Below, one piece after another: positions 1 through 64,000 of a DNA stretch of 64,000 nucleotides (position 1 is the stretch's first letter; every line of letters starts with the position of its first letter). Below the pieces are notes generated by a model. The model saw only the letters and a program-made list of their open reading frames with translations, did no database searches and was not told the DNA's origin. Made by a program: the position numbers and the translations under genes. The stretch is from contig NZ_KB903247.1 in assembly GCF_000379625.1 (NCBI RefSeq), positions 124,001 to 188,000 on the forward strand, written 5' to 3'. Source of the stretch: Actinomycetospora chiangmaiensis DSM 45062 (GTDB lineage Bacteria > Actinomycetota > Actinomycetes > Mycobacteriales > Pseudonocardiaceae).

Positions 1-857
1 ATCCCGTGCAGGAACGGGGTCGCGGCGACGGTGACGCTGCACCGCTCGCGCTCGACGAGGGCCAGGGCGGCGCCCGGGTCCCAGACGTCCTGGTAGACGA
101 CCGTCGTGGCGAGCATCGTCGCCAGGTGGAAGCCGTAGAGCACGCCGGTCACGTGGGCGACCGGCGAGGGCATCCACACGACGTCGTCGGCGGTCAGCCC
201 GAGGTGGGCGATCATGCTGGCGTCCTCGGCCGCGAGCGTCTCGTGGCAGTGCACGGCGCCCTTCGGGTCGGACTCGGTGCCGGAGGTGTAGAGCAGCACG
301 GCGGGGTCGGTCGGCTCGCGGCCGGGCGCGGCGGCCGGGTCGTCCCCGTCGAGGGCGTCGAAGCGGAGCTCCCCGTCGCCGCGGACCACGACGAGGTGCG
401 CCAGGTCGTCGAGCTCCTCCCGCAGCGTCCGGCCCAGGGCGGCGTGGTCGAAGCCGCGGAAGACGCCCGGGACCACCAGGACCTTCGACCGTGCGGTGCG
501 CAGCGCGAACCGCATCTCCCGCTCGCGCAGGATCGGCATCAGCGGGTTCGACACGGCACCGAGCCGCAGCACCGCCAGGTGGACGACGAGGGCCTCCCAC
601 CAGTTCGGGAGCTGCAGGGAGACGACGTCGCCGCGCCCGACGCCGAGGCCGCGCAGGCCCGCCGTCGTGCGCGCGACCCGGTCCGCGAGCGCGGCGTAGG
701 TCAGGCGGGTGCGGCCCTCGACGACGGCCCTGCGGGCGGGGTGGGCGGCCGCGGCGTCGTCGAGCCAGGAGTCCAGGAGCCGGTTCGGCCAGTGGCCGGA
801 GGCGCGCCAGCGGGCGACCGCGTCCGGGTCGGGTTCCGGGAAGCTCAGGAGGCCCAC
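1..857 (-). CDS. AMP-forming acyl-CoA synthetase, N-terminal part (runs off left edge)
   Basis: About 285 N-terminal residues of an ANL-superfamily acyl/aryl-CoA ligase; the remainder lies outside the window. The enzyme would adenylate a carboxylic acid and transfer it to CoA in the cytoplasm. The adenylation P-loop is visible near residues 187-202 (LLYTSGTESDPKGAVH), preceded by the usual N-terminal domain (PNWWEAL, RLGAVSNPLMPI). The TSGTESDPKG form, rather than TSGTTGxPKG, resembles cyclohexanecarboxylate/medium-chain ligases, which is family recall rather than proof. I chose the GTG at 857 because it overlaps the stop of the upstream SDR by 13 bp, which implies translational coupling. Substrate unknown. 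Confidence 0.85.
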   Translation of the reverse strand, partial: MGLLSFPEPDPDAVARWRASGHWPNRLLDSWLDDAAAAHPARRAVVEGRTRLTYAALADRVARTTAGLRGLGVGRGDVVSLQLPNWWEALVVHLAVLRLGAVSNPLMPILREREMRFALRTARSKVLVVPGVFRGFDHAALGRTLREELDDLAHLVVVRGDGELRFDALDGDDPAAAPGREPTDPAVLLYTSGTESDPKGAVHCHETLAAEDASMIAHLGLTADDVVWMPSPVAHVTGVLYGFHLATMLATTVVYQDVWDPGAALALVERERCSVTVAATPFLHG

Positions 858-1612
858 GTCGACCCGCCGTCCACCACCAGGGAGCTGCCGTGCACGAAGG
901 CGGCCATCGGGCTCGCGAGCCAGACCGCGGCGTCGGCGATGTCCCCGGGCTGCCCGGCACGCCCGAGCGGGATGCGGCTCTCGCTGACCGAGCCGGTGTC
1001 GATGCGGCCGAGGTCCGTGCGGGTCATCTCGGTCTCGGTGAGCCCGGGGTGCAACGCGTTGACCCGCACGCCCGCACGGCCGAGTTCGGCGGCGAGGGAG
1101 TAGGCGAGCAGTCGGACGGCGCCCTTCGACGCGGTGTAGACCGCGAGGTCGGACTGTCCCTTGAGTCCGCCGGTCGAGGAGACGAGCACGATCGAGCCGC
1201 GGCCCCGGTCCACCATCCGCCGGGCGGCGGCCTGGGCGGTGAAGAACGTGCCCTTGGCGTTGACGTCCATCACCGCGTCGTAGTCGGCCTCGGTGACGTC
1301 GAGGAGCCCGCCGCGTCGGGCGATACCGGCGGCCGTGACCAGGACGTCCACGCCCCCGAGCGCGTCGGCGGCGGCCACGGCGGCCTCGGCCTGCGCGGGG
1401 TCGGTCACGTCGGTCCGGACGAAGACCGCCTCCGCCCCGGCCGACCGCACCAGCTCCGTCGTCGGGACCCCGCCCTCCCGCGGGTCCTCGCGGCGGTCGG
1501 CGACCACCACGGCACGGGCTCCGTGGCGAGCGCAGCGCTCGGCGATCGCACGGCCGATGCCGCTGGCCCCACCGGTGACGACGGCGACGATGCCGTCCAG
1601 CATGTCGGTCAT
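845..1612 (-). CDS. SDR family NAD(P)-dependent oxidoreductase
   Basis: Classical short-chain dehydrogenase of 255 residues, the usual length. The cofactor motif TGGASGIG lies near residues 13-20, the active-site YTASK near 157-161, and the C-terminal signature VVDGGSTW is present. It would oxidise or reduce a hydroxy/keto group of a pathway intermediate with NAD(H) or NADP(H). It is the first gene of a leftward operon with the acyl-CoA ligase and is divergent from another SDR; the 61-bp gap between them holds a GTCAAC-type operator. Substrate cannot be read from sequence. Confidence 0.9.
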   Translation of the reverse strand: MTDMLDGIVAVVTGGASGIGRAIAERCARHGARAVVVADRREDPREGGVPTTELVRSAGAEAVFVRTDVTDPAQAEAAVAAADALGGVDVLVTAAGIARRGGLLDVTEADYDAVMDVNAKGTFFTAQAAARRMVDRGRGSIVLVSSTGGLKGQSDLAVYTASKGAVRLLAYSLAAELGRAGVRVNALHPGLTETEMTRTDLGRIDTGSVSESRIPLGRAGQPGDIADAAVWLASPMAAFVHGSSLVVDGGSTWAS

Positions 1613-1644
1613 GAGGTGCGATGATCCTCGCCGGACGACCCGTA

Positions 1645-1662
1645 ATCAACACAGACGTTGAC
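1645..1662. promoter_or_regulatory. Predicted operator, site A of the GTCAAC-N6-GTTGAC regulon
   Basis: An 18-bp near-perfect dyad (ATCAAC-N6-GTTGAC) lies in the short gap between two divergent SDR genes. The left half-site has one mismatch to the consensus of the other four sites. The size and symmetry suit a TetR-family dimer; the likely binder is the TetR protein encoded at 17.0 kb. Confidence 0.65.
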
Positions 1663-1673
1663 CTGGAGGACTC

Positions 1674-2441
1674 GTGCAGCTGTTCGACCTGACCGGCAAG
1701 GTCGCGGTGGTCACCGGCGGAACGCGCGGCATCGGGCTGATGATCGCGCGCGGCCTGCTCGACGCCGGGGCGCGCGTGTACGTCAGCTCGCGCAAGGCCG
1801 CGGCGGGCGACGACGCGGTGCGTGAGCTCGCGCCGCACGGCGACGTCGTCTCGATCCCCGCCGACGTCTCGACCGAGGGGCAGTGCAAGCACCTCGCGGC
1901 CCTCGTGCGGGAGAGGGAATCGGCCGTGCACGTGCTCGTCAACAATGCGGGCGCGACGTGGGGGGAGCCGTTGGAGGAGTACCCGGCCGAGGCGTGGGAC
2001 AAGGTCCTCGACCTGAACCTCAAGGCGCCGTTCTTCCTGACCCGCGCTTTCGTGGACCTGCTGGAGGCCTCGGGGTCACCGGAGGAGACGGCCTCGGTGA
2101 TCAACATCGGGAGCATCGACGGCCTGCGCGTGACCCCGCTGCCGACCTACGCGTACTCGGCGTCGAAGGCGGGCGTGCACCAGCTGACCCGCGTGCTGGC
2201 CGCCGAGCTCGGACCGCGGAACGTGCGGGTCAACGCGATCGCGCCGGGTCCGTTCGAGTCGAAGATGATGGCGGCGACGCTCGCCGAGCGCGGCGACGAG
2301 ATCGCGGCGTCCTCGGTGCTGGGCCGGATCGGGCAGCCCGACGACATGGCGGGCGCCGCGGTCTTCCTGGCCTCGCGGGCGTCGGCCTACGTCACGGGTG
2401 CGGTGCTGCCGGTCGACGGTGGGATCTGGGCCGCCAGGTGA
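1674..2441 (+). CDS. SDR family oxidoreductase
   Basis: Short-chain dehydrogenase, 255 residues. It has TGGTRGIG near residue 14, NNAG near 90, YAYSASKAG with the catalytic Tyr/Lys near 163-167, and the C-terminal PVDGGIW. The GTG at 1674 is preceded by a good ribosome binding site (tggagga). The order of motifs is that of FabG-like or hydroxysteroid-type SDRs. It is transcribed away from the operator at 1645-1662 and probably belongs to the same regulon. It is followed by a 40-bp palindrome that may end the transcript. Natural substrate not determinable. Confidence 0.9.
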   Translation: MQLFDLTGKVAVVTGGTRGIGLMIARGLLDAGARVYVSSRKAAAGDDAVRELAPHGDVVSIPADVSTEGQCKHLAALVRERESAVHVLVNNAGATWGEPLEEYPAEAWDKVLDLNLKAPFFLTRAFVDLLEASGSPEETASVINIGSIDGLRVTPLPTYAYSASKAGVHQLTRVLAAELGPRNVRVNAIAPGPFESKMMAATLAERGDEIAASSVLGRIGQPDDMAGAAVFLASRASAYVTGAVLPVDGGIWAAR

Positions 2442-2450
2442 CTTCGTCCT

Positions 2451-2490
2451 GTGAGTACTTTTCCGTGTCCTGACACGGATTAGTACTCAA
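2451..2490. repeat. 40-bp palindromic element, copy 1 (tccgtgtc class)
   Basis: Outer arms gtgagtact / agtactcaa with an inner arm around tccgtgtc/gacacgga. It lies 10 bp after the stop of the SDR and before the SRPBCC gene. It belongs to an eight-copy family of the same 40-bp length in this window. Confidence 0.7.
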
Positions 2491-2512
2491 GGGCCGGAGG
2501 CACCCCGGCGCC

Positions 2513-2974
2513 GTGACCGAGAAGTCCCTCGAAGCGTCCCGCGTCGTCGACGCCCGCCCGGACCAGGTGTTCGCCCTGCTGGCGGCCCCCGACCGACACC
2601 CCGAGCTCGATGCCTCCGGCACCGTCCGCGGGTCCCGGACCCACCGCCCGCTCACCGGCGTCGGCGACGTGTTCGAGATGGAGATGCACGGCCGCGACAT
2701 GGGCGACTACGTCGTCGACAACCACGTCGTGACATACGAGCCCGACACCGAGATCGCCTGGGCGCCTGCCACCCACGGCGGCGACCGGGGCGGCCAGGTG
2801 TGGGGCTACCGGCTGGAGGCGTGCAACGGCGGCGGCAGCACCCGGGTCACCCACGTCTACGACTGGTCCGCCGTGACCCTCGAGCGGCTGCTGCCCTACC
2901 TGCCCGTGGTCGACGCGGACGGGCTCGCCGCGACGCTGGACCGGGTCGCCGGGTGCTTCGCTCGTGAGCACTAA
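2513..2974 (+). CDS. SRPBCC family protein
   Basis: A 153-residue START/Bet v1-like (SRPBCC) protein, recognisable by the N-terminal ASRVVDARPDQVFALLAAPD pattern, a central antiparallel sheet and the C-terminal helix. Such proteins bind hydrophobic ligands or act as cyclases; no catalytic residues can be assigned. It starts with GTG at 2513. The stop codon (TAA at 2972-2974) lies inside a 40-bp palindrome, so the last residues (AREH) are encoded by that repeat. It sits in the catabolic cluster but without a visible operator of its own. Confidence 0.75.
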   Translation: MTEKSLEASRVVDARPDQVFALLAAPDRHPELDASGTVRGSRTHRPLTGVGDVFEMEMHGRDMGDYVVDNHVVTYEPDTEIAWAPATHGGDRGGQVWGYRLEACNGGGSTRVTHVYDWSAVTLERLLPYLPVVDADGLAATLDRVAGCFAREH

Positions 2975-3003
2975 GTGGGCCTATAGGTCCACTTAGTGCT
3001 CAC
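2964..3003. repeat. 40-bp palindromic element, copy 2 (ctatag class), between convergent genes
   Basis: Perfect 20-bp arms (2959-2978 and 2989-3008, including flanks) around a gcctatagg centre. It lies between a rightward gene ending inside it and a leftward gene ending at 3019, so a bidirectional transcription terminator is the simplest role. The right flank carries the gcgcgacgcgcac extension typical of the family. Confidence 0.8.
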
Positions 3004-3018
3004 GAGCGCGACGCGCAC

Positions 3019-3816
3019 CTACCAGGCGACGGCGCCGCCGTCCACCAGCAGGTTCGCGCCCGTGACGTAGGACGCCGCCCCGCTCAGCAGGAATACGACC
3101 GGACCTACGAGCTCCTCGGTCTCCGCCATGCGTCCGAGCGGGATGTCCTTCGTGTAGGCCTGCACGTGCGGCCACACATCGGGGTGCTTGGCCATCGGCG
3201 TGGCCGTGTAGCCGGGGCTGACGGCGTTGACGCGCACGCCGCGGTCCGCCCACTCCAGCGCCAGCGACGTCGTCAGGTGCAGGCCGCCGGCCTTCGCCGC
3301 GTTGTAGTGCACCTGCGAGAGGCCGCGGTTGGCGATCGTGGCCGAGATCGACCCGATGTTGACGATGCTGCCGCCCCCGTTGGCCAGCATCGCCGCGCCC
3401 TCGGCCTGGCAGCACGTGAACACGCCGGTGAGGTTCACGTCCAGGAGCCGCTGCCACTGCGCGCGCGGCATCTCCTCGGCCGGGGCGTTGTCGTGCACCC
3501 CCGCGCAGTTGACGGCGTGGCGCACCGGGCCCAGCTCGTCCTGTGCGCGCCGGACGGCCGCGGCCATCGCGTCGGCGTCCGCGACGTCGGCCTCGATCGC
3601 CAGGGCACGCCGGCCGAGGTCCTCGATGGCGGCCACCGTCTGCTTGAGGCCGTCGACCGAGACGTCCACGCAGGCCACGTCGGCGCCGAACTCGGCGAGG
3701 CCGAGGGCCACGCGGGCTCCGATCCCACCGGCCGCCCCGGTGACCAGCGCCGTGACCGGGCCGTCCGTGTCGAGCCGGAACGACGGGGCCGGGCCCGCCG
3801 GGAAGGAGGTCGTCAC
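3019..3816 (-). CDS. SDR family oxidoreductase
   Basis: Short-chain dehydrogenase of 265 residues with TGAAGGIG near residue 30, NCAG near 105, the active-site pattern HYNAAK and C-terminal LLVDGGAVAW. It starts at GTG 3816, overlapping the stop of the LLM gene by 4 bp (GTGA), so it is translationally coupled to that monooxygenase. The pairing suggests that it oxidises the alcohol made by the LLM enzyme, or reduces a keto product, in the same pathway. It ends at a palindromic element shared with the convergent SRPBCC gene. Confidence 0.9.
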   Translation of the reverse strand: MTTSFPAGPAPSFRLDTDGPVTALVTGAAGGIGARVALGLAEFGADVACVDVSVDGLKQTVAAIEDLGRRALAIEADVADADAMAAAVRRAQDELGPVRHAVNCAGVHDNAPAEEMPRAQWQRLLDVNLTGVFTCCQAEGAAMLANGGGSIVNIGSISATIANRGLSQVHYNAAKAGGLHLTTSLALEWADRGVRVNAVSPGYTATPMAKHPDVWPHVQAYTKDIPLGRMAETEELVGPVVFLLSGAASYVTGANLLVDGGAVAW

Positions 3817-5000
3817 GTCTGCGCCACCTGACGCGCCTCGCGCTCGGCCTGGTGCTGCGCGGTGAAGGAGTTGATCGCGTCCCACTGCTTCGCGGCCAGC
3901 GGGTCGCGCACGCTGCGGGTCCACGCCTCGTTGGCGAGCAGACGACGGTCGGTCTTCTTGAACTTCGGGATCACGTGGTTGGCGAACAGGTGGTAGTGGT
4001 GCAGCGTCGCCTCCCACGGCGCCCAGTTGTGGGCGAACATCAGGTAGGCGCCGAAGCCGCCCTTGGACTGCTCGTCCAGGCGCTCGATCTGGTCGACCGC
4101 GTCGTCCACGGTGCCGATGACGCCCATGCCCGACTCGATGACGAACTCGATGCGCTCCTTGGTGTTCTCACCCTGGACGCCGAGCTGCGGCGCGGCCGCG
4201 GTGTGCTGCAGGTAGTCGAACCACTCGTTGATGCCGTACTCGACGTCCTTGATCGCCTGGTCCTTGGTGTCGGCGATGTGCATCGGCCCGACGAGGCGCC
4301 AGCCCTCGCGGCTGGGCTCGGTGCCGTGCTCGGCGGCCATCTCCTGGACGACGTCCCAGTGCATGGCCAGCGCGTCGAAGCCGGCGGCGCTCATCGTCGC
4401 GCCGATCGAGATCATGCCGAGGCCGTGCTTGCCCACCAGGCGGGGGCCCGACGGCGAGACGATCGCGGCGGTGGCGATCTCCGGGTGCGGCCACGAGTAC
4501 GCGTCCATCTGCAGGCGCGCGTCGACCAGCTTGTAGCGGCCGGTGTCGATCGAGATCGGCTCGTCGCTGGTGAGCAGGTGCATGAGGACGTCGACGTCCT
4601 GCTCCAGCGCGGCCCGCGCGTCGGCCGGGTCGAGGCCGAACATGCCGGCGTCGGTGGCGAGGGCGCCCGGCCCGACGCCGAGGATCGTGCGGCCACGGGT
4701 GAGGTGGTCGAGCAGGATCAGGCGGTCCGCGATGTGGAACGGGTTGTGGTACGGCAGCGACATCACGCCGGTGCCCAGCTTGATGTGCTTGGTCACCTGC
4801 GCGACGTGCGCGATGAACAGCATCGGGTCGCCGATGAGCTCCACGCCGCACGAGTGGTGCTCGCCGAACCACGCCTCGTCGAAGCCCATCTCGTCGAGTC
4901 GCTGCACGAGCTCGACGTCGCGCTGCAGCGAGTAGGTCGGGTTCTGCCCGACGGGGACGTGGTGGGGCGGCAGGAAGATACCGAAGCGCATGCGGGACAC
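3813..5000 (-). CDS. LLM class flavin-dependent monooxygenase (limonene monooxygenase LimB-like)
   Basis: A 395-residue luciferase-like (LLM) monooxygenase, an FMNH2- or F420-dependent TIM-barrel enzyme. The N-terminus RFGIFLPPHHVPVGQNPTY, then FDEAWFGEHHSCGVEL and LGVGPGALATDAGMFGLD, resembles limonene 1,2-monooxygenase-type proteins; this is from memory of the family. I prefer the GTG at 5000 (VSRMRFGIF) over the ATG at 4991 because AAGGAG stands 6 bp upstream of it. It is transcribed divergently from an MFS transporter across operator site B, and is coupled to a downstream SDR. A role in attacking a cyclic or terpenoid hydrocarbon is inference. Confidence 0.85.
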   Translation of the reverse strand: MSRMRFGIFLPPHHVPVGQNPTYSLQRDVELVQRLDEMGFDEAWFGEHHSCGVELIGDPMLFIAHVAQVTKHIKLGTGVMSLPYHNPFHIADRLILLDHLTRGRTILGVGPGALATDAGMFGLDPADARAALEQDVDVLMHLLTSDEPISIDTGRYKLVDARLQMDAYSWPHPEIATAAIVSPSGPRLVGKHGLGMISIGATMSAAGFDALAMHWDVVQEMAAEHGTEPSREGWRLVGPMHIADTKDQAIKDVEYGINEWFDYLQHTAAAPQLGVQGENTKERIEFVIESGMGVIGTVDDAVDQIERLDEQSKGGFGAYLMFAHNWAPWEATLHHYHLFANHVIPKFKKTDRRLLANEAWTRSVRDPLAAKQWDAINSFTAQHQAEREARQVAQT

Positions 5001-5067
5001 GGAGGACTCCTTCGTCGGCCGGGAGCTTCGCTGAAGATCGAAACTATGACGGCGATCACGTCGTACC

Positions 5068-5085
5068 GTCAACGTAGCCGTTGAC
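5068..5085. promoter_or_regulatory. Predicted operator, site B
   Basis: Perfect palindrome GTCAAC-N6-GTTGAC between the divergent LLM and MFS genes. A likely -10 hexamer, TACCGT at 5064-5069, overlaps its left half, as expected for repression by occlusion. Confidence 0.75.
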
Positions 5086-5155
5086 TGACACGCCCGGCAA
5101 GGGTGGGAGCGCGACGGCGTCGCAGGCCGGGCGGCGGACCCGTCGCCGGGCGACC

Positions 5156-6358
5156 ATGGACCTCGTGACGACGGCGTACCGGGAGGTGCTCGCGCGGCCC
5201 GGGCTCCGGGCGCTCTACCTCGTCGGGTTCGGCGCACGCCTCCCGGTGAGCGCGACCGGGGTGGTGCTCACGCTGCACGTGGCGGTCGGGCTGGACCGGG
5301 GGTTCGCGGCCGCGGGGCTGGTCGGCGGCGCCGTGACGTTCGGGACGGTGCTCGGCGCCCCGCTGCTCGGCCGGCTCGTCGACCGCGTCGGTCTGCGGCC
5401 GGTCCTGCTGCTGTGCGGGGTGTCCGAAGCGGTGTTCTGGGGCGTCGCGCCGCTGCTCGACGTCGGGCTCCTCGCGGCCGCGGCCTTCGCCGCGGGGCTG
5501 CTCGCGCTGCCCGCCTTCCCCGTCGTCCGGCAGTCGCTCGGCGCGGTGGTGCCCGAGGCCCGGCGGCGCCCGGCGTTCGCGCTGGACGCGATGTCGTCGG
5601 AGGTCTCCTTCATCGTCGGACCCGCCGCGGGGACCGGGGCCGTCCTCGCGCTGCCGTCGACGGTCGCGCTGTGGCTCGTCGGCGCCGCGTTCGTCCTCGG
5701 GACGGCGGCGCTGTGGTGGCTGGACCCGCCGACCCACGCGGGCGGTGAGCGGACGGCCGCGCCCTCGATGCGGCACTGGATGGGCGCGCCGATGGTCACG
5801 GCGCTCGCCGGGGCGGTCGCCGCCGTGCTGCTGCTCTCGGCCACCGAGCTGAGCGTCGTCGCCGCCCTCACGACGCGCGGGGAGACCGGCTGGTTCGCGC
5901 TGGCGAACACGGTGTGGTGCCTCGCGTCGCTGGTCGGCGGCTTCCGCTACGGCGTCGCGACGCGTCCGCCGGGCATGCCGACGCTGCTCGCGGCCCTCGC
6001 CGTCGGGACGGTCCCGGTGGCGTTCGGCGGCCCGTGGTGGTTGGTCACGGCGTTGATCGTCCCGGCGGGCGCGTTCTGCGCGCCCGCGATGTCGTCGGCC
6101 GCGGAGGCGGTCGGGCGGCTCGCCCCCGACGCCGCGCGCGGGATCGCGACCGGCCTGCACGGCGCGGCGATCATGCTCGGCGCCGCGATCGCGCAGCCCC
6201 TCGCCGGCGTGCTCATCGACCGGGTGTCCCCGACGGCGGCGCTGCTCACCGCCGTCGGGATCTGCCTGCTCGTGGCCCTGGGTGCCGCGGCGACCCTCAG
6301 AGGAGCCCCACCGCCCGCTCGGCCAGCAGGAACTTCCGCGCCCGGCCCGACGGCGTGA
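5156..6358 (+). CDS. MFS transporter
   Basis: Major facilitator superfamily protein of about 400 residues with 12 hydrophobic segments and a cytoplasmic motif A-like loop (PLLGRLVDRVGLRP) between helices 2 and 3. It probably takes up or exports the substrate of the catabolic cluster. I use the ATG at 5156; an in-frame TTG at 5081 lies inside the operator and just after the predicted -10, so it would need near-leaderless initiation. Its 3' end overlaps that of the convergent acyl-CoA synthetase by 62 bp. Substrate unknown. Confidence 0.8.
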   Translation: MDLVTTAYREVLARPGLRALYLVGFGARLPVSATGVVLTLHVAVGLDRGFAAAGLVGGAVTFGTVLGAPLLGRLVDRVGLRPVLLLCGVSEAVFWGVAPLLDVGLLAAAAFAAGLLALPAFPVVRQSLGAVVPEARRRPAFALDAMSSEVSFIVGPAAGTGAVLALPSTVALWLVGAAFVLGTAALWWLDPPTHAGGERTAAPSMRHWMGAPMVTALAGAVAAVLLLSATELSVVAALTTRGETGWFALANTVWCLASLVGGFRYGVATRPPGMPTLLAALAVGTVPVAFGGPWWLVTALIVPAGAFCAPAMSSAAEAVGRLAPDAARGIATGLHGAAIMLGAAIAQPLAGVLIDRVSPTAALLTAVGICLLVALGAAATLRGAPPPARPAGTSAPGPTA

Positions 6359-7985
6359 GTGGGATGTCGGCCACCGCGATCTCCGCGACGTGGCGCGGCA
6401 CCTTGAACCGCGCGAGGTTCTCCGTGCACCACGCGACGAGCACCTCGGCGTCGACGGTGTGCCCCTCCCGCGGGACGATCCAGGCCCACCCGACCTCACC
6501 GCGCCGGTCGTCGGGAACGGGGACGACGAACGCCTGGTGCACGCTCGGGTGCCGGGCGAGGACGGTCTCGACGTCGCCCGGCACGACCTGCTCGCCGCCG
6601 CAGCGGTAGCTGTCCTTGGTGCGCCCGACGAGGTGCAGGTACCCGTCGGGGTCGAGGACGCCGAGGTCCCCCGTGTGCAGCCAGCCGTCGGCCGTGAAGG
6701 CCGCCGCCGTCGCCTCGAGGTTGCGGTAGTAGCCCGACGTGACGCCCCACCCGCGGCAGACGAGCTCGCCGACCGACCCGAAGGGCAGGTCCTCGCCGGT
6801 CGCCGTGTCGATCACCTTGTACTCGACGAGCCGCCCGTCCATCGCCGGGTCGCCCGCCACGCCGGCCCGCTTCATCCGGCCGTTGGTGGTCATCCGCCGC
6901 TCGGGTGGGTCCTCCGGCCAGGTGCACGTGGTGGACGCCGTCGTCTCGCTCATCCCGTACCCGGTGACGACCTCGCCGGGGGAGAGGACCTCGTCGATCT
7001 CCGGCCAGATGCCGTGCGGCGACACCCCGCCCGAGGAGTACAGGTGCGTGAGCGACGACAGGTCGCGCGGCGCCGCCCGCTGCACCCGGATGAGCTCCGC
7101 GGTCATCGTCGGGATGAGCAGGGCGTCGTCGGCGCGCTCGGCCTCGATCGCGTCGAGGATCGCCGCCGGGTCGAACGTCCGCCGCATGATCACGCAGCCG
7201 CCGACGAACGGGACCGTCAGCAGCCCCTCGACGTAGCCGTACACGTGGAAGAGCGGCAGCGAGAACACGACGCGGTGCGCGTCGGTGTACGCGCGGCCCC
7301 ACGTCGATCCGTACGCCGTGCGCAGCAGCATGTCGTGCGTGAGCTGCACGCCCTTCGGCTCGCCGGTGGTGCCCGAGGTGAACAGGATGTCGGCGACGTC
7401 GTCGGGCTCACCGACCGGCACGTGGACCGGGTCCGCCGTCGCCAGGCCGGCGAGCGTGGTGACACCGGGGCGGGGGTCACCCGTCTCGTGCACGACGACG
7501 TGACGCAGCTCCGGGGCGGCAGCCGCGGCCACCCCGCCGGCCCAGTCGCCGAGGAGCTCGTCGAGCATCGTGAGGTGGTCGAGGTCGCGGAAGGAGTCCA
7601 TCGTGATCAGCACGCTCGCGTCGGACCGGCGCACGATGAACCCGAGCTCGTCGCGGCGGTTGGCCACGTTGATCGGCACCGTCACGGCCCCGAGCCGGGC
7701 GATGGCGTAGCGCACGGCGACGAACTCGGCGTCGTTCGCGAGCACCACCGCCACGTGGTCACCGCGCCCGACCCCGAGATCTCGCAGGCCACCGGCGACG
7801 CGCGCCGACCAGTCGCGCAGCTGCGCGTAGGTCCACGTGCCGGCCTCGGTGATGACGAACGGCCGGTCGGCGAACTCCTCGCACGCGGCGTCCAGGGCGC
7901 CCGACAGGGTGCGCGGCACCCACGTCGGCTGCCGCTTCTCGATCGCCGCCCGCCGCTGGGCCGCGGACAGCGGGTGGACGCTCAT
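6297..7985 (-). CDS. AMP-forming acyl-CoA synthetase
   Basis: A 562-residue ANL acyl-CoA ligase of full length. It has the P-loop ILFTSGTTGEPKGVQLTHD, the A5-type motif GYGMSETTAS, the A7/A8 region GWLHTGDLGVLDPDGYLHLVGRTKD and the C-terminal TPSGRARKF with the adenylation lysine. It would activate an acid formed after Baeyer-Villiger cleavage and hydrolysis. The ATG overlaps the stop of the monooxygenase by 4 bp, so the two are co-translated. The last 62 bp overlap the convergent MFS gene. Confidence 0.92.
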   Translation of the reverse strand: MSVHPLSAAQRRAAIEKRQPTWVPRTLSGALDAACEEFADRPFVITEAGTWTYAQLRDWSARVAGGLRDLGVGRGDHVAVVLANDAEFVAVRYAIARLGAVTVPINVANRRDELGFIVRRSDASVLITMDSFRDLDHLTMLDELLGDWAGGVAAAAAPELRHVVVHETGDPRPGVTTLAGLATADPVHVPVGEPDDVADILFTSGTTGEPKGVQLTHDMLLRTAYGSTWGRAYTDAHRVVFSLPLFHVYGYVEGLLTVPFVGGCVIMRRTFDPAAILDAIEAERADDALLIPTMTAELIRVQRAAPRDLSSLTHLYSSGGVSPHGIWPEIDEVLSPGEVVTGYGMSETTASTTCTWPEDPPERRMTTNGRMKRAGVAGDPAMDGRLVEYKVIDTATGEDLPFGSVGELVCRGWGVTSGYYRNLEATAAAFTADGWLHTGDLGVLDPDGYLHLVGRTKDSYRCGGEQVVPGDVETVLARHPSVHQAFVVPVPDDRRGEVGWAWIVPREGHTVDAEVLVAWCTENLARFKVPRHVAEIAVADIPLTPSGRARKFLLAERAVGLL

Positions 7986-9589
7986 CGCGCGCCGACGAGG
8001 CTGCCGGTGAACGTGAAGCCCTCGTAGTCGTCGGCCACGACCTTCTCGAGGGTCCGTCGGTACCCGCGCACCCCTCCGACGTAGGGCATGAACACGCGCG
8101 GCTTCCCGGGGACCTCGGCGCCCATGTAGTACGACGCGGCCCTCGGGTAGAGCGTGGCCGCCGCGCGCTCGTTGACGTGCTCGACCCACTGCGCCTCGGC
8201 CTGCTCCGACGCCTCGATCTCGTCCGCGCCCTGCTGGGCCGCGTGGTCGATCAGCCCGGCGATCCAGTCGACGTGCGCCTCGATGGAGAGCAGCACGTTC
8301 GACAGCAGCGAGGGGCTGCCGGGACCGGCGATGACGAAGAAGTTCGGGAAGCCCGAGACCCCGACGCCGAGGTAGGTGCGCGGCCCGGCGTTCCAGTGCT
8401 CGCGCAGCGTCCGCCCGCCCCGCCCGACGATCTCGGGCTTGAGCAGGGCGCCCGTCATGGCGTCGAAGCCCGTGGCGAAGACGATGGTGTCGAGCTCGAT
8501 CTCCGCCGCCGTCGTCCGGATGCCCTTCTCGGTGATCCGCTCGAGCGGGGTGTCACGCATGTCGACGAGGTCGACGTTCTCCCGGTTGAACGTCTCGAAG
8601 TAGCCGGAGTCGACCGGGGGCCGCTTCGCGCCGAAGGGGTAGCCGCGCGGCATGAGCCGCTCGGCGGTCGCCGGGTCGTCCACCTTCGCGGCGATCTTCT
8701 CGCGGATGAAGTCGGCCGCGGTGTCGTTGGCCTGCTCGTCGAGCATGAGGTCGTAGAACGCGAGCAGGAAGCCGAAGCCCGCCGTCTGCCACTGCTCCTC
8801 GTAGAGCGCGCGGCGCTCCTCGGGGGAGGCCTGCACCGCGGACTGCTTGTTCGGCTTGAACCCCAGCCCGGAGGGCGACCAGCGCGCCCGCTCGCGGCGC
8901 TCGGCGTACGTGGCCTTGACCTCGGCGTCGCGCTCGTCGGAGAGCGGCGCGTTGTTGGCCGGGATGGAGAAGTTGGGCGTGCGCTGGAAGACGGTCAGGT
9001 GCTCCACCTGCCGGGCGAGCACCGGGATGAGCTGCGTGCCCGAGGAGCCGGTGCCGATGACGCCGACCCGCTGCCCCGTGAGGTCGACCTCCTCGTGCGG
9101 CCACGACCCGGTGTGCAGGATACGCCCGCGGAAGTCCGCCTGGCCCTCGAGCTCGGGCTGCTTGGTCACCGACAGCTGGCCGGTGGCCATGACGAGGTAG
9201 CGCGCGCTCCAGTCGCCCCGGTCGGTCGTGACGTGCCAGCGGTGGGCGGCCTCGTCGTACTCGGCGCGCGTCATCCGGGTGGAGAGGTGGACGTCGCGGC
9301 GCAGGTCGAAGCGCTCGGCCACGTGGTCGACGTAGCGGAGGATCTCCGGCTGGGTGGCGTAGCGCTCGCTCCAGCGCCACTCCTGCTCGAGCTCGGGGGA
9401 GAAGGACAGCGAGTAGTCGTAGCTCTCGACGTCGCACCGCGCGCCCGGGTAGCGGTTGACGTACCAGACGCCCCCCAGCCCGTCGTTGGCCTCGACGACC
9501 GCGACCTCGAGGCCGCGCTCGCGGAAGGTGTGCAGGGTGCGGAGCCCGGCGAAGCCGGCGCCCACCACGAGCATGTCGACCTGGCGCAT
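7982..9589 (-). CDS. Flavin-containing (Baeyer-Villiger type) monooxygenase
   Basis: A 535-residue class B flavoprotein monooxygenase. It shows the FAD-binding GAGFAG (residues 10-15), the BVMO fingerprint FRGRILHTGSWPH near residue 150, and the NADPH-binding GTGSSG near 178. Length and motifs match cyclohexanone/steroid monooxygenases, which insert oxygen next to a ketone to give an ester or lactone. A -10-like TAACCT stands 7 nt before the ATG, so the mRNA may be leaderless; operator site C lies just upstream. It is the first gene of an operon with an acyl-CoA synthetase. The ketone substrate is not known. Confidence 0.92.
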   Translation of the reverse strand: MRQVDMLVVGAGFAGLRTLHTFRERGLEVAVVEANDGLGGVWYVNRYPGARCDVESYDYSLSFSPELEQEWRWSERYATQPEILRYVDHVAERFDLRRDVHLSTRMTRAEYDEAAHRWHVTTDRGDWSARYLVMATGQLSVTKQPELEGQADFRGRILHTGSWPHEEVDLTGQRVGVIGTGSSGTQLIPVLARQVEHLTVFQRTPNFSIPANNAPLSDERDAEVKATYAERRERARWSPSGLGFKPNKQSAVQASPEERRALYEEQWQTAGFGFLLAFYDLMLDEQANDTAADFIREKIAAKVDDPATAERLMPRGYPFGAKRPPVDSGYFETFNRENVDLVDMRDTPLERITEKGIRTTAAEIELDTIVFATGFDAMTGALLKPEIVGRGGRTLREHWNAGPRTYLGVGVSGFPNFFVIAGPGSPSLLSNVLLSIEAHVDWIAGLIDHAAQQGADEIEASEQAEAQWVEHVNERAAATLYPRAASYYMGAEVPGKPRVFMPYVGGVRGYRRTLEKVVADDYEGFTFTGSLVGAR

Positions 9590-9620
9590 GGTCCCGAGGT
9601 TAGGTCGACCCCCCGACAAC

Positions 9621-9638
9621 GTCAACGTGAGTGTTGAC
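9621..9638. promoter_or_regulatory. Predicted operator, site C
   Basis: Perfect GTCAAC-N6-GTTGAC palindrome in the 69-bp gap between the divergent monooxygenase and crotonase genes. Candidate -10 elements sit on each side (TACCGT at 9647-9652 on +, TAACCT on -). Confidence 0.75.
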
Positions 9639-9658
9639 GGACGCGCTACCGTCCGGAC

Positions 9659-10549
9659 GTGGACTTCGAGCACCTGATCTACGAGAAGGAGGGTCGGATC
9701 GCGACCCTCACGCTCAACCGCCCGAACCGGGGCAACGCGCTGTGTCGCGCGCTGCGCGACGAGATGGACCTCGTCCTGGACGACCTCGACTCCGACGACG
9801 ACACCCGCGTCCTCGTCGTGAAGTCCAACGGCAAGAACTTCTGCACCGGCTACGACCTCACCGAGTGGGCCTACCTCTGGGGCACCGCCGAGACCCCGAG
9901 CCGGCCCGAGGACGCCCGCCCGCACCGGCGCGCGCCGATCTTCTCCCGGCGCGAGTTCCACGAGTCGCGCGAGCGCTGGATGCGGCTCTGGCGCATCCGG
10001 CAGGCGACCGTCGGCATCGTCCGGGGTGCCTGCGTCGCCGGTGGGCTCGACCTCGCGGGCGTGCTCGACATCGTCTTCGCCGCCGAGGACGCCCGCTTCG
10101 GTCAGCCCGAGGCGCGCACCATGGGCGAGATCCACATGTTCGGGATGTGGCCGGTCCACCTCGGGATGCGCAAGACCAAGGAGTGGCTGTTCACCGGCGA
10201 CGAGATGACCGGCGTCGAGGCCGCCGAGCTGGGTCTGGCCAACCGGGCCGTGCCCGCCGACGAGGTCGAGGCCGTCGCGTACGCCTACGCCGAGCGCGTC
10301 GCGAACGTGCCGCTCGAGATGATCTACGCGCACAAGGAGTCGACGAACCGCTGGTGGGACGCCATGGGCATCACCGCCGCGATCGCCGCCGCGAACGACG
10401 CCGACGCCATGGCGATCGCCGGCCCCGCGATGGCCGACTTCGAGCGCATCCAGCGCGCCTCCGGCGTCCGGGCCGCCGTCGAGGACCGCGACGCCCCGTT
10501 CACGGAGCACCGCACCTACTGGGACGCCTACCAGGCGTCCAAGGGCTGA
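9659..10549 (+). CDS. Enoyl-CoA hydratase/isomerase family protein
   Basis: Crotonase-fold protein, 296 residues. The N-terminal LTLNRPNRGNAL and the oxyanion-hole regions (KNFCTGYDLTE near 65 and RGACVAGGLDLAG near 125) are present. It would hydrate, isomerise or hydrolyse an acyl-CoA intermediate. It starts at GTG 9659 with no Shine-Dalgarno, but a TACCGT -10 ends 6 nt upstream, so a leaderless message is likely. The insert rich in charged residues around 75-110 and the C-terminal extension are longer than in standard short-chain hydratases, so it may be a specialised ring-cleaving or hydrolase member. Confidence 0.88.
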   Translation: MDFEHLIYEKEGRIATLTLNRPNRGNALCRALRDEMDLVLDDLDSDDDTRVLVVKSNGKNFCTGYDLTEWAYLWGTAETPSRPEDARPHRRAPIFSRREFHESRERWMRLWRIRQATVGIVRGACVAGGLDLAGVLDIVFAAEDARFGQPEARTMGEIHMFGMWPVHLGMRKTKEWLFTGDEMTGVEAAELGLANRAVPADEVEAVAYAYAERVANVPLEMIYAHKESTNRWWDAMGITAAIAAANDADAMAIAGPAMADFERIQRASGVRAAVEDRDAPFTEHRTYWDAYQASKG

Positions 10550-10603
10550 CCCTTCCCGACGACGGGTCGGTGCCAGGCTCCGCGACCCCTGGCCGCGAGG
10601 GCG

Positions 10604-10643
10604 ACGTGGGGCAGGTCCAGCGGTCGGTGGGCCTGCCCCACGT
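10604..10643. terminator. Bidirectional terminator hairpin
   Basis: A 12-bp perfect stem (acgtggggcagg / cctgccccacgt) with a 16-nt loop in the 109-bp gap between two convergent crotonase genes. There is no T-tract, as is common in actinobacteria. Confidence 0.7.
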
Positions 10644-10658
10644 GCGTCTCGCGCGGCG

Positions 10659-11426
10659 TCAGCGCCCTGACCAGCGCGGCGCGCGCTTTTCGGCGAACGC
10701 CCGCGCCCCCTCCTGGGCGTCCCCGGTGGCCTTGATCGCGACCAGCTCGGCCTCCTGGCGCGCCCACGCCTCGTCCACGGGCAGGTCGGCGGCGGCCAGC
10801 ATCCGCTTCGTCGCCGCCAGCGCTAGCGGGGCGTTCCGGGCGATACGTTCGGCGAGCTCCGTCGCCGCGGACACGGCCGACCCGGGGTCGACGAGCCGGT
10901 TCACCAGGCCCCACCCGTGGGCGTCCACCGCGGAGAACCGGTCGCCGGTCAGGGCCAGCTCCGTCGCCACGGCCCGCGGCACCCGGTGCGGCAGTCGCAA
11001 CAACCCGCCGGACCCGGCGATCAGCCCGATCCCCACCTCCGGCAACCCGAACACGGCCTCGGACGACGCGACCACGAGGTCGCACGCCAGCACCAGCTCG
11101 CACCCACCGGCCAGGGCGAACCCCTCGACGGCGGCGATCAACGGCTTCGCGGGCGGCGCCTGGGTGAGCCCGCCGAAGCCCCGGCCGGGCACCTCGGGGG
11201 CGTCGCCGTCGAGGAAGGCACGCAGGTCCATCCCGCTGCAGAACGTCCCGCCGGCCCCGGTGAGCACGCCGACCGCGAGGGTGGGGTCGGCGTCGAGGTC
11301 GTCCAGTGCCGCGGCGACCGCCCGGCTCATCGCCCCGTCGATCGCGTTGCGCTTCCGCGGGCGGTCCAGGGTGATCAGCAGGACCCCGTCGGTCGGCCGC
11401 TCCGTGCGCACACCGGTGCTCTCCAC
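10659..11426 (-). CDS. Enoyl-CoA hydratase/isomerase family protein
   Basis: A 255-residue crotonase of standard length, with LDRPRKRNAID, oxyanion-hole loops GTFCSGMDLRAFL (near 60) and VEGFALAGGCELVLACD (near 100), and the C-terminal AFAEKRAPRW tail typical of actinobacterial EchA proteins. It would act on 2-enoyl-CoA esters in beta-oxidation. It starts from GTG and is divergent from the SnoaL-like gene across operator site D, so it probably belongs to the same regulon. It ends at a hairpin shared with the convergent crotonase. Confidence 0.92.
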   Translation of the reverse strand: MESTGVRTERPTDGVLLITLDRPRKRNAIDGAMSRAVAAALDDLDADPTLAVGVLTGAGGTFCSGMDLRAFLDGDAPEVPGRGFGGLTQAPPAKPLIAAVEGFALAGGCELVLACDLVVASSEAVFGLPEVGIGLIAGSGGLLRLPHRVPRAVATELALTGDRFSAVDAHGWGLVNRLVDPGSAVSAATELAERIARNAPLALAATKRMLAAADLPVDEAWARQEAELVAIKATGDAQEGARAFAEKRAPRWSGR

Positions 11427-11456
11427 GCGGCCAGCCTGGACATCCCCGGACAGCTA

Positions 11457-11474
11457 GTCAACACTGGAGTTGAC
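11457..11474. promoter_or_regulatory. Predicted operator, site D
   Basis: Perfect GTCAAC-N6-GTTGAC palindrome between a leftward crotonase gene (start 11426) and a rightward operon (start 11490). Confidence 0.75.
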
Positions 11475-11489
11475 GACAGGGAGGTCACC

Positions 11490-12263
11490 GTGGACATCCA
11501 CCCGATGGGTGCGCTCATGCGGCGCTTCGTCGTGGACTGGCTCGACCGGGCGGACACCGGGGTCCCTCCGCAGATCATGGCGCCGGGCTACGCGATCGAC
11601 ATCGCCGGGGTGCAGATGCCCGGGCGCGACGCGTACCTCGAGGCCACGAGTGCGCAGCTCGCCCGCTTCCCGGGGCTGACGGTGACCGTCCACGACGCGC
11701 TCTACACGACCGACGGCCGGGCCGCCCTGCGCTTCACCGAGCACGGCGCCTCGGAGCGTGGCGGGTCCGCGGCATGGCGCGGCATCGGGCTGTTCCGGGC
11801 CGATGGTGGGTTCCTCGTGCACAACGCGACCGAGGAGGACTACCTCGGCCGGCGCCGCCAACTGCTCACCGGCACCCCCGACCCCGTCGACCCGCCGATG
11901 GTCGCGCCCTGGACCGAGCCGCCCGCGGACCCCGACGCCGACGCCGAGAAGGCCGTCCGCACCTGGCTCGACGACGGGGCGCCCGCGCAGCCGGGGATCA
12001 CCTGCGACGACGGGCTCACCCGGGCCGACCTGCTGGAGGCGGCGTCGGTCGAGGTCGACGCCCTCGTCGTCGCCGGGCGACGGGTCGCGGTGCACGGCGC
12101 GGCGCGCGGTCGCTACGCCGGCGGCCTGCCCGACGGTCCCGAGCCCGACGGTGCGGAGGTGACGCTCGGCCTCGCCGCGTTCCTCGACGTCGCCCCCGAC
12201 GGCACGCTCACGGGGCACGTCGTCCGCGACCGGCTCGGCGTCTACCGCGCCCTCACCCGATGA
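11490..12263 (+). CDS. SnoaL/NTF2-like protein with two related domains
   Basis: A 257-residue protein. The first ~125 residues (beginning VDIHPMGALMRRFVVDW) have the cone-shaped NTF2/SnoaL pattern, and a second NTF2-like domain begins around AEKAVRTWLDDG. NTF2-like proteins are often cyclases, isomerases or ester-binding proteins; no catalytic residues can be assigned here. It starts at GTG 11490 with gggagg upstream, right after operator site D. It heads an operon with an alpha/beta hydrolase and a hydroxyacyl-CoA dehydrogenase through 4-bp ATGA overlaps. Confidence 0.7.
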   Translation: MDIHPMGALMRRFVVDWLDRADTGVPPQIMAPGYAIDIAGVQMPGRDAYLEATSAQLARFPGLTVTVHDALYTTDGRAALRFTEHGASERGGSAAWRGIGLFRADGGFLVHNATEEDYLGRRRQLLTGTPDPVDPPMVAPWTEPPADPDADAEKAVRTWLDDGAPAQPGITCDDGLTRADLLEAASVEVDALVVAGRRVAVHGAARGRYAGGLPDGPEPDGAEVTLGLAAFLDVAPDGTLTGHVVRDRLGVYRALTR

Positions 12264-13399
12264 CCGCCCCCGGTGTCAGCGGTGGGCCTCGACGCACACC
12301 CGACGTCAGTGGTGGGCCACCGCTGACCGAGCCGGACCGTGCCCCCGATGTCAGCGGTGGGCCACGACGCACACCCGACGTCAGCGGTGGGCCACCGTTG
12401 ACCGGGGCGGAGGCAGCAGGCGTCGATGGCTCCCCTGACGCGTCCAGTGCGACGGATCGGCCATCGACGACCGCCGCCCCCGCAGGACACACGACGGCCC
12501 AGCTCGCCCCCGAGGCCGCCGACCTGCTGCGGCGGCTCACCGAGCTCGGCCTGCGGCCCTACGCCGAGGTGGGAGTCCTCGCCGCCCGGCACGCCGTCGA
12601 GGCGTCGCGCTGGATGCAGGGGGAGAAGGTCGCCGTCGCGACGACCGACCTGCTGGTCGACGGCGGGGCCGGCCGTCTCCCCGCCCGCGTCTACCACCCC
12701 GAGCCCGGCACGACGCTGCCGCTGACGGTCTGGTTCCACGGCGGCGGCTGGGTGACGGGCAGCGTCGCGAACGCCGACCGTCCGTGTCGCGCGATCGCGC
12801 GAGAAGCCCACACGACCCTCGTCTCCGTCGAGTACCGCCGCGCCCCCGAGACCCCGTTCCCGGGCCCGGTCGACGACGCCGAGGCCGCCACGCGCTGGGC
12901 GATCGAGCACGCGGCCGAGCTCGGCGCCGACCCGCACCACGTCGTCGTGGGCGGCGACAGCGCGGGTGGCACGCTCGCCGCCGCGGTCGCCCGACGGCTT
13001 CGCGCGGCGATCACCCGCCAGCTCCTCGTCTACCCGCCCCTCGCGCCGCCCGGCCCCGACGGCTACCCGGCGTACAACGAGGGCCACCTGCTCACCCACG
13101 CCGACATGGCGTGGTTCTGGGAGCACTACCTGTCCGGGCACGAGCCCGTCCCCGACGCCGCGCCCCTGCTCGCCGAGGACGGGGCCGGACTGCCCGCGGC
13201 ATCCATCGCCGTCGCCGGCTTCGACCCGCTGCACGACGAGGGCGTCGCGTACGCGGAGCTCCTCCGGGAGAACGGCGTCGACGTCGAGCTGCGCGACTGG
13301 CCGGACATGATCCACGGCTTCCTCGGCATGGGCGGCGAGCTGCCGCAGACCGCCGACCTCATCACGTGGATCGCCGAGAACCTGAGGAGGACGACATGA
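12260..13399 (+). CDS. Alpha/beta hydrolase (hormone-sensitive lipase family)
   Basis: A 379-residue HSL/GDSAG-type esterase. The oxyanion motif HGGGW lies near residue 160, the nucleophile motif GDSAGG near 232, an acid in GFDPLHDEG near 320 and the catalytic His in MIHGF near 352. It may cleave the ester or lactone made by the Baeyer-Villiger enzyme (inference). The first ~75 residues are unusual: a Pro/Gly/Thr-rich tract with the units VSGGPRRTPDVSGGPPLT repeated, encoded by a duplicated palindromic DNA segment. A normal HSL starts near residue 80, so the tract looks like a captured intergenic repeat. The start overlaps the previous stop (ATGA). Confidence 0.88.
   Translation: MTAPGVSGGPRRTPDVSGGPPLTEPDRAPDVSGGPRRTPDVSGGPPLTGAEAAGVDGSPDASSATDRPSTTAAPAGHTTAQLAPEAADLLRRLTELGLRPYAEVGVLAARHAVEASRWMQGEKVAVATTDLLVDGGAGRLPARVYHPEPGTTLPLTVWFHGGGWVTGSVANADRPCRAIAREAHTTLVSVEYRRAPETPFPGPVDDAEAATRWAIEHAAELGADPHHVVVGGDSAGGTLAAAVARRLRAAITRQLLVYPPLAPPGPDGYPAYNEGHLLTHADMAWFWEHYLSGHEPVPDAAPLLAEDGAGLPAASIAVAGFDPLHDEGVAYAELLRENGVDVELRDWPDMIHGFLGMGGELPQTADLITWIAENLRRTT
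12270..12412 (+). repeat. Tandem duplicated palindromic repeat inside a coding region
   Basis: Two ~65-bp copies, each bounded by gtcagcggtgggcc and its near-reverse complement gggccaccgctgac, separated by a short spacer. They encode the low-complexity N-terminus of the alpha/beta hydrolase. Confidence 0.75.
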
Positions 13400-14235
13400 G
13401 CGTCGCCGTCATCGGCGGCGGGACGATGGGCCGCGGCATCGCGTACGTGTTCGCCGCGGCCGGGCTGCCCACCACGGTCGTCGAGCCGGACCCGACCAGG
13501 GCCGAGGCCCTCGTCGGCGAACTCGCACAGCGCGCCCGCACCGGCGCCGAGCGCGGGAAGCTCGACCCGACGGCCGCCGAGCGCCTGCCCGACCTCCTGG
13601 ACGTCGTCGGGGACACCACTCGGCTCGCCACCGGGCTCGACCTCGTCGTCGAGTCCGTCCCCGAGATCCCGACCCTCAAGGCGGAGGTCCTGACGGCGGC
13701 CGAGGCGCGGGAGCCCCGCCTGCTCGCCTCCAACACGAGCTCGATCTCGATCGACGACCTGGCCGGGAACCTCGCCCGGCCGCAGTCGTTCCTCGGGATG
13801 CACTTCTTCAACCCGGTGTGGTCGCTGCCGCTGGTCGAGGTCGTCCGCGGCCGGGCCAGCGACGAGGCCGCGATCACCGCCGCCCAGGACTACGCGACGA
13901 CGATCGGCAAGGAGTCGATCGTCGTCCGGGACGTCCCGGGCTTCGCCACCAGCCGGCTCGACAACATCGCCGCGTTCGAGGCGATGCGAATGGTCGAGGA
14001 GGAGGTCGCGACGGCGGCGGACATCGACAAGGCCGCGGTGCTCGCCTACGGGCACCCGATCGGCCCGCTGCGCCTGTCCGACGTCGTGGGGCTCGACGTG
14101 CGGCTCGACATCGCACGGCACCTCTCGACCGTCTACGGCGAGCGCTACGCCGCCCCCGCGATCCTCGAGCGCCTCGTCGAGCAGGGCCACCTCGGGCGCA
14201 AGACGGGGCAGGGCTTCTACCGCTGGGACCGTTGA
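13396..14235 (+). CDS. 3-hydroxyacyl-CoA dehydrogenase family protein
   Basis: A 279-residue NAD-dependent 3-hydroxyacyl-CoA dehydrogenase. It has the Rossmann motif GGGTMGRGIA (residues 7-16), the signature HFFNPVWSLPLVEVV near 136, and the C-terminal domain ending GRKTGQGFYRWD. The reaction is oxidation of a 3-hydroxyacyl-CoA to the 3-oxo form. The length matches stand-alone FadB2/PaaH enzymes. The start overlaps the hydrolase stop by 4 bp. With the crotonases and the acyl-CoA dehydrogenase it completes a beta-oxidation set. Confidence 0.93.
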   Translation: MSVAVIGGGTMGRGIAYVFAAAGLPTTVVEPDPTRAEALVGELAQRARTGAERGKLDPTAAERLPDLLDVVGDTTRLATGLDLVVESVPEIPTLKAEVLTAAEAREPRLLASNTSSISIDDLAGNLARPQSFLGMHFFNPVWSLPLVEVVRGRASDEAAITAAQDYATTIGKESIVVRDVPGFATSRLDNIAAFEAMRMVEEEVATAADIDKAAVLAYGHPIGPLRLSDVVGLDVRLDIARHLSTVYGERYAAPAILERLVEQGHLGRKTGQGFYRWDR

Positions 14236-14258
14236 CGCCCTCCGGAGCCGCACCTACA

Positions 14259-14276
14259 GTCAACAGTGCTGTTGAA
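14259..14276. promoter_or_regulatory. Predicted operator, site E
   Basis: Dyad GTCAAC-N6-GTTGAa (one mismatch) just upstream of the acyl-CoA dehydrogenase. A -10-like TACAGT (14255-14260) overlaps its left half. Confidence 0.7.
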
Positions 14277-14288
14277 ACAGGAGGCGAC

Positions 14289-15479
14289 ATGGCCGACGGC
14301 ATCGTCAGGGACGACCTGCTCCTCGACACCGACGAGCGCAAGGCGCTGCGCGAGAGCGTGGCGAAGCTCGTGGGCAGTTACGGCCGGAGCTACTTCCAGG
14401 ACGTCACGAAGCGCGGGGCGCGTCCCGACGAGCTGTGGAAGGACCTGGGCGACGCCGGCTACCTCGGCGTGCACCTGCCCGAGGAGTACGGCGGCGGGGG
14501 CGGCGGCCTGACCGACCTCGCGATCGTCATCGAGGAGACCTCGGCCGCGGGCTGCCCACTGTTCATGCTCGTGATCTCCCCGGCCATCGCCGGCTCCCTG
14601 CTCGCCGCGCACGCGTCGCAGGCCCAGAAGGAGCAGTGGCTCGCGGGCGTCGCCGACGGCACGAAGCGCATCGCGTTCGCCATCACCGAGCCCGACGCCG
14701 GCACCAACACCCACAACATCACGACGACGGCGCACGCCGACGGCCCCGACGCCTGGCGCATCCGCGGGCAGAAGTACTGGACCTCCGGGATCGACGACGC
14801 CGACGCCGTCATCGTCGTCGCCCGGGGCACCGAGCCCGACGCGCGCGGGCGTCACCCGATCTCGATGTTCCTCGTGCCCACCGACGCCGAGGGCCTGAGC
14901 TTCCAGCCGATCGACTCGGCGCTGCAGATCCCGGAGAACCAGTTCACCACGTTCTTCGACGACGTCCGGGTCACCCGGGACGACCTCATCGGCGTCGAGG
15001 GCGCGGGGCTGCGCCAGGTGTTCGCGGGCCTGAACCCCGAGCGGGTCACCGCCGCCGCGCAGGCCAACGGCATCGCCCGCTTCGCGCTCGCCCGCGCCGC
15101 CCGCTACGCCACCGACCGCACCGTCTGGTCGACCCCGATCGGCGCCCACCAGGGCGTCTCGCACCCGCTGGCGAAGTGCTTCGTCGAGGTCCAGCTCGCC
15201 CGGCTCATGACGATGCACGCGGCGAAGCTCACCGACGAGGGCGCCGACCCGGCGGCCACCGGGAGTGCGTCCACCGTCGCGAAGTACGCCGCGGGCGAGG
15301 CGGCGGCCGCCGCGGTCGACCAGGCCATCCAGACCCACGGCGGGAACGGCCTGTCGAACGAGTACGGCCTGTCCGACCTGTGGTTCGCGGCGCGCATGTT
15401 CCGCACTGCGCCGGTGAGCCGCGAGATGGTGCTCAACCACGTCGCCCAGCACAACCTCGGCCTGCCCAAGAGCTACTGA
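14289..15479 (+). CDS. Acyl-CoA dehydrogenase family protein
   Basis: A 396-residue FAD-dependent acyl-CoA dehydrogenase of the usual length. The N-terminal helical domain is followed by AFAITEPDAGTNTHNI (flavin/substrate region, near 130), KYWTSG, and the C-terminal QTHGGNGLSNEYGLSDLWFA segment, with a candidate catalytic base in PVSREM. It would introduce the 2,3-double bond into an acyl-CoA. The ATG is preceded by caggagg and lies about 20 bp from operator site E. It starts the operon that includes an acyl-CoA synthetase and the TetR regulator. Confidence 0.93.
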   Translation: MADGIVRDDLLLDTDERKALRESVAKLVGSYGRSYFQDVTKRGARPDELWKDLGDAGYLGVHLPEEYGGGGGGLTDLAIVIEETSAAGCPLFMLVISPAIAGSLLAAHASQAQKEQWLAGVADGTKRIAFAITEPDAGTNTHNITTTAHADGPDAWRIRGQKYWTSGIDDADAVIVVARGTEPDARGRHPISMFLVPTDAEGLSFQPIDSALQIPENQFTTFFDDVRVTRDDLIGVEGAGLRQVFAGLNPERVTAAAQANGIARFALARAARYATDRTVWSTPIGAHQGVSHPLAKCFVEVQLARLMTMHAAKLTDEGADPAATGSASTVAKYAAGEAAAAAVDQAIQTHGGNGLSNEYGLSDLWFAARMFRTAPVSREMVLNHVAQHNLGLPKSY

Positions 15480-16984
15480 TGACCACCTCGACGCCCGTCA
15501 TGGACGCCACCCTCGGCGACACGCTGAGCCGGGTGGCGTCGCTCGGGGCCGACCGGCCCGCGCTGACGATCGACGACCGGACGCTGACCTTCGGGGACTT
15601 CGACCGCCGCGCCCACCGGGTGGCCGGCGCGCTCGTCCGCGCTGGGTTGCGTCCGGGCGACCGGATGGCCGTGCTGCTCCGCAACCAGCCCGAGTACTTC
15701 GAGCTGCTCTTCGGGGCGGCCCGGGCGGGCGTCGTGCTGGTCGCTCTCAACTGGCGGCTCGCGGGGGCGGAGGTCCGGGCGATCCTCGACGACGCCGAGC
15801 CGTCGCTGCTGGTCTGCGGCCGCGACCAGCTCGGCCTCGTGCCGGCCGACCGGCGGCCGCTGGTCCTCGAGGACGCCTACGAGGCGTGGCTGGACCACGG
15901 CAGCCCCGAGGTCGAGCACGAGCCGGCGCCCGACGACGTCGTCCTGCAGCTCTACAGCTCGGGCACGACGGGCCTGCCCAAGGGCGCAAGGCTCACGCAC
16001 GCGAACCTCGCCTTCACCCCGCGGATGGGCCGCGAGTTCTACGGCATGGGCCCGGACTCGGTGAACCTCGTGCCCTCCCCGCTGTTCCACATCGGCGGCA
16101 TCGGCTACGGGCTCACCAGCCTCGGCCAGGGCGGTCACACGATCCTGCTCTCCGACCTGACGCCCGACCACCTCGTCGAGGTCATGGCGCGCCACCGCGT
16201 CACGCACGCGTTCGCCGTGCCGGCGATCGTGGCCGCCATCCTGGCCTCACCCGTCGTCGGGACCGCGGATCTGTCCTCCCTGCAGCGGATCGCCTACGGC
16301 GGCGCACCGATGACCGAGGCACTGCTGCGCCGCGCGATCGACGTGCTGGGCTGCGGGTTCATGGCGGTGTACGGCATGACCGAGACCGCGGGCACCGTCG
16401 TCAGCATGGCGCCGGAGGAGCACGAGCCGCACCGGTTGCGCTCCGTCGGGCGCCCGCTGCCGTGGCTGGAGATCACGCTGGTCGACCCGGTGACCGAGGA
16501 GGAGGTCGGGGTCGGCGAGGTCGGGGAGATCCGGGTGCGGTCCGGGCAGAACACGCCGGGCTACTGGCACCGGCCCGAGGAGTCGGCGGCGACGCTGCTC
16601 GACGGCGGGTGGCTGCGCACGGGCGACGCCGCCTACCGCGACGCCGAGGGCTACCTCTACCTGCACGACCGGATCAAGGACCTGATCATCTCCGGCGGCG
16701 AGAACGTCTACCCGGCCGAGGTGGAGAACGCGCTGGCAGCGCACGCGGGGATCGCCGACGTCGCCGTCATCGGCGTACCGTCCGAGCGCTGGGGCGAGAC
16801 CGTCAAGGCGATCGTCGTGCCCGCGCCCGGGGTCGTCCTCGACCCCGACGAGGTCCTCGCCGACGTCCGCACCCGCCTCGCCCGCTACAAGTGCCCGACG
16901 TCGATCGACGTGGTGGAGGTCCTGCCACGCAACGCGGCTGGCAAGGTGCTCAAGCGCGAGCTCCGCGCCCCGTTCTGGCGCTGA
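15479..16984 (+). CDS. AMP-forming acyl-CoA synthetase
   Basis: A 501-residue ANL ligase. It has the P-loop LQLYSSGTTGLPKGARLTHAN near 160, AVYGMTETAG near 300, GWLRTGDAAYRDAEGYLYLHDRIKD near 380 and the adenylation lysine in PRNAAGKVLKRELR at the C-terminus. The size and motifs are those of medium/long-chain fatty-acid CoA ligases (FadD3/FadD13-like). The stop of the acyl-CoA dehydrogenase and the ATG overlap by 1 bp (TGATG). It would prepare substrate for the dehydrogenase encoded immediately upstream. Confidence 0.93.
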   Translation: MTTSTPVMDATLGDTLSRVASLGADRPALTIDDRTLTFGDFDRRAHRVAGALVRAGLRPGDRMAVLLRNQPEYFELLFGAARAGVVLVALNWRLAGAEVRAILDDAEPSLLVCGRDQLGLVPADRRPLVLEDAYEAWLDHGSPEVEHEPAPDDVVLQLYSSGTTGLPKGARLTHANLAFTPRMGREFYGMGPDSVNLVPSPLFHIGGIGYGLTSLGQGGHTILLSDLTPDHLVEVMARHRVTHAFAVPAIVAAILASPVVGTADLSSLQRIAYGGAPMTEALLRRAIDVLGCGFMAVYGMTETAGTVVSMAPEEHEPHRLRSVGRPLPWLEITLVDPVTEEEVGVGEVGEIRVRSGQNTPGYWHRPEESAATLLDGGWLRTGDAAYRDAEGYLYLHDRIKDLIISGGENVYPAEVENALAAHAGIADVAVIGVPSERWGETVKAIVVPAPGVVLDPDEVLADVRTRLARYKCPTSIDVVEVLPRNAAGKVLKRELRAPFWR

Positions 16985-17012
16985 CTGCGAGCAAGGACGA
17001 GTGGGAGGTCGG

Positions 17013-17756
17013 ATGACGGCACGTGAACCCCGCGGGGACGCCGGCGGCGTCGCGTCTGGCCCGACCTCGAAGGTCAGTGCCATTTCCCGACGACGGGCCG
17101 CGGCGCTCGACGAGGGCGGTGCGGCCTATCAGGAGCGCCGCGCCGCGATCGTCCGCGCGGCCGGCGACGTGTTCAAGCGGCACGGCTTCCGTGGCACGAA
17201 GATCGGCGACATCGCCGAGGCGGTCGGCATGGACCGCGCGACGATCTACTACTACGTCGGCGGCAAGGAGGAGCTCTTCCACACCGCCGTCGGCGACGCG
17301 GTCGAGCGCAACTGTCTGCGCGCGGAGGAGATCCTCGCAGCCGGCGGGACCCCGCCGGAGAAGCTGCGGACGCTGGTCACCGAGCTGATGGTGTCCTACG
17401 CCGAGAACTACCCCTACCTGTACCTCTACATCCAGGAGGACCTCGGCGCGCTGGCGCCGCGGTCGCAGTGGGGCCGGACGATGGCCCGCTACAACAAGCG
17501 GTACGAGAACGTCCTCGTCGCGATCGTGGAGGACGGACTGGCCGACGGCAGCTTCGAGGCCGACACGAAGCCGTGGGTGATCGCCTACGGGATCCTGGGC
17601 ATGGTCGCGTGGTCGAACCGGTGGTTCAACCCGGAGACCGCGACCGTCTCCGCTGCCGAGATCGGCGCCGCCTACGCGGACATGGTGCTCGGCGGCCTCC
17701 TGCGGGGGGACACGGAGCACAGCGGAGCTCGACCATTCGGAGAGGAACCGACGTGA
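17013..17756 (+). CDS. TetR/AcrR family transcriptional regulator, probable regulator of the catabolic cluster
   Basis: A 247-residue TetR-type repressor. After a ~45-residue basic tail comes the helix-turn-helix (RRAAIVRAAGDVFKRHGFRG ... IADIAEAVGMDRATIYYYV-like pattern, residues ~45-92), then an all-helical ligand domain ending VLGGLLRG. I use the ATG at 17013 with ggagg 5 nt upstream; a GTG at 17001 is possible. It is co-transcribed with the acyl-CoA dehydrogenase and ligase genes downstream of operator E, so it may autoregulate. It is the only regulator in region 1 and the best candidate binder of the five GTCAAC palindromes. Confidence 0.88.
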   Translation: MTAREPRGDAGGVASGPTSKVSAISRRRAAALDEGGAAYQERRAAIVRAAGDVFKRHGFRGTKIGDIAEAVGMDRATIYYYVGGKEELFHTAVGDAVERNCLRAEEILAAGGTPPEKLRTLVTELMVSYAENYPYLYLYIQEDLGALAPRSQWGRTMARYNKRYENVLVAIVEDGLADGSFEADTKPWVIAYGILGMVAWSNRWFNPETATVSAAEIGAAYADMVLGGLLRGDTEHSGARPFGEEPT

Positions 17757-18673
17757 CCCTGCCCCCGCCCGAGATGGTCGAGGTCGCCCGGGGCGTGTAC
17801 GCCTACGTCCAGCCCGACGGCAGCTGGATGATCAACAACACCGGGGTCGTCGTCGCCGACGGTGCGCACGTCATGATCGACACGACGTCCACGGAGGCCC
17901 GCAACCGAGCGCTGCTGGCCGCCGTGGCGGAGGTCGCGCCGGGCGACCCGCGCGCGCTGGTCAATACCCACCACCACGGCGACCACACGTTCGGCAACTG
18001 GCTGATGCCCGCGAGCACGCCGGTCGTCGGGCACGTGCACTGCCGCGAGGACACTCTCGCCGCCGGGCTCATCGCCGCCCAGGTGCTCACCGGCCCGGAC
18101 TACGGCCACCAGGAGGTCCGCCCGCCGGACGTCACCTTCACCGACACGCTCACCCTCTGGGCGGGGGAGCGGCAGGTGCACCTCACCCACGTCGGCCCGG
18201 CCCACACCCGCAGCGACGTCATCGCGTTCCTGCCGGACGACGACGTCGTCTTCGCCGGCGACCTCGCCTTCGCGGGCGGCCAGCCGTTCCTCGCGGAGGG
18301 CTCGCTCGCCGGCTACCCGCGGGCCCTCGACGCGCTCCGGGCCCTCGAGCCCGCCGTCCTCGTGCCCGGCCACGGCCCCGTGTGCCGCGGCGACGAGGTG
18401 CCGCGCCTGCTCGACGACCTCACCGCCTACGCCGCCTTCCTCGACGAGGTCGCCCGCGAGTCCCACGCCGCCGGGCTCTCGCCGCTGGAGGCCGCGCGCA
18501 AGCACGAGGACAACCCGTTCGCCTCCTGGCAGGAGAGCGAGCGCCTCGTCGGGAACCTGCACCGCGCGTACTCCGAGCTCGACGGGAACCCGCTCGGGAC
18601 CCGTCTGCCACTGGCCGACATCTGGCCGGACATGGTCGCCTTCCACGGCGGGCCGATCGGCTGCGTGGCATGA
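17753..18673 (+). CDS. MBL fold metallo-hydrolase
   Basis: A 306-residue metallo-beta-lactamase-fold hydrolase. The metal motif NTHHHGDHTFGN lies near residue 67, with further ligands in HVGPAHTRSD (near 145), FAGDLAF (near 165) and VPGHGPV (near 205). Family members hydrolyse thioesters, lactones or other esters with one or two metal ions. It starts at GTG 17753, overlapping the TetR stop by 4 bp. Coupling with the regulator and the FAH gene suggests hydrolysis of a late intermediate, but the substrate is unknown. Confidence 0.88.
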   Translation: MTLPPPEMVEVARGVYAYVQPDGSWMINNTGVVVADGAHVMIDTTSTEARNRALLAAVAEVAPGDPRALVNTHHHGDHTFGNWLMPASTPVVGHVHCREDTLAAGLIAAQVLTGPDYGHQEVRPPDVTFTDTLTLWAGERQVHLTHVGPAHTRSDVIAFLPDDDVVFAGDLAFAGGQPFLAEGSLAGYPRALDALRALEPAVLVPGHGPVCRGDEVPRLLDDLTAYAAFLDEVARESHAAGLSPLEAARKHEDNPFASWQESERLVGNLHRAYSELDGNPLGTRLPLADIWPDMVAFHGGPIGCVA

Positions 18674-18680
18674 GGCCCGC

Positions 18681-19592
18681 ATGAGCCACTGGGTCACCTA
18701 CGTCTCGCCCGTCGACGGCCGCGAGCGGGCCGGCCTGCTCGTCGGCGACGAGGTGCGCGGGTTCGACGCCGCCCTGGTCGACCTGCTCGGCGACCTCCCG
18801 GCGGCGGCCGCGGCGCTGCCCGTCGAGACGGTCGCCCGCACCGACGTCACGCTGCGCGCCCCGATCCCGCGCCCGCCGTCGGTGCGGGACTTCCTCGCGT
18901 TCGAGGAGCACCTGCGCAACGCCCTCGCCGGGCTCGGCCGCACCGACGTGCCCGACGTCTGGTTCGACCAGCCGGTCTTCTACTTCTCCAACCCGGCGGC
19001 GATCCGCGGGCCGGGGCAGGACGTGCCGATCGCGCCCGGCAGCAGCCGCTACGACTACGAGGTGGAGGTCGCGGCCGTCGTCGGGAAGGCCGGGTCGGAC
19101 CTGACGCCCGAGCAGGCGGAGTCGCACATCGCCGGCTACACGATCCTGTGCGACTTCTCGGCGCGCGATCTGCAGGCCACCGAGTCGCCGGTGGGCCTGG
19201 GCCCGACCAAGGGCAAGGACACCGCGACGGGCCTCGGGCCCTGGCTGGTGACGCCGGACGAGCTCGCCGACGTCCGCGCCGGCAACGGCTTCGACCTGCG
19301 CATGCGCGCGGTGGTCAACGGGCGCGAGTACGGCGGCGGGTCCTGGTCGACGATCCGGTGGAGCTTCGGGCAGATGCTCGCCTACGCCTCGCGCGGCACC
19401 GAGCTGCGGCCGGGGGACGTGATCGGGTCGGGCACCGTCGGGACCGGCTGCCTGCTCGAGCTCTCCCACCTGCACGGCAGCGAGGCCTACCCGTGGCTGC
19501 AGCCCGGGGACGAGGTGTCGATCGAGGTGGAGCGCCTCGGCGCGCTCACCGCGCGGATCGTGCCCGGACCCGCCGTCGTGCCGCTGACGTGA
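18681..19592 (+). CDS. Fumarylacetoacetate hydrolase (FAH) family protein
   Basis: A 303-residue FAH-family enzyme. Visible are SVRDFLAFEEHLRN near 72 (family His/Glu), YDYEVEVAAVVGK near 118 with the metal-binding acids, CDFSARDLQ near 156 and the Lys/Gly-rich GPTKGKDTATGLGPW loop. The family includes hydrolases and decarboxylases/isomerases of 2-oxo- or 3-oxo-acids in aromatic and alicyclic catabolism. It starts 8 bp after the MBL gene, in the same operon. It converges with the PPOX gene with only 12 bp between the ends. Confidence 0.9.
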   Translation: MSHWVTYVSPVDGRERAGLLVGDEVRGFDAALVDLLGDLPAAAAALPVETVARTDVTLRAPIPRPPSVRDFLAFEEHLRNALAGLGRTDVPDVWFDQPVFYFSNPAAIRGPGQDVPIAPGSSRYDYEVEVAAVVGKAGSDLTPEQAESHIAGYTILCDFSARDLQATESPVGLGPTKGKDTATGLGPWLVTPDELADVRAGNGFDLRMRAVVNGREYGGGSWSTIRWSFGQMLAYASRGTELRPGDVIGSGTVGTGCLLELSHLHGSEAYPWLQPGDEVSIEVERLGALTARIVPGPAVVPLT

Positions 19593-19604
19593 GCAGGATC
19601 CGCC

Positions 19605-20021
19605 TCAGATGCTGTCGCCGTAGATCCTCTCGACGGTCATCGTCATGAGCACCCGCCGGTCCGCGACCATCGTGGCGCGGTACTCGTCCCAGTCGGGGTG
19701 CTCGCCCGCGGCGGCGCGGTAGTAGGCGACGAGCGCCTCGACCTCGGGGCCGTGCGGGTCGGTGCCCGGCCCGACGAGGGTGACCGGGCCCTCCGCGGTG
19801 GCCCACGACCGGCCGTCGGACGACGTCACCTCCACCGCGGCCCGGGGGTCCCGACGCAGGTTGGCCGTCTTCGCGCGGCCCTCGGTCATCGACACCTGCA
19901 GCGTCCCGGCGTCGGGGTCGTAGAACGGGGTGACGGGGGAGAGCTGCGGGAGCCCGTCGCGCTTGAGCGTGGCGAGCACGGCGAGGCGGCTCTCGGCGAG
20001 GAGGGTGCGGTGGTCGGCCAT
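19605..20021 (-). CDS. PPOX class F420-dependent oxidoreductase / pyridoxamine 5'-phosphate oxidase-fold protein
   Basis: A 138-residue split-barrel flavin/F420-binding protein. The N-terminal LAVLATLKRDGLPQLSPVTPFYD, then KTANLRRDPRAAVEV, and the Trp/Tyr-rich HPDWDEYRATM segment are typical of the Rv1155-like F420 group. It would reduce or oxidise a small molecule using F420 or FMN. It is a stand-alone leftward gene at the end of the catabolic region with no sign of co-regulation. Confidence 0.82.
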   Translation of the reverse strand: MADHRTLLAESRLAVLATLKRDGLPQLSPVTPFYDPDAGTLQVSMTEGRAKTANLRRDPRAAVEVTSSDGRSWATAEGPVTLVGPGTDPHGPEVEALVAYYRAAAGEHPDWDEYRATMVADRRVLMTMTVERIYGDSI

Positions 20022-20149
20022 GGCCCGATCATCCCGGCTCCCTGCGCCGCGTGCGATGCACGACCCGAACTGTGCCGCCGGCGGTGGACGACGGAGGGGG
20101 ACGCCCGCGTACGCGTGCGACGGGCGGCGATCGGGCAGCCCTCCCTGCT

Positions 20150-20449
20150 ATGAGCACGATCGACCGCGAGCGCTGCGACACGCTCGTCCTGGCCGCCCTC
20201 GAGTCGTCCGCGCGGACCGGCGAGGAGATCCTCGACCACCTCGCCCGGACGGCCCGCCGCACGGCGCGCCCGTCCGTACGGCAGCTCTGGACCTCTCTCC
20301 ACCGGCTGGAACGCAACCGGCTCCTCCGGCGGGTCGTCGGCGACCGCCGCCGCTTCCGTCTCACCGACACCGGACTCCGCGTCGTGCAGGCCCGGGTCGC
20401 GGCCGCACGGGCCTACAGCGCGGCGTTGGAGATGGTGGCGGCGTCCTGA
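20150..20449 (+). CDS. Winged-helix (PadR-like) regulatory protein, small
   Basis: A 99-residue protein with one winged-helix domain: LVLAALESSARTGEEILDHL, then PSVRQLWTSLHRLERNRLLRR and RRFRLTDTGLRVV. This matches PadR-type regulators without the C-terminal dimerisation helices. I prefer the ATG at 20150; an in-frame ATG at 20051 would add a low-complexity tail. It is probably a DNA-binding protein of unknown target, divergent from the PPOX gene. Confidence 0.65.
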   Translation: MSTIDRERCDTLVLAALESSARTGEEILDHLARTARRTARPSVRQLWTSLHRLERNRLLRRVVGDRRRFRLTDTGLRVVQARVAAARAYSAALEMVAAS

Positions 20450-20720
20450 CGGCGGGTCGGCACGGTCGCTCGGTCGGGTGTTGCGCGCGGCGCACACAGT
20501 TCGCCGGGCGAGCCTCGTCGAGCCGGTCGCCCTGCCTTGTCGTGGCCTCTCGCCTGCTCCCGCTGACCTTGTCGTTGTGAATCACTGCGACAAGAGCGTC
20601 GGCCGACGTCGGTGGACCGCGACAGGGCGCGGCGTCCTCGGGCGAGGTGTCCGGAACGCGCAGGGGTGACACGAGTCGAACGCCGCGACCACACAATTGT
20701 GGGCGGGACGCGCTCCCGGG
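20450..20720. other. Intergenic stretch with one REP-like unit
   Basis: A 271-bp gap. Around 20473-20520 it has gcgcgcggcgcacacagtt followed by cgccgggcgag, which matches the repeat unit clustered at 34.88-35.25 kb. No gene, RNA or convincing terminator is seen in the rest. Confidence 0.5.
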
Positions 20721-21455
20721 CTAGGCCACCCGCACCGACCGGTCGTCGAGAACCTCCGCCGGCGGACCGGAATGCTCGATGCGCCCGTCGCCCAGCACCA
20801 CCACCGTGTCCGCCACGTCGCGGGCGAAGGCGATCTCGTGGGTGACCACGACCATCGTCGTGCCGCCGGCGGCGAGGTCGCGCAGGACCTCGAGGACCTC
20901 GCCGACGAGGGCAGGGTCGAGGGCGGAGGTGGGCTCGTCGAAGAGCATCAGGGTCGGTTCCATCGCGAGGGCCCGGGCGATCGCCACCCGCTGCTGCTGT
21001 CCGCCGGAGAGCTGGCGCGGGTAGGCGTCCTCGCGGCCCTCGAGTCCGACGCGCGCCAGCAGCGCGCGACCCCGCTCGATCGCCTCCCGCCGCGGCACGC
21101 CCAGCACCCCGACTGGCGCCTCGATGACGTTCGCGAGCGCCGTCATGTGCCCGAACAGCTGGAACTGCTGGAAGACCATGCCGATGCGACGACGTTGCGG
21201 GGCGATGGCGCGCTCCGGCAGCTCGCGCAGCAGGTCGCCGTCCCGGCGGTAGGCGACGAGCGAGCCGTCGACGGCGATCGTCCCGGCGTCGGGCGTCTCG
21301 AGGTGGTTGATGCAGCGCAGCAGCGTCGACTTGCCGGATCCGCTGGGCCCGACGAGGACGGTGACCGACCCGGCCTCGACGTCGAGGTCGACCCCGTCGA
21401 GCACCGTCACGCCGTTGAACGCCTTGGTGAGGCCCCGGATCTCCAGCAGGCTCAT
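20721..21455 (-). CDS. Amino acid ABC transporter ATP-binding protein (polar amino acid/cystine type)
   Basis: A 244-residue ABC ATPase of the GlnQ/TcyN type. It has Walker [10 protein letters not shown] near 36-44, [16 protein letters not shown] after the Q-loop, the ABC signature [15 protein letters not shown], Walker [14 protein letters not shown] and the switch His in VVTHE. It would power uptake by the permease encoded immediately upstream (4-bp overlap). Its place at the head of a sulfur island favours cystine or another sulfur-containing amino acid over glutamine, which is inference. Confidence 0.92.
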
Positions 21456-22357
21456 CGGAACGACCTCCGCAGTCGCTGCAGGGGCGTGGGCGGCAACGTC
21501 CGCTCCGCTCCGCGCGCGTAGTACCGCTCCACGTAGTACTGCCCGACGGAGAGGATCGACGTCAGGATCACGTACCAGACCGTTGCGACCAGCAAGAGCG
21601 GGATGATCTCGTAGGTGCGGTCGTAGATCGTCTGCACCGAGTACAGCAGGTCCGTCACGGCGATGACCGAGACGATCGAGGTGCCCTTGAGCGTCCCGAT
21701 CACCATGTTGCCGGTGGCCGGGATGATCGAGCGCATCGCCTGGGGGAGCACGATCCGCCGGAGCACCCGGGCGCGGGTCATGCCCAGCGACACCGCCGCC
21801 TCGGACTGGCCGGCGTCGACCGACAGGATGCCGCCGCGCACGATCTCCGCCGCGTACGCCGCCTCGTGCAGGATCAGCCCCAGCAGGGCCGCGACGAGGA
21901 CGCTGACCAGGTTCACCGAGTCGATCGAGAAGAACGTCGGCCCGAACGGGATCCCGAGCGAGAGCTTCGGGTACAGCGCGCCGATGTTGTACCAGAACAG
22001 CAGCTGCACCAGCAGCGGCGTCGAGCGGAACAGCCACACGTAGCCCCAGCTGACCGACGACAGCACGGGGTTGCCGGACAGTCGCATCGCCGCGAGCCCG
22101 ATGCCCAGCAGGAACCCGAGGACCGTCGTCGCGACCGTGAGCAGCAGCGTCGTGGCCAGGCCGTGCAGCACCGCCGTCGTGAACAGGTACTGCGCGACGG
22201 TGCCCCAGCCGAACGCCGGGTTCAGCGCCACCGAGCGCAGCGCCCAGACGACGAGGACGACCACGAGCGCGGCCCACACCCAGCGCCCGACGTGGCGGGA
22301 GCGGACGGTGCGGGGCGGGGACCCGGGGGGCGCTTCGGGGGCAGCGAGGGACGTCAT
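21452..22357 (-). CDS. Amino acid ABC transporter permease (His/Glu/Gln/Arg/opine family)
   Basis: A 301-residue inner-membrane permease with about six hydrophobic segments. The EAA-type loop (EAAVSLGMTRARVLRRIVLPQA) contacts the ATPase, and the N-terminal GLATTLLLTVATTVLG pattern is that of HisMQ permeases. I use ATG 22357 with cggag upstream rather than GTG 22375. It is divergent from the matching lipoprotein binding-protein gene (start 22679), so the three genes form one transporter split over two strands. The cystine/TcyL-like assignment is contextual. Confidence 0.9.
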   Translation of the reverse strand: MTSLAAPEAPPGSPPRTVRSRHVGRWVWAALVVVLVVWALRSVALNPAFGWGTVAQYLFTTAVLHGLATTLLLTVATTVLGFLLGIGLAAMRLSGNPVLSSVSWGYVWLFRSTPLLVQLLFWYNIGALYPKLSLGIPFGPTFFSIDSVNLVSVLVAALLGLILHEAAYAAEIVRGGILSVDAGQSEAAVSLGMTRARVLRRIVLPQAMRSIIPATGNMVIGTLKGTSIVSVIAVTDLLYSVQTIYDRTYEIIPLLLVATVWYVILTSILSVGQYYVERYYARGAERTLPPTPLQRLRRSFR

Positions 22358-22423
22358 CGGATCACTCCGGTACACGGGGCTTCACGGGAACGCCGGCGTC
22401 CCTCAACGCAGACGACTCCGACC

Positions 22424-22450
22424 GTACGTCGGTGACCCGGAGGCGTCGAA
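22424..22450. promoter_or_regulatory. Motif shared with the yeiH promoter region
   Basis: Read on the minus strand, ttcgacgcctccgggtc followed by acgtac matches 61380-61405 at about 21 of 27 positions. Both lie upstream of transporter genes. Possibly a regulator site or a short peptide relic. Confidence 0.3.
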
Positions 22451-22474
22451 TCGGGCGGACGCCGTCACAGCCTG

Positions 22475-22504
22475 CTTGACCATGTCGGGTCCGGGTGGTT
22501 CTGT
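22475..22504 (+). promoter_or_regulatory. Promoter for a leaderless leader ORF
   Basis: TTGACC, 17-nt spacer and TTCTGT, followed by 7 nt and the ATG of the leader at 22512. The spacing predicts transcription starting at or next to the start codon. Confidence 0.55.
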
Positions 22505-22511
22505 CGGTTGC

Positions 22512-22586
22512 ATGGCACCCGGCGGCACGCTGATCACGCGTGAGCACGTCGACCTGTGCCGTGTCTGGTCCGCGGCCTGTCGCTGA
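22512..22586 (+). CDS. Cys-containing leader peptide of the RRxHVDL family (upstream of ABC binding protein)
   Basis: A 24-residue ORF ending ITREHVDLCRVWSAACR then stop. It has the family core (basic pair, HVDL, RV, SAxCR) with two Cys codons. A TTGACC-N17-TTCTGT promoter places the start of the transcript at the ATG, with no ribosome binding site. It lies 92 bp upstream of the lipoprotein gene. Actinobacterial sulfur genes are known to carry such short attenuating ORFs, so cysteine-responsive control is likely but not shown. Confidence 0.8.
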   Translation: MAPGGTLITREHVDLCRVWSAACR

Positions 22587-22678
22587 GCGAGTCGCTCACC
22601 GCCGTCCCGGGCCCGCCCCTCGTCGCCTCACCGCGTCGGGCCCGCGCACGGTTCCGCTCCCTCCGTGACAGGACCGCC

Positions 22679-23581
22679 ATGCCCCGCGCCGTGCTGCTGG
22701 CCGTGCTCGCCGTCGTCGGCGCGCTGCTCGCTGGCTGCGCGTCCCCGCTCGACGACGCCGACGCCGGTGTCCCGCGCGAGGACGTGACCTCGGTGGTCAC
22801 CGTCGACCCGGCGGTGCGGGCGCTGCTGCCCGCGGCGGTCGCGCAGGCCGGCGTGCTGTCGGTCGGGGCGAGCATCTCGGCCCCACCGACCGCGTTCACG
22901 CTCGCCGACGGGGTCACGACGACGGGTCAGGACATCGACATGACCGAGGCCGTCGCCCGGACGCTGGGCCTGCGGGTCCAGCGCACCGAGTCGACGTTCG
23001 ACGGCATCGTCCCGGGCCTGACCAGCGGGAAGTTCGACGTCGGCACCGGCAACTTCGCCGTGACCGAGGCCCGCAAGAAGCAGGTCAGCTTCGTCACCTA
23101 CATCAACGACGGCCAGGCCTTCGCCGTGCGCGCGGACGACCCCCAGCCGCCGATCACCGACCTCGTCCAGCTCTGCGGCCGCACCGTCTCGGTGCTGACC
23201 GGCTCCACCTTCGAATCCACCCTCGCCCAGGCCCAGCCGCGATGTCGTCGGGCGGGCCGACCGGACATCGAGGTCCGCAGCTACCCCGACGGCGCGACGA
23301 CGGGTCTCGCGCTCGCCCAGCGGCGCGCCGACGTCACGATGAGCACGATCAACGGCCTGCGCTACCTCGTGTCCCAGCAGCCGCGGCTGCGGTTCGTCAA
23401 CGAGTACCGCCGGCTCGACGTCGGGTTCGCCCTCGCGAAGGACTCCCCGCTGATCCCGGCCGTGCAGGCCGCCGTCGCCACCCTCATGGCCGACGGCACC
23501 TATGCCCGGATCCTCGCCAAGTGGGGCACCTCGCCGTCCGCGCTGCGCACCTCCCAGGTCGACCCGCCCGAACCGGCCTGA
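22679..23581 (+). CDS. ABC transporter substrate-binding lipoprotein (amino acid family)
   Basis: A 300-residue periplasmic-type binding protein anchored as a lipoprotein. The signal peptide is followed by the lipobox LLAGC (Cys near residue 20), then the type II SBP pattern (GVTTTGQDIDMTEAVARTLG, GLTSGKFDVGTGNFAVTEARK). It would capture a polar amino acid and hand it to the divergently encoded permease and ATPase. It follows leader peptide 22512-22586. A cystine or S-modified cysteine ligand fits the context but cannot be read from sequence. Confidence 0.88.
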   Translation: MPRAVLLAVLAVVGALLAGCASPLDDADAGVPREDVTSVVTVDPAVRALLPAAVAQAGVLSVGASISAPPTAFTLADGVTTTGQDIDMTEAVARTLGLRVQRTESTFDGIVPGLTSGKFDVGTGNFAVTEARKKQVSFVTYINDGQAFAVRADDPQPPITDLVQLCGRTVSVLTGSTFESTLAQAQPRCRRAGRPDIEVRSYPDGATTGLALAQRRADVTMSTINGLRYLVSQQPRLRFVNEYRRLDVGFALAKDSPLIPAVQAAVATLMADGTYARILAKWGTSPSALRTSQVDPPEPA

Positions 23582-23614
23582 CCTCCCCGAACACCTCGTA
23601 CCCAGGAGACACCT

Positions 23615-23815
23615 GTGCCCTTCACCCCCCGCGGCGCCGCCGTGGCCACGTTCCTCACCCATCTCGACGCCGTCGTCCAGCGCGAGGTCTCGGCGGTCGA
23701 CGCCGGCGCCGGCCGCTGGGAGATCGAGGCCGAGCGCATCGCGGCCGAGGTGGCCGGATCACTGGCGCTGCTGCGCACGGAGCTGCAGCGCCACCGCACC
23801 GCCTTCGCCGAGTGA
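23615..23815 (+). CDS. Small hypothetical helical protein
   Basis: A 66-residue soluble, mostly helical protein starting at GTG 23615 with cccaggag upstream. I do not recognise the family. It follows the binding-protein gene by 33 bp and is probably co-transcribed. The C-terminal half (EIEAERIAAEVAGSLALLRT) is strongly amphipathic. A second small helical protein (59103-59450) also follows a leader peptide further along the island. Confidence 0.55.
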   Translation: MPFTPRGAAVATFLTHLDAVVQREVSAVDAGAGRWEIEAERIAAEVAGSLALLRTELQRHRTAFAE

Positions 23816-23881
23816 CCCGTCCGGTCGCACTGGTCCGTCGGGGTCACCCGCATCACGTCGGTGGCCCCCACGGACGGGTCA
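23813..23881. terminator. Possible terminator / long-loop inverted repeat
   Basis: Perfect 11-bp arms tgacccgtccg / cggacgggtca separated by 47 nt, at the end of the small ORF and before the next leader. A weak terminator candidate because of the long loop. Confidence 0.35.
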
Positions 23882-23898
23882 TGGCAGGCTTACCGTCC

Positions 23899-23985
23899 AT
23901 GACCTCCGCGGCCGACGTGCGCCTCGTGGCCCGTCGTCACGTGGACTACGGCCGCGTCTACAGCTGCGCCTGTCTCTCCTCCTGA
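23899..23985 (+). CDS. Cys-containing leader peptide (upstream of ssuABC)
   Basis: A 28-residue ORF with core VARRHVDYGRVYSCACLSS then stop; it has two Cys codons two positions apart. It has no clear ribosome binding site and ends 127 bp before the ssuA-like gene. The HVD codons differ synonymously from those of other family members, which points to selection on the peptide. Confidence 0.8.
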   Translation: MTSAADVRLVARRHVDYGRVYSCACLSS

Positions 23986-24112
23986 CGCACCCCGTTCCGC
24001 CCCTGCCGTCCCGCTGCGTGACGGCGGGCCGAACGCGGGTCCAGCGCGCCGGTCCACCCGTCAGTCGACCTCGCCGCCCCGAGGCGAGGCCTCCTCAGGA
24101 GAACCACCACCC

Positions 24113-25192
24113 GTGACCCGCCACCGTCGGCGCACCCTGCCCGCCGTCGTCATCGCCCTCGTCGTCGCAGCGCTGGCTCTCGCCGGCTGCTCCCGAGCCC
24201 AGGAGTCCTCGAGCACGCCCGCCGCGGACCAGGGCCCCGCCCAGCAGCTGCGCCTGGGGTACTTCCCCAACATCACCCACGCCGGCGCGCTGATCGGCGT
24301 GCAGAACGGTCTGTTCGCCCAGCAGCTGGGCCAGACCAAGCTCTCCACCCAGACGTTCAACGCCGGGCCGGAGGAGACGAGCGCCCTGCTCGGCAACTCC
24401 ATCGACATCGGCTTCATCGGCTCGGGTCCGGCGATCAACGCCTACAAGCAGAACCCCGACGGCATCCGCCTCATCTCCGGGGCGACCTCGGGCGGGGCGC
24501 AGCTCGTGGTCCGGCCGGGCATCACCAGCCCGCAGCAGCTCCTCGGCAAGAAGATCGCCACCCCGCAGCTCGCGAACACGCAGGACATCGCGCTGAAGAA
24601 GTGGCTCAAGCAGAACAACCTGCCGACGGGCACCGGCCCGGGCGCCGTCGAGGTGGTCAACATCGACAACGCGCGGGCGCTCGACGCCTACAAGACCGGC
24701 CAGCTCGACGGCGGGTGGCTGCCGGAGCCGTTCGCGTCGCGGTTCGTGCTGGAGGCGGGGGCGACCCCGTTGGTGGACGAGAAGACGCTGTGGCCGAACG
24801 GCCAGTTCCCGACCACGGTGGTCATCGCCCGCACCGACTACGTGCAGCAGCACCCCGCCACCGTCGCCGCGTTCCTCAAGGGCCTCGTGGCCGCCGAGAA
24901 CCTGTCGCAGACCGACCCGAACGCGGCGAAGGCCGCCGCCAACGCCGGGCTCGGCGCGTCGGGCAGCAAGCCGCTCGCGCAGAACGTGCTCGACCGGGCG
25001 TGGAGCGAGGTCGCGCTCAACCCCGACCCGCTCGCCTCGACGTTCCCGCAGCTGGCGCAGGACGCCGTGACGGCGGGAACCGCCCAGTCGGCCACGAACG
25101 TCAAGGGGCTCTTCGACCTCGGCCCGCTCAACCAGGCGCTGCAGGCCGCCGGCCGACCGACGGTCGACCCGGCCGGTCTCGACACCAAGTAG
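24113..25192 (+). CDS. ssuA: Sulfonate/nitrate/taurine-type ABC transporter substrate-binding lipoprotein
   Basis: A 359-residue lipoprotein: signal peptide with lipobox ALAGC (Cys near 24), then the SsuA/TauA-like core (LRLGYFPNITHAGALIG, TFNAGPEETSALLGNSIDIGFIGSGPAINAY, KKIATPQLANTQD). It would bind an organosulfonate or related sulfur compound outside the membrane. It starts at GTG 24113 with ggag upstream. It heads the ssuABC set and follows leader peptide 23899-23985. Nitrate or pyrimidine binders share this fold, but the linked cysC and LLM genes favour sulfur compounds. Confidence 0.88.
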   Translation: MTRHRRRTLPAVVIALVVAALALAGCSRAQESSSTPAADQGPAQQLRLGYFPNITHAGALIGVQNGLFAQQLGQTKLSTQTFNAGPEETSALLGNSIDIGFIGSGPAINAYKQNPDGIRLISGATSGGAQLVVRPGITSPQQLLGKKIATPQLANTQDIALKKWLKQNNLPTGTGPGAVEVVNIDNARALDAYKTGQLDGGWLPEPFASRFVLEAGATPLVDEKTLWPNGQFPTTVVIARTDYVQQHPATVAAFLKGLVAAENLSQTDPNAAKAAANAGLGASGSKPLAQNVLDRAWSEVALNPDPLASTFPQLAQDAVTAGTAQSATNVKGLFDLGPLNQALQAAGRPTVDPAGLDTK

Positions 25193-25215
25193 TTCCCCAG
25201 GAAGGGACTCCCACC

Positions 25216-26019
25216 ATGACCGCCACGCTCGAGCGCCACGCCCCGGAACCGCGCACCGGCCCGCCCGCCCTGGACGTCCGTGGGGTGTCCAAGGTCTTCG
25301 GCAGCGGGGAGGACGCCGTCGTGGCCCTCGACGGGGTCGACCTGTCGGTCGCGCCGGGGGAGTTCGTGTGCCTCCTCGGCGCGTCGGGCTGTGGCAAGTC
25401 GACGCTGTTGAACCTCGTCGCGGGGCTCGACCGGCCGACCAGCGGCACGGTCGAGACCACCGCGGCGCGGCCGGCGGTGATGTTCCAGGAGGCGGCGCTG
25501 CTGCCGTGGCTCGACGCGGGCCGCAACGTCGAGCTGCCGCTGCGCCTCGCCGGCATCGGCCGCGCGCAGCGGCGGGAGCGGGCCCGCGAGCTGCTCGCGC
25601 TGGTGCGGCTGGAGGGCCAGGCGGCGAAGCGGCCGCACGAGCTCTCGGGCGGCATGCGCCAGCGCGTGGCCCTGGCCCGGGCCCTCGCGGCGGCGACCGG
25701 CCTGGGTGGGGAGGGGAAGAGTCGCGAGGAGGCGGGCGTCCTGCTCATGGACGAGCCCTTCGGTGCGCTCGACGCGATCACCCGGGACGTGCTGCAGGCC
25801 GAGCTGCTGCGGGTCTGGGAGGCGACCGGCACCACGGTGCTGTTCGTGACCCACGACGTGCGGGAGTCGGTCCGGCTCGCCGAGCGCGTGGTGCTCCTGT
25901 CGTCCCGGCCAGGGCGCGTGGTCCGCGAGTGGGCCACCTCCACCGCCGACGACGCCGAGGAGCTGCACGGCGACATCACCGGTGAGCTGCGCGAGGTGAT
26001 CTCCGCCCATGGCCGCTGA
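25216..26019 (+). CDS. ssuB: Sulfonate-type ABC transporter ATP-binding protein
   Basis: A 267-residue ABC ATPase. It has Walker A GASGCGKST near 57, MFQEAALLPWLDAGRNVELPL, signature LSGGMRQRVALARAL, Walker B VLLMDEPFGALDAITRD and switch FVTHDVRE. These are the diagnostic motifs of the SsuB/TauB/NrtD group. An insert rich in Gly/Glu (GLGGEGKSREEAG) sits between the signature and Walker B, unusual but surface-exposed in this family. It is 23 bp after ssuA, and its end overlaps ssuC by 11 bp. Confidence 0.92.
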   Translation: MTATLERHAPEPRTGPPALDVRGVSKVFGSGEDAVVALDGVDLSVAPGEFVCLLGASGCGKSTLLNLVAGLDRPTSGTVETTAARPAVMFQEAALLPWLDAGRNVELPLRLAGIGRAQRRERARELLALVRLEGQAAKRPHELSGGMRQRVALARALAAATGLGGEGKSREEAGVLLMDEPFGALDAITRDVLQAELLRVWEATGTTVLFVTHDVRESVRLAERVVLLSSRPGRVVREWATSTADDAEELHGDITGELREVISAHGR

Positions 26020-26914
26020 CAGCACGACGACCACGGCGGCGACGGCCGCCACCACCGACGACGACGCCGTCGACCTCGGGCGCGGGCTCGACGCCCTCGA
26101 CACCCCCACCGAGCAGCGCACCCCGCTGTGGAAGCGGCTCCTCACCGGCGTGGTGCCGCCGATCGTGGCGGTGGTGCTCTTCGTGGTGGTCTGGCAGATC
26201 CTCTGGGCCTCGGCGATCTGGCCCGAGTTCAAGCTGCCCTCGCCCGAGGCGGTGTTCGGCACGATCGGCACCGACGTCGCCGACGGCCGGGCGCTGTCGA
26301 TCATCTGGACCTCGATCAGCCGCGCGGTCCTCGGCTTCCTGCTCGCCGTGGTGATCGCGACCCCGATCGGTCTGCTGGTGGCGAGCGTGCCCCTGGTGCG
26401 CTCGGCGATCGGCCCGGTCCTCACCGGGCTGCAGAGCCTGCCGTCGGTGGCGTGGGTCCCGGCGGCGGTGCTGTGGTTCGGCCTGAACGACCAGACGATC
26501 TACTTCGTCGTCCTCATGGGCGCGGTGCCGTCGATCGCGAACGGGCTGGTCTCGGGCATCGAGCAGGTGCCGCCACTGCTGCCGCGGGTCGGGTTCGCGA
26601 TGGGTGCGTCCCGCTCGCAGTCGGCGCGGCTGATCATGCTGCCCGCCGCCCTGCCCGGGTTCCTCGGCGGCCTGAAGCAGGGCTGGGCCTTCGCCTGGCG
26701 CTCGTTGATGGCCGCGGAGATCATCGCGACCTCGCCGAGCCTGGGCTTCGGCCTCGGTGCCTACCTCAACGAGGGGCAGGCGCTGTCCGACATGCCCTCG
26801 GTGATGGCGGCGATCATCCTGATCCTCATCGTCGGGATCGGCGTCGAGCTGCTGTTCTTCCGGCCGGCCGAGCTCCGCGTGCTGCGGGCCCGCGGCCTCG
26901 GGACAGGGCCGTGA
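26009..26914 (+). CDS. ssuC: Sulfonate-type ABC transporter permease
   Basis: A 301-residue inner-membrane permease with six hydrophobic segments after a ~45-residue acidic/Thr-rich N-terminal tail. The motif GFAMGASRSQSARLIMLPAALPGFLGGLKQGWAFAWR-region (EAA-type loop) is typical of SsuC/TauC. It partners with the upstream ATPase and binding protein. The stop codon overlaps the GTG of the next leader peptide, linking it to cysC. Confidence 0.92.
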   Translation: MAADSTTTTAATAATTDDDAVDLGRGLDALDTPTEQRTPLWKRLLTGVVPPIVAVVLFVVVWQILWASAIWPEFKLPSPEAVFGTIGTDVADGRALSIIWTSISRAVLGFLLAVVIATPIGLLVASVPLVRSAIGPVLTGLQSLPSVAWVPAAVLWFGLNDQTIYFVVLMGAVPSIANGLVSGIEQVPPLLPRVGFAMGASRSQSARLIMLPAALPGFLGGLKQGWAFAWRSLMAAEIIATSPSLGFGLGAYLNEGQALSDMPSVMAAIILILIVGIGVELLFFRPAELRVLRARGLGTGP

Positions 26915-26982
26915 GGGTGTCGGTGCTGACGCGTCGGCGGCACGTCGACCACGGGCGGGTGGACAGCGCGCTCTGTCGCTGA
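26911..26982 (+). CDS. Cys-containing leader peptide inside the ssu-cysC operon
   Basis: A 23-residue ORF with core LTRRRHVDHGRVDSALCR then stop. The GTG at 26911 overlaps the ssuC stop by 4 bp (GTGA); GTG 26917 is an alternative start. There is no room for a separate promoter outside ssuC, so it probably acts within a polycistronic mRNA, 36 bp upstream of cysC. Confidence 0.8.
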   Translation: MRVSVLTRRRHVDHGRVDSALCR

Positions 26983-27018
26983 CGGTGCCCCGGGCCCGTC
27001 CGCGAACCAGGAGTCGCC

Positions 27019-27630
27019 ATGTCCTCCGGCCCTGCCGTCCACCCGTCCTCCGTCCCGTGCGCCGGCGGCGCCACCGTCTGGCTGACCGGCCTGCCCAGCG
27101 CCGGCAAGTCGACCGTGGCCGCCGGTGTCGCCGACCGGCTCCGCACCGAGCGGTGCGGCGTCGAGGTGCTCGACGGCGACATCATCCGCACCAACCTCTC
27201 CAAGGGCCTCGGCTACAGCCGCGAGGACCGCGCGGTGAACATCCGCCGCATCGGCTTCGTGTCCGGCCTGCTCGCCCGCAACGGCGTGGTGGTGCTGGTG
27301 GCCTCGATCGCGCCGCACGCCGACGTCCGCGCGCAGGTCCGCAGCGACCACGAGGCGCTCGGCGTGCCCTACGTCGAGGTGCACCTGTCGACGCCGGTCG
27401 AGGTGACCGCGCAGCGCGACGTCAAGGGGCTGTACGCCAAGCACCGGGCCGGCGAGATCACGGGGCTGACCGGTGTCGACGACGCCTACGAGGTCCCCGA
27501 GCGCCCCGACCTCGTCCTGCCCACCCACGAGCAGACGGTCGACGAGTCGGTGGGCGCCCTGCTCGACCACCTCGTCCGGCGCGGGATCCTGTCGCGCGAG
27601 CCCGACCGCCTGACCAAGGAGTCCGCGTGA
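27019..27630 (+). CDS. cysC: Adenylyl-sulfate kinase
   Basis: A 203-residue APS kinase that phosphorylates adenosine 5'-phosphosulfate to PAPS. Walker A GLPSAGKST lies at residues 24-32, then LDGDIIRTNLSKGLGYSREDR with the substrate-binding region, VASIAPHADVRAQVR, and the lid segment DVKGLYAKHRAGEI. The length is normal for a stand-alone CysC. No sulfate adenylyltransferase is in the window. A sulfotransferase two genes downstream suggests that the PAPS is used for sulfation as well as, or instead of, reduction. It is preceded by leader 26911-26982. Confidence 0.95.
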   Translation: MSSGPAVHPSSVPCAGGATVWLTGLPSAGKSTVAAGVADRLRTERCGVEVLDGDIIRTNLSKGLGYSREDRAVNIRRIGFVSGLLARNGVVVLVASIAPHADVRAQVRSDHEALGVPYVEVHLSTPVEVTAQRDVKGLYAKHRAGEITGLTGVDDAYEVPERPDLVLPTHEQTVDESVGALLDHLVRRGILSREPDRLTKESA

Positions 27631-28562
27631 GCCACATCGACCCGACCGGCGCCCCGCTGCCCGACGGCGCCGCGGCGACCGTCGTCGTCCCCCCACCCGA
27701 CGGCCGCCCCGGCACCTGGGCGGGCGCACCGAGCGCCGTGCGCCACGAGGGCGCGGTCTACCTCGCGTACCGGCTGCGCCGGCCGGAGGGGGAGGGGCGC
27801 GGGTACGCCAACGTCGTGGCGCGCTCGGGCGACGGGGTGTCGTTCGAGGTCCTCGCGATCGTCGAGAAGGAGCGGTTCGACGCCGAGTCGCTCGAGCGTC
27901 CCGCGCTGGTGGTCACCCCCGCGGGTCGCTGGCGGCTCTACGTCAGCTGTGCCACACCCGGCACGAAGCACTGGTGGGTCGAGCTGCTCGAGGCCGACAC
28001 CCCCGAGGGGCTCGCGTCCGCGCCGTCGGTGACGGTCCTGCCCGGCTCCGACGAGCTCGCCGTCAAGGACCCCGTGGTGCAGTCCCACGGCGGGCAGTGG
28101 CACCTGTGGGCCTCGGTCCACCCGCTCGACGACCCGGACGCGACCGACCGCATGACCACCGAGTACGCCACCAGCCCCGACGGCGTCGCGTGGACCTGGC
28201 AGGGCACCGCGCTCGCGCCGCGGCCGGGGGAGTGGGACGCGCGCGGGGTCCGCGTCAGCACCGTCGTCGACCTCGGGGACCGGCTCGTCGCCCTCTACGA
28301 CGGCCGCGCGAGCGCGGGGGAGAACTGGGAGGAACGGACCGGGGTCGCCGTCTCCCTTCCTGACGGCGGGTTCGGCCGCTTCCGCGCGGAGGGGTCCGGC
28401 CCGGTGGCGGAGGCCGCCGACGGCGCCGGCCCGGGGCTGCGCTACGTCCACGCGTTGCCGCTGCCGGGCGGGGAGTACCGCCTCTACTACGAGGTGACCC
28501 GGCCCGACGGTGCCCACGAACTGCGGTCCGAAGTCGTGCCGGCCCTGGTGGGGGCGACCTAG
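27627..28562 (+). CDS. Beta-propeller protein, glycoside-hydrolase-like fold, function unknown
   Basis: A 311-residue soluble protein with the repeated blade pattern of five-bladed beta-propellers (GH43/GH32/GH62-like): SAVRHEGAVYLAYRLR, RPALVVTPAGRWRLYVSC, KDPVVQSHGGQWHLWASV, VSTVVDLGDRLVALYDG, GGEYRLYYEVTRPDG. The aspartate in VKDP is where GH43 enzymes carry an active-site acid. No signal peptide is visible. It sits between cysC and a sulfotransferase with start/stop overlaps on both sides, so a role in making or processing a sulfated glycan or metabolite is a reasonable guess only. Confidence 0.7.
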   Translation: MSHIDPTGAPLPDGAAATVVVPPPDGRPGTWAGAPSAVRHEGAVYLAYRLRRPEGEGRGYANVVARSGDGVSFEVLAIVEKERFDAESLERPALVVTPAGRWRLYVSCATPGTKHWWVELLEADTPEGLASAPSVTVLPGSDELAVKDPVVQSHGGQWHLWASVHPLDDPDATDRMTTEYATSPDGVAWTWQGTALAPRPGEWDARGVRVSTVVDLGDRLVALYDGRASAGENWEERTGVAVSLPDGGFGRFRAEGSGPVAEAADGAGPGLRYVHALPLPGGEYRLYYEVTRPDGAHELRSEVVPALVGAT

Positions 28563-29347
28563 TGGCGCTCCCCGACTTCCTGCTCCTCGGCGCCCCGAAG
28601 TGCGGCACGTCCGCCCTGCACAAGGCGCTGCAGGGGCACCCGCAGCTGTTCCTGCCCGAGGTGAAGGAGCCCAAGTTCTTCCTCACCGACGGCCCACCGC
28701 CCACCAGCGGCGGCGGGCCGGGGGACGTGCCCACGTGGGGCGAGCACGTGTGGCGTCGCGCGGACTACGAGGCGCTCTTCGACCCGGCCCCACCCGGGGC
28801 ACTCACCGGCGAGGGCACGGTCTTCTACCTCTACGACACCGACGCCCAGCAGCGCATCAGGGACCTCGTCCCGGACGCGAAGCTGATCGCCGTGCTGCGC
28901 GACCCGGTGGAGCGGGCGCACTCCAACTGGTCGCACCTGCGCGAGGCCGGGCTCGAACCCGAGGCAGACTTCCTCACCGCCTGCCGGCTCGAGGACGAGC
29001 GCCGTGCCGCGGGCTGGGCGCACTTCTGGCACTACGTCGCCCAGGGCCGCTACGGCGATCAGGTCGAGGCGCTGTACTCCCGGTTCGACCCGGAGCAGGT
29101 GCTCCTGCTGCGCTACCGCTCCCTGCGGGACTCCCCGATCTGCACGGCCGACCGCGTCTGCGCGTTCCTCGGCGTGGAGACCGGGGTGGTGCGCGGGGTG
29201 CCGCGCCACCACGTGCGTCCCGACGTGCACGGCCGTTCGGCCGGGCTGTCGCCCGACGAGCGGGCGGAGGCCCTCGGCTGGTTCGCCGACGACGTCGCCC
29301 GCCTCGAGAAGATCACCGGCTGGGACCTCGGCGACTGGCGGAGCTGA
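28562..29347 (+). CDS. PAPS-dependent sulfotransferase
   Basis: A 261-residue sulfotransferase domain protein. The 5'-phosphosulfate loop GAPKCGTSAL is at residues 10-19 and the 3'-phosphate site RDPVERAHSNW near 113. It transfers sulfate from PAPS to a hydroxyl or amine of an unknown acceptor. It starts at GTG 28562, sharing the last base of the previous TAG. Co-transcription with cysC supplies its donor. Similar to the Stf-type enzymes of actinobacteria that sulfate lipids and glycans; the acceptor cannot be inferred. Confidence 0.9.
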   Translation: MALPDFLLLGAPKCGTSALHKALQGHPQLFLPEVKEPKFFLTDGPPPTSGGGPGDVPTWGEHVWRRADYEALFDPAPPGALTGEGTVFYLYDTDAQQRIRDLVPDAKLIAVLRDPVERAHSNWSHLREAGLEPEADFLTACRLEDERRAAGWAHFWHYVAQGRYGDQVEALYSRFDPEQVLLLRYRSLRDSPICTADRVCAFLGVETGVVRGVPRHHVRPDVHGRSAGLSPDERAEALGWFADDVARLEKITGWDLGDWRS

Positions 29348-29544
29348 TGCCCGATCCCCGGTGGTTCCTCGCGCGGGAGCGCACCACGCTCTCCCGGATG
29401 CGGTTCTCACTGGGGTTCTCGCTCACCGCCATCGCCCTGGCCGTGCTGGTGCCGCCGGAGGTCCCGGCCGTGTTCGTCGTCGTGCCCGGCGTGCTCTGCG
29501 CGCTCGCCGGGCTCGCCGCGGCCGTCGCGACCTTCCGGTCCTGA
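29347..29544 (+). CDS. DUF202-like (YidH) small membrane protein
   Basis: A 65-residue protein with two hydrophobic helices. The N-terminal LARERTTLSRMRFSLGFSL corresponds to the ANERTxLAWxR motif of DUF202 proteins. Function unknown. The ATG overlaps the sulfotransferase stop by one base, so it is the last gene of the cysC operon. Confidence 0.65.
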   Translation: MPDPRWFLARERTTLSRMRFSLGFSLTAIALAVLVPPEVPAVFVVVPGVLCALAGLAAAVATFRS

Positions 29545-29545
29545 C

Positions 29546-29776
29546 TCACGTCACCATGATCAGCATGGCGACCATGCCGAGGTCCATGACGACGTGCGGG
29601 ACGCTCGCCACCCGCAACGTCCGCACCCTGGTCGTCGTGGCGGGGGCCCCGGCCAGGGCGGTCCGTGGGACCAGGGCGACCAGGCCGGTCGTCAGGACCG
29701 CGTCGAGCAGGAACGCCACGGCCAGGACCCAGGCGACGATGCCCTGCCACACCGGCCCGGACATGGCCATCCGCAT
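29546..29776 (-). pseudogene. DUF5134-like membrane protein, probably truncated
   Basis: A ~76-residue reading frame with two hydrophobic segments (GPVWQGIVAWVLAVAFLLDA and VVMDLGMVAMLIMV). The spacing and the HVVM motif resemble the N-terminal third of DUF5134 membrane proteins, whose C-terminal helices are absent here. It ends 1 bp from the convergent DUF202 gene, and its start abuts a rightward ORF. It could be a remnant or a genuine short protein; start codons 29776, 29770 and 29764 are all possible. Confidence 0.4.
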
Positions 29777-30049
29777 GTGGTCGTGGTCCGTCGACAGGGC
29801 CCGCGCCTCGCCGAGGTCGCCTACCCCGACGTCCAGGTGGCCCGTGCCGTCACCGACGGCCGCGCCCTCGACCTCGTGCTGCGGCCCGGCGACGGGCCGG
29901 TGCGGACCACGCTCGCCGTCGACCGTCTGGTGCCCGGCCGGACGTACACGAGCCTCGGGACGGCCACCGACACCGTCACCGCCGACGAGCACGGCCGGGC
30001 GCTGCTCGAGGTCGACCTCGGCGACCGCCACGAGGTGCGGCTGCACTGA
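29777..30049 (+). CDS. Hypothetical small beta-rich protein
   Basis: A ~90-residue reading frame (GTG 29777) with alternating hydrophobic/charged strands (VAYPDVQVARAVTDGRALDL, VRTTLAVDRLVPGRTYTS) typical of a small beta-sandwich. No family recognised. The start is uncertain because the frame stays open upstream, antisense to the DUF5134-like frame. Confidence 0.4.
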   Translation: MVVVRRQGPRLAEVAYPDVQVARAVTDGRALDLVLRPGDGPVRTTLAVDRLVPGRTYTSLGTATDTVTADEHGRALLEVDLGDRHEVRLH

Positions 30050-30221
30050 CCTCGCCCGGCGGCCGGGGGGCGGACCGTGTCCTAACGGCGTCTCAACGCT
30101 CCCGCGCTCGCCTGGTGGAGGGTGTGACGCCCGCTATAGCGTGGTGATCGTGTCCGGAGCCCGCTCCGCAGCGGCGGGTCGGTCGCCGGGCACGTCGGTC
30201 CCCACCCAGCGAGGAGTCGTC

Positions 30222-30659
30222 GTGCCGCGTCCGTACAGCAGTGGAGTCATCGCCGCCCCCGTCGAGCTGGTCTGGGCCCAGCTGCGTGCCTTCAACGACC
30301 TGCCGTCGTGGCACCCCGCCGTCGGCGGCAGCGAGCTCGTCGAGGGCGTCGACGGGCAGGTCGGAGCGGTGCGCCGCCTGACCATGGCCTCCGGCGGGGA
30401 CCCCTTCGACGAGAAGCTGATCACGCTCGACGACACGATCCGCACCTTCACCTACACGTTCACCGGCGCGAACCCGTTCGGCGTCCGCCGCTACCTGTCG
30501 ACGGTGCGGGTCAGCCCGATCACCGACACCGGCGAGACCTTCGTCGAGTGGTGGGCCGAGTACGACGCCGACGCGAGCCAGGAGCAGGAGCTGAACACGA
30601 CCTTCGCCGACGGCGTCTTCGGCACCGGCATCAAGGAGCTGCGCGAGAAGCTGGCCTGA
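30222..30659 (+). CDS. SRPBCC family protein
   Basis: A 145-residue START-like protein of the polyketide cyclase/MxaD-like group. It opens YSSGVIAAPVELVWAQLRAFNDLPSWHPAV, followed by VRRLTMASGGDPFDEKLITLDD and a C-terminal helix. It binds or transforms a small hydrophobic ligand of unknown identity. GTG 30222 has gaggag upstream. It is convergent with the ferredoxin gene, 9 bp between the stops. Confidence 0.8.
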   Translation: MPRPYSSGVIAAPVELVWAQLRAFNDLPSWHPAVGGSELVEGVDGQVGAVRRLTMASGGDPFDEKLITLDDTIRTFTYTFTGANPFGVRRYLSTVRVSPITDTGETFVEWWAEYDADASQEQELNTTFADGVFGTGIKELREKLA

Positions 30660-30668
30660 CGAGCCGGG

Positions 30669-31013
30669 TCACACGAGCGGCGGCCCGGGCGGGTCGCCGG
30701 GCTCGTGGATCAGGGGCGGTCCGATCGCGATCCGCGCTCCCGGTGTGCGGCCCTGCCCCCAGCCGAGGGCGGCGCGGTAGCTCCCCAGCGCCACGTCGGC
30801 CTCGGCGGGCGGGGCGGGCAGCGGCGTGCGCTCGGCCGCCACCCACAGCGCGTCGACCGGGCACCAGGCCTCGCACAGGAAGCAGGTCTGGCAGTCGCCC
30901 TGCCGGGCGATGACGGGGACGGCGCCCGGCACGCGGTCGAAGACGTCGGTGGGACAGACGTCGACGCAGCGGTCGCAGCCGATGCAGCGGTCGGTGGAGA
31001 GCAGCTCGATCAT
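30669..31013 (-). CDS. 4Fe-4S dicluster ferredoxin (AprB-like partner)
   Basis: A 114-residue ferredoxin with two cluster-binding motifs: CIGCDRCVDVCP (Cys 10, 13, 16, 20) and CQTCFLCEAWCP (Cys 41, 44, 47, 51). The ~60-residue tail after the clusters is reminiscent of adenylylsulfate reductase beta subunits and related electron carriers. It overlaps the flavoprotein gene by 4 bp (ATGA) and is almost certainly its electron partner. Confidence 0.88.
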   Translation of the reverse strand: MIELLSTDRCIGCDRCVDVCPTDVFDRVPGAVPVIARQGDCQTCFLCEAWCPVDALWVAAERTPLPAPPAEADVALGSYRAALGWGQGRTPGARIAIGPPLIHEPGDPPGPPLV

Positions 31014-32590
31014 GCGGGAGACGCCGCATCGAGGGGAGCACGCCGATAGGGGAGCTCGACCGATGAGGGGGTCCGGAACCACACGTCGTCGAGCCCGCCG
31101 ACCGCGATCCGACGCTGCCAGGCCGGGTCGGTCCCCGGACGGTCCTCGCGCTTGTGCATCCCGCGCGACTCCTCCCGCGCCAGGGCCGCCGTGTACATCC
31201 AGCGCGCGACCGCGGTCATCGCGGTGGCCTCGCGGACCCGCCACGACCCGCCGTCGAGACCCGCGCGGACCGTGTCCCACACGCCGTCGAGCCGTTCCAG
31301 CGCGGGGCGGAGCCGGTCGCCGTGGCGGATCAGGTTGATGTCATAGGGCAGCACCTCGGCCTGCACGGCCGCCACCACGTCCCGGGCAGGGGTCCTTCCG
31401 GATGGGACGGGACCCGCACCTGTCGTCGGGAAGGGCCTGCCGTGGGCGTGGGCGTGCGCGGCCGCCGCGCGCCCGGCCCAGCTCCCCGAGGACAGCGCCC
31501 AGGCGGCGTTGTGGCTGCCACCGCCGGTGAAGCCGCCGCAGATGTCCTCGCGGCTGGCGGCGTCGCCCGCGGCGTAGAGGCCGGGGACGCCCGTGGCGCA
31601 GTCCGTCCCGGCGAGCGCGATGCCGCCGGTCCCGCGGACCGTGCCCTCGGCGACCAGGGTGATCTCGAAGAGGTCGCGGAACGGGTCGATGCCCGCGCGG
31701 TCGAAGGGCAGGAAGAAGTTGGGCTGGCCCCGGCGCATCGCGACCTGCTCGGCGGGGCCGGCGTGGTCGAGGCGGCAGAGCACCGGCTCGTCGAGCAGGG
31801 TGCGGGCGATGACCGACCGGCCCCGGGTGCTGCCCGCGCCCTCCAGGACCGTGCCGTCGGCGCGGTAGAAGCTCGCGTAGCTGTAGTAGGCGGTCTTCGT
31901 CACGGTGCTGTGCGCCGGCGCGATCGCGTAGGCGTTGGAGAACTCCATGCCCGAGAGGTGCGCGCCGACCTCCGCGGCCGCCAGCGCGCCGTCGCCGGTG
32001 TCGACGTCGCAGCCCAGGGCGCCGCTGCCGAAGGCGCAGCCTCCGGTCGCGAGCACCACCGCGCCCGCCCGCACGCGGTAGTCCACGCCTTCCTGACGAC
32101 GGGTCCCCGCGGCTCCCGCCACGACGCCGTCGGACGTCGTGAGCAGTCCCGTGAGGGGGGAGTGGTCGAGGATGCGTACGCCCGCGCGTCGGACGAGCGT
32201 CCGCATCCGGCGCATGTACTCCGGTCCCTGGACACCGCGACGGATCTCGCGGCCCTCGTCGTCGCGGGGGAAGGGGTAGCGACCGCGGTCGGCCAGCTCG
32301 TTGACGCCCGCATACGTCTCGTCGAGCACGCGCGCCATCCAGCCGCGGTCCGAGAGGTAGCCGCCCAGGCCCTCGCGCGAGGCCATGGCCGTCTCGCGGG
32401 CCTCGGCGTCCGGCTCGACGTACCAGACGCTGGTGCCCGAGGCGGCGGTCGCGCCGCTCGCCCCGCACCAGCCCTTGTCGACGAGCACCACGTCGGCGCC
32501 CGCGTCCGCGGCCCGCAGGGCGGCCCAGGTCCCGGCGGGGCCGCCGCCGGCGACCAGGACGTCGGTGTCGAGCTCGAGCACGCCGATCAC
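31010..32590 (-). CDS. FAD-binding flavoprotein (fumarate reductase / adenylylsulfate reductase alpha-like)
   Basis: A 526-residue flavoprotein of the SdhA/FrdA/AprA superfamily. The N-terminal dinucleotide site is AGGGPAGTWAALRAA (residues 14-28), with a central FAD/capping domain and the C-terminal FAD loop GLYAAGDAASREDICGGFTGGG near 370. With the 4Fe-4S partner encoded downstream it resembles AprAB. It lies in a sulfur-scavenging island without sulfate adenylyltransferase or CysH genes nearby, so the substrate may be APS or an organosulfur oxide. It probably starts at GTG 32590; no Shine-Dalgarno is seen. Divergent from an LLM monooxygenase. Confidence 0.85.
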   Translation of the reverse strand: MIGVLELDTDVLVAGGGPAGTWAALRAADAGADVVLVDKGWCGASGATAASGTSVWYVEPDAEARETAMASREGLGGYLSDRGWMARVLDETYAGVNELADRGRYPFPRDDEGREIRRGVQGPEYMRRMRTLVRRAGVRILDHSPLTGLLTTSDGVVAGAAGTRRQEGVDYRVRAGAVVLATGGCAFGSGALGCDVDTGDGALAAAEVGAHLSGMEFSNAYAIAPAHSTVTKTAYYSYASFYRADGTVLEGAGSTRGRSVIARTLLDEPVLCRLDHAGPAEQVAMRRGQPNFFLPFDRAGIDPFRDLFEITLVAEGTVRGTGGIALAGTDCATGVPGLYAAGDAASREDICGGFTGGGSHNAAWALSSGSWAGRAAAAHAHAHGRPFPTTGAGPVPSGRTPARDVVAAVQAEVLPYDINLIRHGDRLRPALERLDGVWDTVRAGLDGGSWRVREATAMTAVARWMYTAALAREESRGMHKREDRPGTDPAWQRRIAVGGLDDVWFRTPSSVELPYRRAPLDAASPA

Positions 32591-32656
32591 GCTACGGGTG
32601 CCCGGGCGCGGCCGCCCGGCTTGCCCCTCGGACCGCCGCGGCCGAGACTCGGGCAG

Positions 32657-32725
32657 GTGCCCGCCCGCCTCGAGCCGTTCTGGCCCTCGCGGCGCGGGCA
32701 CGCGTTCGACGAGCACTGTCGCTGA
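32657..32725 (+). CDS. Possible degenerate leader peptide upstream of an LLM gene
   Basis: A 22-residue frame ending PFWPSRRGHAFDEHCR then stop. Ser-Arg-Arg, the His and Asp spacing, and the CR-stop ending echo the leader family, but the HVDL core is not intact. It lies 53 bp upstream of the LLM gene at 32779. It may be a diverged leader or coincidence. Confidence 0.4.
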   Translation: MPARLEPFWPSRRGHAFDEHCR

Positions 32726-32778
32726 GGTCGCCCGCTCCTCGCCGCCAGATCGCCGTCGACGCATCCCCCGGGAGAACC

Positions 32779-34098
32779 GTGCCCCGCACGCTCGCGACCG
32801 TCACCCACGCCGGTGGGACCGACGGAACCTACGAACTCGCCCTCGACCCGACGCGTTCGACGCTTCACACGGCGATCCGGGTGGCCGGACTCGCCGAGGC
32901 GGCCGGCATCGACGCGCTGTTCACCGCGGACCTGCTGCGCTTCGGCGCCCAGGGCGTGATCGGGGCGCAGGAACCGCTGGTGTTCGTGTCGGCGTTGAGC
33001 CAGGTCACCTCGCGGATCGGGCTGATCGCGACGGTCTCGACGACTTTCCACCACCCGTTCAACCTGGCGCGCCTGTTCGGGACCCTCGACCACGTCAGCA
33101 ACGGACGCGCCGCATGGAACCTAGTCACCTCGGCGCTGGGGGAGGAGAACTTCGGTCCCGGCGAACTGCCGAGCCCGGAGCAGCGCTACGCCCGGGCGGC
33201 GGAGACCCTGGAGATCGTCAACGCGCTGTGGGACAGCTGGGAGCCGGGTGCGCTCACTCTCGGACCCGACGGCCGAGCGGTGCTCGACCCGGACCGCGTG
33301 CATCCGATCGATCACGTCGGCGACTTCTTCTCCGTGGCAGGCCCGCTGAACGTGCCGCCGCTGCCCCAGGGCCGGCCCGTCCAGATCCAGGCCGGTCAGT
33401 CGGCGGCGGGGCTCGAGCTCGGCGCCCGGTACGCCGAGGTGGTCTTCACGTCGCTCCCGACGCTGGACGTCGCGCAGGACTTCACGCAGCGCATCCGGGC
33501 CCGCGCCGCCGCCCTGGGCCGACCCGCCGGACTGCCGCTGATCTTCAGCTCGTTCCACGCCACCTACGGGGCGACCGAGGCCGAGGCGCAGCGCCTGGTC
33601 GCCGAGCGACGGGAGGCGATCGACTTCGAGCGCGGCCGCGCGCAGGTCGCCGACATGCTCGGCGGCGGTCCGGACCTCCTCGCGCGCCTCGCCGAGCTGC
33701 CCCTCGACCGGCCGGTGCCCGAAAGCCTGCTCCCCACGCTGTCCTCGATCAACGGGCGCCGTGGACGCGTCGAGGTCTTCTCCCGCCAGGTGGCCCGCGG
33801 CGACACGCTGCGCGAGCTGGTGATCGCGGCGCAGGACACCGGCCACTGGACCGTCGCCGGCACCCCCGAGCAGCTGGCCGACGCGGTCGAGGAACGGTTC
33901 CGGGCGGGGGTCCTCGACGTCATCTCGCTGAACGGGCTCGACGATCCCCGCCGGCACGAGTTCGTCGTCGACGGCCTGCTCGCCGAACTCCGACGGCGGG
34001 GCATCGTCGGGTCGCCCTACCCCGGCCGCACCCTGCGCGAGAACCTCGGGCTACCACCCGTGGGCGCTGGACGCGAACGGGCCGTCCGTCACGGTTGA
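32779..34098 (+). CDS. NtaA/SnaA/DszA-family FMN-dependent monooxygenase
   Basis: A 439-residue luciferase-like monooxygenase of the DszA/NtaA/SnaA group, which uses FMNH2 and O2 to cleave C-S or C-N bonds. Visible: IDALFTADLLRFG, ARLFGTLDHVSNGRAAWNLVTS (family signature), GRPVQIQAGQSAAGLELGA and the C-terminal GRTLRENLGLPP tail. It starts at GTG 32779 with ggag upstream. It probably releases sulfite or a thiol from an imported organosulfur compound, together with the divergently encoded AprAB-like pair. Its last codons lie in a terminator stem. Confidence 0.88.
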   Translation: MPRTLATVTHAGGTDGTYELALDPTRSTLHTAIRVAGLAEAAGIDALFTADLLRFGAQGVIGAQEPLVFVSALSQVTSRIGLIATVSTTFHHPFNLARLFGTLDHVSNGRAAWNLVTSALGEENFGPGELPSPEQRYARAAETLEIVNALWDSWEPGALTLGPDGRAVLDPDRVHPIDHVGDFFSVAGPLNVPPLPQGRPVQIQAGQSAAGLELGARYAEVVFTSLPTLDVAQDFTQRIRARAAALGRPAGLPLIFSSFHATYGATEAEAQRLVAERREAIDFERGRAQVADMLGGGPDLLARLAELPLDRPVPESLLPTLSSINGRRGRVEVFSRQVARGDTLRELVIAAQDTGHWTVAGTPEQLADAVEERFRAGVLDVISLNGLDDPRRHEFVVDGLLAELRRRGIVGSPYPGRTLRENLGLPPVGAGRERAVRHG

Positions 34099-34120
34099 TC
34101 GTGACGAACGGCCCGTTCGC
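34073..34120. terminator. Bidirectional terminator hairpin
   Basis: A long, nearly perfect stem (gcgaacgggccgt .. acggcccgttcgc) with an inner cgtcac/gtgacg helix, between the convergent LLM and OsmC genes. The LLM stop codon lies inside it. Confidence 0.85.
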
Positions 34121-34128
34121 GGGGTGTG

Positions 34129-34611
34129 TCAGACCGTGGCGGACGCCGGGACGCGGGTCCACTGGTTGTCGAACTCGAGCCCGCTGCGCGTGAACATCTG
34201 CGTCACGGGGCAGCGGCGCGCGACCTCCGAGACGAACTTCTCGAACTGCTCCTCGGTCGCGTCGGTCTCGACCGTCGCCCGCACCTCGACGCGGTCGAAG
34301 TTGGCGTTGCCCTCGGCGCCGCCCACGAAGACGGCGGTGTCGAGGTCACCGACGATGTCGAAGGTCCACTTGGTGACGGTGATGCCCAGGTCCTTCGCGA
34401 CGATGCTGCCGGTCACCTGGTTGCACGAGGTCAGGGCGCCGAGCAGGTAGAACAGCGGGCTCGGGGCCGAGTCCTTGCCGCCGAAGGCCGGGTAGGCGTC
34501 GGTGTGGAAGACGTGGCCGCCCTCGCCGCCGGCGGTGAGGGTCTGGTAGACGCCGGTCCCCTCCGCGTGGACGGGGAACGGGACGACGGTCTCCTTGGGC
34601 TTGATGGCCAT
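34129..34611 (-). CDS. OsmC family protein
   Basis: A 160-residue OsmC/Ohr-fold protein. Both redox cysteines are present: LTSCNQ near residue 62 and RRCPVTQMF near 130, as in thiol-dependent hydroperoxide reductases. ATG 34611 has aggaga upstream. It is preceded by a leader peptide of the island-wide family (34735-34821), which places it among the sulfur-responsive genes. Some sulfur operons include OsmC proteins acting on persulfides or thiols; that role is inference. Confidence 0.9.
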   Translation of the reverse strand: MAIKPKETVVPFPVHAEGTGVYQTLTAGGEGGHVFHTDAYPAFGGKDSAPSPLFYLLGALTSCNQVTGSIVAKDLGITVTKWTFDIVGDLDTAVFVGGAEGNANFDRVEVRATVETDATEEQFEKFVSEVARRCPVTQMFTRSGLEFDNQWTRVPASATV

Positions 34612-34734
34612 GCTGGGTGTCTCTCCTGTGAGATCAGGCGGGGACCGGCCCACGGGACGTGGGCCGGCACGTGCAGGGGTGGCGCTCGACGTACGCGCCG
34701 AGGTCAGCGCGGGTTCACCGCGGTGACGGACCCG

Positions 34735-34821
34735 CTAAACGAGGGCGCGGGCGGGGCGACAGCCCATCGCCGGCACGCGGCACAGGTCGACGTGCAGACG
34801 GCGCACGAGGAGCTGGCCCAT
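34735..34821 (-). CDS. Cys-containing leader peptide (upstream of osmC)
   Basis: A 28-residue ORF, core VRRLHVDLCRVPAMGCRPAR, then a short tail and TAG. It has two Cys codons. Upstream on the minus strand, TCGACA-N18-TTGACT sits 6 nt before the ATG, again predicting a leaderless transcript. It lies 123 bp upstream of the OsmC start. Confidence 0.78.
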   Translation of the reverse strand: MGQLLVRRLHVDLCRVPAMGCRPARALV

Positions 34822-34879
34822 GGCGTCAGTCAACCAGTGGGGCGCAACCGATGTCGAGTCCGACCCGGGTCCGTCACAG

Positions 34880-35250
34880 TGGCGCAGCCCTGCGCGTGGC
34901 ACACACATTACGGTCGGTCGGGCGTTCGGTCCTCGCGACTCCGACGCGTCGCGCGCACATTCCGCTCGGTCGTCGGGCGACCGGTGCTGTCGACTCCGAC
35001 GCGTCCCGCACACAACTGGTCCTCGACTACGTGCCTCTGCGCAAGGTCGGCCGCGCGAGTCCCGGTGCGCCGACCCGGGCCCGGGGCGACAGCTCCCACG
35101 AGGCCCGGGCGCTCGACCCGATGTGTGCCCGACGCGCAGGGTCGGTCGCACTCTTCGCCCGACCTCCGAGGTTGTGCGCGCGACGCGCAGGGCTCGACGG
35201 GACCCTTCGCCCGACCTCGAGAAGTGTGCGCGTGACGCGTGCGTCGAGCG
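34880..35250. repeat. REP-like repeat cluster (three direct and three inverted units)
   Basis: Part of the 668-bp gap between the OsmC and ssuD genes. Units ending in ccgacgcgtcgcgcgcaca or similar occur near 34888, 34940 and 34993. Their reverse complements (tgtgcccgacgcgcaggg, tgtgcgcgcgacgcgcaggg, tgtgcgcgtgacgcgtgc) occur near 35123, 35173 and 35225. No gene is supported here. Confidence 0.65.
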
Positions 35251-35279
35251 GGGCCCGGCGCCGGCCCGGGACCTCGTCC

Positions 35280-36353
35280 TCACCGAAGCAGCGGCAGCAC
35301 ACCCTCGCCGAACTGGTAGGCCTCCTCGAGGTGGGGATAGCCCGACATCACGAACTCGTCGATGCCGAGCTCGTGGTACTCGGCGATCCGTTCCGCCACC
35401 TGCTCGTGGCTCCCGACCAGCGCCGTCCCCGCCCCGCCGCGGACCAGCCCGATCCCGGCCCACAGGTTGGGGCTGATCTCGAGCGAGTCGGTGGAGCCGC
35501 CGTGCAGGGCGAGCATCCGTTGCTGCCCGACCGACTGGCTCGTGCGCAGCGCCGCCTGGGCACGTTCGATCGCGGCCGGTTCGAGGGAGTCGAGCATGCG
35601 CTGCGCCTCGGCCCAGGCCTGCTCGGAGGTGTCGCGGGCGACGACGTGCAGCCGGATACCGAAGCGGATCGGGCGCTCCAGCTCGTCGGCGAGCTTGCGG
35701 ACCCGCCCGATCTTCTCGGCGACCCCCGACGGCGGCTCGCCCCAGGTCAGGTACACGTCGGCGTGGCGGGCGGCGACGGGCAGGGCGGCGTCGGAGGAGC
35801 CGCCGAAGTAGATCGGTGGGGTCGGGTCCGGCGGCGCGTAGGTGGACGCCCCGACGACGCGGTACTGCTCGCCCGAGAAGTCGAACGGCTCCGCGCCCCA
35901 CGCGCCCCGCAGCACCGTCAGGAACTCGTCGGTGCGGGCGTACCGCGCGTCGTGGTCGGCCCAGTCGCCGAAGCGCTGCTGCTCGACGGCGTCGCCGCCG
36001 GTGACGATGTTGAGCATCAGCCGGCCGTCGGAGATGCGCTGGTAGGTCGACGCCTGCTGGGCGGCGAGGGTGGGGGAGATGACGCCGGGCCGGAACGCGA
36101 CGAGGTAGCGCAGCCGGCGGGTCTCCCGGAGCAGCGCCGCCGTCGTGATCCAGGCGTCCTCGCAGAACGACCCGGTCGGCGTCAGCACCCCGACGAAGCC
36201 GAGGTGCTCGGCGGCGCGCGCGACCTGGGCGAGGTAGTCGATGTCGGCGCCGCGGGAGGCGTCGCCGATGTCGCCGCGGTCGGCGTGGCGGCGCGCGACG
36301 ATGCCGCGTGCGTCGCCGGAGGTCGGCAGGAACCAGTGCGGGACGATGGTCAT
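35280..36353 (-). CDS. ssuD: FMNH2-dependent alkanesulfonate monooxygenase
   Basis: A 357-residue LLM monooxygenase of the SsuD type, which cleaves alkanesulfonates to aldehyde and sulfite. Typical features: IVPHWFLPTSGDAR at the N-terminus, LVAFRPGVISPTLAAQQASTYQ, LNIVTGGDAVEQQRFGD near 115, and the C-terminal DEFVMSGYPHLEEAYQFGEGVLPLL. The length is close to the usual 360-380. The gene is separate from ssuABC but follows its own leader peptide (36495-36569) and a 40-bp palindrome 19 nt before the ATG. The reductase SsuE is not in the window. Confidence 0.93.
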   Translation of the reverse strand: MTIVPHWFLPTSGDARGIVARRHADRGDIGDASRGADIDYLAQVARAAEHLGFVGVLTPTGSFCEDAWITTAALLRETRRLRYLVAFRPGVISPTLAAQQASTYQRISDGRLMLNIVTGGDAVEQQRFGDWADHDARYARTDEFLTVLRGAWGAEPFDFSGEQYRVVGASTYAPPDPTPPIYFGGSSDAALPVAARHADVYLTWGEPPSGVAEKIGRVRKLADELERPIRFGIRLHVVARDTSEQAWAEAQRMLDSLEPAAIERAQAALRTSQSVGQQRMLALHGGSTDSLEISPNLWAGIGLVRGGAGTALVGSHEQVAERIAEYHELGIDEFVMSGYPHLEEAYQFGEGVLPLLR

Positions 36354-36371
36354 GGTGTGCGCTCCGCGCAG

Positions 36372-36411
36372 GTGAGCAGTTCCGGTCGCCCTAGCGACCC
36401 TTTCTGCTCAC
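36372..36411. repeat. 40-bp palindromic element, copy 8, in the ssuD 5' region
   Basis: Arms gtgagcag / ctgctcac with an inner ggtcgc/gcgacc stem. It is the only family member placed upstream of a gene, between the leader ORF and the ssuD start, where it could act as an attenuator. Confidence 0.65.
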
Positions 36412-36494
36412 GGAGGCGGAGCCCACCTCCCCTCGAATCGGCGGTCGATCACGTCGGCGAAGCGCATCCGGCCGGGGGCACCGGCAGCTCTGTC

Positions 36495-36569
36495 CTACCG
36501 ACAGGTCGTCGCGTCGAGGCACATGAGATCCACGTGGCGACGCCACGTGAACCACCAGCCCCGGAGCAT
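36495..36569 (-). CDS. Cys-containing leader peptide (upstream of ssuD)
   Basis: A 24-residue ORF with core FTWRRHVDLMCLDATTCR then TAG; two Cys codons. On the minus strand a TTGCGG-N17-CACGAT promoter stands 6 nt before the ATG, so the transcript should begin at the start codon. The ORF ends 141 bp upstream of ssuD. Confidence 0.8.
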   Translation of the reverse strand: MLRGWWFTWRRHVDLMCLDATTCR

Positions 36570-36626
36570 GCCTCGATCGTGCGGAACCGGACCCGGCACC
36601 GCAACCCGGGGGTGCGCTCCGCGCCC

Positions 36627-36666
36627 GTGAGCACTTCTCCGTGTCCTGCCACGGAAAAGTGCTCAC
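36627..36666. repeat. 40-bp palindromic element, copy 3 (tccgtgtc class)
   Basis: gtgagcacttctccgtg / cacggaaaagtgctcac. It lies between the ssuD promoter region and the end of the leftward DUF6777 gene. The left flank ggtgcgctccgcgcc is complementary to the right flanks of other copies. Confidence 0.7.
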
Positions 36667-36687
36667 AGGCGCGCAGCGCACGCAGGA

Positions 36688-36722
36688 AAGCCCGGCCCCA
36701 CCGGAGGGGTGGGGCCGGGCTT
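36688..36722. terminator. Terminator hairpin of the DUF6777 gene
   Basis: A perfect 15-bp stem (aagcccggccccacc / ggtggggccgggctt, 4-nt loop) just downstream of the leftward gene ending at 36737. Very stable. Confidence 0.85.
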
Positions 36723-36736
36723 CCGTCGTGGTGGGC

Positions 36737-38617
36737 TCAGTTGCCGTTGCTCTGGGAGGAGCCCTGCGAGCCGGACCCCGAGGACCCCGAGCTCGTGGCC
36801 CCGGAGGTGCCGGAGCTGCTCGATCCCGACGACTCCCCGCTGCCCGTCGAGCTCCCCGTGCCCGTCGAGCTCCCCGTGCCCGTCGAGCTCCCCGTGCCCG
36901 TCGAGCCCTGCGTGCCCGTCGTACCCGTCGTCGAGCCGGTCGAGGTCGACCCGGCGCCCGAGGTCCCGGACGTCGCCGCGCTCGGGGTGCACTGCGTGGC
37001 GGGGTCGGTGACGGACGAGACCGTCGGGCTGGTGCCCGCGGGGCAGGAGACGCTCGCGGTGCCACCCTTGGCCGGGTTCACCGGTGCCTTCCCGCCGTCG
37101 GCGCCGGCGACGGTCTGCTGCTTCGGGCCGCCGGCGGCCGGGTCGGTCGCGGCCTTGTTCGCGTCCTTGTTCGCGGGATCAGCCGCAGCCTTGTTCGCAG
37201 GATCGGTGGCGGGGTCGGTGGCGAGCTTGTTCGCGGGGTCGGTGGCGGGCTTGGTCGCCGAGGCCTCGGCGGCGTCCTTCGCCTTCTTCGCGGCCTCCTC
37301 GGCGACCTTCGCGACGTTCTCGTCGTTCCGGGCCTTCGCCTCGGCGTTCTTGAGCTGGCTCTCGGCGGTGTCGGCCTCCTGGTCGGCCTTGACGGCGTCG
37401 TTGCCGGCCTTGATGAGGGCCGTGGCCGCGCTGACCTGCTCGGACCTGGCCTTCGCCAGCCGTTCCTGGGCCTCGAGGACGCGGGCGGGGTTCGGCGGGA
37501 AGGCGAGGAAGGCGGCGCTCAGGTCTTTCTGCGCCGCGGCCGCGGCGTTGTTCGCCGCCGTGGCACGGGTCTCGGCCTCGGTCTTGAGGCCGGCGAGGCG
37601 GTCGGCCTCGCTCCGGAACACCTTGGCGTTGATCTTCAGACTGTCGGCCTTGTCCCGCGAGTCGGTGGCGTCCTTGCGGGCCTGGTCGGCGAGCTTGTTC
37701 GCCTCGTCGGCCTTCTGCACGAGGACCGGGTCGGGCTTGCCGGTGGTGGGCGTGGTGGTTCCGCCGGGCTTGTTGGGGCCGGGGTGCGGCTTGGGGTCGG
37801 GCTTGCCCTCGATCACCACGACGTGGCTGTTGTCGATGGTGGTCACGTGGAACTGGGTGATGATCTGCTGGGTGGGGACGATCGTGATCGCCTCGGGGGC
37901 GGGGGCGCCGGGGGTGAGCGGGTTGCCGTTGAAGCACTTGACGGTGGGCTCGCCGTACGAGTTCACGAGCACGGCGGTGCCCGGGGCGAGGACGACGGGC
38001 TCCTCGACGAAGGCTCCCTGGTGGAACGGGTGGTCGGTGACGCTGGTGGCGGCACGGAGGACGACCGGCGACAGCGAGTTGACGAAGGCGGGCACGTCGG
38101 CGGCGCCGAGGCCGAACACCCCGCCCCAGGCGGCGAGCTTCGCGGGGTCGGCCTGGAGCTGCTGGAGGAACGCGGCGCTGTCGCAGCTGGCCGGGTCGGT
38201 GGTGGCGAAGAGACCGGTGGTGTCGCCGGGCTGGTTGCCGGTGGCGGCGACGGTGGCGACCTCCGCGTGGTCGGTGCCGAACGGTGCGGTGGTCGGGTCG
38301 GCCCCGGCGAAGCTGGTGGCCTGCACGGTGGGCGTGGAACCCGACAGCGTGTACCAGGCGCCGGCACCGCCGACGACCAGACCGGCGGCGACGAGCCCGG
38401 CGATGATCTTGCCGGCGATCGGGCGCTTCCTGGGCAGTGGTGACGACGACGGCGGCGGGACCGGGCCGCCGAACTGCCGGCCGGCGAAGCCCTGCGGCGC
38501 GAAGGGAGCCTGCCCACCGAGGGGCGGCTGCGGCGGAAAGGGTCGGTGCGGCTCCCGCATGAAGTGCTGCTGCGGGTGGTTCGGGCGGGCGGCGCGGGGG
38601 TCGATGTTCGTGGTCAT
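36737..38617 (-). CDS. DUF6777-like membrane-anchored protein with coiled-coil and Ser/Gly/Thr-rich tail
   Basis: A 626-residue protein. A Pro-rich cytoplasmic N-terminus (to ~65) is followed by one transmembrane helix (IAGKIIAGLVAAGLVVGGAGAW, ~68-89). An extracellular domain (~100-260, with CDSAAFLQQL, VNSLSPVVLRAATSVTDHPF and GTAVLVNSYGEPTVKCFNGNPLTP) resembles DUF6777, then an Ala/Lys/Glu-rich coiled-coil stretch (~300-470), repeated ATDPANK units, and a Ser/Gly/Thr tail with STGTGSS repeats. Probably surface-exposed; function unknown. ATG 38617 has gaggag upstream. Confidence 0.72.
   Translation of the reverse strand: MTTNIDPRAARPNHPQQHFMREPHRPFPPQPPLGGQAPFAPQGFAGRQFGGPVPPPSSSPLPRKRPIAGKIIAGLVAAGLVVGGAGAWYTLSGSTPTVQATSFAGADPTTAPFGTDHAEVATVAATGNQPGDTTGLFATTDPASCDSAAFLQQLQADPAKLAAWGGVFGLGAADVPAFVNSLSPVVLRAATSVTDHPFHQGAFVEEPVVLAPGTAVLVNSYGEPTVKCFNGNPLTPGAPAPEAITIVPTQQIITQFHVTTIDNSHVVVIEGKPDPKPHPGPNKPGGTTTPTTGKPDPVLVQKADEANKLADQARKDATDSRDKADSLKINAKVFRSEADRLAGLKTEAETRATAANNAAAAAQKDLSAAFLAFPPNPARVLEAQERLAKARSEQVSAATALIKAGNDAVKADQEADTAESQLKNAEAKARNDENVAKVAEEAAKKAKDAAEASATKPATDPANKLATDPATDPANKAAADPANKDANKAATDPAAGGPKQQTVAGADGGKAPVNPAKGGTASVSCPAGTSPTVSSVTDPATQCTPSAATSGTSGAGSTSTGSTTGTTGTQGSTGTGSSTGTGSSTGTGSSTGSGESSGSSSSGTSGATSSGSSGSGSQGSSQSNGN
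36838..36910 (+). repeat. 18-bp tandem repeat in the C-terminal coding region
   Basis: About four copies of an 18-bp unit (cccgtcgagctccccgtg on the plus strand) encoding the STGTGS repeats of the DUF6777-like protein. Confidence 0.7.
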
Positions 38618-38793
38618 CGGGGGGCTCCTCGGTCTCCCGGGGCCTCGTCGACCCCGATTCGGTGATGGGAGAAGCCTGTCGCGATCGGGTCCCCGCAACG
38701 ATCGTGCGAACCCCCGGGTCTGCCGGGGAGGACCCCCGTTCTCGAGGGGGGACAGCCCTACCCACGCAGCGTCCCCACATCGTCGGGAGCACG

Positions 38794-39789
38794 ATGGTGA
38801 GCATGCGCAAGCTCATTGCTCTGGAGGAGCACATCGCGGTGTCCGAGGTCGCCGAGGCGTGGCGGACCGCGCCGGGCAGCGACCGCGAGCGGGCGGACGT
38901 GGCCGGGATGATGGAGGTGGCCGGTGAGGCCCTGCTCGACGTGGGGGAGGGCCGCCTCGCCGCGATGGACGACGCGGGCATCGACGTCCAGGTCCTGTCG
39001 CTCACCGCCCCCGGCGTGCAGAACCTCGAGGCGGAGCGGGCCGTGCCGCTCGCCCGGCGCGCCAACGACGCGATCGCGAAGGCCGTCGCGGCCCACCCCG
39101 ACCGCTTCGACGCGTTCGCCACGCTGCCCACCCCGGACCCGGAGGCGTCGGCGACCGAGCTGCGGCGGTCGGTGACCGACCTCGGCCTCGCCGGCGCGAT
39201 GATCCACGGCCGGACGGGGCCGGTGCGGTTGGACGACCCGCGCAACGAGCCGATCTGGGCGGCCGCCGCCGAGCTGCGCGCCCCGATCTACGTGCACCCG
39301 CACCAGCCGGTCGACGAGGTGCGCGACGCCTACTACACGGGCTTCGACCCGGCGACCGACTCCGCCCTCGCGAGCGCGGCGATCGGCTGGCACTACGAGA
39401 CCGGCATACAGGTCCTGCGGCTGATCCTCTCGGGGGCGTTCGACCGGCACCCGGAGCTGCAGCTCGTGATCGGGCACTGGGGTGAGGTCGTGCTGTTCTT
39501 CCTCGACCGCATCTCCGCGGTGTCCGGTCGCTTCGGCACCGACCTGCGGCGGCCGGTCGCCGACTACTTCCGGGAGAACGTCTCCTACACCGGCAGCGGC
39601 CTGACGGTGCCGCGTCTGCTGCGGTGGACGATCGAGCTGGTCGGGGTCGAGCGGGTCATGACGGCGGTCGACCACCCCTTCATCGACAACTCCGGCGGCG
39701 CCGCCCGGCGCTTCCTGGAGGAGTCCGACCTCACCGACGCCGAGAAGGACGCGATCGGGCACGGCAACTGGGAGGCGCTCCGCCCGTGA
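38794..39789 (+). CDS. Amidohydrolase family 2 protein
   Basis: A 331-residue TIM-barrel amidohydrolase of the gamma-resorcylate decarboxylase/ACMSD-like group. It has IALEEHIAVSE (an EEH variant of the metal-binding HxH), the second metal His in APIYVHPHQPVDE, LVIGHWGEVVLFFLDRI near 222 and the catalytic Asp in TAVDHPFIDNSGGA near 287. It probably decarboxylates or hydrolyses a small aromatic or cyclic acid. The ATG at 38794 has gggag upstream; in-frame ATG 38803 is possible. The stop codon lies in a 40-bp palindrome. No link to sulfur metabolism is evident. Confidence 0.85.
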   Translation: MVSMRKLIALEEHIAVSEVAEAWRTAPGSDRERADVAGMMEVAGEALLDVGEGRLAAMDDAGIDVQVLSLTAPGVQNLEAERAVPLARRANDAIAKAVAAHPDRFDAFATLPTPDPEASATELRRSVTDLGLAGAMIHGRTGPVRLDDPRNEPIWAAAAELRAPIYVHPHQPVDEVRDAYYTGFDPATDSALASAAIGWHYETGIQVLRLILSGAFDRHPELQLVIGHWGEVVLFFLDRISAVSGRFGTDLRRPVADYFRENVSYTGSGLTVPRLLRWTIELVGVERVMTAVDHPFIDNSGGAARRFLEESDLTDAEKDAIGHGNWEALRP

Positions 39790-39825
39790 GCACTAATCCG
39801 TGTCAGAACGCGGAAAAGTACTCAC
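39786..39825. repeat. 40-bp palindromic element, copy 4, between convergent genes
   Basis: gtgagcactaatccgtgtc paired with a slightly imperfect right arm ending gtactcac. It contains the stop codons of both convergent genes (39787-39789 on +, 39793-39795 on -). Confidence 0.75.
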
Positions 39826-41013
39826 GAGCGCGGAGCGCACATCGCTGATCAGATCCTCCGGGTCCTCCAGGCCCATTGAGAGCCGCAGGTGCCCGTAGCG
39901 GCGGAACTCCTCGGGCCAGTGGGCGGCTCGTGGCCCGTCCGGGCCGACGTGCACGATCAGCGACTCGTCGTGCCCCACCGACACCGCGGAGGTGATGACG
40001 CGCAGGTCGGCGACGAACCGGTTCTGCGTGTCGGCGTCGCCGTCCAGGGCGAAGGCCATGACGGCGCCGGGCGGATCGCCGTCGAACAGGCGCGTCGCGA
40101 GGTCGTGCTGCGGGTGCGACGGCAGGCCGGGGTACGCGACGTAGGCGACCTCGGGCCTCGTCGTCAGGAACTCCGCCATCCGCTGCGCCGACGCCAGGTG
40201 CTGCCGCAGTCGTAGCGGCAGCGTGATCGCCCCGCGCGCGATCAGCCAGGCGTTGAACGGCGAGATGACCCCGCCGACGTCGATCATGACGTCGGCCCGG
40301 ATCGGGTCGAGCAGCTCCGTCGCCCCGAGGACGGCGCCGCCCATCGCGTCGCCGTGGCCGTTGACGAACTTCGTCAGCGAGTGCACGACGAGGTCCGCGC
40401 CGTGCTCGAGCGGCCGGTAGAGCGGCGGCGGGGTGAACGTCGAGTCCACCGAGAGCAGCGCGCCCGCCTCGTGCGCGATCGCGGCGACCGCCGGGATGTC
40501 GCACACGCGAGTCGTGGGGTTCGCGACCACCTCGGTGTGCACGAGCTTCGTCTCCGGCCGGATCGCCGCGCGGACGGCGGCGGGGTCGGAGGTGTCGACG
40601 AACGTCGCGGTCACCCCGTAGCGGGCGGGCAGGATGTCGCGGAAGAGCCGGAACGTCGCCTCGTACGTCACGTCGGAGATCACGGCGTGGTCGCCGGTGC
40701 GCAGCAGGCTGAAGAACACCCCGTGCAGCGCCGCGACCCCGGACGCGAGCACCACCGCGTCCTCGGCGTGCTCCAGGGCCGCGAGCTTGTGCTGCAGCGC
40801 GATCTGGTTGACCCCGGAGTTCCGGGTGTACAGCGGCGTGTCGAACCCCGACCACGACAGCGACGACGGGTCCTCCGGCAACGCGTACGAGTTCGCCATC
40901 ACCAGGGGCGTGCGGATCGCCCGCGTCCCGGGGTCGACGGCGTTGCCGCCGTGCACCGCCTGCGTCTCCAGCCGGCACGACGACGGGTCGTGCTTGTCGG
41001 GTCGCTCCGTCAC
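39793..41013 (-). CDS. Trans-sulfuration PLP-dependent enzyme (cystathionine gamma-synthase/lyase family)
   Basis: A 406-residue Cys/Met-metabolism PLP enzyme. The N-terminal [42 protein letters not shown], and the PLP lysine in [16 protein letters not shown] (near 205) are typical. It could be cystathionine gamma-lyase/synthase, methionine gamma-lyase or O-acetylhomoserine sulfhydrylase; sequence alone does not decide. It starts at GTG 41013. The last ~10 residues ([10 protein letters not shown]) are encoded by the 40-bp palindrome. Confidence 0.88.
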
Positions 41014-41045
41014 GGCGGGGACCGTACGTCGTGTGGCTCCGCCAG

Positions 41046-41085
41046 GTGAGCACTCAGTGGGCCTATAGCCCCACTGAGTGCTCAC
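41046..41085. repeat. 40-bp palindromic element, copy 5 (ctatag class)
   Basis: Nearly perfect gtgagcactcagtggg / ccccactgagtgctcac around ctatag; it contains the TAG stop of the CBS/cysteine-synthase gene. The right flank gtgcgcggagcgcact is a clear copy of the family flank. Confidence 0.8.
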
Positions 41086-42367
41086 GTGCGCGGAGCGCAC
41101 TCCGGGTCACGACGCCGGCCAGCCGGCCGTCGCGGACCAGGTGCGCGACCCCGCCGTCGGGAAGACGCTCCAGCGCGTCGGCCACCGACTCGCCCACACC
41201 GAGCCCGACCGGCGGGGCAGGAGCCGGCCCCACCGTCCCGGAGCCGGTCAGCTGCGACGCCGTCAGCAGCGCCAGCACCTCACCCGCGGCGGGCGGGAAG
41301 CGGTCGGTCCGCCCGGCGAGCACCACCGGGAGCGCCGGCTGCCCGCTCGACTCCAGCACCCGCCGCGCCTCGGCGACCGGCGTCCCCACGGGCACGGAGA
41401 CGACGTCCGCGACGAACGCCGACAGCTCGCCGTCGAGGAAGCCCTGCCGTCGGCACCACGTGTCCGAGTGGTACTTCGACAGGTAGGCGCGCCCGGAGTC
41501 GGGAAGCAGCACGACGACGCAGTCCCCGCTCACTCCCCGGGCCACCGCGAACGCCGTGCCCGACGACCCGCCGACCAGCAGCCCCTCGGTCCTCGCGAGC
41601 ATCCGACACGCCTCGATCGACGACCGGTCCGGCACCGCGACGACGGCGTCGACGACGTCGCGGTGGTAGGAGTCGGGCCACGGGTCGTTCACGGTCTGGG
41701 GGTGCACGTAGTGCCCGGCCGCCTCGATCGCGAACGGCGAGCCGTCGCCGCCGTTGTAGGACGACGTCACGGGGTCGGCGCCGATCACCTGCACCCGGCC
41801 GTCCGAGGCCTCCTTGAGGAACCGTCCGGTCCCGGAGATCGTGCCGCCGGTGCCGATGGTCGCCACGAAGTGCGTGATCCGGCCCTCGGTCGCCTCCCAG
41901 ATCTCCGGACCCGTCGTCCGGACGTGGACCGCCGGGTTGGCCGGGTTGCCGTACTGGTCGGCCCACCAGCCACCGTCGGTCTCCCGCGCGATCCGGGCGG
42001 CGTACGCGACGACCTGGTCCGGGTGCTCCTTCGGCAGCGCCGACGGGGTCAGCACCACCTCCGCGCCGTACGCCCGCAGCGCGTCGAGCTTCTCGACGGC
42101 GGTCTTGTCCGGCAGTACGCACACCATGCGGTAGCCGCGCGCGGCCGCGACCTGCGCGAGCCCCAGCCCGGTGTTGCCGCTGGTGCCCTCGACGATCGTG
42201 CCGCCGGGCCGCAGGGCGCCCGAGGCCTCTGCGGCGAGCACCATCGACAGGGCCGCCCGGTCCTTCACCGAACCGCCCGGGTTGAGGTACTCGAGCTTGG
42301 CCAGCACGCCGCTGTGCCGCAGCGACACCAGCGGCGTGCCGCCGACGAGGTCGAGGAGCCCGCTCAC
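41063..42367 (-). CDS. Cysteine synthase / cystathionine beta-synthase with C-terminal CBS domains
   Basis: A 434-residue fold-type II PLP enzyme. It has LVGGTPLVSL, the PLP lysine in NPGGSVKDRAA (near 38), EGTSGNTGLG, GTGGTISGTGRFLKE and GGSSGTAFA near 265. Two CBS-type regulatory modules follow (residues ~330-430). It would make cysteine or cystathionine from an activated serine and a thiol donor. It closes the GNAT-LLM-LLM operon with a 4-bp overlap, so the released sulfur is probably captured here. The C-terminal REHSVGL is encoded by a palindromic repeat. Confidence 0.9.
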   Translation of the reverse strand: MSGLLDLVGGTPLVSLRHSGVLAKLEYLNPGGSVKDRAALSMVLAAEASGALRPGGTIVEGTSGNTGLGLAQVAAARGYRMVCVLPDKTAVEKLDALRAYGAEVVLTPSALPKEHPDQVVAYAARIARETDGGWWADQYGNPANPAVHVRTTGPEIWEATEGRITHFVATIGTGGTISGTGRFLKEASDGRVQVIGADPVTSSYNGGDGSPFAIEAAGHYVHPQTVNDPWPDSYHRDVVDAVVAVPDRSSIEACRMLARTEGLLVGGSSGTAFAVARGVSGDCVVVLLPDSGRAYLSKYHSDTWCRRQGFLDGELSAFVADVVSVPVGTPVAEARRVLESSGQPALPVVLAGRTDRFPPAAGEVLALLTASQLTGSGTVGPAPAPPVGLGVGESVADALERLPDGGVAHLVRDGRLAGVVTRSALRAREHSVGL

Positions 42368-43680
42368 GACTGCGAGAGGGCCCGCACCGGCGCCAGCCCC
42401 AGGTTCTCCCGCAGCGTGGTGCCCTCGTAGGAGGTGCGGAACGACCCCTTCTCCTGCAGCAGCGGCACGACCTGGTCGACGAACGGGTCCATCCCGCCCG
42501 GCGTGATGTGGGGGACAAGGACGAAGCCGTCCGACGCGTTCGACTGCACGAAGTCGTCGATCGTGTCGGCCACCCGCTGCGGCGTCCCGACGAAGGTGTG
42601 CCGGCCGTTCTTCGCGATGACGACCTCGCGCAGCGACCAGCCCTTGGCCTCGCCGAGCTCCCGCCACTCCTGCGCGGTCGCGACCGGGTCCCGGTACTGG
42701 CGCACGCTCGCGCGTCCGCGGGAGAAGTGCTGCCCCGAGTCCACGTCGTTCTCGGTCACCGGGTCGAAGCTCGGCACCGGGCCGTCCGGGTCGACGTCGG
42801 AGAGGTCGCGGTTCCACACCTGCTCGGCGAACGCGATGGCCGTGGCGGGGGAGACCTGCTGGTACTGGACCTCGCGGGCGTTCTCGGCGGCCTCGTCCTC
42901 GGTGTCGCCGAGCACGAAGGTCGCGGCCGGGAGGATCTTGAGGTCCTCCTCGCGGCGGCCGAACTTCGCCAGCCGGCCCTTGACGTCGACGTAGAACTCG
43001 ATGCCGGCCTGCTTCTCGCCGTGCCGCGTGAAGATGGCGTCGGCGGAGCTCGCCGCGAACTCGCGACCCTCCTCCGAGTCGCCGGCCTGGATGATCACCG
43101 GGTGGCCCTGGGGGCTGCGCGGGATCGGGAACCGGCCGGTGATGTCGAACTGGTCGGTGTGGATGTCGAAGTCGCCGCCGTCGGTGTCCCACAGCTGCTT
43201 GGCGACGTCGAGCATCTCCTTCGCCCGGAGATAGCGCTTCTCCTTGGGCAGGTAGCCGCCGCGACGGAAGTTCTCGCCGGTGAACTCGTCCCAGCTGGTG
43301 ACGACGTTCCAGGCCGCACGCCCGCCGGAGAGGTAGTCCAGCGTGGCGAGCTTGCGGGCGACGTCGAGCGGCTCGTTGAACGTCGAGTTGACCGTCCCCG
43401 CGAGCCCGACGTGCTGCGTCACCGCCGCCATCGCCTGCAGGATCGACAGGTTGTCCGGGCGCCCCATGACGTCCAGGTCGTAGATCTTCCCGCCCTGCTC
43501 GCGCAGGCGCAGGCCCTCGGCGAGGAACAGGAAGTCGAACAGGCCCCGCTCGGCGGACTGCGCGAAGTGCCGGAACGACTCGAACTCGATGTGGCTGCCC
43601 GACGCCGGGTCGCTCCAGACGGTCGTGTTGTTGACGCCCGGGAAGTGCGCGGCGAGGTGGATCTGCTTCTTCTGGGTCAT
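42364..43680 (-). CDS. NtaA/SnaA/DszA-family FMN-dependent monooxygenase (LLM-A type)
   Basis: A 438-residue luciferase-family monooxygenase. Diagnostic segments: HLAAHFPGVNNTTVWSDPAS, DFLFLAEGLRLREQ, LATLDYLSGGRAAWNVVTSWDEFTGENF-type signature, RSPQGHPVIIQAGDSEEGREFAA and TTLRENLGLAP at the C-terminus. It is clearly paralogous to the LLM at 55980-57374. It would oxidatively cleave a C-S bond with FMNH2 and O2. It overlaps both operon neighbours by a few bases. The YxeK-like enzymes of S-(2-succino)cysteine breakdown belong to this family, but the substrate here is inferred. Confidence 0.9.
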   Translation of the reverse strand: MTQKKQIHLAAHFPGVNNTTVWSDPASGSHIEFESFRHFAQSAERGLFDFLFLAEGLRLREQGGKIYDLDVMGRPDNLSILQAMAAVTQHVGLAGTVNSTFNEPLDVARKLATLDYLSGGRAAWNVVTSWDEFTGENFRRGGYLPKEKRYLRAKEMLDVAKQLWDTDGGDFDIHTDQFDITGRFPIPRSPQGHPVIIQAGDSEEGREFAASSADAIFTRHGEKQAGIEFYVDVKGRLAKFGRREEDLKILPAATFVLGDTEDEAAENAREVQYQQVSPATAIAFAEQVWNRDLSDVDPDGPVPSFDPVTENDVDSGQHFSRGRASVRQYRDPVATAQEWRELGEAKGWSLREVVIAKNGRHTFVGTPQRVADTIDDFVQSNASDGFVLVPHITPGGMDPFVDQVVPLLQEKGSFRTSYEGTTLRENLGLAPVRALSQS

Positions 43681-44780
43681 CACTGCACTCCTGCGTAGCG
43701 GTCGGCAGGCTTCGCGAGGCCGAGCAGGCCCCGCAGGGTGTCCGCCTCGTAGGCGGTGCGGGTCAGGCCGCGCCGGGCGAGTTCGGGCGCGAGGTCACGG
43801 GTGATGCGGGGCAGGTCGTGGTCGGCGACGGCGGGCCGCAGGCGTGCCCCGTCGAGGCCGGCGGCGGCCCAGCCCTCGAGCTTGGTGGCGAGCTGCTCCG
43901 CGGTGCCGGCGAAGACGTCCGCGTCGGAGCGCAGGGTCCGCTCGCCGTCGAGCCGCGTCCACCGGGTGCTCGCAGCGGTCGCGTCGTCGTCGAGGAAGAC
44001 GATCAGGTCGCCGAGAACCTGGGCTCCCTGGTCGCGCCCGACCTCCGCCTCCGCCGACCGCACCCCGCGCAGCGTCGTCGCCGCGTCCCCGGTGGGCCCG
44101 TCGCGGCCGACGCCGTCCGGCGTGGTGAACACGAGGTCCGCGCAGCGGGCGGCGAGCCGGTAGGCGGTGTCGACGTGCGCGAGCGCGGTGACGATCGGCT
44201 GCCCCTGCGGCGGGCGCGGCGTGATCGACGGGCCGCGGACGGCGAAGTGCGAGCCGACGAAGTCGATGTAGTGCAGCTTCTCCCGGTCGACGAAGCGGTT
44301 GGTCGCGGCGTCGCGGATCTCGGCGTCGTCCTCCCACGAGTCCCACAGCCGGCGCTGCACCTCGACGTGGTCGACCGCCTCGTCGAAGAGCGTCTCGCGG
44401 CTCTCCGACGACGGGTCGCGGCGGCCGAACAGGGCGGCCTCGGCCGGGTCCGCGGACACCTTGATCCGCTCGCCGGCGCGGCCCGCGGTGACCCAGTCCA
44501 GCGTCGCGATCTGCGTCGAGACGTGGAACGGCTCGGTGTGGGTGGCGACCACGGTCGGCACCAGCCCGACGTGCGACGTCACGGGCCCGGCCCGCAGCGC
44601 GATGAGCACCGAGTCCAGACCGGGGCGCGCGAAGCCGTCCTCGAGGGTGACCAGGGTGGCCAGGCCGCGCTCGGCCTCCTGGATCTGCGACACCCAGAAG
44701 TCCGGTTCGAGCACGTCGCCGGGTGGGGCGGCGGGGTGCCAGCCGGTGTCGTTGAGGGCGACGGCGAGGTGGAAGGTCAT
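43680..44780 (-). CDS. LLM class flavin-dependent oxidoreductase (LLM-B type)
   Basis: A 366-residue luciferase-like protein shorter than the DszA type: FHLAVALNDTGWHPAAPP, GLATLVTLEDGFARPG, WDSWEDDAEIRDAATNRFVDREKLH and PPQGQPIVTALAHVDTAYRLAAR. It is paralogous to the LLM at 57371-58582, which likewise precedes an LLM-A gene. The pair may act as two monooxygenases in one pathway. It starts at ATG 44780, overlapping the GNAT stop. Confidence 0.85.
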   Translation of the reverse strand: MTFHLAVALNDTGWHPAAPPGDVLEPDFWVSQIQEAERGLATLVTLEDGFARPGLDSVLIALRAGPVTSHVGLVPTVVATHTEPFHVSTQIATLDWVTAGRAGERIKVSADPAEAALFGRRDPSSESRETLFDEAVDHVEVQRRLWDSWEDDAEIRDAATNRFVDREKLHYIDFVGSHFAVRGPSITPRPPQGQPIVTALAHVDTAYRLAARCADLVFTTPDGVGRDGPTGDAATTLRGVRSAEAEVGRDQGAQVLGDLIVFLDDDATAASTRWTRLDGERTLRSDADVFAGTAEQLATKLEGWAAAGLDGARLRPAVADHDLPRITRDLAPELARRGLTRTAYEADTLRGLLGLAKPADRYAGVQ

Positions 44781-45490
44781 GTCTCCTCCGGAGACGTAGC
44801 GTGCGACGGAGCGCGGACGGCGACGAACGAGGGCCGGGCACGCAGGCGGAATCCGAGCTGCTCGTAGAGCCAGATGGCGGTCGTGTTGTCGGCGCTGGCG
44901 TGCAGGAACGGGGTCTCCCCCCGGGCCCGGATACCCGCCGCGACGGCGAGGATGAGCCGGGTGGCGAGACCCTGGCCACGCACGGCCGGGTCGGTGCACA
45001 CGGCGCTGATCTCGCAGGCGCCGGGGACGTGCATCCGCTCGCCGGCCATCGCGACGAGCCCCAGCAGGTCGTCGCGGATCCCCAGGTAGACGCCCAGCTC
45101 CCGGGTGCGCCGGGCGAACGGGCCGGGCTTCGTGCGGCCGACGAGCGCGAGCATGGCGTCGACGTCGGTGTCGTCGAGCAGGACGAGCTGCGGGTCGGGC
45201 GCGGTCGGCGTGGGGACGGCGTCGTCGAGCACCATCTGCACGCCCGGCAGCTCCCGCTCGAGGGTCCAGCCGGCGGGCACGTCGAGCGGCCCGGACGTGC
45301 GGACCACCATGACGTCGCCGAGCGTGGCCGCGTCCTGCCACTCCTGCGGCGAGCGCGGCGGCGCGAGGAACGGGCCGACGTCGGGGTGGTAGCGCACGGC
45401 GTCGCCGCGGCGCACCGCGAGATGGGCCTGCGGGCCGTCGAGTGCGGCGCGCAGCGGGTCGTCCAGCACGGTCGTGGTGGGGGCGTCCAC
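44777..45490 (-). CDS. GNAT family N-acetyltransferase
   Basis: A 237-residue acetyltransferase. The C-terminal half holds the GNAT core: EISAVCTDPAVRGQGLATRLILAVAAG (acetyl-CoA loop, near 160) and HASADNTTAIWLYEQLGFRLR. The N-terminal half is a second, degenerate GNAT-like domain. It starts at GTG 45490. As first gene of an operon with two LLM monooxygenases and a cysteine synthase it may N-acetylate an S-modified cysteine before oxidative cleavage, as in Bacillus sna/yxe-type pathways (inference from family knowledge). Confidence 0.85.
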   Translation of the reverse strand: MDAPTTTVLDDPLRAALDGPQAHLAVRRGDAVRYHPDVGPFLAPPRSPQEWQDAATLGDVMVVRTSGPLDVPAGWTLERELPGVQMVLDDAVPTPTAPDPQLVLLDDTDVDAMLALVGRTKPGPFARRTRELGVYLGIRDDLLGLVAMAGERMHVPGACEISAVCTDPAVRGQGLATRLILAVAAGIRARGETPFLHASADNTTAIWLYEQLGFRLRARPSFVAVRAPSHATSPEET

Positions 45491-45538
45491 CGGGTGTCCT
45501 CCCTGTCGGTCCTCCGGGATCGCAGGACTGAAGGGGAA

Positions 45539-45598
45539 CTACAGCCCGGGCGGCGAGCCGACGCCGTCGAGCCAGCGGCGCGACACGAGCACGATCAC
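45539..45598 (-). CDS. Possible degenerate leader peptide upstream of the GNAT operon
   Basis: A 19-residue frame, VIVLVSRRWLDGVGSPPGL then TAG, at the place where the other sulfur operons have a leader. It keeps SRR and an Asp but lacks His and Cys. A TTACGG hexamer lies 7 nt before the GTG. It may be a diverged leader with a different stall residue, or coincidence. Confidence 0.4.
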   Translation of the reverse strand: MIVLVSRRWLDGVGSPPGL

Positions 45599-45665
45599 CT
45601 CGCCACCGTAACCACCGTCGCGCCGTGCGTGCAGGTGAGCAACGTCCGCCCGGGGGGCGGAATAT

Positions 45666-46100
45666 TCAGTCGCCCCGCCCGTGACCGCCCCCGCCGTGCC
45701 CCTTGCCGTTGCCGTTCCCGTTGCCGTTGTCGCCCTTCGGGCCCTTGCCCTTGTCCTGCCCCGGCGGGCCCGGTTGCCCCGGTCCGTCGTCGCCGGACCC
45801 GTTGCCGACGGCGGGTCGGGGCGCGGCGCGCGCTCCGTCGTCGGCGGGTGCCGCCGCCCGGGGCGCCCGGACGGTCGTCGGGTCCGGTGCGTCCTCGGCG
45901 AGCGGAGCCGCTGCCGCCGTCGTCGGCGGGGCCACCCCCGCCGGGACGATCGGCGCGCCCGCCGCCGGCAGCACGGCGGCCGGCGGCTGGACCGGCGCCG
46001 CCCCCGACGTCGAGAGCACCACCGCGAGGACGGTCGCCGCACCCGCCGTCAGGAACACGCCCGCGGCGGTCGCCGCGAGCCGGGGCCAGGTCCACCTCAT
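45666..46100 (-). CDS. Hypothetical membrane-anchored protein with Gly/Asn/Lys/His-rich tail
   Basis: A 144-residue protein: one N-terminal hydrophobic segment (AATAAGVFLTAGAATVLAVVL, residues ~8-28), an Ala/Pro-rich middle, and a low-complexity tail (GNGNGNGKGHGGGGHGRGD). No family recognised; the His/Gly tail might bind metal. The start is uncertain (upstream GTG in frame near 46145). Confidence 0.5.
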   Translation of the reverse strand: MRWTWPRLAATAAGVFLTAGAATVLAVVLSTSGAAPVQPPAAVLPAAGAPIVPAGVAPPTTAAAAPLAEDAPDPTTVRAPRAAAPADDGARAAPRPAVGNGSGDDGPGQPGPPGQDKGKGPKGDNGNGNGNGKGHGGGGHGRGD

Positions 46101-46230
46101 GGCAGAGCAGGGAACCACACCGCGGGCGGTACGACGCGTCGCCACCGGGTCGTCCGCGGTCCGTGGCTGTCACGGTCGCCGACGATCACGCCCGGGTTCG
46201 CGGACCAGGGACGGGGCCGCCGACCCGGTC

Positions 46231-46316
46231 GGACCATGATCACGTCGAGGGGACGGTCATGGCTGATGTCGATCTCCGGAACAGCCAGGACGGTCCCCTC
46301 GACGTGATCATGGTCC
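46231..46316. repeat. Long inverted repeat, 35-bp arms
   Basis: Arms 46231-46265 and 46282-46316 match at 33 of 35 positions, with a 16-nt loop. Each arm contains ccatgatcacgtcgagggga. It lies 90 bp upstream of the SAM-IV riboswitch and is unrelated to the 40-bp family. It could be a terminator of the upstream region or a small palindromic mobile element. Confidence 0.85.
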
Positions 46317-46407
46317 CGGTCGACCCCGCCGACCCCGGATTGCGCCGAGGTCGTGGAGCGGATCACCGGGGTGCGGGAGCGGGCGGCCGTGTTAGCGTCC
46401 TCGACCA

Positions 46408-46530
46408 GGTCACGAGTACCAGCGTCAAGCCCCGGCTCGCTGGTCGGCAACCCTCCTCCGCGGCGGGGTGCTCCGGGTGATGACCCGGCCGGCGCGACAC
46501 CCGCGATCCGGCAAGCGCGGACCCGCACCG
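46408..46530 (+). promoter_or_regulatory. SAM-IV riboswitch
   Basis: The stretch matches the actinobacterial SAM-IV aptamer as I know it: ggtcacgag, then gtcaagccccggctcgctgg, cggcaaccctcc, cgcggcggggtgc and ccgggtgatgacc in the right order and spacing. Such elements sense S-adenosylmethionine and usually repress methionine/cysteine genes. It precedes the class V aminotransferase at 46561. The 3' limit (expression platform, through the tcgggtccccgacgg hairpin) is approximate. Confidence 0.85.
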
Positions 46531-46560
46531 TCGGGTCCCCGACGGTCACGGAGAACCGTC

Positions 46561-47892
46561 ATGACTGCCGTCCTGCGCCCTGCCCTGCCCCCGACCGTCG
46601 GTGCGGACCTCGAGGTCCCGCTCGTCGACGGGCGCCGCGTCCGGTACGCCGATCTCGACGCCGCCGCCAGCGCGCCGCCGCTGCAGTCCGTCGCCGACCA
46701 CGTCGCGGAGGTCCTGCCCTACTACGCGAGCGTCCACCGCGGTGCGGGCTACACCTCGCGGGTCTGCACCTCGCTGCTGGAGTCGGCCCGGGAGACCGTC
46801 GGCCGGTTCCTCGGGGCGCGGGAGGACGACGTCGTCGTGTTCACCCGCAACACCACCGACGCGTTCGCCCTGCTCGCGCGGGCCGTGCCCGGCCCGGTGC
46901 TCACCCTCGACCTCGAGCACCACGCGACGCTGCTCGCCTGGCGGCACACCGCCCACCACGTGGTGGCCGCGCGCGGGTCGGTCGCGGCGACGCTCGGCGC
47001 GCTGCGGGCCGGCATCGAGGCCCACCGCCCGGCCCTCGTCGCGGTCACCGGCGCCTCCAACGTCACCGGCGAGACGTTGCCCCTGACCGCGATCGTCGAG
47101 CTCGCGCACGCCGCCGGGGCCCGGGTCGCCGTCGACGCCGCGCAGCTCGCGCCGCACCGCCGGGTCGACCTCGCCGCCCTCGGGGCCGACTACCTCGCCC
47201 TGTCCGGGCACAAGCTGTACGCCCCGTACGGCGTCGGGGTCCTCGTCGGACGGCGGGACTGCCTCGACGTCGCGCCCGCGCACCTGGCGGGCGGGGGTGC
47301 GGTCCGGTCGGTCGCCGTCGCCGACGGGGAGACCGACACGGCGTGGCTGCCCGCGCCCCAGCGCCACGAGGGCGGCACCCCGAACCTGCTCGGCGCCGTC
47401 GCGCTGGCCGCCGCGTGCCGGGCACTCGAGCCGGTGATCGACAGCGTGGTGCCCGCGCACGAGCGGGAGCTCGCCACCCGGCTGCGCGCGGGCCTCACCG
47501 ACGTGCCCGGCGTGCGGCTCCTGGCGTGCTTCGAGGACGCCCCGGACCAGGTGGCGGTCGTGTCGTTCGAGGTGGGGTCCCTCCCGTCGGGGCTCGTCGC
47601 GGCGGCCCTGTCCGCCGAGCACGGCATCGGGGTGCGCGACGGCCGCTTCTGCGCCCACCCGCTGCTCGACCGCCTCACCGGCGGCCGCGACGCCGTGCGG
47701 GCGAGCCTCGGCCTCGCGAGCACGGCGGACGACGTCGAGCGGTTGATCGCGGCCGTGGCGCAGCTCGTCGCCCGCGGCCCGGGCTGGACCTACGCGCAGC
47801 GCGACGGCCGCTGGGTGCCAACGCCCGACCCGCGGGATCTCGACCCGCTCGCCGTCGGGAACCGGGAGGGGCTGCCCGGCTGCGACCGGTAG
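46561..47892 (+). CDS. Class V aminotransferase-fold PLP enzyme (cysteine desulfurase-like)
   Basis: A 443-residue PLP enzyme of the NifS/SufS/CsdA superfamily. It has YADLDAAASAPPLQSV, HRGAGYTSRV, FTRNTTDAFALLAR near 93, VDAAQLAPHRRVDL near 200 and the PLP lysine in LSGHKLYAPYGVG near 217. It would remove sulfur from cysteine or act as a lyase on a related substrate. The catalytic Cys loop of classical desulfurases cannot be assigned with confidence. It is directly under the SAM-IV riboswitch, so it belongs to the methionine/sulfur regulon. Confidence 0.88.
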   Translation: MTAVLRPALPPTVGADLEVPLVDGRRVRYADLDAAASAPPLQSVADHVAEVLPYYASVHRGAGYTSRVCTSLLESARETVGRFLGAREDDVVVFTRNTTDAFALLARAVPGPVLTLDLEHHATLLAWRHTAHHVVAARGSVAATLGALRAGIEAHRPALVAVTGASNVTGETLPLTAIVELAHAAGARVAVDAAQLAPHRRVDLAALGADYLALSGHKLYAPYGVGVLVGRRDCLDVAPAHLAGGGAVRSVAVADGETDTAWLPAPQRHEGGTPNLLGAVALAAACRALEPVIDSVVPAHERELATRLRAGLTDVPGVRLLACFEDAPDQVAVVSFEVGSLPSGLVAAALSAEHGIGVRDGRFCAHPLLDRLTGGRDAVRASLGLASTADDVERLIAAVAQLVARGPGWTYAQRDGRWVPTPDPRDLDPLAVGNREGLPGCDR

Positions 47893-47896
47893 GCGC

Positions 47897-47926
47897 TTGA
47901 CACCCGACCGGGCGACGGTTGACGCT
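47897..47926 (+). promoter_or_regulatory. Promoter of a leaderless leader ORF
   Basis: TTGACA (47897-47902) with TGACGC/GACGCT about 17-18 nt downstream, ending 6-7 nt before the GTG at 47933. Confidence 0.55.
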
Positions 47927-47932
47927 CGAACC

Positions 47933-48127
47933 GTGCCTCGTCCCGTCCTGACGCGCCGCCGTCACGTGGATCTCCTCCGCGTGACGGCGCAGGGCTGTCG
48001 CCGGGTCCCCGACCCCGCCACCCCCGCCGTCAGGAAGGCACGTCCATGCGTTTCGGAGTCCTCGACATCGTCCCGCACCTCCCGCACCCGGTCACCGGCG
48101 AGATCCTCTCGGCGCACGAGCGCCTGA
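47933..48127 (+). CDS. Leader peptide of the RRxHVDL family, extended and overlapping the next gene
   Basis: It begins VPRPVLTRRRHVDLLRVTAQ and then GCRR: an intact family core, but no stop follows CR. The frame continues to 48127 (64 residues), overlapping the LLM gene (start 48046) by 82 bp in another frame. Ribosomes translating the leader would terminate inside the LLM gene, so coupling or interference is possible. Confidence 0.7.
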   Translation: MPRPVLTRRRHVDLLRVTAQGCRRVPDPATPAVRKARPCVSESSTSSRTSRTRSPARSSRRTSA

Positions 48128-49161
48128 ACCGGGTCGTCTCGACCGCGGTGCACGCCGAGGCGCTCGGCTTCGACTCCTACGCGGTGGGGGAGCGGCACGC
48201 GGGCGACTTCCTGTCCTCGTCGCCGACCGTGCTGCTCGGGGCGCTCGCGCAGGCCACCGACCGGATCCTGCTCTCGACCGGGGTCACGGTCCTCTCCCTG
48301 CTCGACCCGGTCCGTGTGGCGGAGGACTACGCGACGGTCGACCAGCTCTCCGGGGGCCGTCTCGAGATCGTCGTCGGGAAGGGCAACGAGGACCGGCACT
48401 TCGGCATGTTCGGCCTCGAGATCGGCAAGCAGTACGAGTACCTCCGGGAGAACTACGAGCTGCTCCGGCGACTGCTCCGCGAGGAGCACGTGGACTGGAC
48501 GGGCGTCCACCACGCCGACCTCCACGACATCACCACGCACCCGCGCCCCTTCGACGGCCCCTTCCGCATCTGGCACGGGTCGGCGACCTCGACCGACGCC
48601 GTCGACCTGGCCGCCCGCTGGGGCGACCCGCTCATGACGGCGAACGCCCTGCAGCCCCGCGAGGCCTACCTGGTCCTCATCGACCGGTACCGCGAGAAGC
48701 TCGTCGAGCACGGCCACGACCCCGCCGTCGGCTATGTCGGCTCCGGCTCGGGCGGGCTCTACCTCGCGGCGACCGACGAGCAGGCGGTGCGGCAGTACCG
48801 GCCGATCTACGAGGCGATGGCGGCGAAGCTCGCTGCGGCGCACGCCGACGACCCGCGCAAGGGCAAGACGATGTCGTTCACGACGATCGAGGACGCCGTC
48901 GCCCACGGCCCCGCGCTCGTCGGGACCCCGGAGCGGGTGGCCGAGAAGATCCTCGACTACCACAAGGCCTACCGCCACGACCTGCAGTCGGTGTCGATCA
49001 ACCCGGTGCTGCCCCACGGCGAGCAGCAGGAGGTCCTCGCCCGGTTCGCGGAGGAGGTCATCCCGCTGGTGCGCCGTGAGGTGTCGACGACGCTGTGGGG
49101 CACCGACGACGCCGGGCGCGCAGGTGCGCTGCGCGCAGGTGAGCAGAAAGTGGGGTTATAG
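48046..49161 (+). CDS. LLM class flavin-dependent oxidoreductase
   Basis: A 371-residue luciferase-like monooxygenase. It has FGVLDIVPHLPHPVTGEI, FDSYAVGERHAGDFLSSSP, GVTVLSLLDPVRVAEDYATVDQ, and LEIVVGKGNEDRHFGMF, with a C-terminal lid around VGTPERVAEKILDYHK. It uses reduced FMN or F420; the substrate is unknown, but the leader peptide upstream puts it under the sulfur response. Its C-terminal GEQKVGL is encoded by a 40-bp palindrome shared with the convergent LLM gene. Confidence 0.87.
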   Translation: MRFGVLDIVPHLPHPVTGEILSAHERLNRVVSTAVHAEALGFDSYAVGERHAGDFLSSSPTVLLGALAQATDRILLSTGVTVLSLLDPVRVAEDYATVDQLSGGRLEIVVGKGNEDRHFGMFGLEIGKQYEYLRENYELLRRLLREEHVDWTGVHHADLHDITTHPRPFDGPFRIWHGSATSTDAVDLAARWGDPLMTANALQPREAYLVLIDRYREKLVEHGHDPAVGYVGSGSGGLYLAATDEQAVRQYRPIYEAMAAKLAAAHADDPRKGKTMSFTTIEDAVAHGPALVGTPERVAEKILDYHKAYRHDLQSVSINPVLPHGEQQEVLARFAEEVIPLVRREVSTTLWGTDDAGRAGALRAGEQKVGL

Positions 49162-49178
49162 CCCCACTTTCCGCTCAC
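49139..49178. repeat. 40-bp palindromic element, copy 6 (ctatag-like), between convergent LLM genes
   Basis: gtgagcagaaagtgggg / ccccactttccgctcac around ttatag. It contains the stop of the rightward LLM gene; the leftward one ends at 49183. Probably a bidirectional terminator. Confidence 0.78.
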
Positions 49179-49182
49179 GGGG

Positions 49183-50298
49183 CTACGCCACCTGGCGGGG
49201 CCGGCCGTCGGCCTCGCGGCGCGCGACCTCGGCGCGGACCAGCGGGATGACCTCGCGGCCGAACTCCTCGGCGTCGGCGAGCAGGTCGTACCCGCGCGCC
49301 GACATGATGTCGACGCCGAGGTCCCAGTAGTCCACCAGCGCCGCCGCGACGGTCTCCGGCGTCCCGACCAGCGCGTTCGAGTTCCCGCCGCCCCCGGTCG
49401 CCTTCGCGGTGACCGTCCACAGCGCGCGGTCGAAGCGCTCGCCCCGGGCCGCGACGGCGAGCAGGCGCTGCGAGCCGGCGTTCTCCGGGTTCTGCAGCCG
49501 GTGCCGGTTGGTCAGCGGCACCGACCCGCCCTGGGTCCGCTCCTCGATCCGCGCCACCGTCGCGTACGCCTTCTCCCAGGCCGCCTCCTCGGTGGCGCCG
49601 AGGATCGGGCGGAACGCGACCTGGATGCGAGGCATCGTCGTGCGACCGGCGGCCCGCGCCGCCGCGTGCACGGTGCGGATCTGCTCCGCGGTGTCGGCGA
49701 GCGGCTCGCCCCACAGCGCGTAGATGTCGGCCTCCGCGCTCCCCACGGCGTAGGCCGCGGTCGACGACCCGCCGAAGCTCAGGTTCGGCCGGGGTGACTG
49801 GAGCGGGCGGACGTCGGCGACGAAGTCCTCGAAGGCGTAGTGCTCGCCCGCGTAGTCCCACGGCGCCGTCCGGGTCCACGCCTGCTTGAGGATCTGCATG
49901 TACTCCCGCGTGCGGCCGTAGCGCTCGTCCTTCGAGAGACGGTCGCCCTCGCGGGCCTGCTCGTGGTCACTGCCGCCGGTGATGACGTGGACGGTGACGC
50001 GGCCGCCGCTGATCGCGTCCATCGTCGCGAACGTCTTCGCCGCGAAGGTGGGGATCGACAGGTTGGGCCGGTGGGCGACCAGCAGCTGCAGGCCCTCGAC
50101 GTGGTCGAGGATGTAGGTGGCGGCCTGCGCCGGGTCGGGGCTGCCCGACCCGTAGGCGGTGAGCACCCGGTCCCAGCCGTTGTCGCGGTGGGCGCGGGCG
50201 AGGCGCAGGGTGTAGTCCGGGTCGAAGGCGGGGCCGCTGCGGGCCCCCGTCTCCGATCCGTCGTTCGTGGCGGCGATACCGAGGAACTCGACGGGCAC
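49183..50298 (-). CDS. SsuD-like LLM class monooxygenase
   Basis: A 371-residue enzyme close to the alkanesulfonate monooxygenase branch: VEFLGIAATNDGSETG, LLVAHRPNLSIPTFAAKTFATMD, VHVITGGSDHEQAREGD near 107, LSFGGSSTAAYAVG and YALWGEPLADTAEQI. Expected to cleave sulfonates or related compounds to sulfite with FMNH2. GTG start at 50298. It is preceded by a leader peptide (50350-50409) and ends near a palindromic terminator. Confidence 0.88.
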   Translation of the reverse strand: MPVEFLGIAATNDGSETGARSGPAFDPDYTLRLARAHRDNGWDRVLTAYGSGSPDPAQAATYILDHVEGLQLLVAHRPNLSIPTFAAKTFATMDAISGGRVTVHVITGGSDHEQAREGDRLSKDERYGRTREYMQILKQAWTRTAPWDYAGEHYAFEDFVADVRPLQSPRPNLSFGGSSTAAYAVGSAEADIYALWGEPLADTAEQIRTVHAAARAAGRTTMPRIQVAFRPILGATEEAAWEKAYATVARIEERTQGGSVPLTNRHRLQNPENAGSQRLLAVAARGERFDRALWTVTAKATGGGGNSNALVGTPETVAAALVDYWDLGVDIMSARGYDLLADAEEFGREVIPLVRAEVARREADGRPRQVA

Positions 50299-50349
50299 GG
50301 CTCTACTCCAGGGGCGAACGACGACGGGTGGGCGGGCACAGGGCCCACC

Positions 50350-50409
50350 TCAGGTCGCGGAGCAGACCCGCTCGAGGTCGATGTGACGCCGACGCGTCAG
50401 GAACGGCAC
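50350..50409 (-). CDS. Cys-containing leader peptide (upstream of an SsuD-like gene)
   Basis: A 19-residue ORF, VPFLTRRRHIDLERVCSAT, then TGA. HID replaces HVD, and the single Cys is displaced upstream. On the minus strand TTGACC-N17-GACGGT ends 7 nt before this GTG, which fixes the start here rather than at the in-frame GTG 50418. It lies 51 bp upstream of the LLM gene. Confidence 0.82.
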   Translation of the reverse strand: MPFLTRRRHIDLERVCSAT

Positions 50410-50523
50410 GACCTCCACCGTCCTCCGCGGGCGGCGGCGGGTCAACGCCGCCCGCGGAGTGGTCCCGGCGCGTCCCGGCGGCGGTGAGACGTCGCGGATT
50501 CGAGGCCTGTGCGTTCGGATGCG

Positions 50524-50880
50524 CTACTTCTGTGCGGGGACCGGCGTGCCCTGGTGGAAGAGCACGCGCCACGGCCCGCCGGGCTCCCGGCGCCAGACCG
50601 AGCTCCGCAGCACGGTCCGTTCCCGACGACGGGTCCGGTAGGTCACGAGCACGGCGTCGTCCGCGAGGCGGACCGCCGCCTCGTCGGAGACGACCAGCGG
50701 CTCGTGGTCGGGGCCGAACTCCACGCCCAGCACCGCGTCGCGGTCCCACACCCGCCCGGACGCCCCGTACTCGCGGAAGTCCGGGTCGATGAGCGGGCCC
50801 GCGAGCTCCGGGGAGCGCCGGACCTCGAGGTCGAGCAGCCGGAGCTCGAGGTCGAGGACCGCGCGCAGCTCGTCGTCCAC
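50524..50880 (-). CDS. SnoaL/DUF4440-like protein
   Basis: A 118-residue NTF2-fold protein: VDDELRAVLDLELRLLDLEVRR (helix 1), LAGPLIDPDFREYGASGRVWDRDAV, DDAVLVTYRTRRRER and the C-terminal VWRREPGGPWRVLFHQGT. This is the DUF4440 pattern, with no assigned reaction. I use GTG 50880; a GTG at 50904 lies inside a 40-bp palindrome and is unlikely. It is a separate leftward gene between two sulfur operons. Confidence 0.78.
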   Translation of the reverse strand: MDDELRAVLDLELRLLDLEVRRSPELAGPLIDPDFREYGASGRVWDRDAVLGVEFGPDHEPLVVSDEAAVRLADDAVLVTYRTRRRERTVLRSSVWRREPGGPWRVLFHQGTPVPAQK

Positions 50881-50896
50881 GGGTGCAAGCCTGCTC

Positions 50897-50936
50897 GTGA
50901 GCACTTATCGGTGCTATAGCCCCATTTAGTGCTCAC
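50897..50936. repeat. 40-bp palindromic element, copy 7 (ctatag class)
   Basis: gtgagcact / agtgctcac outer arms with a less perfect centre around gctatagc. It contains the TAA stop of the ABC ATPase gene (50926-50928). Confidence 0.72.
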
Positions 50937-52551
50937 GAGCCGCAGGCACACGCTGACCGGCGATCGCGCCGAGCAGGGTCCGGGTGTACTCGTGGTGCGG
51001 GGCGTCGAACAGCTCGCCCGTGGGCCGCAGCTCGAGCAACTTCCCGCCCTGCATCACGCCGACCCGGTGGGCGACCCGGCGGACCACCGCGAGGTCGTGC
51101 GAGATGAACAGGTAGGCGAGCCCGTCGCGCTCCTGCAGCTCGTGGAGCAGGTCGAGCACCTGGGCCTGCACCGACACGTCGAGGGCCGACACCGGCTCGT
51201 CGCACACCACGAGGTCGGGGGAGAGCGCGAGCGCCCGGGCGATCGCCACCCGTTGCCGTTGCCCGCCGGAGAGCTCCACCGGCTTGCGGTCGAGCATCGC
51301 GGCCGGCAACGCCACCCGGTCGACCAGCTCGGCCGCGCGCGTCGCCTGCTCCTCGCGGGTGCCCACCCCGAACGCCCGCAGCGGTTCGGTGATCACCTCC
51401 CGCACGGCGAAGCGGGGATCGAGCGAAGCGTAGGGGTTCTGATAGACGAGCTGGGCCCGGCGGCGCAGGTCGCGCCAGGCCGCACCGCGCACCGTCGTCA
51501 CGTCCTCGCCGTCGAGGAACACCTGTCCCGACGTCGGGTCCGCGAGGCGCAGCAGGAGCCGTGCGGTCGTCGACTTCCCCGACCCGGACTCCCCGACGAG
51601 CGCCAGCGTCTCGCCGCGCGCGATCGTGAACGACACGCCATCCACCGCGCGCAGGTGCTCCCGCCGCCACGATCCGCGCGCCCGCGCCAGCGGGAAGTCC
51701 TTCACCAGGTCCCGCACCTCGGCGATCGGCGTCCCGCTCGCGGCGACCGGCGGCAGGGCGTCCACGTCGGCGAGCCCGGGTGCCGCGGCGAGCAGCTCCC
51801 GCGTGTACGGGTGGGTCGGCCGCTCCAGGATCTCCGCGGTCGGGCCCTGCTCGACGATGCGTCCCTGCGACATCACGACGATCCGGTCGGCGCGGTCGGC
51901 CGCGACCCCGAGGTCGTGGGTGACCAGCAGCAACGCGCTGCCGGTCGCGGCCCGCAGGTCCTCGAGGTGGTCGAGGATCTGCCGCGCGACCGTCGCGTCG
52001 AGCGCGCTGGTCGGCTCGTCCGCGATCAGCAGGGCAGGCGACGCGGCGATCGCTACCGCGATGAGCGCCCGCTGCCGCAGCCCGCCCGAGAGCTCGTGCG
52101 GGTACTGGCCGGCGCGGACGGCGGCGTCCGGGATGCCCGCCCGCTCCAGCAGCTCCACGGCGCGCGCCGGAGCGGAGCGACGGTCGGCCAGGGCGTGGAC
52201 CCGCAGCACCTCCGCGACCTGTCGGCCGACCTTCTGCACCGGGTTGAGCGAGACGCCCGGGTCCTGCGGCACGAGCCCGATCCGGGCCCCGCGCACCGCG
52301 CGCAGGGCCTTCTCGGAACGGCCGAGCAGCTCCTCCCCGTCGAGCGCGACGCTCCCGGCGCGCACCGCGCCGTTCCCGGCGAGCAGCCCGATCACGGCCT
52401 GGGCCAACGTCGACTTCCCGGAGCCGGACTCCCCGACGACCGCGACGACCTCGCCGGCCGCGACCTCGAGGTCGACCCCGCGCAGGGCCTCGACGGTCCC
52501 ACCGGCGACCCGGTAGTCGACCTGCAGGTCGGTCACGCTCAGCAGGCTCAT
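50926..52551 (-). CDS. Fused dipeptide/nickel-type ABC transporter ATP-binding protein (two ATPase domains)
   Basis: A 541-residue DppD-DppF fusion. Each half has a complete ATPase: Walker A GESGSGKST near 40-48 and again near 317-325, signatures LSGGLRQRALIAVA and [15 protein letters not shown], Walker [13 protein letters not shown] and LVVCDEPVSALD, and switch His residues in LVTHDLG and FISHDLA. It would power import through the DppB/DppC-like permeases encoded upstream. Co-transcription with two LLM monooxygenases suggests uptake of an organosulfur compound or peptide. Its C-terminal AREH lies in a palindromic repeat. Confidence 0.93.
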   Translation of the reverse strand: MSLLSVTDLQVDYRVAGGTVEALRGVDLEVAAGEVVAVVGESGSGKSTLAQAVIGLLAGNGAVRAGSVALDGEELLGRSEKALRAVRGARIGLVPQDPGVSLNPVQKVGRQVAEVLRVHALADRRSAPARAVELLERAGIPDAAVRAGQYPHELSGGLRQRALIAVAIAASPALLIADEPTSALDATVARQILDHLEDLRAATGSALLLVTHDLGVAADRADRIVVMSQGRIVEQGPTAEILERPTHPYTRELLAAAPGLADVDALPPVAASGTPIAEVRDLVKDFPLARARGSWRREHLRAVDGVSFTIARGETLALVGESGSGKSTTARLLLRLADPTSGQVFLDGEDVTTVRGAAWRDLRRRAQLVYQNPYASLDPRFAVREVITEPLRAFGVGTREEQATRAAELVDRVALPAAMLDRKPVELSGGQRQRVAIARALALSPDLVVCDEPVSALDVSVQAQVLDLLHELQERDGLAYLFISHDLAVVRRVAHRVGVMQGGKLLELRPTGELFDAPHHEYTRTLLGAIAGQRVPAAREH

Positions 52552-53453
52552 CGGTCCCGCCCCCACTCGCCGTCGAGCGCCTTGGAGACGCGGTTGACCG
52601 AGAGCACCGTCGCGGCGATCGTCAGGCCGGGCATGGCGCACATCCACCAGGAGGTCGCCAGGTAGTTGCGACCCTCGGCCACGAGTGAGCCCCATTCCGG
52701 CGCCGGCGGCGGGGCCCCGTAGCCCAGGAACGACAACGAGGACACCGCGAGGATCGCGAGCCCGAACTCGAGCACCGCGAGCACCAGGACCGGGCCGGCG
52801 GCGTTGGGCAGCACGTGGCGACCTAACGACACCCACCACCGGGTGCCGACCGCCCGCGCCGCCTCCACGTACACGGTGCCGCGCACCCGCAACGTCTCCG
52901 CCCGCATCACGCGGGCGAACTGCGCGACGCTCGCGATGCCCACCGCGATCGCCACGTTCGTCGTGCCGAACCCGAGCGCCGCGATCAGCGCGAGGGCCAG
53001 CAGGATCGGCGGGATCGCGAGGAGCACGTCGACCACGCGCATGAGCACCTCGTCGACCCAGCCCCCGACGAAGCCCGCCAGCAGCCCGATCAGCCCGCCG
53101 ACGACGAGCGCGACCGCCACGGCGGTCAGGGTCGCCTGCAGCGACAGGGAGGTGCCGTGGACCACGCGGGTCCACATGTCGCGGCCCAGGTAGTCGGTGC
53201 CGAACCAGTGCCCGGGCCCCGGCGGCAGCGAGCGCTGTCGCGGGATCGCGAGGTTCGGGTCGCCCGGGGCGAACACCGCCGGGAACACCGCCGAGACCAG
53301 CACGAACACGATCACGAGGACCGAGACGACGAGCCCCGGACGGCGTCGCAGGAACCGGCCGAGCCGGGCGCGGCCCGTCCCGGGAGACGTTCCCGACGTC
53401 GGGGGCGGCGCCGGTTGCGCCGTCGTGGCCCGGGGATCGAGGAGGTCGGTCAT
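52548..53453 (-). CDS. ABC transporter permease (DppC family)
   Basis: A 301-residue inner-membrane permease with about six transmembrane segments, an N-terminal OppC_N-like segment (RLGRFLRRRPGLVVSVLVIV) and the HWFGTDYLGRDMWTRVVHGT motif typical of DppC/OppC. The coupling loop EAARAVGTRWWVSLGRHVLPNA contacts the ATPase. It overlaps both neighbours by 4 bp. Substrate as for the operon. Confidence 0.92.
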   Translation of the reverse strand: MTDLLDPRATTAQPAPPPTSGTSPGTGRARLGRFLRRRPGLVVSVLVIVFVLVSAVFPAVFAPGDPNLAIPRQRSLPPGPGHWFGTDYLGRDMWTRVVHGTSLSLQATLTAVAVALVVGGLIGLLAGFVGGWVDEVLMRVVDVLLAIPPILLALALIAALGFGTTNVAIAVGIASVAQFARVMRAETLRVRGTVYVEAARAVGTRWWVSLGRHVLPNAAGPVLVLAVLEFGLAILAVSSLSFLGYGAPPPAPEWGSLVAEGRNYLATSWWMCAMPGLTIAATVLSVNRVSKALDGEWGRDR

Positions 53454-54388
53454 GCGGGCACCGCCTGGGTGACGCGGGGGTCGAGCAGGGGGTAGATCAG
53501 GTCGACCACGAGGTTCACCACGACGAACACGACCGCCGCGAACAGCACGACACCCTGCACGAGCGGGACGTCCTGGTCGGCGACGGCCTCCACCGTGATG
53601 CGGCCGAGGCCGGGGCGGGTGAACACGGTCTCGACGACGACGGTCCCCGCGAGCAGGTTGCCCGCCACGTACCCGAGCACGGTCAGCGCCGGGATCGCCG
53701 CGTTGCCCAGCGCGTGGCGGAGGTGGACCGCGACCGGGCCCACCCCCTTGGCCCGCGCGGTGGTCACGTACGGCTCGGCGAGCGCCGTCGACATGCTCTT
53801 GACGAGCACCTGCGCGATCAGCGCGCCCGTGGGGAGGGCCAGGGTGACGGCGGGCAGGATCAGCGCCTCCGGCCCGCGCGCCCCGACGGCGGGCAGCCAG
53901 CCGAGTTGGAACGAGAACAGCTGCACCAGCATCAGCCCGACCCAGAACACCGGCAGCGACACCGCCAGCGACGGCAGCCCCATGAGGGTCTGCGCGAGCC
54001 AGCGGTGCCGCGTGTAGGTGGCGACGAGGGCGACCCCGGCGCCGAACACGACGGCGAGCACGAGGCCCGCCGTCGCGATCTGCAGCGTCGGCGGCAGCGC
54101 GTCGGCGATCGTCGCGCCGACGGGCTGGCCGCTGACGAAGGACGTCCCGAGGTCGCCCCGCACCGCGGCGCCCAGCCGCTCGAGGTACTGCACGACCAGC
54201 GGCTGGTCGAAGCCGTAACGGGCCTTCAGCGCCGCCAGGTCGGCCGGCGTCACCGACGCGCCGTCCGACGCCCGGGCGACCAGCGTCGCCACGGGGTCGG
54301 ACAGCAGGAAGAGCACCGCGAAGGACACGGTGTACGCCGCCCAGAGGACCAGGACGGCGAACCCGAGTCGTCTCGCCGGATAGATCAC
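53450..54388 (-). CDS. ABC transporter permease (DppB family)
   Basis: A 312-residue permease: N-terminal helix YPARRLGFAVLVLWAAYTVSF, periplasmic LKARYGFDQPLVVQYLERLG with GDLGTSFVSGQPVG, and the EAA-like loop VTTARAKGVGPVAVHLRHALGNA. These are the standard DppB/NikB features. It pairs with the DppC-type gene and overlaps the binding-protein gene by 4 bp. Confidence 0.92.
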   Translation of the reverse strand: MIYPARRLGFAVLVLWAAYTVSFAVLFLLSDPVATLVARASDGASVTPADLAALKARYGFDQPLVVQYLERLGAAVRGDLGTSFVSGQPVGATIADALPPTLQIATAGLVLAVVFGAGVALVATYTRHRWLAQTLMGLPSLAVSLPVFWVGLMLVQLFSFQLGWLPAVGARGPEALILPAVTLALPTGALIAQVLVKSMSTALAEPYVTTARAKGVGPVAVHLRHALGNAAIPALTVLGYVAGNLLAGTVVVETVFTRPGLGRITVEAVADQDVPLVQGVVLFAAVVFVVVNLVVDLIYPLLDPRVTQAVPA

Positions 54389-55983
54389 GACGCCGACTTC
54401 CAGGTGTCGTGGAGCTGGATGCGCGACGAGGCGTCGAACGCGACGTCGTGCGCGTTCGGGCCCACGGCGAGCGTCGTGGTCAGCTCCGCGACCGGGATCA
54501 CCAGGTGCTGGCCGACGAGCTGCTGCTGGGCCTGCGCGACGATCTGCGCCCGCTGGCCCGGGTCGAGCGTGCCGGCCTGGGCGGAGAGCAGGGCGTCGAC
54601 CGGCGTGCCGGCCGGGAAGCGGTAGAAGTTCGAGCCACCGCTGCCGTACTGGGAGCGCAGGATGTCCGGGTCGGCGCGGCTGATGTTGCCCCAGGCCGCG
54701 GTGAACTGCCCGCTCTGCTGGACGGCCGCGAGGTTCGCGACCGGGACCTCCTGGATCTGCAGGTCGATCCCCACCGCCCGCAGCTGCTGCTGGAGCAGCT
54801 CCAGGGCCGGCCGGTTCGTCGCGATGACCGGCGCGTAGGACAGCGGGACCGAGAGCCGGGTCCCGCCCTTCGCCCGGATCCCGTCGGCGCCCCGGACCCA
54901 GCCGGCGGCGTCGAGGACCTGGTTCGCCCGGTTCGGGTCGAAGGCGAGCAGCGCGGACTGGTCGGCGTAGTCCGGTGTCGTCGACGCGAGCGCGGAGGTC
55001 GCCGGCTTCGTCTGCGAGGTGTAGACCGCCGACACGACCTCATGCCGGTTGATCGCGGCCGACACGGCCTCGCGGACCGCCGGGTCCGCCCCGAGCGGCG
55101 TGGCCAGGTTGAACACGATGCCGAACGGCGTGCCCGGGTTCGCCCGCGAAGGCAGGTCGATGCCGGCGCCCGAGAGCGGCGCCTCGTCCTGCGGGCCGAT
55201 GCTCGCGATCGCGTCGACCTCGCCGGACTGCAGGCTGCCGGTGCGCACGCCCGACTCCGGGACCACCCGGAACTCGGCCATGTCGAGGTAGGTCTCGCCG
55301 GGGTGGGTGAACAGCGAGGAGCCCCAGGAGTAGCCGGCCCGCTTCGTGAGCACGGTGTTCTGGTTCTTGGCGTAGGACTGCAGCACGAACGGCCCGGACC
55401 CGATCACCCCGGCGCAGCGCTGGTCGTCGGTCTGCGCGACGCTCGACGGTGCGAGCAGCCCGAGGCTGTGGGTCGACGTGCCCTGCAGGAACTGCACGTT
55501 GGGCTGCGCGAACCGCACGGTGAACGACGTCGGGCTCGTCACCGTCGTGCCCTGGTAGCCCGCCAGGTAGCCCTTCGGCAGGGTGCCGCGGGCGCCCAGG
55601 GACGGCACGCGGTCGAAGTTCGCCTTGACCGCGTTCGCGTCGACCGGGGTGCCGTCGGAGAACGTGGCGCCCGACCGGAGCTGGAAGGTCCACTCGGTGG
55701 CCTGTGGGTTGGACGACCACGACGTCGCGAGCCAGGGCTTGATGTCACCCGTCTTCGGGTCCTGGTCGGTCAGCGAGTCGACGATCTGGCGCATCGAGTA
55801 GATGGAGTCGTTGCTGCCGACCTGCTGCGGGTCGGCGCACCCGGCGTCGCTGGACACCGCGAAGACCAGGTCACCACCCGGGCGGGGCGGGCCCGCGTCC
55901 TGGCCCTGGCCACCACCGCCGCTGCACGCCGCCAGCGTGAGCAGGCCCGCCACCAGGAAGGCGGGGAGGACGGACCGCTTCAC
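54385..55983 (-). CDS. ABC transporter substrate-binding lipoprotein (family 5, peptide/nickel type)
   Basis: A 532-residue extracytoplasmic solute-binding protein. Signal peptide with lipobox TLAAC (Cys near 20), then the SBP_bac_5 pattern: PWLATSWSSNPQATEWTFQL, FSDGTPVDANAVKANFDRV, GPFVLQSY near 200, and INRHEVVSAVY. It binds a peptide-like or organosulfur ligand. GTG 55983 overlaps the stop of the LLM gene by 4 bp. Confidence 0.92.
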   Translation of the reverse strand: MKRSVLPAFLVAGLLTLAACSGGGGQGQDAGPPRPGGDLVFAVSSDAGCADPQQVGSNDSIYSMRQIVDSLTDQDPKTGDIKPWLATSWSSNPQATEWTFQLRSGATFSDGTPVDANAVKANFDRVPSLGARGTLPKGYLAGYQGTTVTSPTSFTVRFAQPNVQFLQGTSTHSLGLLAPSSVAQTDDQRCAGVIGSGPFVLQSYAKNQNTVLTKRAGYSWGSSLFTHPGETYLDMAEFRVVPESGVRTGSLQSGEVDAIASIGPQDEAPLSGAGIDLPSRANPGTPFGIVFNLATPLGADPAVREAVSAAINRHEVVSAVYTSQTKPATSALASTTPDYADQSALLAFDPNRANQVLDAAGWVRGADGIRAKGGTRLSVPLSYAPVIATNRPALELLQQQLRAVGIDLQIQEVPVANLAAVQQSGQFTAAWGNISRADPDILRSQYGSGGSNFYRFPAGTPVDALLSAQAGTLDPGQRAQIVAQAQQQLVGQHLVIPVAELTTTLAVGPNAHDVAFDASSRIQLHDTWKSAS

Positions 55984-57374
55984 GAGGCCACCCCCGCGGA
56001 GGTCGCCGCACGACGCTCGCCGAAGCGGGCCGGTGGGGCCAGCCCGAGGTTCTCGCGCAAGGTGCCTTCCTCGTACTCGGTGCGGAACACCCCGCGCGCG
56101 GCGAGGATCGGGACGACCTTCTCGACGATCTCGTCGAGGCCGGTCGGGCTCACGTGGGAGCCGAGGATGAAGCCGTCGCAGGCGTCGGCCCGGACGTAGC
56201 GGTCGATCTCGTCGGCGACGTGCTCCGGGGTGCCGACGAACACGGCGCGGTCGAAGACGTGCTTGACCGTCTCGCGCAGGGAGAGCCCGCGGGCGGTCGA
56301 GATCTCCCGCCACGCCTTCGCGGTCGCGTGCGCGTCCTGGGTCAGCGGAGCGCGCCCGCGGATCCAGGTCGGAGCCTCGGGCGTGGGCTCGACGTCCGGG
56401 ACCGGACCGTCGGGGTCGAAGCCCGAGAGGTCGCGGTTCCACACCATCTCGGCGAGCACGATCGCGGTCCAGGGATCGACCTGGCGGTCGTGGATCTCGG
56501 CGTGCCGTTCACGCGCCTCGGCCTCGGTGTCACCCAGGACGACCGCCGCCGACGGCAGGATCCGCACCTCGTCGGGGTTGCGGCCGGCCTTCGCGACCCG
56601 GGCCTTCACGTCGTCGTAGAACGCCCGTGCCTCGTCGAACTTCTGGTAGCGCGAGAAGATCGCGTCGGCGTTCGCGGCCGCGAAGTCGCGGCCCGCCGGG
56701 GACTCCCCGGCCTGCAGGATCACCGGGTGACCCTGCGGGCTGCGCGGCACGGTGAAGCGGCCGGCGATGTCGAACTGGTTCCCGTGGAGCTCGAAGTCGC
56801 CGACGTGGCCGTCGCGCAGGAACGTTCCCGACGACGGGTCGGCGACGAGTGCGTCCGACCCCCAGGAGTCCCACAGTGCGCGGACCGCGGCGAGGGTCTC
56901 GCCCGCCCGCTCGTAGCGCTGGTGGTGCCCGAGGTAGCCGCCGCGGCGGAAGTTCTCGCCGGTGGGCGCGTCGGAGCTGGTCACGACGTTCCACGCGGCT
57001 CGGCCGCCGGAGAGCACGTCGAGCGTGGCGAACTTCCGGGCCAGCTCGTAGGGCTCGTTGAACGTCGAGTTGATCGTGCCCGCGAGCCCGATGTGCCCGG
57101 TGACGGCGGCCAGCGCGGCGAGGACGGTGAACGTGTCGGGGCGGCCGACCACGTCCTGGTCGAAGAAGTCCTCGCCGCGGGTGCGGATGCGCAGACCCTC
57201 GGCCAGGAACAGCAGGTCGAGCTTCCCGCGCTCCGCGGTGCGCGCCCAGTGCTCGAACGAGGCGAAGTCGATGTGGCTCCCCGAGGCCGGGTCGCTCCAC
57301 ACGGTGTCGTGGTTGACGCCGGGGAAGTAGGCCCCCAGCACGATCTGCTTGCGGGGTCGGTCCGGCTGGCTCAC
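55980..57374 (-). CDS. NtaA/SnaA/DszA-family FMN-dependent monooxygenase (LLM-A paralogue)
   Basis: A 464-residue DszA/NtaA-type monooxygenase: IVLGAYFPGVNHDTVWSDP, DLLFLAEGLRIRTRG, LATLDVLSGGRAAWNVVTS-type signature, RSPQGHPVILQAGESPAGRDFAA and GTLRENLGLAPP. Compared with the paralogue at 42364-43680 it has a ~26-residue longer C-terminus. It probably attacks the compound imported by the ABC transporter encoded downstream in the same operon. GTG start at 57374, overlapping the LLM-B stop. Confidence 0.9.
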   Translation of the reverse strand: MSQPDRPRKQIVLGAYFPGVNHDTVWSDPASGSHIDFASFEHWARTAERGKLDLLFLAEGLRIRTRGEDFFDQDVVGRPDTFTVLAALAAVTGHIGLAGTINSTFNEPYELARKFATLDVLSGGRAAWNVVTSSDAPTGENFRRGGYLGHHQRYERAGETLAAVRALWDSWGSDALVADPSSGTFLRDGHVGDFELHGNQFDIAGRFTVPRSPQGHPVILQAGESPAGRDFAAANADAIFSRYQKFDEARAFYDDVKARVAKAGRNPDEVRILPSAAVVLGDTEAEARERHAEIHDRQVDPWTAIVLAEMVWNRDLSGFDPDGPVPDVEPTPEAPTWIRGRAPLTQDAHATAKAWREISTARGLSLRETVKHVFDRAVFVGTPEHVADEIDRYVRADACDGFILGSHVSPTGLDEIVEKVVPILAARGVFRTEYEEGTLRENLGLAPPARFGERRAATSAGVAS

Positions 57375-58582
57375 GCGGGGCTCCCGACGGTCGCGTAACG
57401 GCTGGTGGGACGCGGCAGCCCGAAGCGCTCGCGCAGGGTCGACCCGACGTAGGCGGTCCGGAACGCGCCCCGCTCCTGCAGCGCGGGCACGAGGCGGTCG
57501 ACGATGTGGTCGAGGTCGGTCGGCAGGACGGCGGGCCGGAGCCGGTACCCGTCCAGGCCCGCCTCCTGCCAGGAGACGAGCAGGTCCGCGAGGGCGGACG
57601 GCGTGGTCGCGAGGATCGCGGCGTCGCTGGTCAGCGGGTCGGTCGCGTCGAGGCGGGCGAGGCGCTCGTCGGCCTCCTCTCGGGTGGGGGCCAGGACGAC
57701 GACGAGGTCGGCGAGGACCCGGAGCGGCTCGTCCCGGCCCACCTCCGTCTCGATCTCGCGGACCCGTCCGACGATGCCGCGGGCCTGGTGCACGTCGTGC
57801 GGGGTGACGAAGAGGACGTCGGCGCCCCGCGCGGCGAGGCGGTAGGGCTCGTCGCCGTGCCCGAGCGAGACGACCAGCGGCTGGCCCTGCGGCGGCCGCG
57901 GCACGATCGACGGGCCGCGGACCGAGAACCGGTCGCCGACGAAGTCGACGTGGTGGAGCTTGGCGCGGTCGAGGAACTTCCCGGTGGCGGCGTCGCGGAT
58001 CTCGGCGTCGTCCTCCCAGGAGTCCCAGAGCCGCCGGACCACCTCGATCGCGTCCGCGGCCTCGCCGAACAGCTCGGCGACCAGCGCCTCCGCCTCCGGG
58101 GTGTGCAGCTGGTCACGGCGCAGGCCGGGGATCGAGCGGCGCCCGAAGTGGGCTGCCTCGTCGGGCCGCACCGAGGTCTGCACGCGCCAGCCGGCGCGGC
58201 CGCGGGAGTCGTGGTCGAGCGTGGCCAGCGCCGACGCGACGTGGAAGGGCTCGGTGTGCGTGGTGGTGACCGTCGGGACGAGCCCGATCCGGCTGGTCAG
58301 CGGCGCGACGAACGCGGCGATGAGCTCGGCGTCGAGCCGACCCTGCACGCGGTCGGTGCGGCGCTCGGGCGCGGCGAGGTGGTCACCGGACTGCAGACCG
58401 AGGGAGTCCTCGATCGTGACGAAATCGAGCAGACCGCGCTCCGCGGTGCGGACGAGGTCGGTCCAGTAGCGGGCGGAGAACAGCTCGGTGGGTCGGGCGC
58501 CGGGCTCGCGCCAGGCGGCGGGGTGCCAGCCCGCGCCGTCGAGGGCGACGGCGACGTGCAAGGGCAGGGGGGATCCAGGCAT
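57371..58582 (-). CDS. LLM class flavin-dependent oxidoreductase (LLM-B paralogue)
   Basis: A 403-residue LLM protein: LHVAVALDGAGWHPAAWREPGA, GLLDFVTIEDSLGLQSG, WDSWEDDAEIRDAATGKFLDRAKLHH and PPQGQPLVVSLGHGDEPYRLAAR. It is paralogous to 43680-44780, with the same order LLM-B then LLM-A. First gene of an operon with LLM-A and a full peptide-type ABC transporter. ATG 58582 has aggag ~12 nt upstream. A leader peptide (58632-58733) precedes it by 49 bp. Confidence 0.86.
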   Translation of the reverse strand: MPGSPLPLHVAVALDGAGWHPAAWREPGARPTELFSARYWTDLVRTAERGLLDFVTIEDSLGLQSGDHLAAPERRTDRVQGRLDAELIAAFVAPLTSRIGLVPTVTTTHTEPFHVASALATLDHDSRGRAGWRVQTSVRPDEAAHFGRRSIPGLRRDQLHTPEAEALVAELFGEAADAIEVVRRLWDSWEDDAEIRDAATGKFLDRAKLHHVDFVGDRFSVRGPSIVPRPPQGQPLVVSLGHGDEPYRLAARGADVLFVTPHDVHQARGIVGRVREIETEVGRDEPLRVLADLVVVLAPTREEADERLARLDATDPLTSDAAILATTPSALADLLVSWQEAGLDGYRLRPAVLPTDLDHIVDRLVPALQERGAFRTAYVGSTLRERFGLPRPTSRYATVGSPA

Positions 58583-58631
58583 GGGGGTACTGCGCTCCTG
58601 CGATGGAGGGGGAGGGGTCTGCTCGGGGGCG

Positions 58632-58733
58632 TCAGCCCGGACAGACCGCGCTCGCGACCCGCTGCAGGTCGACGTGGCGGCGGTAGCTCCCGCGGTGCTC
58701 ACAGCGCAGGACGACGTCCCGGTCCGTGCGCAT
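58632..58733 (-). CDS. Cys-containing leader peptide (upstream of the LLM-ABC operon)
   Basis: A 33-residue ORF whose C-terminal core is GSYRRHVDLQRVASAVCPG, then stop. It has an additional Cys near residue 11 in a longer N-terminal part. The promoter is not clear. It lies just before the LLM-B gene. Confidence 0.76.
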   Translation of the reverse strand: MRTDRDVVLRCEHRGSYRRHVDLQRVASAVCPG

Positions 58734-58963
58734 GGGTCCTCCATCGGTCCTGGCATGAGCACCCTCGCCCGCGGGATGCGGGGGGTTGCTGCGGCGTCAG
58801 GGAGCCAGGTCTCTCGGCCGCTCGGGATGGCTACGAAGGACTCTATGGAGTCGGACCCGTGATCTGTCAACCGTCCTCGGCCCACAGCGGAGCAGGTCAC
58901 TCACGCTCGGTGAGGACCCGGTGCTCTGGTGATCGAGGGACCGCCCGTGTCAGAGTGGTCGTC
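58734..58963. other. Divergent promoter region between two leader ORFs
   Basis: A 230-bp gap between leaders pointing left and right. No operator palindrome, terminator or gene seen. Confidence 0.5.
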
Positions 58964-59047
58964 GTGACGGGACCCGGATCGCGACTCGTGCGCCGCACGT
59001 ACGTCGATCTGCTGCGCGTCGTCTCCGCGGGGTGTCGGGCGAGCTGA
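58964..59047 (+). CDS. Cys-containing leader peptide (upstream of a small hypothetical gene)
   Basis: A 27-residue ORF with core RLVRRTYVDLLRVVSAGCRA then Ser and TGA. Tyr replaces the core His. A CAGAGT hexamer ends 7 nt before the GTG. It lies 55 bp upstream of the small ORF at 59103. Confidence 0.76.
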   Translation: MTGPGSRLVRRTYVDLLRVVSAGCRAS

Positions 59048-59102
59048 GCTCACCCGCCCGACCCGTCGGCCCACCCCGGGCCGCTCCTCGTGAGGAACCC
59101 TC

Positions 59103-59450
59103 GTGCCCTCGTCCGTGCCTGCCACCTCCACCCCGACCGCCGCGGCGGACCCGGTCGTCGTTGTCACCGCCCCGCGGCGTCGACGGTCGGCCCCGGACCC
59201 GCTGCACCGGGCCGTCGTCGCGGGCGTCCGCCAGCTCGAGGCGGTCGACGCCGAGCCGCCGCAGGAGCGCTACTCGCGGTGCCGCCGCCTCGAGACGACG
59301 CTGCGGACCGCCCTCGAGGAGCAACTGACCCTCGGCCCCTCCGACGCCGTGCCCGCGGTGACGATCGCGTGCGCCTACCTCACGGCGACCGACGTGGAGG
59401 AGGCGTACGCCGCGCTGCTCGTCGCGGCGGACCGCTTGCGCGGACACTGA
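59103..59450 (+). CDS. Small hypothetical protein in the sulfur island
   Basis: A 115-residue soluble protein, GTG start at 59103 with gagg upstream. A disordered N-terminus (to ~30) is followed by three or four helices (LHRAVVAGVRQLEAVDAE, RYSRCRRLETTLRTALEEQL, TATDVEEAYAALLVAADRL). Family not recognised. It sits between two leader ORFs and may be a small adaptor or regulator; compare the small helical protein at 23615-23815. Confidence 0.6.
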   Translation: MPSSVPATSTPTAAADPVVVVTAPRRRRSAPDPLHRAVVAGVRQLEAVDAEPPQERYSRCRRLETTLRTALEEQLTLGPSDAVPAVTIACAYLTATDVEEAYAALLVAADRLRGH

Positions 59451-59502
59451 TCGAGGCGTGGAGTAGGAGTTCACGGTCGGATCGAGCGGGAGGGGGGCCG
59501 GG

Positions 59503-59763
59503 ATGCTCCGCCACGGCACCCTGCGCCGGCACGTCGACCTGGTGCGGACGGCGAGCGCGGTGAGTCCGGGGACGGTCCCGACGCCCGCCCTCGCCCGCCC
59601 GGAAGGTGCACCGTGCCCTCGTCCGTCCCGCTCTCGATCCTCGACCTCGGCCCCGTCCCGGCCGGTGGCAGCGCCGCCGACGCCCTGCGGAACACGATCG
59701 ACCTCGCCCGTGTCGCCGAGGCGGCCGGCTACCGCCGCTACTGGCTCGCCGAGCACCACCTGA
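59503..59763 (+). CDS. Leader peptide of the RRxHVDL family, extended and overlapping the next gene
   Basis: Core [18 protein letters not shown]: the Cys position is Ser, and no stop follows. The frame continues to 59763, overlapping the LLM gene (start 59613) by 151 bp in a different frame. The ATG has a strong purine-rich ribosome binding site (gggaggggg), unlike the leaderless members. Confidence 0.65.
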
Positions 59764-60755
59764 ATCCCGGCGTCGCCTCGTCCTCGACCCCGGTGCTCGC
59801 CGGGTTGGTGGCGAGCGCGACGAGCAGCATCCGCGTCGGGTCGGGCGCGGTGCAGATGCCGCTGACGCCGCCGCTGCAGATCGCCGAGCAGTTCGGCACG
59901 GTCGCCGCGGTCCACCCCGGCCGCGTCGACCTGGGCCTCGGCCGGTTCGACATCCACAAGATCCTGGCTCGCATCCGCGAGCGCTCGGCGGCCGCCGCGG
60001 ACGCCCCGCCCCCGCCGCCGTCCCGCCACGTCGAGGGCCTCCTCATCCCGACGCCGGGGCGGGTCCCCGGGGCGGACCTCTCCACCTTCGCCTCGCTGGC
60101 CGAGCGCTTCGGCATCGACGGCGACGCGCCCGACCACCGTGCGCAGGTCCTCGAGATCCTGTCCTACGTGCGGGGCACAGCGACCCGCGACGACGGCGCG
60201 CCGCTGCACGCCCTGCCGGCCGAGGGCGCCGATCTCGACGTGTGGATCCTGGGCTCCAGCCCCGGGGTGAGCGCGCGGACGGCGGGCGAGCTGGGCCTGC
60301 CCTTCGCGGTGAACTACCACACGCTGCCGACGACCGTCCTCGAGACGGTGGCGGCGTACCGGGAGGCGTTCCGACCCTCGGAGCGGCTGGACCGGCCCCA
60401 TGTCATGGTCTCGGCCGACGTCGTCGTGGCCGATTCCGACGCGGCCGCCCGCGAGCTCGCCGCGCCGTACGGACAGTGGGTGCTCGACATCCGCACCGGG
60501 CGGGGTGCGCACCCCTACGTGACGCCCGCGCAGGCCCGGGCCCGCCGCTGGTCGGAGGCCGAGCGCACCGGGGTGGCCGACCGGGTCGACACCCAGTTCG
60601 TCGGCTCGCCGTGCACGGTCCGCGCGGGCCTGACGACGCTGGTCAACGCCGTGGGCGCCGACGAGCTGCTCATCACGACGATCACCACCGAGCACGCCGA
60701 CCGGGTGCGCAGCTACGAGCTGCTTGCCGACGCGGTCGGGGCGGTGGCCGCCTGA
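59613..60755 (+). CDS. LLM class flavin-dependent oxidoreductase (YhbW-like)
   Basis: A 380-residue luciferase-like protein: [42 protein letters not shown] (the WxAEHH motif near 47), [23 protein letters not shown] and [12 protein letters not shown]. This branch is often annotated as a luciferase-family oxidoreductase group 1 protein. GTG start at 59613. It follows an extended leader ORF that overlaps its start. It converges with a GNAT gene (10 bp between ends). Confidence 0.87.
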
Positions 60756-60765
60756 ACCGACCCGC

Positions 60766-61347
60766 TCAGAGTTCCTCGCCGTCGCGGACGAGACGTCCGC
60801 GTGGCCAGTCGGCCCGCGCCTGGCGTACCGGCAGCAGCATGCCGTTGGCGCGGTCGGTCTCGACGTGGTGGTGGACGTCGATGGCGTGCAGCGGCTGGTC
60901 CGCGGGCTGCCAGCCGCCCCGCCGGTAGAACGCGGCGACCTCGGGGCCGCAGGTGAGGAACCCGAAGGGCAGGTCGAGGTCGGCGAGCGTCGCGGCCACC
61001 TCGGCGAGCAGCGCGGCGCCGAGCCCGGTGCCCTGCCGGGCCGGGTCGACGGCGACCAGGCCGACGTCGCCGACGAGGACGCTGCGCCCCTCGTCGGGGG
61101 CGCGCAGGAAGCGTCGGACGAGCGCCGCGTGCGCGACCGGGCGGCCGTCGCGGCGGGCGACCAGCCGGCGCTCGGGCCGGGCGCCCACCCAGCTCCGGCC
61201 CTGCCCGAATGCCCCGGTGCGGGGGAACGCGGCGGCGAGGAGCAGGGCGATCGCATCGTGCTCCGTCTCGCCGAGCTCGGTCTCCCAGTGCCGGGACCAC
61301 ACGAGCCCGGCGTCCGTGGAGGCCGGGGTGCGGGCAGCGGTCGCCAT
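60766..61347 (-). CDS. GNAT family N-acetyltransferase (aminoglycoside 2'-N-acetyltransferase/NodA-like branch)
   Basis: A 193-residue GNAT protein: HDAIALLLAAAFPRTGAF, VGDVGLVAVDPARQGTGLGAALLAEVAA (acetyl-CoA loop, near 92) and GFLTCGPEVAAFYRRGGWQ. The order and the CGPEVAAFYRRxGW motif resemble the AAC(2')-like branch. The acceptor is unknown. It is divergent from the yeiH-type exporter; a repeated taccgacat motif lies between them. Confidence 0.82.
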   Translation of the reverse strand: MATAARTPASTDAGLVWSRHWETELGETEHDAIALLLAAAFPRTGAFGQGRSWVGARPERRLVARRDGRPVAHAALVRRFLRAPDEGRSVLVGDVGLVAVDPARQGTGLGAALLAEVAATLADLDLPFGFLTCGPEVAAFYRRGGWQPADQPLHAIDVHHHVETDRANGMLLPVRQARADWPRGRLVRDGEEL

Positions 61348-61369
61348 ACCCGGCAGCGTAGTCGTGCTG

Positions 61370-61411
61370 TACCGACATCTCGACGCGTCCGGGTCGGAAA
61401 CGTACCGACAT
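61370..61411. promoter_or_regulatory. Direct repeats in the GNAT/yeiH divergent promoter
   Basis: taccgacat occurs at 61370-61378 and 61403-61411, 33 bp apart (about three helical turns). Between them lies the motif also found near 22424-22450. A candidate regulator-binding region; the regulator is unknown. Confidence 0.4.
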
Positions 61412-61481
61412 TGGGTCGCACCGAGTGGACGCGGCCGTTAATGTAGGTACACGTCGGGTCGTGGTCGTGAGGAGGAACGTC

Positions 61482-62567
61482 GTGCTGGACGTGCGTCACG
61501 CCGGAGCCGCGCTCCGGTCCACCGTCGGCGACCGGCTCCGGACGACGGGTGCCGGGCTCGGCCTCGCGGTACTGGTCGCGGCCGTCGCCACCCCGCTCGG
61601 GCGACTCGCGCCGATCCTCGGCGCCCCCGTCGTCGGGATCGTCCTGGGCATCGCGCTGGGGGCCGTCCTGCGTCCCGGGCCGGTCTGGCGGCCCGGGCTC
61701 GGAACGGCGTCGCGGCCCGTCCTGCAGCTCTCGATCGTGCTGCTCGGGGCGACACTGTCGCTGCGCCAGGTGGTCGCCGTCGGGCTCGACTCGCTGCCGG
61801 TGATGCTCGGGTCGCTCGCCGTGGCGCTCGGCGGGGCGTGGGTCCTCGGCCGGCTGCTGCACGTCCGCGGGGACACGCAGCTGCTGATCGGCATCGGCAC
61901 GGGCATCTGCGGCGCCTCGGCGATCGCGGCGACCGCGGCGGTCCTGCGCCCGCGTGAGCACCAGGTCGCCTACGCGCTCGGCACGATCTTCGTGTTCAAC
62001 GTGGCCGCCGTCCTCGCCTTCCCGGGCCTCGGGCAGGCCCTGGGCATGGACGGGCACGCCTTCGGGCTGTGGGCCGGGACCGCGATCAACGACACGTCGT
62101 CGGTGGTGGCCGCGGCCTACTCCTACGGCGACGGCGCGGGACCCGACGCCGTCGTCGTGAAGCTGACCCGCAGCCTGATGCTGATCCCGGTCGTCGTCGT
62201 GCTCGCGGTGTGGAGCGCGCGGCGCGAGGCGGCGCGGGCGGCGGCCGACCCGATGGGACCGGTCGGCCCGGACGCCCCCGAACCGCGGCCCCGGCTCCCG
62301 TGGACGCGGATCGTGCCGTGGTTCCTCGTCGGCTTCGTCGTCGCCTCGGCGCTCACCACCGTCGGCGTGGTCCCCGCGACGTGGCACGCCGGGCTGTCCG
62401 CGGCGGGGACCTTCCTCATCACCGTGGCGCTCGTCGCGATCGGGCTCTCGATGCGCCTCGCGGACCTCCGCCGGGCCGGGGTGCGCCCGCTGGTCCTCGG
62501 CGGGTGCCTGTGGGTCGCGGTCGCCGTGTCGAGCCTCGGGATCCAGGCCCTGATCGGCACCGTGTGA
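61482..62567 (+). CDS. YeiH family putative sulfate exporter (UPF0324 membrane protein)
   Basis: A 361-residue integral membrane protein with about ten hydrophobic segments. The conserved regions are present: LSIVLLGATLSLRQVVAVG, GIGTGICGASAIAATAAVL near 140 and WAGTAINDTSSVVAAAYSYG near 190. The family is annotated as putative sulfate exporters; the transported anion is unproven. I prefer GTG 61482 with ggagg upstream; a longer form starting at 61425 lacks a ribosome binding site. Its place at the end of the sulfur island fits export of surplus sulfite or sulfate. Confidence 0.88.
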   Translation: MLDVRHAGAALRSTVGDRLRTTGAGLGLAVLVAAVATPLGRLAPILGAPVVGIVLGIALGAVLRPGPVWRPGLGTASRPVLQLSIVLLGATLSLRQVVAVGLDSLPVMLGSLAVALGGAWVLGRLLHVRGDTQLLIGIGTGICGASAIAATAAVLRPREHQVAYALGTIFVFNVAAVLAFPGLGQALGMDGHAFGLWAGTAINDTSSVVAAAYSYGDGAGPDAVVVKLTRSLMLIPVVVVLAVWSARREAARAAADPMGPVGPDAPEPRPRLPWTRIVPWFLVGFVVASALTTVGVVPATWHAGLSAAGTFLITVALVAIGLSMRLADLRRAGVRPLVLGGCLWVAVAVSSLGIQALIGTV

Positions 62568-62575
62568 CCGGTCCG

Positions 62576-63346
62576 TCAGCGGCCGCCGACCAGCGAGGAC
62601 ACGGCGAGGCGGTACCCACCTGCGGAGAACTCGGCGCGGAAGGCGAAGCGGTCGCCACGGACGACGGTCTGCCGCCACTCGACGACCCGGTCGCCGACGC
62701 GACCGGACCGCTCGATCGCGAAGACCGCCGTGTCCGGGCGGCAGGCGAGCAGGGCCCGTTCGGCGGGGGAGGGGAGGGCCGCGCGGATCTGCTCCTCCCC
62801 GCCCTGCAGTCGGACCCCCGCCCGGCCCGCGAGCTCCTCGTAGAGCGAGGTGTGGGTGAAGTCGACGTCGAGCAGTGCGTCGCCGAGCGAGGCGGGCAGC
62901 CAGACGCGGTCGAGGGCGAGGGGCTCGTCGTCGGCGAGGCGGAGCCGCTCGAGGTGGACCAGCGGCGTCGACTCCTCCAGGCCCAGCCGCACCGCGACCA
63001 GCCCGTCGGTCTGCCGTTCGAGGCGGCGGACGACGCTGCGCTGGCTCAGCCCGGCGGCGCGCACCGACTCGAAGAGGCTGTAGAGCGCCCCGACCGGCTG
63101 CTGGATCTCCCGGCCCCGGACGAGGCGGGGGGCCCGGCCCCGCTCGGCGGTGACCAGGCCCTCCTCCCGCAGCGCCCGCAGCGCCTCCCGGACGGTGTTG
63201 CGGCTGACGTCGTACTGCGCGACCAGCACGTTCTCGCCCGGGAAGGCGTCGTCGAACTCACCACGACCCGCGCGTCGTCGCAGGTCCCGCTGGACCTGGG
63301 CCCACAGCGGCAGCGCGTCGTCACGGTCGACCGCCCGAGCGGGCAC
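62576..63346 (-). CDS. GntR family transcriptional regulator (HutC/UTRA type)
   Basis: A 256-residue regulator. The N-terminal winged helix (LPLWAQVQRDLRRR, VSRNTVREALRALREEGLV near 50) is followed by a UTRA ligand domain (PLVHLERLRLADDEPLALDRVWLP, ALPSPAERALLACRPDTAVFAIERSG). It probably controls the adjacent MFS transporter and perhaps the yeiH gene, which ends 8 bp away convergently. Effector unknown. Confidence 0.88.
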   Translation of the reverse strand: MPARAVDRDDALPLWAQVQRDLRRRAGRGEFDDAFPGENVLVAQYDVSRNTVREALRALREEGLVTAERGRAPRLVRGREIQQPVGALYSLFESVRAAGLSQRSVVRRLERQTDGLVAVRLGLEESTPLVHLERLRLADDEPLALDRVWLPASLGDALLDVDFTHTSLYEELAGRAGVRLQGGEEQIRAALPSPAERALLACRPDTAVFAIERSGRVGDRVVEWRQTVVRGDRFAFRAEFSAGGYRLAVSSLVGGR

Positions 63347-63384
63347 GGCGCACCTCCTGACGCGGGTCGTGGGTCGGCATCCTC

Positions 63385-64000
63385 CTACAGGTGCTCGAGC
63401 GGCCGGGCCCGCAGCGCCGCCCAGATGCTCACCAGGGCCGCGATGAAGAGGTAGCCCGCCGCGTACCAGGGCGTGCCGGCACCCAGGGCGAGCAGCGAGG
63501 TGAGGATCAGCGGGGTGAGCCCGGAGGCGTAGATCCCGCCGCCCTGGAACGCGAGCGACATGCCGGTGTAGCGGGTCCGCGTCGGGAAGATCTCGGCGAA
63601 GAGCGTCGACTCGGCGCCGCTGGTCAGCCCGTAGGAGACGCCGAGCATGACGATCAGCACCAGCCCGACGACGAGCGTCGACCTCAACCCGAGCAGCGCG
63701 AACGCGGGGAACACCCCGACGGCGAGGACGGCGCAGCCGATCGCGAAGACACGTCCACGCCCGATGCGGTCGCCGAGGAAGCCGGCCAGCAGCACGACGA
63801 ACGCGCTCACCACGGCCGCGACCGTCACCGCGATCAGCATCTCGGTACGCGGCAGCTTGAGCGTCGACACGGTGTAGGTGAGGACGAAGACGCCCCAGGT
63901 GTTGAAGGAGGCGCCCTCGGCCCAGCGGGCGAGCAGCCCGAGGCCGAGGTTGCGGCGCGACTCCGGGTCGCGCACCACGTCCAGCGCCGGCACCCGGGAG
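63385..64000 (-). CDS. MFS transporter (MHS metabolite:H+ symporter type), C-terminal part
   Basis: The C-terminal ~205 residues of a major facilitator protein; the rest lies beyond the right edge. Six hydrophobic segments are visible, with LAGFLGDRIGRGRVFAIGC (motif A-like loop of the second half) and LFAEIFPTRTRYTGMSLAFQGGG, the latter characteristic of the MHS/ShiA/ProP-like branch. It probably carries an organic acid or osmolyte. It lies 38 bp downstream of the GntR gene, on the same strand. Confidence 0.85.
   Translation of the reverse strand, partial: SRVPALDVVRDPESRRNLGLGLLARWAEGASFNTWGVFVLTYTVSTLKLPRTEMLIAVTVAAVVSAFVVLLAGFLGDRIGRGRVFAIGCAVLAVGVFPAFALLGLRSTLVVGLVLIVMLGVSYGLTSGAESTLFAEIFPTRTRYTGMSLAFQGGGIYASGLTPLILTSLLALGAGTPWYAAGYLFIAALVSIWAALRARPLEHL

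Follow-up and report, generated by a model that had tools for sequence, protein, structure and literature searches.

Between ssuC and cysC, inside a sulfonate operon of Actinomycetospora, lies a short open reading frame which is best understood as an internal, translationally coupled, cysteine-sensing leader (attenuator), probably fed by termination-reinitiation from ssuC and freeing cysC when a ribosome pauses on it; the probability of this reading is put at about 0.55. The window analysed comprises 64,000 nucleotides and is a part of the Actinomycetospora genome G000 (5.86 Mb); the operon occupies its plus strand in the order ssuA-ssuB-ssuC-leader-cysC-GH-sulfotransferase. The upstream genes ssuA (24113-25192) and ssuB (25216-26019) were named from profile matches and are followed by an ssuC-type sulfonate ABC permease (26009-26914; PF00528), an orthologue of which is present in 8 of 18 genus genomes. 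Three separate genes stand behind the leader: the adenylylsulfate (APS) kinase gene cysC (27019-27630; PF01583, E 2.3e-54; TIGR00455 above cut-off), a gene for a weakly GH32-like protein which accompanies cysC by synteny (27627-28562; PF00251 at 21.4 bits, just under the cut-off of 22.1) and a sulfotransferase gene (28562-29347; PF00685, PF13469). In front of ssuA there is another leader, Ms4527A-like and encoding MTSAADVRLVARRHVDYGRVYSCACLSS (23899-23985, plus strand), and the hairpin directly after its stop (23986-24045) is conserved in 8 genomes (loci L047, L048 and L050-L054), where two-sided changes stay paired; on account of this covarying hairpin the operon seems to own a front switch.

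Amino-acid leader peptides are usually regarded as 5'-end devices, and cysteine leader ORFs, thought to sense cysteine, normally stand at operon fronts. The internal leader encodes 23 residues (MRVSVLTRRRHVDHGRVDSALCR) from a GTG at 26911-26913 to a TGA stop at 26980-26982 (26911-26982, plus strand). The ssuC stop is the TGA at 26912-26914, and the two frames have GTGA at 26911-26914 in common, so the 4-bp overlap given in the initial annotation is exact in the sequence. This GTGA is proposed as the termination-reinitiation site, a layout shared with cysN/leader junctions described below. From the leader stop to the cysC ATG at 27019 there is a gap of 36 nt. The frame has one Cys codon, a TGT at 26974-26976, and no Cys run; the bias towards TGT at C-terminal leader Cys codons makes it the proposed sensing codon. 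The window contains five short ORFs closed by the strict motif R.H[VIL]D..R..C and not one of 60 dinucleotide shuffles contains any, hence its presence is not attributable to chance. The frame also carries, near its end, the RRHVDxxR...C core of NF042934-type leaders; since it scores 17.0 bits in the profile search against a cut-off of 27, it is treated as a relative and not as a filed member of that family. Its ssuC-type genus orthologues and a copy between cysN and cysC fall under the same cut-off (16.1-20.0 bits). Matches to NF042934 occur in all 18 Actinomycetospora genomes, each of which has one or more above the cut-off; at E <= 1e-4 they occur in 131 of 197 class genomes. A search of the whole window with Rfam gave no family above its gathering score at the leader; SAM-IV and SAM only were found, elsewhere.

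The nearest known systems are like and unlike this leader in several respects. NF042934, a cis_reg_atten family of a 'putative leader peptide', has in common with it the L.RRRHVDxxRxxSAxCR motif, the place before sulfur genes and many copies in the same genome; the differences are its score, its location inside an operon and its overlap with an upstream stop. Against the profiles of the Cys-rich leaders Ms4527A and Ms5788A (NF042936, NF042933) it scores under the cut-off of 45 in each case. In M. smegmatis, polycysteine leaderless attenuators reportedly (Canestrari 2020) rely on a pairing of the uORF with the RBS, which a paused ribosome frees. With these and with Ms4527A/Ms5788A the internal leader shares the form of a short ORF that has a Cys codon towards its end and precedes cys or sulfur genes, here an APS kinase gene, and possibly also the proposed masking of an RBS. 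It is unlike them in that it is not first in its operon, has a single TGT in place of a Cys run and appears not to be leaderless, given the ssuC overlap and the missing -10 box. Translation attenuation of M. smegmatis cys genes is described in PMC13236596, and Cys leader peptides upstream of mycobacterial cys operons in PMC1262725; the latter resemble the internal leader as short ORFs with Cys near the stop and without a terminator hairpin, and differ by their position upstream of the operon and their Cys runs. The literature consulted also includes PMC8079986 and PMC9094748. The searches made of open-licence papers turned up no account of a cysteine leader inside an operon.

It had been suggested initially that the leader is probably carried on the polycistronic ssu mRNA and not at a transcript 5' end, and this gains indirect support, for the internal copies are without a leaderless -10 and the layout recurs behind cysN. 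The five internal copies scored (5/5) have neither TANNNT nor the looser [TC][AT]NNNT at a distance of 4-9 nt upstream of any start, and two further copies are likewise without a -10, namely that behind ssuC in G098, judged by eye as it lies outside the pattern of the count, and that of G118, examined separately. The alternative is a leaderless or short-leader transcript that begins inside ssuC, in which case the frame would be an ordinary 5' leader. Such an arrangement is common at gene ends elsewhere: of the class leaders near the end of an upstream gene, TANNNT precedes a start by 6-7 nt in 15 of 18. This box was found at 46 of the 101 other class leaders, and at 6 when the position was shifted as a control. 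The missing boxes in the five scored copies make such an independent promoter distinctly improbable here, and a promoter of unrecognised type inside ssuC may, as far as sequence can tell, drive the leader. Other leaders of the genus (94) have TANNNT in 9 cases (controls 1, 0 and 2) and the looser box in 56 (controls 22, 11 and 16). A sigma-70 scan of positions 22300-27700 returned no promoter and no plus-strand terminator; the scan is not counted as evidence of a missing promoter because the promoters of ordinary leaders were also missed.

The class survey yielded 119 leaders in 107 of 110 loci with a leader pattern widened to take in the AVD branch of the family; the loci, 30 together with 80 of the places listed after them, came from the best-scoring end of a ranked list, so that low-scoring internal leaders such as the present one may be under-sampled. 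Among these 119 leaders none both overlapped an upstream stop and was clearly without its own -10. Three Streptomyces-type leaders without a strict TANNNT start 32-47 nt past the stop and have an in-frame start at -4 as well. In 296 class genomes the combination of GTGA and the motif was matched 10 times, once in the own genome, and the other nine matches were never at the stop of an upstream gene. With seven Actinomycetospora loci against none that is clear among the 119 class leaders, the description of the arrangement as an unusual intra-operonic use holds in this sample. A leader in G155 (contig C2; L097, 366, minus strand) whose start lies at -4 to an open frame was judged ambiguous and not counted as internal, related leaders carrying, by eye, a common upstream promoter-like box.

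Within the genus this ssuC is present in 8 of 18 genomes and is followed by the leader in four of the eight: G000, G135, G098 (A. termitidis) and G075. The GTG overlaps the ssuC stop in G098 and G075 as well; the ssuC stop of G135 stands in the context CTGA, and the sole start codon there is a GTG 3 nt past this stop. The other four vary. In G155 (TBRC 11914) cysC follows ssuC directly, which provides a natural leader-less junction, and leader and cysC are both absent behind ssuC in G042, G152 and G156. G075 has lost the cysC module and kept the leader; the deletions in G075 (L051, 8217-8310) and G042 (L050) take out this module between ssuC and the end of the next small gene. Behind cysN the order cysN/GTGA leader/cysC was found in two genomes, G157, whose sequence is that of MAG L108, and G118 (A. 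chibensis), the leader of the latter being without a stop and reading past the cysC start. A separate internal case, cysN/GTGA leader/tauE, occurs in G098 and at 31.6 bits lies over the NF042934 cut-off of 27. No leader stands behind cysN in 15 of the 18 genus genomes, nor after cysN in 24 loci of other Pseudonocardiaceae genera, nor before the cysC of a Pseudonocardia MAG (L110), which is divergent from ssuABC. Five of six inspected genus copies of the cysC-GH-sulfotransferase module, behind ssuC or cysN, have a leader immediately before cysC, a count which leaves out the second cysC match of G098. The comparison supports the internal leader, as a stop-coupled leader recurs behind ssuC and, separately, behind cysN.

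Conservation bears on whether the frame is still in use. G135 and G075 do not differ at all in the 54-nt leader core (LTRRRHVDHGRVDSALCR), at a synonymous difference (pS) of 0.30 in ssuC; between G000 and G135 the core shows 3 synonymous and no non-synonymous changes, and G098 adds 1 synonymous and 2 non-synonymous changes, in a comparison of four sequences only, where identity could also result from gene conversion. A relic of operon fusion without present function would fit the leader that outlasts cysC in G075, the lost stop in G118 and the absence of the leader from TBRC 11914, but in view of the identical core it is scarcely probable at all. Codon choice is also biased. Of 129 Cys codons that follow HVDxxR in 100 genus leaders, 80 are TGT; the 24 coding-like ORFs taken from the window for comparison have 8 of 50, and at the Cys position within HVDxC the figure is 1 of 24; in the class sample the figures are 144 of 244 for C-terminal Cys codons, 11 of 94 for the background and 3 of 55 for the HVDxC Cys. 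TGT is a rare Cys codon, yet it is preferred at the C-terminal Cys of these leaders, with a P value that is indicative only since the sequences are related. The conserved peptide core and TGT codon, together with the AGGAG owned by cysC, speak against the idea that the short ORF is no more than a bridge, by which re-initiating ribosomes pass from ssuC to cysC, and senses no cysteine. Re-initiation from short leader genes has been proposed to raise translation, according to PMC4833913; the same paper gives a peak at 10-11 nt, compared with the 36-nt gap before cysC, and this bridging role is considered very unlikely.

It is proposed that ribosomes which end ssuC on the polycistronic ssuABC mRNA would terminate at the TGA, re-initiate at the overlapping GTG and translate the 23-codon ORF, whose penultimate sense codon is UGU (Cys). 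When charged tRNA-Cys is scarce a ribosome would pause at this UGU, as the family suggests, and the pause would most likely open a pairing of the VDSALC codons with the cysC Shine-Dalgarno (SD) sequence and start region, by which the cysC-GH-sulfotransferase module would become translatable. With ample cysteine the pairing would re-form and cysC would be held down independently of ssuABC. The ssuA leader would then be the first switch of the operon and the ssuC-cysC leader the second, and it is plausible that cysC expression would be decoupled from sulfonate import. Several features count against this reading, namely the leader kept without cysC in G075, the stop lost in G118 and the shifted start in G135; the single Cys codon and the scores of the peptide and its genus orthologues under the family cut-offs count against it as well.

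In the RNAalifold consensus, built from three ssuC-type junctions, the SD of cysC (AGGAG, 27009-27013) is paired with CUCU of the Leu-Cys codons (26971-26974) and the start region (UGUCC, 27020-27024) with GGACA, so that the leader stretch GGACA...CUCU (26961-26974, plus strand) would mask both. This consensus is weak and not significant against shuffles (column-shuffled alignment, z -1.39; 28 of 300 shuffles equally good). Single-sequence folds were no better than shuffles, with z from -1.60 to -0.62 in G000 and G135 and of +0.66 and +0.75 in G098, and the masking did not exceed that of synonymous recodings (P 0.10 in G000, 0.88 in G135, where it was below expectation, and 0.11 in G098). A simulated ribosome parked at the Cys codon relieved 6.1 kcal/mol in G000 (P 0.05), 3.9 in G118 (P 0.04) and 5.8 in the tauE case of G098 (P 0.01), and 1.2 in G135 (P 0.27), 0.9 at ssuC in G098 (P 0.34) and 0.2 in G157 (P 0.44). 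The models are thus suggestive of stall relief in the first three, with the effect absent or weak in the others. As the folding statistics are weak, the output step at cysC after the pause is one that we infer.

The opposite sign of control has to be weighed here. A UGU pause under cysteine starvation would then lower cysC, through lost coupling and exposure to Rho, and sulfation would stop at the same time as the front leader switches on the scavenging of sulfonates, saving APS for reduction to cysteine. The own-genome CysH has CC, CxxC and ECGLHG motifs, which presumably mark an APS reductase, and CysC would on that account be dispensable for assimilation; cysN is present in 18 of 18 genus genomes and cysC in 4 of the 6 searched for it, and no intrinsic terminator is seen on the plus strand. 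The folding, so far as it is informative, points to a pause that opens cysC, and the mycobacterial leaders described in PMC13236596 are pause-on, so the opposite sign is held to be rather unlikely.

If the pause-opened internal leader is accepted, one message would obtain a second cysteine switch. It is possible, rather than probable, that in Actinomycetospora a cysteine-sensing leader has been relocated from transcript 5' ends to junctions between genes, where termination-reinitiation from the preceding gene feeds it. This would give two cysteine checkpoints per mRNA, the second gating either a sulfite exporter or the cysC-sulfotransferase branch of sulfation apart from uptake or APS synthesis, possibly with opposite sign. 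Should the internal form recur and need the ribosomes of the preceding gene, an operon could be divided, with no second promoter, into blocks that are tuned separately. Natural junctions with a leader, without one and with a changed neighbour are available in the genus.

Leaders of the NF042934 type are clustered in this region, with six candidates in the window between 22539 and 58682; many of the 24 matches of the own genome (E up to 10) fall within 146-202 kb of contig C30, accompanied by LLM monooxygenases, ABC importers and cysN/cysH. On the minus strand, at 58632-58833, a leader ORF (33.3 bits, NF042934) comes directly after a SAM riboswitch (RF00162) and before a gene named by eye as an LLM-type monooxygenase, so that riboswitch and leader stand in tandem. 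Divergent from this unit, at 58960-59047 on the plus strand, a possible further leader with TYVD replacing HVD closes an open frame (ending in RLVRRTYVDLLRVVSAGCRAS). At 30669-32764 on the minus strand a ferredoxin-like protein (by eye) and an FAD flavoprotein form a pair beside an NtaA/DmoA-type monooxygenase; the flavoprotein matches fumarate reductase/L-aspartate oxidase profiles and, weakly, those of APS reductase alpha, and two such pairs are present in G155 and G152.

Follow-up and report, generated by a model that had tools for sequence, protein, structure and literature searches.

Two HVDL-type leader ORFs without a stop after the core run out of frame into luciferase-like monooxygenase genes of Actinomycetospora

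The two loci described here lie in a 64,000-nt stretch (the window, 73.7% GC) of an Actinomycetospora genome of 31 contigs and 5.86 Mb. The window carries an island with several luciferase-like monooxygenase (LLM) genes, a gene for a PLP enzyme with a CBS domain, a class-V aminotransferase gene, peptide/solute ABC transporter genes, an NtaA-like gene and two SAM-type riboswitches. It is a sulfur-scavenging island, and a sulfur role is presumed for the two LLM genes of interest, LLM1 and LLM2. Nine HVDL-type leaders are found in the window, seven of which end in ordinary stops.

Several neighboring elements were recorded along the way. A SAM-IV riboswitch (46408–46523; 100.8 bits) lies upstream of the class-V aminotransferase gene, whose longest ORF begins inside the aptamer; translation therefore probably starts farther downstream. 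On the minus strand, an HVDL leader with an LLM gene downstream begins (ATG at 58733) 5 nt past a SAM riboswitch aptamer (58738–58833), placing two sulfur sensors in tandem within 58632–58833. At 59000 (plus strand), the nucleotides of the leader RTYVDLLRVVSAGC are nearly identical between several species; both RNA and peptide may be under constraint.

The features of the two loci, all on the plus strand, are as follows.

47897–47926, plus strand: putative promoter of the LLM1 leader, read from the sequence (TTGACA, 18-nt spacer, GACGCT)
47933–48127, plus strand: stop-less LLM1 leader ORF of 64 codons, MPRPVLTRRRHVDLLRVTAQGCR followed by run-on sequence
47957–47966 and 47980–47989, plus strand: arms of a perfect 10-bp inverted repeat in the core codons of the LLM1 leader, identical in three species
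47996–47998, plus strand: conserved Cys codon (TGT) of the LLM1 leader
48002–48004, plus strand: CGG in the LLM1 leader, aligned with the TGA stop of orthologues
48032–48038, plus strand: putative Shine–Dalgarno (SD) sequence of LLM1 (AGGAAGG), crossed by the run-on leader
48046–49161, plus strand: LLM1, luciferase-like monooxygenase gene (PF00296)
59103–59450, plus strand: small gene (115 aa) upstream of the LLM2 leader
59503–59763, plus strand: stop-less LLM2 leader ORF of 86 codons, with its own purine-rich SD
59563–59565, plus strand: AGT (Ser) in the LLM2 leader; the TBRC 11914 orthologue has TGT (Cys)
59601–59606, plus strand: putative SD sequence of LLM2 (GGAAGG)
59613–60755, plus strand: LLM2, MsnO8-family LLM oxidoreductase gene (TIGR03558, 330 bits, above cutoff)

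The LLM1 leader starts with GTG and reaches 82 bp into LLM1 (start ATG); the LLM2 leader starts with ATG and reaches 151 bp into LLM2 (start GTG). Both are out of frame with their genes, and the distance from the core His to the LLM start is 83 nt at both loci (remainder 2 when divided by three, here called phase 2). The missing stop after the core and the out-of-frame overlaps, as given in the initial annotation, were thus confirmed from sequence, frames and coordinates. The LLM1 start (MRF.VLDIVPH) is conserved in five Actinomycetospora species, and the nearest TIGR profiles of the protein, TIGR04036 and TIGR03858, both fall below cutoff. The promoter-like sequence of the LLM1 leader aligns with conserved sequence in A. 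soli and A. termitidis; judging by its spacing, transcription would begin at the GTG itself, making the leader leaderless.

Membership of the HVDL family was assessed with NF042934, the NCBIfam cis_reg_atten profile for putative leader peptides of the actinobacterial HVDL type (cutoff 27 bits). The trimmed cores score barely above the cutoff (27.2 bits for LLM1 and 27.1 for LLM2), and the full run-on ORFs score below it (25.5 and 24.0 bits). Both leaders lie just upstream of a gene with a presumed role in sulfur metabolism. Neither stops soon after the core, with 54 and 77 codons from the His to the stop for LLM1 and LLM2, respectively; an early stop is an empirical feature (161/168 sampled leaders) that lies outside NCBI's own definition. 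The Cys-rich leader profiles NF042936 (Ms4527A) and NF042933 (Ms5788A) gave best scores of 20.3 and 18.9 bits, below their cutoff of 45.

The rarity of this arrangement was gauged in two samples. Among 79 distinct leaders from 41 Actinomycetospora stretches (including the window), 73 stop 11–21 codons after the core His. The six exceptions form three groups: LLM1 (one species), LLM2 (four species) and a cysC leader in one genome (G002). A class-wide sample of 89 leaders, gathered by a pattern that did not require a stop, had a single exception (L224); the other 88 stop within 12–27 codons of the His. The spacers downstream of leader stops hold only 0.006–0.009 stops per codon (0.6%–0.9%). A stop that is near-universal despite so few spacer stops must therefore be strongly selected, and the two leaders of the window are genuine exceptions to the rule. 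In total, at least four independent stop losses were seen.

The other two exceptions were noted in passing. The cysC-like gene of G002 has a stop-less leader (L139:3920, minus strand) with a 76-bp overlap, and the orthologous leader L156:10900 has a stop. L224:52, a stop-less leader of the same family, continues in frame into its downstream gene, and its relatives L218 and L222 stop normally. Leader-to-gene spacing across the genus falls into a short class (∼79–95 nt from the His) and a longer, spread-out class (above ∼110 nt); all stop-less leaders of the genus belong to the short class. Phase 2 is seen in all three stop-less genus groups versus four of 23 normal short-spacer leaders (one-sided p ∼0.013, with non-independent rows). 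Phase 2 as a requirement is weak, with L224, in phase 0, as a counter-example.

The history of the two losses differs. LLM1 was found in five of 18 genus genomes. In A. soli (LLM1 95% identical) and A. termitidis (88%), the leader keeps its GTG start and reads ...HVDLLRVTAQGCR-stop, ending 42–45 nt before the LLM start; in the orthologous leaders MPRPVLTRRRHVDLLRVTAQGCR and MLRPELTRRRHVDLLRVTAQGCR, a TGA directly follows ...AQGCR. At this site the orthologues have CGC-TGA-GGT versus CGC-CGG-GTC in the window, one base fewer, and the window spacer is 1 nt shorter than that of A. soli. TBRC 11914 and A. endophytica carry LLM1 without a leader and in a different context. Because the A. soli and A. 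termitidis leaders end in TGA, the stop was lost in the window lineage alone; the loss is private and recent. Orthologues with normal stops, named in advance as evidence against a dedicated mechanism, thus exist for LLM1.

LLM2 is present in five genus genomes. Its leader is found, and is stop-less, in the window, A. soli, G013 and TBRC 11914, that is, in all four leader-bearing species, with LLM2 identity going down to 81%. The distance from His to start is 83, 77, 80 and 80 nt, respectively, keeping one phase throughout, and in all four the leader ORF terminates where the gene encodes AEHHL. The LLM2 gene of A. termitidis overlaps the upstream gene by ATGA and has no leader. Outside the genus, one orthologue with 70% identity (L086) is preceded, at 73 nt, by a leader of this family that stops normally; no leader lies close to the other family members examined. 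On this comparison, the LLM2 stop loss is ancestral, predating the split of at least four species, and because every one of these leaders lacks the stop, a stable stop-less form exists at LLM2. The initial annotation had proposed that leader translation would end inside the target gene and could block or couple LLM initiation, unlike in stop-terminated leaders. That interpretation is partly supported: the stop-less form is conserved at LLM2, and the LLM1 orthologues have stops.

We asked whether the leaders are still under constraint. Between the window and A. soli, the LLM1 core has five synonymous and no nonsynonymous codon differences, and the LLM2 core two and none; across three close species, all differences between LLM2 cores are synonymous except for the exchange of ATG and GTG at the start. 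From a count of possible single changes, the chance of an all-synonymous outcome is ∼0.002 for LLM1 (5/5) and ∼0.009 for LLM2 (4/4). Because the cores change almost only synonymously, the stop-less leaders are probably still functional. The Cys codon is kept in LLM1; at that position of the LLM2 core, TBRC 11914 alone has Cys, and the other three species have Ser. The predicted RNA fold of the LLM1 leader (47933–48070) is more stable than shuffles (z = −4.38), and the LLM2 leader showed no excess structure in the same kind of test (z = +0.69). An RNA switch at LLM1 was considered and set aside: despite the strong fold, pairing of the SD is clear in the window only and partial in relatives. No plausible slip site was seen for a programmed frameshift joining leader and LLM.

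The length of the overlaps carries no signal. Values of 82 and 151 bp are the exact medians of 2000 codon shuffles of each LLM gene that kept the protein; overlap lengths are uninformative because the LLM coding sequence dictates them. A conserved overlap length was also rejected as a sign of function, the internal stop of LLM2 sitting in the conserved AEHHL motif and the shuffles giving equal lengths. The same holds for the TGC Cys codon lying over the RTG start of each of the three stop-less genus groups, as any RTGC start in that phase gives TGC. Entry into the gene is itself automatic after stop loss because spacers of ∼74% GC hold almost no in-frame stops: were the stop lost, 48 of the 58 leaders with a located gene would enter that gene, as would 22 of the 23 with short spacers. 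No special explanation is hence needed for long overlaps between leader and gene in GC-rich genomes.

Taken together, we consider it fairly probable that both ORFs are ordinary HVDL/cysteine-family leaders of the sulfur island, each of which has lost its post-core stop. For LLM1, a recent change of TGA to CGG with a one-base deletion removed the stop in the window lineage only; for LLM2, the likeliest reading is a variation that a known type of leader tolerates, and not a new mechanism. After the loss, the leader frame continues to whichever out-of-frame stop happens to come first in the sequence coding for the LLM protein. Translation of the leader probably persists, and it would sense as its relatives do, with a presumed cysteine response by comparison with mycobacterial leaders. 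Pausing of a ribosome within the core or on the Cys codon would leave the LLM ribosome-binding site free, and a ribosome that does not pause would run over the SD and start and terminate inside the gene. The most that such read-through would do is reduce LLM initiation. Blocking of the LLM start is possible in principle, with repression as the plausible sign by analogy with the uPPE2 uORF of M. tuberculosis, where removal of the native stop (a 63-codon extension) sharply lowered a downstream reporter (PMC11260477).

The excess of phase 2 among the stop-less genus groups counts against this reading, within the limits given above. The persistence of the LLM2 form and its constant frame also weigh on the other side and hint that the stop-less state may be maintained. 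This is the core of a rival explanation, in which the leaders are a selected subclass: plentiful cysteine leads to deliberate read-through that occludes the LLM start, and a pause in the core frees it. Its support comes from the four species whose length changes preserve the frame, from purifying selection on the leader core and from the repressive stop-less uPPE2 (PMC11260477), yet the frame keeping rests on only two or three independent length changes, the LLM1 orthologues have stops, the overlaps are those that LLM coding gives by chance, and the lack of a core Cys codon in three of four LLM2 leaders weakens cysteine control there. We regard it as doubtful, and a selected mechanism is conceivable for LLM2 only. 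We are slightly more doubtful of a narrower version, in which LLM2-type leaders are a maintained HVDL subclass without a stop, in three species also without a core Cys codon, and the nascent core would pause the ribosome and non-paused ribosomes would turn LLM off as they pass across its start.

A further reading, in which the stop-less leaders have ceased to function and are decaying, is improbable. Decay would fit the missing stops at both loci, the Cys codon lost from three LLM2 leaders and the absence of any leader at A. termitidis LLM2 and two LLM1 orthologues, but the almost purely synonymous core changes and the conserved promoter and start of the LLM1 leader speak against it. Far less probable is a sequencing or assembly error at 48002. 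The window comes from one draft genome and the site from a GC-rich, C-rich stretch; however, the T-to-C change at the stop and the length change are among several differences from A. soli, beyond one homopolymer slip, and an error is inapplicable to LLM2, which is stop-less in four genomes. The long cases of termination–reinitiation coupling, the MS2 and fr lysis genes, have overlaps near 38–50 nt. We give next to no credence to such coupling here, in which the leader ribosome would end inside LLM and move back to its start: the ORFs overlap on the same strand, but at 82 and 151 nt the overlaps exceed coupling range by far (work summarized in PMC12548453 had no coupling at 25 nt), making it unlikely, and both LLM genes have their own SD.

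The reading of stop loss in otherwise ordinary leaders has a wider bearing. The strong selection on the HVDL stop means that it is probably part of how these leaders work, and the natural losses (LLM1, LLM2, cysC and L224) are ready-made test cases for its role.

Among known systems, the closest is the NF042934 family itself, which shares the core (R)RHVDLxR and the position of a short ORF upstream of sulfur genes and differs in having a stop after the core. Mycobacterial leaders of this general kind have been described as cysteine-responsive attenuators (Canestrari et al. 2020, via PMC9094748 and PMC13236596; PMC4633059). The polycysteine leaderless small ORFs among mycobacterial leaders resemble ours in a weak profile similarity, in the probable leaderless GTG at LLM1 and in a C-terminal Cys codon ahead of a normal stop; unlike them, the window leaders have one Cys and no tract (none in the LLM2 core) and lack the stop. 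In the available text of Shell et al. (2015; PMC4633059), mycobacterial small ORFs are sorted into uORF, coupled and overlapping classes, the last being leaderless small ORFs that end inside the next gene in another frame. Such an overlap is present at both window loci, but promoter spacing suggests a leaderless start at LLM1 only, the LLM2 leader having an SD, and that text does not present the overlapping ORFs as members of a conserved leader family that lack its stop. The uPPE2–PPE2 pair of M. tuberculosis also has a uORF in a different frame from the gene that follows; the natural uORF differs in ending at an AUGA overlap before a gene without its own SD, and its engineered stop-less form resembles the layout of the window (PMC11260477).
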